Part shown: positions 1 through 20,217 of the stretch, in pieces
How positions within the stretch are numbered: position 1 is the stretch's first letter
Layout of the letters: each line of letters begins with the position of its first letter
IMG/VR virus record: IMGVR_UViG_3300027852_000198
Span: 1-20,217 of that record
Length of the DNA stretch: 20,217 nt
Direction: 5' to 3' (one strand)
DNA from: a virus
Position numbers and translations under genes: made by a program
Notes under the pieces: model-generated
What the model saw: only the letters and a program-made list of their open reading frames with translations
The model's database searches: none
Told to the model about the DNA's origin: nothing

Positions 1-72
1 TCTCCCGGCACGCCAAAACCCCACCGCCATGACGCGAAGTGGGGCAAGGGTGTTGAGTGGATTGAGGCTTAG
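1..72 (+). CDS. C-terminal fragment of an unidentified rightward gene
   Basis: An open frame enters from the left edge and stops with TAG at 70-72. The visible 23 residues end in KWGKGVEWIEA, a normal-looking basic and aromatic tail. The stop overlaps by 4 bases the stop of the leftward ArdC gene, so the two genes converge tail to tail with no room for a terminator. The fragment is too short to name. It could be a chance open frame, since only 24 codons are visible. Confidence 0.35.
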   Translation, partial: SPGTPKPHRHDAKWGKGVEWIEA

Positions 73-956
73 GCGGCGAGCGCCTGCGATGTTTCGCCTT
101 CAAACTGCATGATAAAGTTGGCGGCCTTTGTCGCCATCGATGCGGCTTTGAAGATGGCCCGCTTGTCCTCTTTTAGGACTTTGAGCCATGACGCCAGGTA
201 ATCAGCATGGCGAAGGGTGGTTTCGATTTCCAACCTAGCGCAAAGGAAAGCGGCGGACATTTCCGCAACCAGTTCTTCGCGGGCGTAATCTTTGCTGCCA
301 TGCGTTGTCTTATATTGGCGATCCAGCCGGGATTTGTGCCCTGTCCAGTGGCTCAGCTCATGCAAGCAAACGCCGTAAAAATTGGCCTGATCGTAAAAAC
401 AAACCTGTTCAGGCATTTGAATAAAGTCAGCGCCTGGTGCGTAGAATGCCCCAGACCCGCCTATTCGAAAATCGGCCCCAGTTGCAGCGATTAGAGCCTC
501 AGCGCGTTGATTTAGCTGGCGCTCGATGCGCGGGGCATCGGGAGCGGATGCGGGGGCGGGGAGGCCGTCCACCTGTTCAATGTTGAACACCGTATAGCGC
601 TTGAGGAAGCCCACTGTGCGGGCGGCCTCGCCGGTTTGTTCAGCGCGTGCCTTTTCATCCTTTGGGGTGAATTGGCTCGCGTAAACTACTGTGGTTCCCT
701 TTTCGCCTTTGCGGACGCATCCGCCTAGAGCCTTTGCCTGTTTGAACGTCATCCATTGGTTGGATGCGCGGCCGCCTTCAGCCCCAGCAAGCCACAAAAG
801 CAGGACGTTGACGCCTGAATATTCATTGCCTGTGTGAGCGTTGGTTGGCATCCCGCCCGCCGCGCCGCTATCCCATGGCTTAACCCATGGCACGCGGCCC
901 GCTTCAAGCTCTTGAATGATGCGGTCGGTGACCTGTTCGTAAATGTCTTGTTTCAT
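69..956 (-). CDS. ardC: ArdC-type antirestriction protein (ssDNA-binding domain plus zincin metallopeptidase domain)
   Basis: This 295-residue protein has the two-part ArdC layout. An N-terminal DUF1738/ArdC-N single-stranded-DNA-binding domain covers about residues 1-130 (MKQDIYEQVTDRII, then TNAHTGNEYSGVN near 38-50). A C-terminal zincin-like peptidase domain (MPTase-PolyVal) has HELSH at 199-203 as metal ligands and catalytic Glu, and EELVAE near 227-232 as the likely third-ligand region. Known ArdC proteins of plasmids protect incoming DNA from restriction, and a similar early anti-defence role is inferred here. The start at 956 is preferred over an in-frame ATG at 1013 because TGGAG lies about 9 bases upstream and MKQDIYEQ is the usual family N-terminus. 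It is the only leftward gene seen and diverges from the packaging genes, which suggests separate, probably early, expression. Confidence 0.92.
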   Translation of the reverse strand: MKQDIYEQVTDRIIQELEAGRVPWVKPWDSGAAGGMPTNAHTGNEYSGVNVLLLWLAGAEGGRASNQWMTFKQAKALGGCVRKGEKGTTVVYASQFTPKDEKARAEQTGEAARTVGFLKRYTVFNIEQVDGLPAPASAPDAPRIERQLNQRAEALIAATGADFRIGGSGAFYAPGADFIQMPEQVCFYDQANFYGVCLHELSHWTGHKSRLDRQYKTTHGSKDYAREELVAEMSAAFLCARLEIETTLRHADYLASWLKVLKEDKRAIFKAASMATKAANFIMQFEGETSQALAA

Positions 957-1120
957 TCTGGTAGTCTCCACGTTGCATCGGGCTTGGTTCTCCCGACAAA
1001 ACGCGCGTAACATGGGAATAAACGGAAGTCAACGGAAAACGGATCAATAAGCCACAAAAACTGCGTTTAACGTGCGGCACGAAGTAAAAAAAGAGCGGCG
1101 CGCAGCGTCGCACCGTCTCC

Positions 1121-1170
1121 CTTTAAGCCTCGTTAGAGGCGTCAGTTAAAGCGCCAGCCGACCAGGCTGG
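1121..1170. repeat. Two adjacent short inverted repeats (hairpins)
   Basis: GCCTC (1127-1131) pairs with GAGGC (1136-1140) around a 4-base loop. The flanking CTTTAA (1121-1126) can pair with TTAAAG (1146-1151) across a 5-base bulge. Immediately after, CCAGCC (1154-1159) pairs with GGCTGG (1165-1170) around a 5-base loop. No clear T-run follows on either strand, so these are not textbook intrinsic terminators. They could be leader structures or protein-binding sites. Confidence 0.5.
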
Positions 1171-1347
1171 CTCCGCCTTCATTGTCTCGCGCCCTGACCC
1201 AGCCGTTCAAGCGGACATTTGCACCATAAACGGCCCGCACCCCGACCCGAACCGCCTGCAAACACTAGGTCCGCGCTAATTCTGCCGCACCCTCCCTCAC
1301 CCGTACCCTAAGCTGCAAGCATGATTTGGGGCCCTCGGGTCAGGGGG

Positions 1348-1578
1348 GTGAAACGCTCGCGAAACGTAAAAACGGGAAGCGGCGTTACACTCTACGACAC
1401 TGAAAACATTGGATAATATGAGACCTGTAACGCTGAAACGGTGTAACGTATATAGAGCCTCGCGCACGCGCGCGGGCAGGCGCAAGTCTTTGTTTCATCG
1501 TTTCAGCGTTACATATATAGCTAAGTCTTTCTTTTTGTTGCCGAAATTGTGTAACGCACTTGTGACGCTGAAACGCTC
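1348..1578. repeat. Iteron-like cluster of TGTAACGCTGAAACG direct and inverted repeats
   Basis: The 15-base unit TGTAACGCTGAAACG occurs at 1426-1440 forward, exactly inverted at 1499-1513, and forward with one mismatch at 1561-1575. The shorter core GTGTAACGC recurs inverted at 1382-1390, forward at 1441-1448 (last base missing) and forward at 1549-1557. The tail TGAAACGCTC appears at 1349-1358 and 1569-1578. Two cores are followed directly by TATATAG (1449-1455 and 1514-1520). Such clustering implies binding by a protein, for instance small terminase, a replication initiator or a repressor. No known site was recognised. Confidence 0.75.
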
Positions 1579-1625
1579 CGCGAGGGTGTTTGCGCCAGAG
1601 GCGGTTAAAAACTGGGGTTTATTCG

Positions 1626-2387
1626 GTGGGTGATGGGCGATCCGGCTTGGGCGGCGCGGTGCGCGATGCCATTTCGGGCGCTGATCCGCTGATAGATGAT
1701 GCTGGCGAGGATGATATCGCCGATCTGTTCGGAGATGACGTCGATTGCGGGTCTCCGCTGAGTGGGAGTGCGTTTTCCCTGGGGTTGCCTGATCCCGTCG
1801 CGCGCAAAAACAACAAAGGCGGCCGGCCAAAAGGCGCGAAAAATATCAGCACCAAAAAGATGATTGAATTCCTGACGGCGCGCTACCGCCACCCGCTCCT
1901 GGGCATGGCTGACGTGGCTGCGACGTCGCCGCATGACATCGCGCAGCTTATCATTCCGCGCGATCCAGAGACGGGTGAACCAGCGGTGAAGCGCCTGTCA
2001 AGCACCACGAAAACCAAGTTCGACCAGGATGGTGTGCCGGTGTCGACCACCGAAACGAAGACTGAGGTATTCCAGCTATCGAAGGCTGATCTGCAATGGG
2101 CGTTCGAGTTTTGGTTCAGGGTGACGAAGGAATTCACCGAATACATGTCGACCAAGCAGCCGCGCCAGATCGCGGGTATCGAGGACCTGCCGCCAATGTT
2201 CCAGGTCTTCCTGGGCGCGCACCAGGGCGGTGTTGGCGGTGTGCCGGAAGCGCCGATAGGCATGGATAAAAACTCAATGAATACAGTGCTTGAAGGCGAT
2301 AAGATCGATGAAGTCCCACAAACGGAAGTCCCACAAACCGACCCAAAGCCAACAGCCACCGATGATCCAGAGCTATCGGGGGACTGA
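1626..2387 (+). CDS. Probable terminase small subunit
   Basis: This is a 253-residue protein from a GTG start at 1626, preceded by GGGG with 8-base spacing. A longer in-frame TTG start at 1590 has a poorly spaced ribosome site and reads into the repeat region. The N-terminus is acidic (ADPLIDDAGEDDIADLFGDD). A basic GGRPKGAKN motif near residue 65-73 is typical of DNA-binding N-terminal segments in small terminases and related phage proteins. A helical central part follows, and the C-terminus is hydrophilic with a VPQTE/VPQTD repeat. The call rests on this motif and on the position one small gene before the large terminase. Small terminases recognise the packaging start on phage DNA and hand it to the motor. 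The function is likely but not proven by a catalytic motif. Confidence 0.7.
   Translation: MGDGRSGLGGAVRDAISGADPLIDDAGEDDIADLFGDDVDCGSPLSGSAFSLGLPDPVARKNNKGGRPKGAKNISTKKMIEFLTARYRHPLLGMADVAATSPHDIAQLIIPRDPETGEPAVKRLSSTTKTKFDQDGVPVSTTETKTEVFQLSKADLQWAFEFWFRVTKEFTEYMSTKQPRQIAGIEDLPPMFQVFLGAHQGGVGGVPEAPIGMDKNSMNTVLEGDKIDEVPQTEVPQTDPKPTATDDPELSGD
2310..2338 (+). repeat. Short in-frame tandem repeat in the small terminase tail
   Basis: GAAGTCCCACAAAC occurs at 2310-2323 and 2325-2338, a 15-base period that encodes a doubled five-residue VPQT(E/D) unit. It lies in the flexible C-terminal tail and probably arose by slippage. Confidence 0.8.
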
Positions 2388-2388
2388 T

Positions 2389-2637
2389 ATGAAATCAGTT
2401 GCCCTAAATGGCCAGCCCGTCATGACCAGGCGAAATCGCGCGCGCATTGACCCCCATGGCCCTTTTCAAGACCCCACCCCCCAAGACAGCCCAAGTGCTC
2501 GTCATCGTGAGGGGCAGATACCGAGTTTTCGGGATTTGGAGGAAGGTCGCCAAAGCGCAGCACAAATCATTGCGTTCCGAGCGAGCCCGGTGCGTAGCAA
2601 CGGGCAGGGGTCGGGGTGTGGGAGTGAGTTAAAATGA
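2389..2637 (+). CDS. Small hypothetical protein between the terminase genes
   Basis: This 82-residue frame starts at ATG 2389, directly after the small-terminase stop, with a GGGGGA ribosome site (2378-2383). Its TGA stop overlaps the large-terminase ATG (ATGA at 2634-2637), the arrangement expected for translational coupling. The protein is basic and hydrophilic (MTRRNRARIDPHGPF, RDLEEGRQSAAQIIAFR) with no recognisable domain, signal peptide or membrane segment. A second open frame at 2447-2632 covers the same bases; the spacing and overlaps favour this one. It may be a packaging accessory protein, but that is only context. Confidence 0.5.
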   Translation: MKSVALNGQPVMTRRNRARIDPHGPFQDPTPQDSPSARHREGQIPSFRDLEEGRQSAAQIIAFRASPVRSNGQGSGCGSELK

Positions 2638-4151
2638 GCCTAGCAACCGAAGATGCTTTGATCTTTGGCTACAAGGCCCCAGGGCCGGTTGCTTTGGATT
2701 TTATAAACGACACCACCCACCAATTGGCGGGGATCATGGGCCCGTATGGGTCCGGAAAAACGAGTGCGTGTCCAGTAAAAGGTCAAGTTATCGCGAGGCT
2801 CCAACCGCCGAGTAAATCAGATGGCGTGATTCGAAGCAAGGGTTATGTGATCCGATCCACCTATCGAGACCTTTGGGATAAAACGATCCCCTCTTGGAAG
2901 GATGTTTTTCCAGTCACTTCGGACTGGAAATTTGAGGGGCCGAAGAATGGGCCGGCGACACATTTGATAAAATGGCGCGAAGATGTTGGGGGTGGTCGCA
3001 CTCAGGTTTATGAAATGATCGTCGAGTTCAAGGCCTTGGCGGACATGAATGTCGATGAATTTACGCGCGGATTGTTGGCGACTTGGATCTGGTTGAACGA
3101 GGCGGACACGCTTCCAGGGGATGGAGTTGGATCGCTGATTGGTCGGCTTGGGCGCTATCCCCCGCCGCATACATTACCTGACGATGCGAAGGCCGGTTTC
3201 GGGTGTGTGATGTGCGATTTTAATGCGCCAAACACAAGCAACTGGACGTATCAAAAGTTCTTCAGAAAGCCGAGTTCTGGGACCAAGATTTATGTTCAGC
3301 CATCGGGGCTTTTAGCGAAGGCGGAGAACCCGGTTCTGCGGAAGCTGAGGCCGAATTATTACACCGAAATTATGGGTGATATGGAGGATTGGCAGGTCGA
3401 GCGCTTTGTTAGAAACAAGGTTGGCTATTCCCGGTCGGGTAAGCCTGTCTACGGTGATGAATATGATCCGGGCGCGCACGTGGCGGAGCGGCAATTGGAG
3501 GCCTGGCAAGGCTGTCCAATCCTGATGGGCGGCGATGGTGGGCTGAATGCCGCGCTGGTATTTGGTCAAAAGCATTGGGACGGCCGCACGCAGGATCTAC
3601 AAAGCCTGGTGACGCCTGATGGGTCGGTAACGGATGCGGAGACGATTGGCGGCAAGGCCAGGGAAATTGTCTCCGGAGAATATTCTGGCCATGCGGCGGT
3701 CGGAATGCTGGATCCGGCGGCGTGGGCGCGAAATCCGGCGACGCCGGACATGCTGTCCTGGGCGGAGCGCTTCATTGAGGCGTCTGGAATTCCTTGTATC
3801 CCGGCGCCGACGAACGCGATTGGGCCGCGCCATAAGGCTGTTCGCAGTGAGTTGAACAAAACAATAGCTGGAAGTGCCGCCCACAAAATCGATCCGTTTC
3901 GAAATGGCGACTTGGTTGAGGGGTTCGCGGCCGGCTACCGCGTCAAAAAATTACGCGGTGGCGAAGAAGCATCGTATGCATTCGAGCCGCAGAAAAACTT
4001 TTATTCACATGTGCATGATGCGCGTCAATATCTTGCGCAATTGCGCGGTTCGCACACGGAAGCTGTTGACCAAATGATCGAATTGCAAGCAGATCGCCTG
4101 CGAAGTGTCCGGGGTGGTGGTGCTCAGGGGCGGGTCATAAACGATTGGTAG
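2634..4151 (+). CDS. terL: Phage terminase large subunit (packaging ATPase and nuclease)
   Basis: This 505-residue motor protein drives DNA into the prohead by ATP hydrolysis and cuts the concatemer. The N-terminal ATPase shows Walker A GPYGSGKT at residues 36-43. A Walker-B-like strand, WIWLNEAD, lies at 151-158 with Glu156 as the likely catalytic acid. The C-terminal RNase-H-like nuclease shows three spaced acids: Asp301 in MGGDGGLNAALVFG, Asp360 in AVGMLDPAAW, and Asp462 in YSHVHDARQYL. It is somewhat shorter than T7 gp19 (586 residues) but both domains are complete. The start overlaps the preceding small frame by 4 bases. It acts with the putative small terminase upstream and the portal downstream. 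Confidence 0.97.
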   Translation: MSLATEDALIFGYKAPGPVALDFINDTTHQLAGIMGPYGSGKTSACPVKGQVIARLQPPSKSDGVIRSKGYVIRSTYRDLWDKTIPSWKDVFPVTSDWKFEGPKNGPATHLIKWREDVGGGRTQVYEMIVEFKALADMNVDEFTRGLLATWIWLNEADTLPGDGVGSLIGRLGRYPPPHTLPDDAKAGFGCVMCDFNAPNTSNWTYQKFFRKPSSGTKIYVQPSGLLAKAENPVLRKLRPNYYTEIMGDMEDWQVERFVRNKVGYSRSGKPVYGDEYDPGAHVAERQLEAWQGCPILMGGDGGLNAALVFGQKHWDGRTQDLQSLVTPDGSVTDAETIGGKAREIVSGEYSGHAAVGMLDPAAWARNPATPDMLSWAERFIEASGIPCIPAPTNAIGPRHKAVRSELNKTIAGSAAHKIDPFRNGDLVEGFAAGYRVKKLRGGEEASYAFEPQKNFYSHVHDARQYLAQLRGSHTEAVDQMIELQADRLRSVRGGGAQGRVINDW

Positions 4152-4160
4152 GAGGTGCAA

Positions 4161-4358
4161 ATGTCGGGGCTTTTTAAGCAGGATATTCCGGATGGGAAGA
4201 CGCCGCCGAGCAAGGATGATGAGCGGCAAAGGCTGCTGGCGCTGAAGGGCAAAGAGCCCAAGGGTGGCCGGGCGACGACGCTGTTAACGAAGGGGCTTGC
4301 AACGCCTTCGCTTAAGCCGGCTGGGTCTAAAACTCCTAGCTCGTTATTGACGGGGTAG
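4161..4358 (+). CDS. Small conserved-type phage protein between terminase and portal
   Basis: This is a 65-residue protein with start ATG 4161, chosen because GGAGG lies at 4151-4155 with 5-base spacing. The first two thirds are charged (DGKTPPSKDDERQRLLAL). The end is Thr, Leu and Ser rich (ATTLLTKGLATPSLKPAG, then SSLLTG). Small proteins with such a TLLT...LLG-type tail often sit before the portal in podovirus-like genomes, but their job is not established. There is no membrane segment or signal peptide. The gene is tightly packed: it ends 4 bases before the portal start. Confidence 0.8.
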   Translation: MSGLFKQDIPDGKTPPSKDDERQRLLALKGKEPKGGRATTLLTKGLATPSLKPAGSKTPSSLLTG

Positions 4359-4362
4359 GGTG

Positions 4363-6006
4363 ATGGCGGATCCGGTTAATGAGCGCAGCGAGGAATTCGC
4401 CAAGACGTGCCTTCAGCGCTTGGAGGAGCTGCGATCGGCGCGATCAGGGCGAGAGCCTGAATTGCAAATGATCACCGATTACATTTTCCCGCGCCGTAAT
4501 TTTTCGATGACGAAAGAGCCGGGTGCGCTCCGGACGCCAAAGCTCATGGATATTACCGGCATGGTGGCGCATGAGCGGCTATCGGCGACGTTGTATGGTT
4601 ATATGCTCAGCCCGCATTCGCCTTGGACCATGGCAAGATTGCTAGAGCGCGATCCGACTTATGAGGAAGACGCCTGGTTTGATCATGTGTCCCGCCGAAT
4701 GCATCGCTGGTTTTCCTCAGCGTCAAACACGTTCCGGGTAGCGATGGCTGAGGACGTGTTGGACAATACCGGCTTTGGCACATCGGTCATGTGGCAGGAT
4801 CGCGGGCCGAACGGGCCGTCTTACTTGGCGATGCCCCTAAAGCAAAATTTTTGGTCAGAGAACGAAAACGGCGAGATTGACACTAATTATCGCGTCTACG
4901 ACATGACATTGCGCCGGGCGTTGCAGCGTTGGCCCGATAGTCTTGGTTTGCAAGAAAAGGCGAAAGCGACCGAGCGGCCCGAAAGCGTGAAGGTGGATAT
5001 CCTGCACGTCATAGAACCGCGACCGGATGGGCGCGCGGGTGCGGTCAAGGACCGTAAACCGTGGCGCGACGTCAATATTCTGGTCGATAAAGGCGAGGTG
5101 CTACAGCTCGGCGGGCATGATCGGTTCAAGTATAATATCGGCCGGTTCAAGCGCCGTCCGGGTGATCCATTGGGGGTCGGAGCGGCGTGGACGGCCTTGC
5201 CGATGTGCAAGGGATTGAGCGCAGCCGTAGAGGCGTTTGTGCGCAATGCCGAAAAGGCCGGCGATCCGTCTAAATGGACCATGCTACCGCGCTCGCAGGG
5301 CTTTGATCGGCGTCCGGGCTCAATCAATTACATCAACAGCCTGTCGGCGATTGGTGTGCGTGACACAAGCCAGCTTATCCAGGATCTGGATGCGGGCGGT
5401 GATACGCGTGTGACCGTTGAGGTTATGGCGCACTTCAAGGCGCAGATCGAGCAGGCCTTCTATGTTGATTGGTTGACCCCGGGCGAAGGGCCTCAAAAGA
5501 CCGCGACAGAAGTTTACGATTTGCGCGATATGCGGCTTCGAACAATGGGGCCGATAGTGGCGCGGCTTGAGCATGAAAAGCTGAATAGCCTTGTCGAAGA
5601 CACGTTCGAAGATTTGCAGGCGATCGACTTTTTCATGCCTCCGCCCGACAGTTTGCACAATGAGGCGATCGGGTTTGAGTTTCGTGGTCCGCTCGCAACC
5701 AGCCAGAAGCAGGGCGAGGCTGAAAGCATATTGCGATCAATCGAGGCTGGTGTGAACTTGGCTAAAATGGATCCTGATGTCCTGCATCTATTCAAAGGTG
5801 AGGGCATCATGCGGTCTCTTGCGGATAGCTATGGGATGGATGGCACGCACCTGAATTCCCCGCAAGTCTATGAAGAAAAGCGCGAAGCGCAGCGTCAGAT
5901 GGGGCAAATGGAAGAAGAAATGGCGGCGGCTCAAACGGCAGCGACAACCTTGCGAGATGGTGGGCAGGGTGTTGCGTCACTCGCCGGGGCGCAGGGTGCG
6001 GCATGA
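4363..6006 (+). CDS. Portal protein (T7-like head-tail connector)
   Basis: This 547-residue protein belongs to the Head_tail_con family (T7 gp8 type), the dodecameric ring at the capsid vertex through which DNA enters and leaves. Family features include the N-terminal helical LQRLEELRSARSGREPE, the ITDYIFPRRNF segment, DITGMVAHERLSATLYGYM, and TPGEGPQKTATEVYDLR in the clip and stem half. The last 40 residues are Gln and Ala rich, as often seen in the crown. The length is close to T7 gp8 (536). ATG 4363 is preferred over GTG 4360 because GGGG at 4352-4355 gives 7-base spacing. Its stop overlaps the next start by 4 bases. Confidence 0.96.
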   Translation: MADPVNERSEEFAKTCLQRLEELRSARSGREPELQMITDYIFPRRNFSMTKEPGALRTPKLMDITGMVAHERLSATLYGYMLSPHSPWTMARLLERDPTYEEDAWFDHVSRRMHRWFSSASNTFRVAMAEDVLDNTGFGTSVMWQDRGPNGPSYLAMPLKQNFWSENENGEIDTNYRVYDMTLRRALQRWPDSLGLQEKAKATERPESVKVDILHVIEPRPDGRAGAVKDRKPWRDVNILVDKGEVLQLGGHDRFKYNIGRFKRRPGDPLGVGAAWTALPMCKGLSAAVEAFVRNAEKAGDPSKWTMLPRSQGFDRRPGSINYINSLSAIGVRDTSQLIQDLDAGGDTRVTVEVMAHFKAQIEQAFYVDWLTPGEGPQKTATEVYDLRDMRLRTMGPIVARLEHEKLNSLVEDTFEDLQAIDFFMPPPDSLHNEAIGFEFRGPLATSQKQGEAESILRSIEAGVNLAKMDPDVLHLFKGEGIMRSLADSYGMDGTHLNSPQVYEEKREAQRQMGQMEEEMAAAQTAATTLRDGGQGVASLAGAQGAA

Positions 6007-6329
6007 CCGATGATATTGGGACAAAGTTTGTAATTGGCGGCGACCCGTTAATCGAAGATCCGGAGCGTCGCCGAGAGTTATACGCGCGAGTTTTCGGGTC
6101 GGTCGATGGCCGCATTGTGCTCGCCGACATTCTTCAGACTGGCGGTTGCGGCATTGCGGACTGGGATCCGGGAATGTCGGCTGAGGCCGGGTTTTATCGG
6201 TTTGGTTGGCGCGGTCTGTCATTGGATATCGCATATACGGCCGGCCTGGACAAAGGCCGAATTGGACTGGCCCTGGTTGAGGGCAAATTAGAGAGCATGA
6301 AGGAGCCTCATGATGAAGACGAAACTTAG
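6003..6329 (+). CDS. Bbp19-like small phage protein
   Basis: This 108-residue protein begins inside the portal stop (ATGA). The segment RRRELYARVFGSVDGRIVL followed by ADILQTGG matches the pattern of the Bbp19-like family named from Bordetella phage BPP-1, small proteins encoded between portal and scaffold. A role in head assembly is suggested only by position. The middle is aromatic and glycine rich (GFYRFGWRGLSLDIAY) and the C-terminus is acidic. It overlaps the scaffold gene by about 17-20 bases, which implies coupled translation. Confidence 0.75.
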   Translation: MTDDIGTKFVIGGDPLIEDPERRRELYARVFGSVDGRIVLADILQTGGCGIADWDPGMSAEAGFYRFGWRGLSLDIAYTAGLDKGRIGLALVEGKLESMKEPHDEDET

Positions 6330-7215
6330 ATATTTGGAGCGATTGAGCCTGTACTGCTTCGCCGATGGCGGAGACGGCGGAGACGGCGGCGGCGGCGGAG
6401 ACGTGCCTGAATTTATGCAGTCATTAACGGATGATGACCGGGCGCATATCGAGAAAAATGGCTATGGCACGGCCAGCGCTGAAGAATTGACGCGCCATTT
6501 GCTGGATAGCGACATTGGCGCGATCAAAAAATTGGGCCGGCCGGCAAGCGAGCTGATCATCAAGCCGTCAGGCGAGTATGCTGAAAACAAAGACGCATTT
6601 CTCGACGTGTTGCGCGGTCTGGGTGCGCCAGAGAGCGCTGAAGGGTATGGCGAAGCGCCGGTGATGGACGGTTTAGCGTTCAAAGACGGCATGTGGGGCA
6701 AGATGACAGAGATGTTTGCGGCCAATGGTGTGCCCCAATTCATGGTCGGGCCGGTTTTGGAGGGCGTTGCTGATCTGGTTAAGGCGGAGGCCGGCGAAAC
6801 TCAATCGCCTGAAGATCTAGCCAAGCAGCGCGAAACCGAAGGTATGGATGCGTTGACAGGTGAGCTGGGCGCGGCAAAGGCCAAGGCGATGGTGAAAGAT
6901 GGCACGCACCTCCTTGAGCAAAAGGCAGAAGCGGAATTCGTGGAATACCTGGCTGAAACAGGCCTCGGCAGCGATCCCCGCCTGATCAAGTTTCTCGGCA
7001 AGGTCAGCGCCGACTATGCGGAAAGTGGGCTGATCGCCGAACGTGACGGTCAGGGGCAGGGCGGGGGCGTTCTTTCCAAGTCTGCTGCCACAGAAAAGCT
7101 GGCTGCGTTAGAGCGCGACCCAGGATTTTTGAAGCAGTTAAACACGAAGTCAGATCCGAACCATGCGACGGCGGTTAAGCAGCGCGTCGATTTGATGGGA
7201 ATTATCAACGGGTGA
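6313..7215 (+). CDS. Capsid scaffolding protein
   Basis: This is a 300-residue acidic, mostly helical protein directly before the major capsid gene, the size and place of T7 gp9 (307 residues). Scaffolds fill the prohead and are lost on packaging. The N-terminus has a basic stretch and then a Gly/Asp-rich linker (ADGGDGGDGGGGGD) found in related scaffolds. The central part is Glu, Ala and Lys rich. The C-terminal third includes an LSKSAATEKLAALERDPGFL helix and ends basic, where scaffolds usually contact capsid. There are two adjacent ATGs (6310 and 6313). The second is preferred because AGGAG (6301-6305) lies 7 bases away from it. Confidence 0.87.
   Translation: MKTKLRYLERLSLYCFADGGDGGDGGGGGDVPEFMQSLTDDDRAHIEKNGYGTASAEELTRHLLDSDIGAIKKLGRPASELIIKPSGEYAENKDAFLDVLRGLGAPESAEGYGEAPVMDGLAFKDGMWGKMTEMFAANGVPQFMVGPVLEGVADLVKAEAGETQSPEDLAKQRETEGMDALTGELGAAKAKAMVKDGTHLLEQKAEAEFVEYLAETGLGSDPRLIKFLGKVSADYAESGLIAERDGQGQGGGVLSKSAATEKLAALERDPGFLKQLNTKSDPNHATAVKQRVDLMGIING
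6367..6402 (+). repeat. GGCGGAGAC tandem repeat in the scaffold gene
   Basis: GGCGGAGAC is repeated exactly at 6367-6375 and 6376-6384. A third copy at 6394-6402 follows an inserted run of GGC triplets. It encodes the Gly/Asp linker and looks like a slippage-prone, length-variable site. Confidence 0.85.
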
Positions 7216-7235
7216 CTTGACCGAAATTGCAAATC

Positions 7236-7275
7236 ACGCATGTAGTGCACAACTTAACACGTGCATTGCATGTGT
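7236..7275 (+). repeat. Long inverted repeat able to form a fully paired RNA hairpin
   Basis: ACGCATGTAGTGCAC (7236-7250) and GTGCATTGCATGTGT (7261-7275) pair over 15 positions around a 10-base loop. The three non-Watson-Crick positions are all G-U wobbles in the plus-strand RNA. A TG-rich and then G-rich run follows rather than a T-run, so an intrinsic terminator is unlikely. An RNase processing site or mRNA stabiliser before the capsid message is possible. Confidence 0.75.
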
Positions 7276-7280
7276 GTGTG

Positions 7281-7370
7281 GCCGGGGGGTCTCGCTTGCG
7301 GGGTCCGGTTAAGCACAGAGGCGTAGCGGCCTTAATACGATAGGTGCGGGTCCGGAATAAGCCGGGGGGT
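7281..7370 (+). repeat. Nested direct repeats in the capsid leader
   Basis: GCCGGGGGGT occurs at 7281-7290 and 7361-7370. Between them GGGTCCGG occurs at 7301-7308 and 7348-7355. The inner pair extends to TGCGG(G)GTCCGG followed by a three-base variable stretch and AAGC (7297-7314 and 7345-7362). The arrangement could be duplicated protein sites or a duplicated remnant. Confidence 0.7.
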
Positions 7371-7407
7371 TCAGCCGAATTGGAAACAATTTGGAAGGAT
7401 ATTCCCA

Positions 7408-8361
7408 ATGCCAGAGACAGCGGCAGAAATTAATCGGCTTGAGGGCCACAAAGTTATGATTTTCGCGCGCAATGTTGACCTTGTGGGGCAACAAAAAATG
7501 TCGCGATTTGTCAATCATGTTGATGCAGATCTATCGTTCATGGAAAGCGGCGACCGCTACACAGATGAACTGATGGGGACATCGGATCCTGTAGAGGTTT
7601 TGCAGGACGTTCGGCCGACACCCGGCGGCGAGGTCGACAAGTTCCGCCGGATTGGCTTCTTCAAGACGTTTGAGGATGGCAAGTGGATTGGTACGCGAGA
7701 GAAAGCGGAGCAATTGGTTGACCCGACAAACCCGGTTGTCCGGGCTATGGGCGCGGGCCGTGAGCGTCGCCGCGATGCAACAATCTTGAAGTCATTCTAT
7801 AATCCGCAATATGTCATGGATAAGAATGGCGACCCGATCAAGAAGAATTTCCCTACATCGCGGGTGATTGCTGTCGATGATTGGACGTATTATAAGGGTA
7901 AAGCGGATGGTGACGCTACCGCACCCACGAGTGACACGGGCTTGACAGTCGCCAAGTTGCGGTCAGCGAGCGTGATGCGTGCGGCCGGTAAGCTCGATGG
8001 CGGTGAATGGTGCGTCGGGGTCGAGGAGGCCGATCTTCAGCACCTGCTGACGTCGATTGAGACTTCGAGTAAAGATTATGAGGGGGCTTTGCGGCTTCTG
8101 GATGGCGACACCGACAAATTCAAAAGTTGGACGTTTGTGAGGGCTGAGACCGATGCGTTGAAGTATGACTCGGACACGACCACAGCCACAATCCCATTCT
8201 GGAATAGCGAGCAAATCCTCTACAAGGAGCGTCCTTTGGTGGGGACGCGCGTCCAGGAACGGCCTGACATGTCTTATCGCTGGCACGCTTTCTATGAGGC
8301 CCAAGACAGTTGGATGCGCCGTCAAGATGTGGGGGTCGGCCACATTCTGTGTAAGCGATAG
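7408..8361 (+). CDS. Major capsid protein
   Basis: This 317-residue protein follows the scaffold and has the length expected of an HK97-fold capsid subunit. Segments consistent with podovirus capsid proteins include NHVDADLSFMESGDRYTDEL, GFFKTFEDGKWIGTREKAE, and the C-terminal half with MSYRWHAFYEAQDSWMR. The identification relies on position, size and similarity of pattern to BPP-1-type capsid proteins rather than on a catalytic motif. GGAAGGAT with 7-base spacing fixes the start. The 192-base leader with a hairpin and the GC-rich hairpin after the gene fit high, separately tuned expression of the most abundant virion protein. Confidence 0.88.
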   Translation: MPETAAEINRLEGHKVMIFARNVDLVGQQKMSRFVNHVDADLSFMESGDRYTDELMGTSDPVEVLQDVRPTPGGEVDKFRRIGFFKTFEDGKWIGTREKAEQLVDPTNPVVRAMGAGRERRRDATILKSFYNPQYVMDKNGDPIKKNFPTSRVIAVDDWTYYKGKADGDATAPTSDTGLTVAKLRSASVMRAAGKLDGGEWCVGVEEADLQHLLTSIETSSKDYEGALRLLDGDTDKFKSWTFVRAETDALKYDSDTTTATIPFWNSEQILYKERPLVGTRVQERPDMSYRWHAFYEAQDSWMRRQDVGVGHILCKR

Positions 8362-8371
8362 ATCTTCGCGC

Positions 8372-8399
8372 CTGGCGCAGCGCTTCGATGCTGCGCCAG
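8372..8399 (+). repeat. Perfect 10-bp inverted repeat after the capsid gene
   Basis: CTGGCGCAGC (8372-8381) and GCTGCGCCAG (8390-8399) form a perfect GC-rich stem with an 8-base loop, 10 bases after the capsid stop. The following bases (CCATTCATTCAAAC) contain no T-run. The site may be a weak or factor-dependent terminator or a 3'-end stabiliser for capsid mRNA. Confidence 0.75.
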
Positions 8400-8427
8400 C
8401 CATTCATTCAAACTAAGGATTATCATT

Positions 8428-8925
8428 ATGGCAATTGAACTTCTGGCTGGTGATTTTGTACTGGCAAAAGAGGCCAAAGCTGTTCCCAGCGCCGCCTCGT
8501 TTCATCATTTCAACAATCCGTATAAGGCGGTCATGGATCATGTTACGATCCCAGCGGCCGCCGATATCGGTTCAACGATCTCTCTGGCACGTGTGAAGCC
8601 TGACAGTGTTCTTTCGGCGCTTGGTTTCCTGCAAACCGCCGCGCTTGGCGCTAGTGTGACATTAGCGATCGGGATTGCTGATGATGCGACGATCGGCGTT
8701 ACCGGAAAAACGGCGGTCCTGAATGCGGCAACCGATGTCAGTTCGGCGGCGGTCGTGCCGATCGGGGCGGCGGTCGCGCTGGCCAATCGATACAAACCGC
8801 TTTGGCAAATTTTAGGGCTGACGGAAAAGCCCTCCAAAGATCTTCTCATTGTGGCAACGCAGGCGGGCGCGGCAAGTGCCGGCGGCGGCGATGTTACGTG
8901 GGAAATACCGTTCACGTCTTACTGA
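8428..8925 (+). CDS. Capsid decoration or cement protein (Bbp16-like)
   Basis: This 165-residue protein directly follows the capsid gene. It is rich in Ala, Val, Thr and Gly with alternating hydrophobics (DIGSTISLARVKPDSVLSAL, ASVTLAIGIADDATIGV, DVTWEIPFTSY), as expected of a beta-sandwich. BPP-1 has a similarly placed and similarly patterned cement protein (Bbp16) that stabilises the mature shell, and this role is inferred. There are no membrane segments of convincing length and no signal peptide. The ribosome site AAGGAT (8415-8420) is 7 bases before the start. The gene is bracketed by two hairpins, suggesting its message level is set apart from its neighbours. Confidence 0.78.
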   Translation: MAIELLAGDFVLAKEAKAVPSAASFHHFNNPYKAVMDHVTIPAAADIGSTISLARVKPDSVLSALGFLQTAALGASVTLAIGIADDATIGVTGKTAVLNAATDVSSAAVVPIGAAVALANRYKPLWQILGLTEKPSKDLLIVATQAGAASAGGGDVTWEIPFTSY

Positions 8926-8962
8926 GGCGCGAGGCTCCAAATCTTCGCAATTCAGTGGCGTG

Positions 8963-8996
8963 CCGGCCGCAGTGGTCTCGTATCTGCTGCGGCCGG
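8963..8996 (+). repeat. Perfect 10-bp inverted repeat after the decoration gene
   Basis: CCGGCCGCAG (8963-8972) and CTGCGGCCGG (8987-8996) form a perfect stem with a 14-base loop, 20 bases before the next start. No T-run follows. The element mirrors the one after the capsid gene, though the sequence differs. Confidence 0.75.
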
Positions 8997-9016
8997 AATA
9001 GTTAAAGGATAGGGAA

Positions 9017-9664
9017 ATGGCTTCGAAAGTGAATATTATGGACCGGGCGGCGGGCCTTGTCGGGGCCGAGCGGATTACCGATCCAGATAGTATTCCAAAC
9101 AATGCGAGAGCGCGCCGGATTGTGGGCCTATATCCGATGGTGCTTGATGAGGCTTTGACCGTTTGGCCGTGGGTTTGCGTGCGCGATCGCGCGCTATTGA
9201 CGGCTATGGAGCAAAAACCGGCCTGGGGGTTTGCTTACCAATACTCACTGCCAGGCGATGCCCTGGGGGTTCAGGCCGCGAATACGGGCGGTTGTGCGTG
9301 GGAGGTCGAGGGCCGCAAGCTGCTGACTGACTATGCTGGTCCGGTTCAAGCGCTGGTCTCTATCCGCCAAAAAGAAGAATGGTTGCATCCCTTGGTTGCG
9401 TCCTTTGCAGCGACGCGTCTCGCAATGGCGTCGGTGATGGGGGTTGCAACCAGTACAACGGCGCAGGAGCGGTTGAAGGGGCTGGTTCAGGACGCCTTTA
9501 TTGAGGCGAGCCACGCCGAAAATGCGCAGGGGTCATCGCTAGACAAATTGAGCTCCGGTTGGGTGTTGGCGATGCAGACCGGCTATGCGCCGGAATTGCG
9601 TGGATCAGGTGCTATCCCGCCAGATGAATATTGGCTCGGCAAAGAACAGGAAATTCCAGGTTAA
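9017..9664 (+). CDS. Tail tubular protein A-like (T7 gp11-like adaptor)
   Basis: This 215-residue protein is close in size to T7 gp11 (196), the ring below the portal that joins head to tail. Family features include an N-terminal helix with MDRAAGLVGAERITDP, NNARARRIVGLYPMVLDEAL, WPWVCVRDRALL, and FAYQYSLPGDALGVQ, where the aromatic-Tyr-Leu-Pro-x-Asp signature is typical. A C-terminal helical part follows (LVASFAATRLAMASVMG). The ribosome site AAGGAT (9005-9010) is shared in form with the capsid and decoration genes. The stop overlaps the next start by one base (TAATG). Confidence 0.92.
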   Translation: MASKVNIMDRAAGLVGAERITDPDSIPNNARARRIVGLYPMVLDEALTVWPWVCVRDRALLTAMEQKPAWGFAYQYSLPGDALGVQAANTGGCAWEVEGRKLLTDYAGPVQALVSIRQKEEWLHPLVASFAATRLAMASVMGVATSTTAQERLKGLVQDAFIEASHAENAQGSSLDKLSSGWVLAMQTGYAPELRGSGAIPPDEYWLGKEQEIPG

Positions 9665-12192
9665 TGGCGGGTCGTGGCCGCCTTCTGCAAACCAATTTTG
9701 GGGGCGGTGAGATAAGTCGTGCGTCCCGCGCGCGGCCCGATACGGACATTTATGCGGGCGCTCTGGAGGCGTGTCGCAATTTTCTGGTTCGCCCTTCAGG
9801 CGCGATCGATCGCCGTGGTGGCTCGGTGTATCTCGGCGCAGCCAAAAACGCGAATGCGGGCAAGCGCTGGTTTGTATTTCAGAAAGCGATCAATGACGTT
9901 GTGAGGATTGAGGCCGGAGATGGTGTCTTCCGGTTTTGGAGTGGTACGACGCGCGCGCTGATCACCAGCGGCGGTTCGCCGGTAGAGGTTTCCATCCCCT
10001 GGTCGAATGATGAATTGCAAGGCCTTCGGGTTTGGCAGCAAGGTGATGTAATGTGGTTCGCGCATACGAGCCATGATTACCAAACCAGGGCGTTGAAGCG
10101 CACCGCAACAAATGCATTCACGCTTAGTCTTGTGGAGCTTGAGGAAGGCCCGTTCAATGACCTGCAAGCCAACCAGGCGGCGCTGACGTTTTCAAATGTG
10201 ACGGGCGCAGTGACCGTAACCGGCGCGGCAGGGTTTAAGCCGGAGCATGTCGGGTCGCTTTTGAGGATTGAGGCGGCCTCACAACCTGACGTGGCCGGAT
10301 GGGCGTTCGACCAAAAAACGCTGGTTGGCGAGTATTGCCGCAACGGTAATCGATTTTACTATTGCACGGATAATGGCACGGAGCATCTGACAGGAAATGC
10401 ACCGCCCATCCATGAAAGCGGGATCGAGCGAGATGGTTCGATCAGTGACAATTGTTCCTGGCGATTTGAGGGCTATACTTATGGTTTGATGAAGATTACC
10501 GGCTGGACTTCCGCGAGCCAGGTTCAGGCGACGGTGCTTCAGCGCCTGCCATTTTATGGAGCCGCTTCGAAAACAACGGCGCATTGGCAGATCTCGGCGA
10601 TCTCTGAGGATGAGGGCTGGCCTGCTTGCGGGACACTGATTGAAGATCGCTTCGCGCTATTCGGTACGGCGACAGATCCGGATCGGTGTTTTTTGAGCCG
10701 AACTAGCCGGTACACACCAGATAGCGCCGATATGCGGCCGGGATTTGTGACGGAAACGCTGGATGATGACGCGGTTCGCCGATCGATAGCGGAGGGGCAG
10801 ACGTCATATATTGTATGGTCAATCTTCATGGATCAATTGTTGTTGGGGACCACACGCGGGGTTCGAAGCCTGGTCGGGCCGTCGCAGGATGAAGCGCTGA
10901 CGCCGGCAGGCGCGGTGCCGCGAACCGTCAGTGAGGTTGCTTGTTCGCCAAACGTGCCGCCGATCAAGGCCGATAATGCGCTGATCTATCTCGCGGTGGG
11001 CGATCAGGAATTGATTGAGATTAGCCGGCTGAATGACAGCGTGCCGCGTAACTTGCTTGAGATGGCGGCGCATATGTCCGGTGCCGGCATCCGATCGACA
11101 TGGTGGCAGGGGCGGCCGCGTCGCGTTCTGTGGTGTGTTGATTTCACGGGGCGTTTGGTTTCACTGACCTATTCGCCAGAGAATGGAACGATCGCCTGGG
11201 CCAGGCATCGATTGGGCGGGGCGCTGGGCAGAAAACAGCCTTTCATCGATGACGTGTGCTGTGCGCCTGGTCCTGATGGCCAGGATGAGGCCTGGCTGAT
11301 CGTTGCGCGCACGATCAACGGTTCGACGGTTCGAACAGTGGAATATTTTGAGCGGCCTTACGATCCCAACACAATGCGAGCTGAAGCGGCCTGTTGTGTG
11401 GATATGTCGCAACATTATGACCTGTGGCAGTCTTACACGGCTTTGGCTGAAGATATCGGCGGTGGATCGGTTCGGCTAACTGCGCAGGGCGCAACGCCGT
11501 TTGTGTCTGGCGATGTCGGCCGGGAGTTTTGGTTGACTGCGAATGAGGCCTATCCCGACGAAGATGACGATCCGTCGCCGGTCAAAGTCACCATCACGGC
11601 GCGAAACAGCTCGACGGTTTTGATCGCGTCGATCGGGGCCTATCCAAGCGAATATTGGGACGGTCAGATCTTGCGCGTAGCGCGTCCGGCCAATCAATTT
11701 TCAGGACTGTCCTGGTGTGAGGGGGAGTCGGTCATGGTCAATGCGGATGGTCGCCGGTTCGGGCCTTACACGGTATCGGGCGGGTCGATAAATCTGTTGC
11801 AGCCGGGGGCGGGTGATGAACCGGCGTGGTCGGCGCGCGGTTGGATTGGGTTGGCATATCCTTCAAAAGCGCGCAGCCTGCCGGTCAATGGCGCTGAAGG
11901 GCTGGGCTCGTCGCGATCGGCGGTTGGTCGCGTGACCGAAATGGCGGTTTTGCCTGTCGGGATCACTGAAGGCCGGGTTAGTCGTTCGGATGGGCTGCCG
12001 GACCGCGCGGTGGATCTTAACCCGCGCACGTCTAGCCACAAGCTGGGTGCGCCGGTTCCGGATTTGACAGAGGATCAGTTCATCCCGCTCGATACCGGAT
12101 TTGATCGACAGAAACAGATCGAAATTGATGCGGATGGGCCTTTGCCGTGCTCGTTGGCCGGCTTTGTTTTGAAGGTGGAAAGCTATGGTTGA
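9664..12192 (+). CDS. Tail tubular protein B-like (T7 gp12-like tail nozzle)
   Basis: This 842-residue protein has the size and position of T7 gp12 (794), the nozzle of the short tail. The N-terminus has the family pattern: FGGGEISRASRARPD, then EACRNFLVRPSGAIDRRGG. The middle contains beta-rich propeller-like sequence with the IYLAVGDQELIEISR and WARHRLGG segments common in this family. A mature protein without a signal peptide is expected. ATG 9664 is chosen over an upstream in-frame start at 9631 inside the gp11-like gene because it gives a one-base TAATG overlap and the typical N-terminus. The C-terminal 200 residues probably contribute to tail-fibre or cell contact, but no carbohydrate-binding module was recognised. 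Confidence 0.9.
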   Translation: MAGRGRLLQTNFGGGEISRASRARPDTDIYAGALEACRNFLVRPSGAIDRRGGSVYLGAAKNANAGKRWFVFQKAINDVVRIEAGDGVFRFWSGTTRALITSGGSPVEVSIPWSNDELQGLRVWQQGDVMWFAHTSHDYQTRALKRTATNAFTLSLVELEEGPFNDLQANQAALTFSNVTGAVTVTGAAGFKPEHVGSLLRIEAASQPDVAGWAFDQKTLVGEYCRNGNRFYYCTDNGTEHLTGNAPPIHESGIERDGSISDNCSWRFEGYTYGLMKITGWTSASQVQATVLQRLPFYGAASKTTAHWQISAISEDEGWPACGTLIEDRFALFGTATDPDRCFLSRTSRYTPDSADMRPGFVTETLDDDAVRRSIAEGQTSYIVWSIFMDQLLLGTTRGVRSLVGPSQDEALTPAGAVPRTVSEVACSPNVPPIKADNALIYLAVGDQELIEISRLNDSVPRNLLEMAAHMSGAGIRSTWWQGRPRRVLWCVDFTGRLVSLTYSPENGTIAWARHRLGGALGRKQPFIDDVCCAPGPDGQDEAWLIVARTINGSTVRTVEYFERPYDPNTMRAEAACCVDMSQHYDLWQSYTALAEDIGGGSVRLTAQGATPFVSGDVGREFWLTANEAYPDEDDDPSPVKVTITARNSSTVLIASIGAYPSEYWDGQILRVARPANQFSGLSWCEGESVMVNADGRRFGPYTVSGGSINLLQPGAGDEPAWSARGWIGLAYPSKARSLPVNGAEGLGSSRSAVGRVTEMAVLPVGITEGRVSRSDGLPDRAVDLNPRTSSHKLGAPVPDLTEDQFIPLDTGFDRQKQIEIDADGPLPCSLAGFVLKVESYG

Positions 12193-12619
12193 GTTTCGTA
12201 AGATTGCCGCGATGAGCGATGTCCATATAGCGGACATTATGGCCGAGCGCCTGGCTGGTGTATTGGGGCCAAAGTGGCCGGATACCAAGCTGGTTGGCGA
12301 CGCCTGGGCCTATGTTGTTGATGGGGTCGCAATGGGGATTGGTGGGATTGAGCCTGTCTGGACCGGGCGGCGTGTCTTGTGGTCATACCAGGCCGGGCTT
12401 GGGGTGGGCGATTGGAAGCGCGTGCTGCGGTTTACGCGCTTGAAATTGGACCGTGCTTTCGAGGATCCGGCGGTGCGCCGAATTGAGGCGACGGCTCACA
12501 TTGAAGGTTCGCAATTTTGCAATTTTCTGGAACGCCTGGCGTTTCGCAGGGAGGGGCGGTTGGTCGCCTATTCTCCGAATGGCGAGACGATGGACATGTT
12601 TGCACGGGTGCGCGGATGA
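12185..12619 (+). CDS. T7 gp13-like small internal protein with GNAT-like pattern
   Basis: This 144-residue protein sits between the nozzle and gp14-like genes, the place of T7 gp13. The sequence resembles a degenerate GNAT fold: an N-terminal helix (HIADIMAERLAGVLG), a strand pair (YVVDGVAMGIGGIEPVW), RRIEATAHIEG, and FCNFLERLAFRREGRLVAYS, which is the usual place of the last GNAT strand. No clean acetyl-CoA loop (Q/RxxGxG/A) is evident, so enzymatic activity is doubtful. It overlaps the preceding gene by 8 bases and the next by 4. The annotation rests on position plus fold pattern. Confidence 0.72.
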   Translation: MVEFRKIAAMSDVHIADIMAERLAGVLGPKWPDTKLVGDAWAYVVDGVAMGIGGIEPVWTGRRVLWSYQAGLGVGDWKRVLRFTRLKLDRAFEDPAVRRIEATAHIEGSQFCNFLERLAFRREGRLVAYSPNGETMDMFARVRG

Positions 12620-13086
12620 GCGGCATGGAAATGCTTTTGGTTGCGCAGGGCGCAGGAGCGGTGATGGAAACCGTCGGCGGCGTCATGAATGCCGACGCCA
12701 AGGGGAAGGTTGCCGGGAACAATGCGCGGCTGGTGAGCCAGGAGGCTAGTGAAGAAGCTCGCCTGGCGTCAGCGGAGGGGCGGCGGCTGGTTTCAAAAGC
12801 GCGGGTTCGTGCTGGGGCGTCGGGCCTGTCAGTCGATGGATCTGCATTGGACGTAATTGGTGAGCTCGAAGCAGAGGGGGAGTTCCGGTCCCGAACGGCA
12901 ATCCATGAGGGGCGTATCCAGTACGACAATTTCAAAGCGGAAGAACGCGCGGCCAAGCGCGAGAAGGTCGCCATTATCGGTAAGGGTGTGGCGGATATTG
13001 GCTCTACCTTGCTGACGTCCGGATTTGGCGGCGGGGCAACTGATAAAGCGGCGATGAAAAACGCGCAAGCAAAGGCGGGTTTATAG
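12616..13086 (+). CDS. Internal virion protein, T7 gp14-like
   Basis: This 156-residue protein is somewhat shorter than T7 gp14 (196). It begins with a small-residue hydrophobic helix (MLLVAQGAGAVMETVGGVM). Ala/Glu-rich helices follow (LVSQEASEEARLASAEG) and then a VRAGASGLSVDGSALDV turn that is characteristic of gp14-like ejection proteins. In T7, gp14 forms the outer-membrane part of the ejection channel. A longer in-frame start at 12517 lies within the preceding gene. ATG 12616 gives an ATGA overlap and is preferred. The C-terminus is Gly and Ala rich. Confidence 0.8.
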   Translation: MSGMEMLLVAQGAGAVMETVGGVMNADAKGKVAGNNARLVSQEASEEARLASAEGRRLVSKARVRAGASGLSVDGSALDVIGELEAEGEFRSRTAIHEGRIQYDNFKAEERAAKREKVAIIGKGVADIGSTLLTSGFGGGATDKAAMKNAQAKAGL

Positions 13087-15474
13087 ATGGCCGCAAGGAT
13101 TGATGGAGGTCGCGGGCGTTTACCTGCTGCAAGTTCTAGCCGGAATGGCGGCATACGCGTGCGCGGGGCAACAAGCGGTGACCTGGTTGGATCTATAGGG
13201 GCAAGCCTGTCTGACTTTGCCGAGCCCCAGCTTGATAAGATGCGGGTTGAGCGTGCCGAAGCGGAGGCCGCGGCGGATCGCGTAGATGTTGGACGCCGGG
13301 GGTCTGAAGCCCGGTTGACCTGGCAGAAGCGTCTGACTGAGGAATTGGACAATTACGATGGGGCGGAGCCGGGATTTGCCGAGCGCATGGCTGAAGAATA
13401 CGAGAAAGATAGCCGTGTTCGCCTGGAGGGATTGAGGCCGGGCGTCAGGGCGGCTTTGGAGCAAGACCTGGTGCAGTTTGGCGAGCGCTTAACCTCATCC
13501 GCCATCACGGGCGAGCAGGCCAGCCGCCAAGCCTATACGATGCGGGGGTTGCGGGAAACGCTGGATAATGAAGCAATGACCTTGCTTGATACGCCGGATG
13601 ATCTACCGGGCGCGCTTCAAGGGCTGGAATTGCTGGCTGAAGGTGCGCCAAACGCGGTTCGTGAAAAATTTGTTGATGAAGGCCGCAATGTTTTGGTGGC
13701 CAGCTATGCCGAGGCCTTGCTGCGAGATGAGCCTGATCGGCTCGTTTGGGAGCTTAAGGATGGTCTGCTTGATGGTGTGATCGATAGCAAGGAAAAGGCG
13801 CGTTTGTTGGGCGTGGCTGAAGGTGCGCTGGCGCGCCAAACGGCTGCGGGTGAGCGCGCCATTGAGGCCGAGCGAAAACAGCGGGTCGCTGAGGCAAAGT
13901 CCTTGGTGGCGCGAGTTGTCGCTTACGAGAATTCAGGGCTGGCTGCGCCGATTGAATTGTTGGAGGCGGCTCAGGATGCGGCGACGTCAGCCAGCGATGA
14001 CGCGTCGCTGGAAAAGATGCACCTGGCGCAGTACAGGCGGCAGCGTCGCGGGACGGGCGGAACCAGCAAGACCGCCAAACATGCGCTTGATGTGCTTGAA
14101 GATGCCTTGGAAACGGGGTTGTCGCCGTCCCCTGAAATGATCGCCCGCGCGCAACAGGAGGTCGAGGTGGCGGGGAATGCTGCCTATGCGGAACGCTTAG
14201 CCAAAATCGCCAAAACCCAAGGGCTTCGGCAGGAAGCGGCTTTCATGGATAAGTCGGAATTGGATGCCCGAATTTCGGAGCTTCGCTCGGGCAATGTCGG
14301 TGAGCAAGAATTGAATGAATTTAACGTGTTGAGCAAAGTTGCCGAACGCCGTGACCGGGTGGGGAAGACGGACAATGTTGGTTGGGCGATTGCTAATGGC
14401 GCGCGGCTGACACCGATTGTAATTGGATCAGAAAACCTCGTTTCAGATATCGCGACCCGGATCGACCGGGCTGAAGTATTGGCCGAACAGACGGGTGAAA
14501 AACTACAAGTGTTTTCAAAGCGCGAGCGGAGGCTTGTGGTCGAGGGGCTTGAGGCGATGCCGGCGCAAGACCAAGCGGTGGCGTTGGCGCGATTGGTAAC
14601 CGGCGCGGGTGCGCGGTCTGGGCAGGTGATCCGCGAGATTGCAGAGGAGCGGCCAGCTTTGGGGCAGATCGGTTATTTGACTGCGACCGGGCGTTCAAAT
14701 TTTGCGTTACGGGCGCTGGAGGGTGGGACGGCCCTGAAAGAAAATTCAGGCCTGTTGCCTAAGTCGAAATCGGCCATGGAAGCCGCAGAGGACGCGGTGT
14801 TCGGAACGGCCATTCCGAATGCGCGCCGCGATGTTCGGAAGGCTATCGTTGATGCGGCCCGGTCGGCCTATGCGGGTGACCTGTCCCACGCCGGAGAAGA
14901 TGGCGAAGATTATGATGCCGGCGACTATAAAGCCGTGCTGCAAGCGGCCGCTGGTAGATCAGGCGCTAAGGGCGGGATTGGTGAAGTCAACGGCGAGCGT
15001 GTGCAGCTTCCGGCGAATATGAGCGGCCGTGAGGTAAGGGGGCTTTTGAAGGGTATGTCCACCGAAGATTGGCAGGCATTTTCGCTGACCGGCGAAAGTT
15101 CACCCTCAGTCCTGGCCGGTGATGCTTTCGAGAGTTTAGAGGAAAATGAGCTGAAGCGGTCATACCTGATCAGTGTTGGTGAGGGGCGCTATCAGGTCAG
15201 TTTGACCAATCCAAAATACGGTCCGCAATACGTGCTCGATGGATCTGGTGATGTGGCTAATCCGAAGCCATATGTGCTGGATCTAACTCAAGTGAATGCG
15301 TCTGTTGTGTTGCAGCGCTACTCAACCGAAAGCGTTTTGCAAGCCAGCCGGGAACGGGTCGCGCGGCGCAAGGAGTTAGATGAAGATTCGATCGGGCCGC
15401 GGCAAGCGGAGGCCTATCGCGAAGCGTCTCGGCGGCAGCAAGAACAGCAAGATGACCGCGAGGGAGGGGATTGA
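13087..15474 (+). CDS. Internal virion protein, T7 gp15-like
   Basis: This 795-residue protein is close in size to T7 gp15 (747), which forms the periplasmic tube during ejection. It is overwhelmingly helical and rich in Ala, Glu, Arg and Leu, with coiled-coil-like stretches near residues 50-75 and 255-280. There is no signal peptide or clear membrane segment. The N-terminal 30 residues are Gly/Ser/Arg rich and probably flexible. It starts directly after the stop of the gp14-like gene with no gap, and its TGA overlaps the next ATG by one base. Identification depends on order, size and composition, since this family diverges quickly. Confidence 0.78.
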   Translation: MAARIDGGRGRLPAASSSRNGGIRVRGATSGDLVGSIGASLSDFAEPQLDKMRVERAEAEAAADRVDVGRRGSEARLTWQKRLTEELDNYDGAEPGFAERMAEEYEKDSRVRLEGLRPGVRAALEQDLVQFGERLTSSAITGEQASRQAYTMRGLRETLDNEAMTLLDTPDDLPGALQGLELLAEGAPNAVREKFVDEGRNVLVASYAEALLRDEPDRLVWELKDGLLDGVIDSKEKARLLGVAEGALARQTAAGERAIEAERKQRVAEAKSLVARVVAYENSGLAAPIELLEAAQDAATSASDDASLEKMHLAQYRRQRRGTGGTSKTAKHALDVLEDALETGLSPSPEMIARAQQEVEVAGNAAYAERLAKIAKTQGLRQEAAFMDKSELDARISELRSGNVGEQELNEFNVLSKVAERRDRVGKTDNVGWAIANGARLTPIVIGSENLVSDIATRIDRAEVLAEQTGEKLQVFSKRERRLVVEGLEAMPAQDQAVALARLVTGAGARSGQVIREIAEERPALGQIGYLTATGRSNFALRALEGGTALKENSGLLPKSKSAMEAAEDAVFGTAIPNARRDVRKAIVDAARSAYAGDLSHAGEDGEDYDAGDYKAVLQAAAGRSGAKGGIGEVNGERVQLPANMSGREVRGLLKGMSTEDWQAFSLTGESSPSVLAGDAFESLEENELKRSYLISVGEGRYQVSLTNPKYGPQYVLDGSGDVANPKPYVLDLTQVNASVVLQRYSTESVLQASRERVARRKELDEDSIGPRQAEAYREASRRQQEQQDDREGGD

Positions 15475-18400
15475 TGGAAGACGATTTCCTCGAACCTGAT
15501 GATCCAATGCCAGACTTTGTGCCGGCGCAAAAAAAAGAAGGCGAAGATCCCGGCTTTGGCGATATTTTTGGGGCCAGTCTGGAGGCGATGCGCGCGACCG
15601 AGTTGAGCACATCTGAATACGATAATGAACAGTTGGCATATCGGGAAATTGAGAAGGCGGCCCGAACGCATTTGGGCGTTGAGGGGGCGGATCTTTACCC
15701 GATCCTGAGTGAGCTGGACGTTCCGGAATTGGCTGGGATGGATGACAAGCAGCGGGCGGTGTTGAACAATAAGGGTGCCTATCCGTTTGTGAAGGCTTTG
15801 CAATTACAGGCCTGGCGCAATTCGCTGTCACCGGAAGACCGCGCCAAAATACCTGATCCTGCGCGAATTAAGGCGCGTGGGCTGGAAATCGCCATGGAGC
15901 GCTACACAGAAGCGTCTGAAATCATGGAGCGGGCTCAAGGCGCTGGTGAAGGGTTCGCGAAGTTTTCAGGTGGGATGACGGGGGCGATGACGGATCCTGT
16001 AAATATCGCGTCCATGTTTGTGTTTCGCCGCCCTGTTTCGAGCTTCAAGGGCGCAGTCACCTATGGCGCTGTCGCGTCAGGGTCAACCGAGGCGGTCTTG
16101 CAGCCTTTTGTTCAGCAATATCGCGAAGAAGTCGGTTTGCCAGCCGGGTGGAATATCGGGTTTCAAAATGTCTTGTTCGCCACTTTGGGGGGCGGCGTGT
16201 TTGGCGGTGTCGAGGGCGGGTTTATCAAGCTGGGTCAGGCGATCCGGCGGCGGAAGCGTCAGGGGGTTGCTGATGAGATCGATCAGCAGGTTGGTGAGAT
16301 TGTCGATCGGTTTGAGGCTGGCGATCTGGATGCTGAAGGTGTGAATGAGGCCTTTGTTGGCCTGGCTGAGCGTGAGCCGGCCTTCGCGGCGGCGCTGGAA
16401 ATATCGCAGCGCGCAGCGGCGGCTCGGGATTTGGACGGTGCAAACCCATATCAATTGACGCCTGAAGCAGTGGAGATCCACCGCGCCAAAGTCGCAAACG
16501 CGGAAGCCGAATTGTTAGATCAGCCGGCTCCGTTTGACTTGAATGAGTTTTCGGATGATCCGCCGGTATTGTCTTCGGGTGAGCCGGTGCCGCGCGAATG
16601 GGCCGAATTAGGGATTGAGGTTGTCGATTATGCTGCCATCCAGCGCGACGCCAAGCGATTTCAATTCAAGGAGGCTGACGGTGATGGTCTGACCGATGCG
16701 TTGAAAGATGTTGATGTCTGGGAGCCTGAGCGTGCCGGCGCGTTGCTGGTTTGGGAGAGTAAAGACGGGACGCGGTTTATCGCCAATGGGCATCAGCGTC
16801 ACGCGCTGGCAAGGCGTCTAACCGATGAGAGCGGGGGTCCGATTTCAGGGCCCGCTTTCATTCTGCGAGAGGTCGATGGGGTTAGCGCGGAAGATGCGAT
16901 GGTGCGTGGTGCGCTGGTCAATATTGGTGAGGGAAGCGGGACCAGTATGGATGCCGCGCGGATCCTGCGAACAAATTCAGAAATAGGGGCAACGCTGCCG
17001 CCGCGATCGCCATTGGTGCGAGAAGCGCGCGGTCTGGCGGAATTGTCCGATGACGCCTTCGGTCTTGTGATCAATGGTCAAATTAGTGCGCGCAACGCGT
17101 CGCTGGTTGGCCGCTTGGTGCAGGATCCGGAACTTCAATCGCAAATTGGTTTGGCGTTGCAGCGTGTCGACCCAAGGACCGCAACGGAGGCAAATTCCAT
17201 CATTGCAGATCTTCAGTCTGCGCCAGTGGTCGAGGGTAAAACGATCGACCTATTCGGTGAGAGTGGTTTTCGCCAGGCATTGATTGCTGAACGGGCACAA
17301 GTGAAGGCGGCTGTTTTACGACAACTGGCCTCAGACAAGCGAGCTTTCGGGACGTTAAACCGGCGGGCCGACCGCATTGAGGCAGAGGGCAATAGGCTAG
17401 ACAGTCAGCGCAATGCTGACGTAGAGTTGGACACGGCGAGATTGGCCGAACGGATTGGAAGAGAAGCGCATGTCAAAGGTGAAGTCTCAGACGCGCTCAA
17501 CCGCGCCGCCCGCGCCGTCGCAGACGGACAGTCCGCCCTCCAAGCTGCAAGAGGCCTTGTCGACGATCTCAGCGGAGAGTTTATTGGCAGCGGGACAGGA
17601 CGCGGCGCTGATGCGCCAGGCGGAGGCCAAGCTGAACGAGCGGGCGCGCGGGCGGAAAGCCCTGAGCCAGGTTCCGGACGCGGAAACGCTGATCTCCTAG
17701 ATCCAGCCACGCGGGCCGCCGATGAGTTTGGTCCAGATGTTGCGGCGCTCATCAAGAGGGGCGGGCCTGATGACGGTGGTTCTGGTGGGCGATTTGCAAA
17801 AACTCTTAGCCAGGAGCGGTTCGAAGACCCCCGCCTAACACGGCAGCAAAATAAAGCGGTCGAATTGTATCGAAATGGCTTTTCGTTCCAGGAGGTTGCT
17901 GATGAATTGGTTGTTTCTCATGGCCACTTGAGTGTGTTGTTTAGTAATGCCCGCAAGATCACTGGGATCGATATTCCTCATCAACGGGCAGGGCCCTCAA
18001 GAGCGGCTAGGGAGATGGCGGTTCATCTGAAAGAACAAGGGCTTAGTAACGAGGTAATTGCGGTGCGCATGCGGGCTGTTTTCGATAAGGATTACACGCG
18101 CAAGAAGATAGCTGAAATGTTGTCGCAAGAGCGAAGAAAGCTGCGGGAAAACGGGGTTGATCCGATGTTCACCAAGGACGCGCTTGACCTTGCTAGCCCT
18201 GCCGAGCTGACGCGAATGGATACGCTGTTTACACGTGAAAATGCCCGGACTGTCGCGCGCGCATTGGCCGAAGCGGCGGCATGTGCGGGGGGTGTGCCAA
18301 TGTCTGGATTGGGTAATGCGGTGGTTGGTGGCACGTTGGCTGTTGGTGTTAGTCTCGGGGTGGGTGGTGTGATGATTACTGCCGGTACGCCGCGCGATCG

Positions 18401-19181
18401 TCTGTCGCGCAAGATGCAGCATTTTGAAACAGCGCCATCACTAGAGGGAGAACGGCGTGAACGCGCTCGATTGCGCAAGGCGGCGATTTTGGATAATTCG
18501 CTCGATTATTCCTACCGGCTTCACCGCATGTTGAGTGATGAAGCGACCTCCTTTTATCGTGAAAATCTCGATGAATTGGAGGTTGTGTCTCAGTTTCACG
18601 CCAATTTGTGGGGGCAAAAACTGACCGGCGTGTCGGCGGAATATCTTGATGATATGATTGCGCATGAAAGCGCCGGCGATTGGCAGGCGCGGCCGCCTGT
18701 CGGATCGGCGTATGGTGGCGCGCAATTTATCAATTCGACCTGGTTGCGGATGATGAAAGAGCATGGGCCGTCCTATGGTCTGACAATGGATCCGCACTCA
18801 ACAGATCCGGGCGTCCGGGCTGCGGTTCTTGAGATGCGATCCGATCGACGCTGGGGCACGATCATGGCCGGAGAATATGCGCGGGAAAATGGTACGCACC
18901 TGGAGCGTGTCCTGAAGCGGCCGGTGACGCAAAAAGAGGGCTATCTGGCTCACTTTCTTGGATCGGGCGTTGCGCTGAAGCTGTTGCGAGCTGATCCCAA
19001 TGCAGAAGGGGCCGTGCTGATGCCGCGAGAGGCCAGAAACAATCATAATGTGTTTTACAAGACGTCTGACAAAAGCCAGCCAAGATCGGTTCGTGAGGTA
19101 ATCGCGCGGCAAACGCGTGGATTTAGCAATCGGCCTTTGATGGGCGCGCGCGAAGTGGAAGCTTCAGGAGGTGAAACGTGA
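15474..19181 (+). CDS. gp16-position ejection protein: ParB-like, HTH-like and C-terminal lytic transglycosylase
   Basis: This 1235-residue protein is close in size to T7 gp16 (1318) but has a different domain order. Residues about 150-265 hold hydrophobic Gly-rich segments (FATLGGGVFGGVEGGF). Around 365-480 is a ParB-like segment with GHQRHALARR at 439-448 and a following ILREVDG strand. About 640-790 is charged and then a Gly/Pro/Ala-rich linker. A helix-turn-helix-like segment starts near Leu788 (LTRQQNKAVELYRNG), and a second follows near 840-895 (LKEQGLSNEVIAVRMR). A Gly-rich hydrophobic stretch lies at about 938-972. The C-terminus is a transglycosylase domain with likely catalytic Glu1065 in IAHESAGDW, then YGGAQFINSTWL and YLAHFLGSGVALKLL. 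It probably enters the cell with the DNA and cuts peptidoglycan. ATG 15474 is preferred, with GGGAGGGG upstream. Confidence 0.9.
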   Translation: MEDDFLEPDDPMPDFVPAQKKEGEDPGFGDIFGASLEAMRATELSTSEYDNEQLAYREIEKAARTHLGVEGADLYPILSELDVPELAGMDDKQRAVLNNKGAYPFVKALQLQAWRNSLSPEDRAKIPDPARIKARGLEIAMERYTEASEIMERAQGAGEGFAKFSGGMTGAMTDPVNIASMFVFRRPVSSFKGAVTYGAVASGSTEAVLQPFVQQYREEVGLPAGWNIGFQNVLFATLGGGVFGGVEGGFIKLGQAIRRRKRQGVADEIDQQVGEIVDRFEAGDLDAEGVNEAFVGLAEREPAFAAALEISQRAAAARDLDGANPYQLTPEAVEIHRAKVANAEAELLDQPAPFDLNEFSDDPPVLSSGEPVPREWAELGIEVVDYAAIQRDAKRFQFKEADGDGLTDALKDVDVWEPERAGALLVWESKDGTRFIANGHQRHALARRLTDESGGPISGPAFILREVDGVSAEDAMVRGALVNIGEGSGTSMDAARILRTNSEIGATLPPRSPLVREARGLAELSDDAFGLVINGQISARNASLVGRLVQDPELQSQIGLALQRVDPRTATEANSIIADLQSAPVVEGKTIDLFGESGFRQALIAERAQVKAAVLRQLASDKRAFGTLNRRADRIEAEGNRLDSQRNADVELDTARLAERIGREAHVKGEVSDALNRAARAVADGQSALQAARGLVDDLSGEFIGSGTGRGADAPGGGQAERAGARAESPEPGSGRGNADLLDPATRAADEFGPDVAALIKRGGPDDGGSGGRFAKTLSQERFEDPRLTRQQNKAVELYRNGFSFQEVADELVVSHGHLSVLFSNARKITGIDIPHQRAGPSRAAREMAVHLKEQGLSNEVIAVRMRAVFDKDYTRKKIAEMLSQERRKLRENGVDPMFTKDALDLASPAELTRMDTLFTRENARTVARALAEAAACAGGVPMSGLGNAVVGGTLAVGVSLGVGGVMITAGTPRDRLSRKMQHFETAPSLEGERRERARLRKAAILDNSLDYSYRLHRMLSDEATSFYRENLDELEVVSQFHANLWGQKLTGVSAEYLDDMIAHESAGDWQARPPVGSAYGGAQFINSTWLRMMKEHGPSYGLTMDPHSTDPGVRAAVLEMRSDRRWGTIMAGEYARENGTHLERVLKRPVTQKEGYLAHFLGSGVALKLLRADPNAEGAVLMPREARNNHNVFYKTSDKSQPRSVREVIARQTRGFSNRPLMGAREVEASGGET

Positions 19182-20217
19182 CGCCTGAATGCCGTGTCCG
19201 CGTTGCCCGTGTTTTGGGGCGCGATATATCCAAGCGAGAAATGGCAGAATTGGACGCACGAATTGAGCGATCAGGCCGGTATCTCGCGCGAAATGATCCA
19301 AAATGGCAGTCGTATGGCGATTTGGAGCGAATGCGGCGCGCGGGTGATCATGCCGGTCGCTTGGTTGATGCTGAGGCGCGGGATGTCGTGCGGGCGTTCG
19401 ATATGGATTACCGTTTGCGCCATGCCGGTCGTCAGGCAATGGGGCGGGATTTTGACGTATTGGAGCGCACCGGCCGGATATCGTTCAAGGACCGGGCGAG
19501 CGATCTCCCTCAGTTTCGCAATGGCGCGGATGATGATGCGGTAGCGGTGACTTTGGATGATGGCAGTGTTGTTTTATTTCGCGATCGGATGACGCCAGCG
19601 GCAATGCCGGAAGTGTTGTTACATGAGGTTGGTGTTCATTCGGGTATGCGCGGCTTTCTAGGTGAGAAGGGGTGGGCGCGGCTGCTGGATGAGGTCGAAG
19701 CGGCGATTGCGCGCGGGGATCCAAACGCCGTCGATGCGGCCGCCCGCGTGCCGTCCGATACGCCACCCGCGCACTTTCTTGAAGAAGTGTTGGCCCATTG
19801 GGTTCAATTTGCGCCGGCGAAGGATCCGTTTGTGTCCGGAATGTTGGGAAAGATGCGGGCCTGGATCTATCGCCATATCCCTTTCGTTCGCGGCAGGGTG
19901 AAGCTCACCAATGCAACGGTGCGCGAGCTTGCGGCCGGAGCGTTACGCAAGGCCGGTTCCGGCGCGCGGAAACTGTCAAGGACAGGAGAAGGCCCGGTAA
20001 AGGTTTTGCCGGCGGAAAATGGTGGCGGCCGGTTTTCAAAAACCCATTCGGGGATCTTGCCGTTCGAGCAGTTTGAGGCGGAGATGCGGGGTATTCGTGA
20101 TGACTGGGCCCCCGATGAGATTGCACGGGCCTATGAGTTGCACCGGATTTATATGCAAACCGCTGGCACGGGCGCGGCTGCGCCGGCGGTTGCCGGGCAA
20201 GACCCGGTAGATCGTGG
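19178..20217 (+). CDS. Large polyvalent-type protein with HExxxH metallopeptidase-like motif, truncated by window end
   Basis: From GTG 19178 a single frame stays open to the right edge (346 codons). AGGAG at 19166-19170 lies 7 bases upstream, and the start overlaps the preceding TGA by 4 bases. The N-terminal third is helical and charged. Residues 149-154 read HEVGVH, followed by SGMRGFLG. This is the HExxxH-x-GLR-like pattern seen in phage and plasmid polyvalent proteins with zincin-like peptidase domains. FLEEVLAHW at 200-208 may supply a further metal ligand. After about residue 270 a linker leads into FSKTHSGILPFEQFE, perhaps the start of another domain. No typical signal peptide is visible. 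A role as an injected anti-defence or processing protein is inferred from family context and from its neighbour. Confidence 0.85.
   Translation, partial: MTPECRVRVARVLGRDISKREMAELDARIERSGRYLARNDPKWQSYGDLERMRRAGDHAGRLVDAEARDVVRAFDMDYRLRHAGRQAMGRDFDVLERTGRISFKDRASDLPQFRNGADDDAVAVTLDDGSVVLFRDRMTPAAMPEVLLHEVGVHSGMRGFLGEKGWARLLDEVEAAIARGDPNAVDAAARVPSDTPPAHFLEEVLAHWVQFAPAKDPFVSGMLGKMRAWIYRHIPFVRGRVKLTNATVRELAAGALRKAGSGARKLSRTGEGPVKVLPAENGGGRFSKTHSGILPFEQFEAEMRGIRDDWAPDEIARAYELHRIYMQTAGTGAAAPAVAGQDPVDR

Follow-up and report, generated by a model that had tools for sequence, protein, structure and literature searches.

A predicted HEXXXH zinc metallopeptidase with a pilot-type N-terminal segment, probably a small ejection protein of a podovirus

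The last gene of the virus record IMGVR_UViG_3300027852_000198, here called the target, probably encodes a stand-alone podovirus ejection protein of ~350-390 residues, composed of an N-terminal segment of the type found in pilot proteins and an HEXXXH zinc metallopeptidase domain. This reading builds on the computed homology of both parts, the invariance of the catalytic set, the gene order, a predicted zincin-like topology and a short relative; we infer that the protein would be packaged and ejected, bind zinc and cleave a protein substrate, and where its gene would end. The HEXXXH peptidase domain itself is rare but has already been described, and what looks new is its occurrence in a small stand-alone protein behind a pilot N-segment. 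The features discussed below are located in Table 1.

Table 1. Location of the target gene, its parts and the adjoining genes (positions in the window)
Feature	Position	Strand	Evidence or remark
Two internal-virion genes upstream (gp14-like phrog_418; gp15-like phrog_992)	12517..15474	+	PHROG matches
Upstream gene in the gp16 position of the ejection cassette, with C-terminal lytic transglycosylase domain	15471..19181	+	phrog_4067 E=3e-32; weak PF06737
Shine-Dalgarno-like GGAGG	19167..19171	+	Sequence; six bases ahead of GTG
Target gene, 5' 346 codons	19178..20217	+	Truncated at record end; homologue L010:10546-11622 = 358 aa
Residues 1-68, N-terminal segment with homology to the phrog_684 N-terminus (epsilon15 gp17-type pilot)	19178..19381	+	Profile matches, HMM, shuffles
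Zincin-like metallopeptidase domain (predicted), residues 93-260	19454..19957	+	Homologues, HMM, alignments; AlphaFold pLDDT mostly 85-96 over 93-210
HEVGVH, residues 149-154; H149 and H154 predicted to bind metal, E150 to be the general base; G152 conserved	19622..19639	+	Alignments A2, A3, A4
E203, predicted to be the third metal ligand; lies in the following long helix	19784..19786	+	Invariant in A2, A3; helix 197-211 in model
C-terminal helical hairpin, residues 296-329	20063..20164	+	AlphaFold; aligns with L010 up to ~40 residues before its stop

The gene at the record end and its neighbours

The window analysed here is the complete IMG/VR record of 20,217 bases, and the stop codon of the target therefore lies outside the readable sequence. 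The original prediction had described a GTG-started frame that overlaps the transglycosylase gene by four bases and stays open for 346 codons, and all of this was re-read in the sequence: the frame contains no stop between 19178 and 20215 and then exits the record, and the overlap is GTGA, since the transglycosylase ORF stops at 19181. The GTG sits behind CAGGAGGTGAAAC, in which the Shine-Dalgarno-like GGAGG lies at a normal distance. The frame is considered real and not a product of chance, because a chance open frame of this length at the same composition has P ~3e-6, its codon-position GC (0.70/0.49/0.60) is like that of the adjoining genes and it has protein-level homologues. PADLOC gave no match.

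The record is that of a podovirus. Its gene series comprises a terminase, a PF12236 head-tail connector, capsid and tail genes, followed by internal-protein genes in the order phrog_418 (gp14-like), phrog_992 (gp15-like), a protein of 1,236 residues bearing a transglycosylase at its C-terminus, and last the target. The slot after the gp16-like gene is occupied by a phrog_684 pilot protein of 824-847 residues in the epsilon15-type phages phiV10, BUCT711, Piluca and YeP5 and likewise on the P. aeruginosa plasmid pSRV_K_1; the Piluca annotation names it an epsilon15 gp17-like pilot protein. Because the neighbours of the target form an ejection-protein cassette, the earlier idea that the protein enters with the DNA is reasonable.

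Some minor observations concern the transglycosylase-bearing protein. Its residues 388-690 (window 16632-17540, + strand) match phrog_10691 (E=2e-44) and, with E=5e-21, the C-terminal end of phrog_21 ('portal protein'), and show 40% identity to proteins from Ruegeria phage 45A6 and Dunaliella viridis virus SI2; judged from these matches, the region is a common domain without a name. The SI2 record (HQ332136.1 / NC_023841.1), listed in the phage collection with a genome of 37 kb, names a green alga as the host, which looks doubtful. A ParB-like domain guessed by eye from FIANGHQRHALARRL was unsupported by comparison with two ddrB-ParB proteins.

The N-terminal segment, the L010 relative and the expected length

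The N-terminal segment of the target matches the PHROG profiles phrog_684 (E=1.7e-7) and phrog_23925 (E=5.9e-8) and is 40% identical to the BUCT711 protein. With an HMM built from six phrog_684 pilot proteins only, the target scored 44 bits (E=1.2e-11) and its homologue in L010, introduced below, E=5e-8 among 9,698 sequences; no unrelated sequence in this set fell below E 0.2, and none of 300 shuffles attained the observed score. The profile match ends at residue 65-78. The target thus shares with the epsilon15 gp17-type pilots (phiV10, BUCT711, Piluca) their N-terminal 68 residues and the position after the gp16-like gene, whereas the pilot body (~residues 99-830 of phrog_684) is absent from its readable part and the pilot proteins themselves showed no peptidase domain.

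One syntenic relative, IMGVR_UViG_3300037043_000408 (L010), was identified with the transglycosylase end as query, and no further close relatives were found in the viral and genome collections searched. L010 has the same order of gp14-like, gp15-like, transglycosylase and target-like genes. Its gene after the transglycosylase encodes a protein with the motif HEQGAH that shares 41% identity with the target over residues 5-257 (E=1e-49), and is followed by a separate 840-residue phrog_684 (epsilon15-gp17-type) pilot gene, so that the pilot body is found in the next gene. The N-terminus of this L010 pilot protein gave no match to the N-segment HMM despite a leader of similar length (starting ...DECIQAARDEG), about the usual length ahead of the conserved body; the segment is therefore strongly diverged or replaced there.

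The alignment of the target with L010 reaches the last codons of the window, C-terminal helices included, although the tail is aligned loosely; by eye, the last match pairs VDR of the target with MDR of L010, ~11 residues before the L010 stop. On the basis of this one relative, the target stop is expected ~10-40 codons past 20217, and the protein probably has about 360 residues and is not a giant multi-domain one. When several unrelated domains were looked for, the L010 homologue was found to hold one enzyme domain, the target itself being truncated by the record end. The large gene with more effector domains that had been proposed is not what the comparison points to: the syntenic homologue has 358 aa, and its N-terminus is a pilot segment, not an effector. 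The complete architecture was seen in this one relative only.

The junction of the L010 peptidase and pilot genes reads CAGGGGGTGCGTGCTTTGAGC (L010:11590-11625) and shows a G5 run and a -1 frame relation. The pilot gene has a possible TTG start that overlaps the peptidase stop (TTGA), seven bases after AGGGGG, which is Shine-Dalgarno spacing. Such an arrangement could reflect translational coupling, a site of frameshifting or a gene that split long ago.

Active site and fold of the HEXXXH domain

The target domain has matches in LPD23 plasmid proteins and in the giant DarB-like/PLxRFG proteins encoded by 57-63 kb phages, with tblastn E values as low as 1e-7. Two scans of DNA for the pattern HExGxHxG...RVP, filtered by HMM, yielded ~25 further IMG/VR members. 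These lie in larger ORFs or in ones interrupted by a contig end, and in some cases the ORF additionally holds ART-PolyVal, ddrB-ParB, LPD38 or helicase domains. This homology bears out the original assignment to a polyvalent-protein type of domain. No Pfam or NCBIfam zincin model, MPTase-PolyVal PF18818 included, matches the target, nor did a search of solved structures by sequence give a significant match. An NCBIfam acylphosphatase match (E=6.6e-4) was discarded as chance, as it reached 19.7 bits against a cut-off of 114 and is absent from the relatives. Since the HEXXXH domain goes unrecognised by Pfam and NCBIfam models, a family model made from an alignment like A3 or A4 would better annotate many phage proteins.

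HEVGVH had been singled out as an HExxxH motif unlike the usual HExxH. It is indeed present in the frame, and the spacing has a precedent: an HEXXXH set of zincin-like metallopeptidases (MPTases) in phage polyvalent proteins was explicitly described, with a predicted helix bend (Iyer et al. 2017, PMC5512222). H149, E150 and H154 are invariant in alignments A2, A3 and A4, and in A3 (25 HExxxH domains) so are G152, A187 and E203. The conservation of G152, G156 and R190-P192 is partly built in, because these positions belonged to the search pattern for most alignment rows; E203 and A187 did not. The glutamate pair noted earlier (E202/E203, supplied by LEE) is present, but only its second member is conserved: L010 has HDE there and E202 varies in the family, while E203 is invariant in HExxH relatives as well. 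The predicted third metal ligand is, from this conservation, E203 alone and not E202.

In the AlphaFold full model, helix 90-97 is followed by strands 101-104, 123-125 and 131-134, a helix (140-178) that contains HEVGVH, a short helix and helix 197-211 with E203. A domain-only model has the same topology (mean pLDDT 84.9, pTM 0.78). The modelled order of a helix, three strands and two helices is that of the MPTases of Iyer et al. (PMC5512222), in which the glutamate ligand is placed in the second C-terminal helix. Foldseek returned significant matches to other predicted phage proteins only, the closest in BFVD being a protein of Burkholderia phage Bp-AMP4 (E=2.8e-6). The PDB fold search gave no match at E<=0.001, with lethal factor, PprI and MATCAP among the weak ones. 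Structure prediction, which had been put forward as a check, gives a confident model of the domain with a predicted zincin-like topology but no significant match to a solved zincin. Taking sequence and model together, the domain is predicted to be a zinc peptidase of the HEXXXH polyvalent subtype, for which zinc binding and proteolysis would be expected.

The HEXXXH MPTases of Iyer et al. (PMC5512222) are like the target in motif, next-helix glutamate, topology and phage late-gene context. They reside, however, in large multi-domain proteins, whereas the target domain lies behind a pilot N-segment in a protein that is probably far shorter. The HExxH relatives in DarB-like/PLxRFG giants (Burkholderia phage JC1, Klebsiella phage LASTA, Ochrobactrum phage POI1126, Serratia phage Parlo; ~26-31% domain identity) have the third glutamate as in the target, but their motif is one residue shorter (HEAFH, HELFH). 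When the interior of the motif was left out, one fully supported branch still parted HExxxH from HExxH forms in a tree of 33 domains; the counts of both forms in this tree are not representative, because most HExxxH forms were sampled by motif.

The HExxxH spacing is compatible with catalysis, as demonstrated by DPP III (HELLGH), studied by mutagenesis of its two histidines, the glutamate that acts as base and the third glutamate, and by the HEXXXH zinc peptidases TMCP1/2 (TMCP/MATCAP). M49 DPP III (HELLGH-52 residues-E) and TMCP/MATCAP have the glutamate ~50 residues on, and the target has 48 residues between H154 and E203. This is a working resemblance only: no sequence relation is detectable, and DPP III is not among the PDB sequence or fold matches of the target.

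Proposed role and alternative readings

As an ejection protein, the target would dock in the head onto the remaining ejection proteins through its pilot-type N-terminal helices and would enter the cell along with them. H149, H154 and E203 would hold zinc and E150 would activate water. The enzyme would then act in trans. Its simplest substrate would be one of the gp15/gp16/pilot proteins ejected with it, cut as they mature or are delivered; a host protein is a less likely substrate. Self-processing has been proposed for large polyvalent chains (Iyer et al. 2017, PMC5512222), but cleavage in cis would have little to release here because the protein is so small.

Three other readings were weighed. 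The frame could run on into a pilot body, giving a fused protein of ~1,200 residues (pilot N-segment, HEXXXH peptidase and pilot body) in which the peptidase might free the pilot body by self-cleavage. The abutting peptidase and pilot genes of L010, -1 frame apart and overlapping at the G5 run, are consistent with this, as is the presence of the N-segment on the peptidase protein while the L010 pilot N-terminus gives no score, as if the domain had been inserted in a later-split pilot gene; most domain relatives also sit in large ORFs. We nevertheless consider such a fusion unlikely, as L010 has two separate ORFs, the downstream one with its possible TTG start (TTGA), SD-like AGGGGG and a near-usual leader before the conserved body, and as the window frame has already consumed nearly the full length of the L010 protein. 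The giant polyvalent protein of the original prediction, thousands of residues long and with several effector domains, would be in keeping with the same domain inside 3-5 thousand-residue proteins of the 57-63 kb phages and plasmids. The giants that were fetched, however, belong to other phage groups and give no significant pilot N-segment score, and the sole syntenic relative is short, which makes this reading very improbable.

The remaining reading accepts the small protein but not its activity, with the fold kept in an inactive protein that serves as a structural ejection protein. Some phage structural proteins bear inactive enzyme-like domains, and the target is found in an internal virion protein context. 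Against this, every predicted catalytic residue is invariant across very divergent relatives, and we would give loss of activity only a small chance.

The analysis corrects a tempting over-reading, since a contig-edge open frame that contains a domain of the polyvalent type probably encodes a small protein here. More tentatively, the pilot N-terminal ~68 residues may be a portable loading-and-ejection signal, placed on a free zinc peptidase that is delivered separately at the start of infection, in which case the functions of a giant polyvalent protein would be spread over separately loaded ejection proteins. Should the N-segment be a loading signal, its sharing by pilot and peptidase would offer a compact, testable case of how podoviruses pick injected proteins.

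Other zincin-like domains were encountered in passing. A partial ORF elsewhere (L120:2-3355, - strand) has two HExxxH peptidase domains in tandem, one with HELGGH and one with HEVGGH. At the left end of the window, positions 69-1013 (- strand) encode an ArdC-type antirestriction protein (ArdcN E=7e-46, MPTase-PolyVal E=9e-52, HELSH), which is a second, different zincin of the same phage; ArdC-N is rare in phage-type polyvalent proteins (Iyer et al. 2017, PMC5512222). The MPTase-PolyVal family of this gene (PF18818; ArdC) is zincin-like with an LHE motif after a strand, as in the target, but HHalign pairs the two LHE motifs weakly (probability 5.8%).
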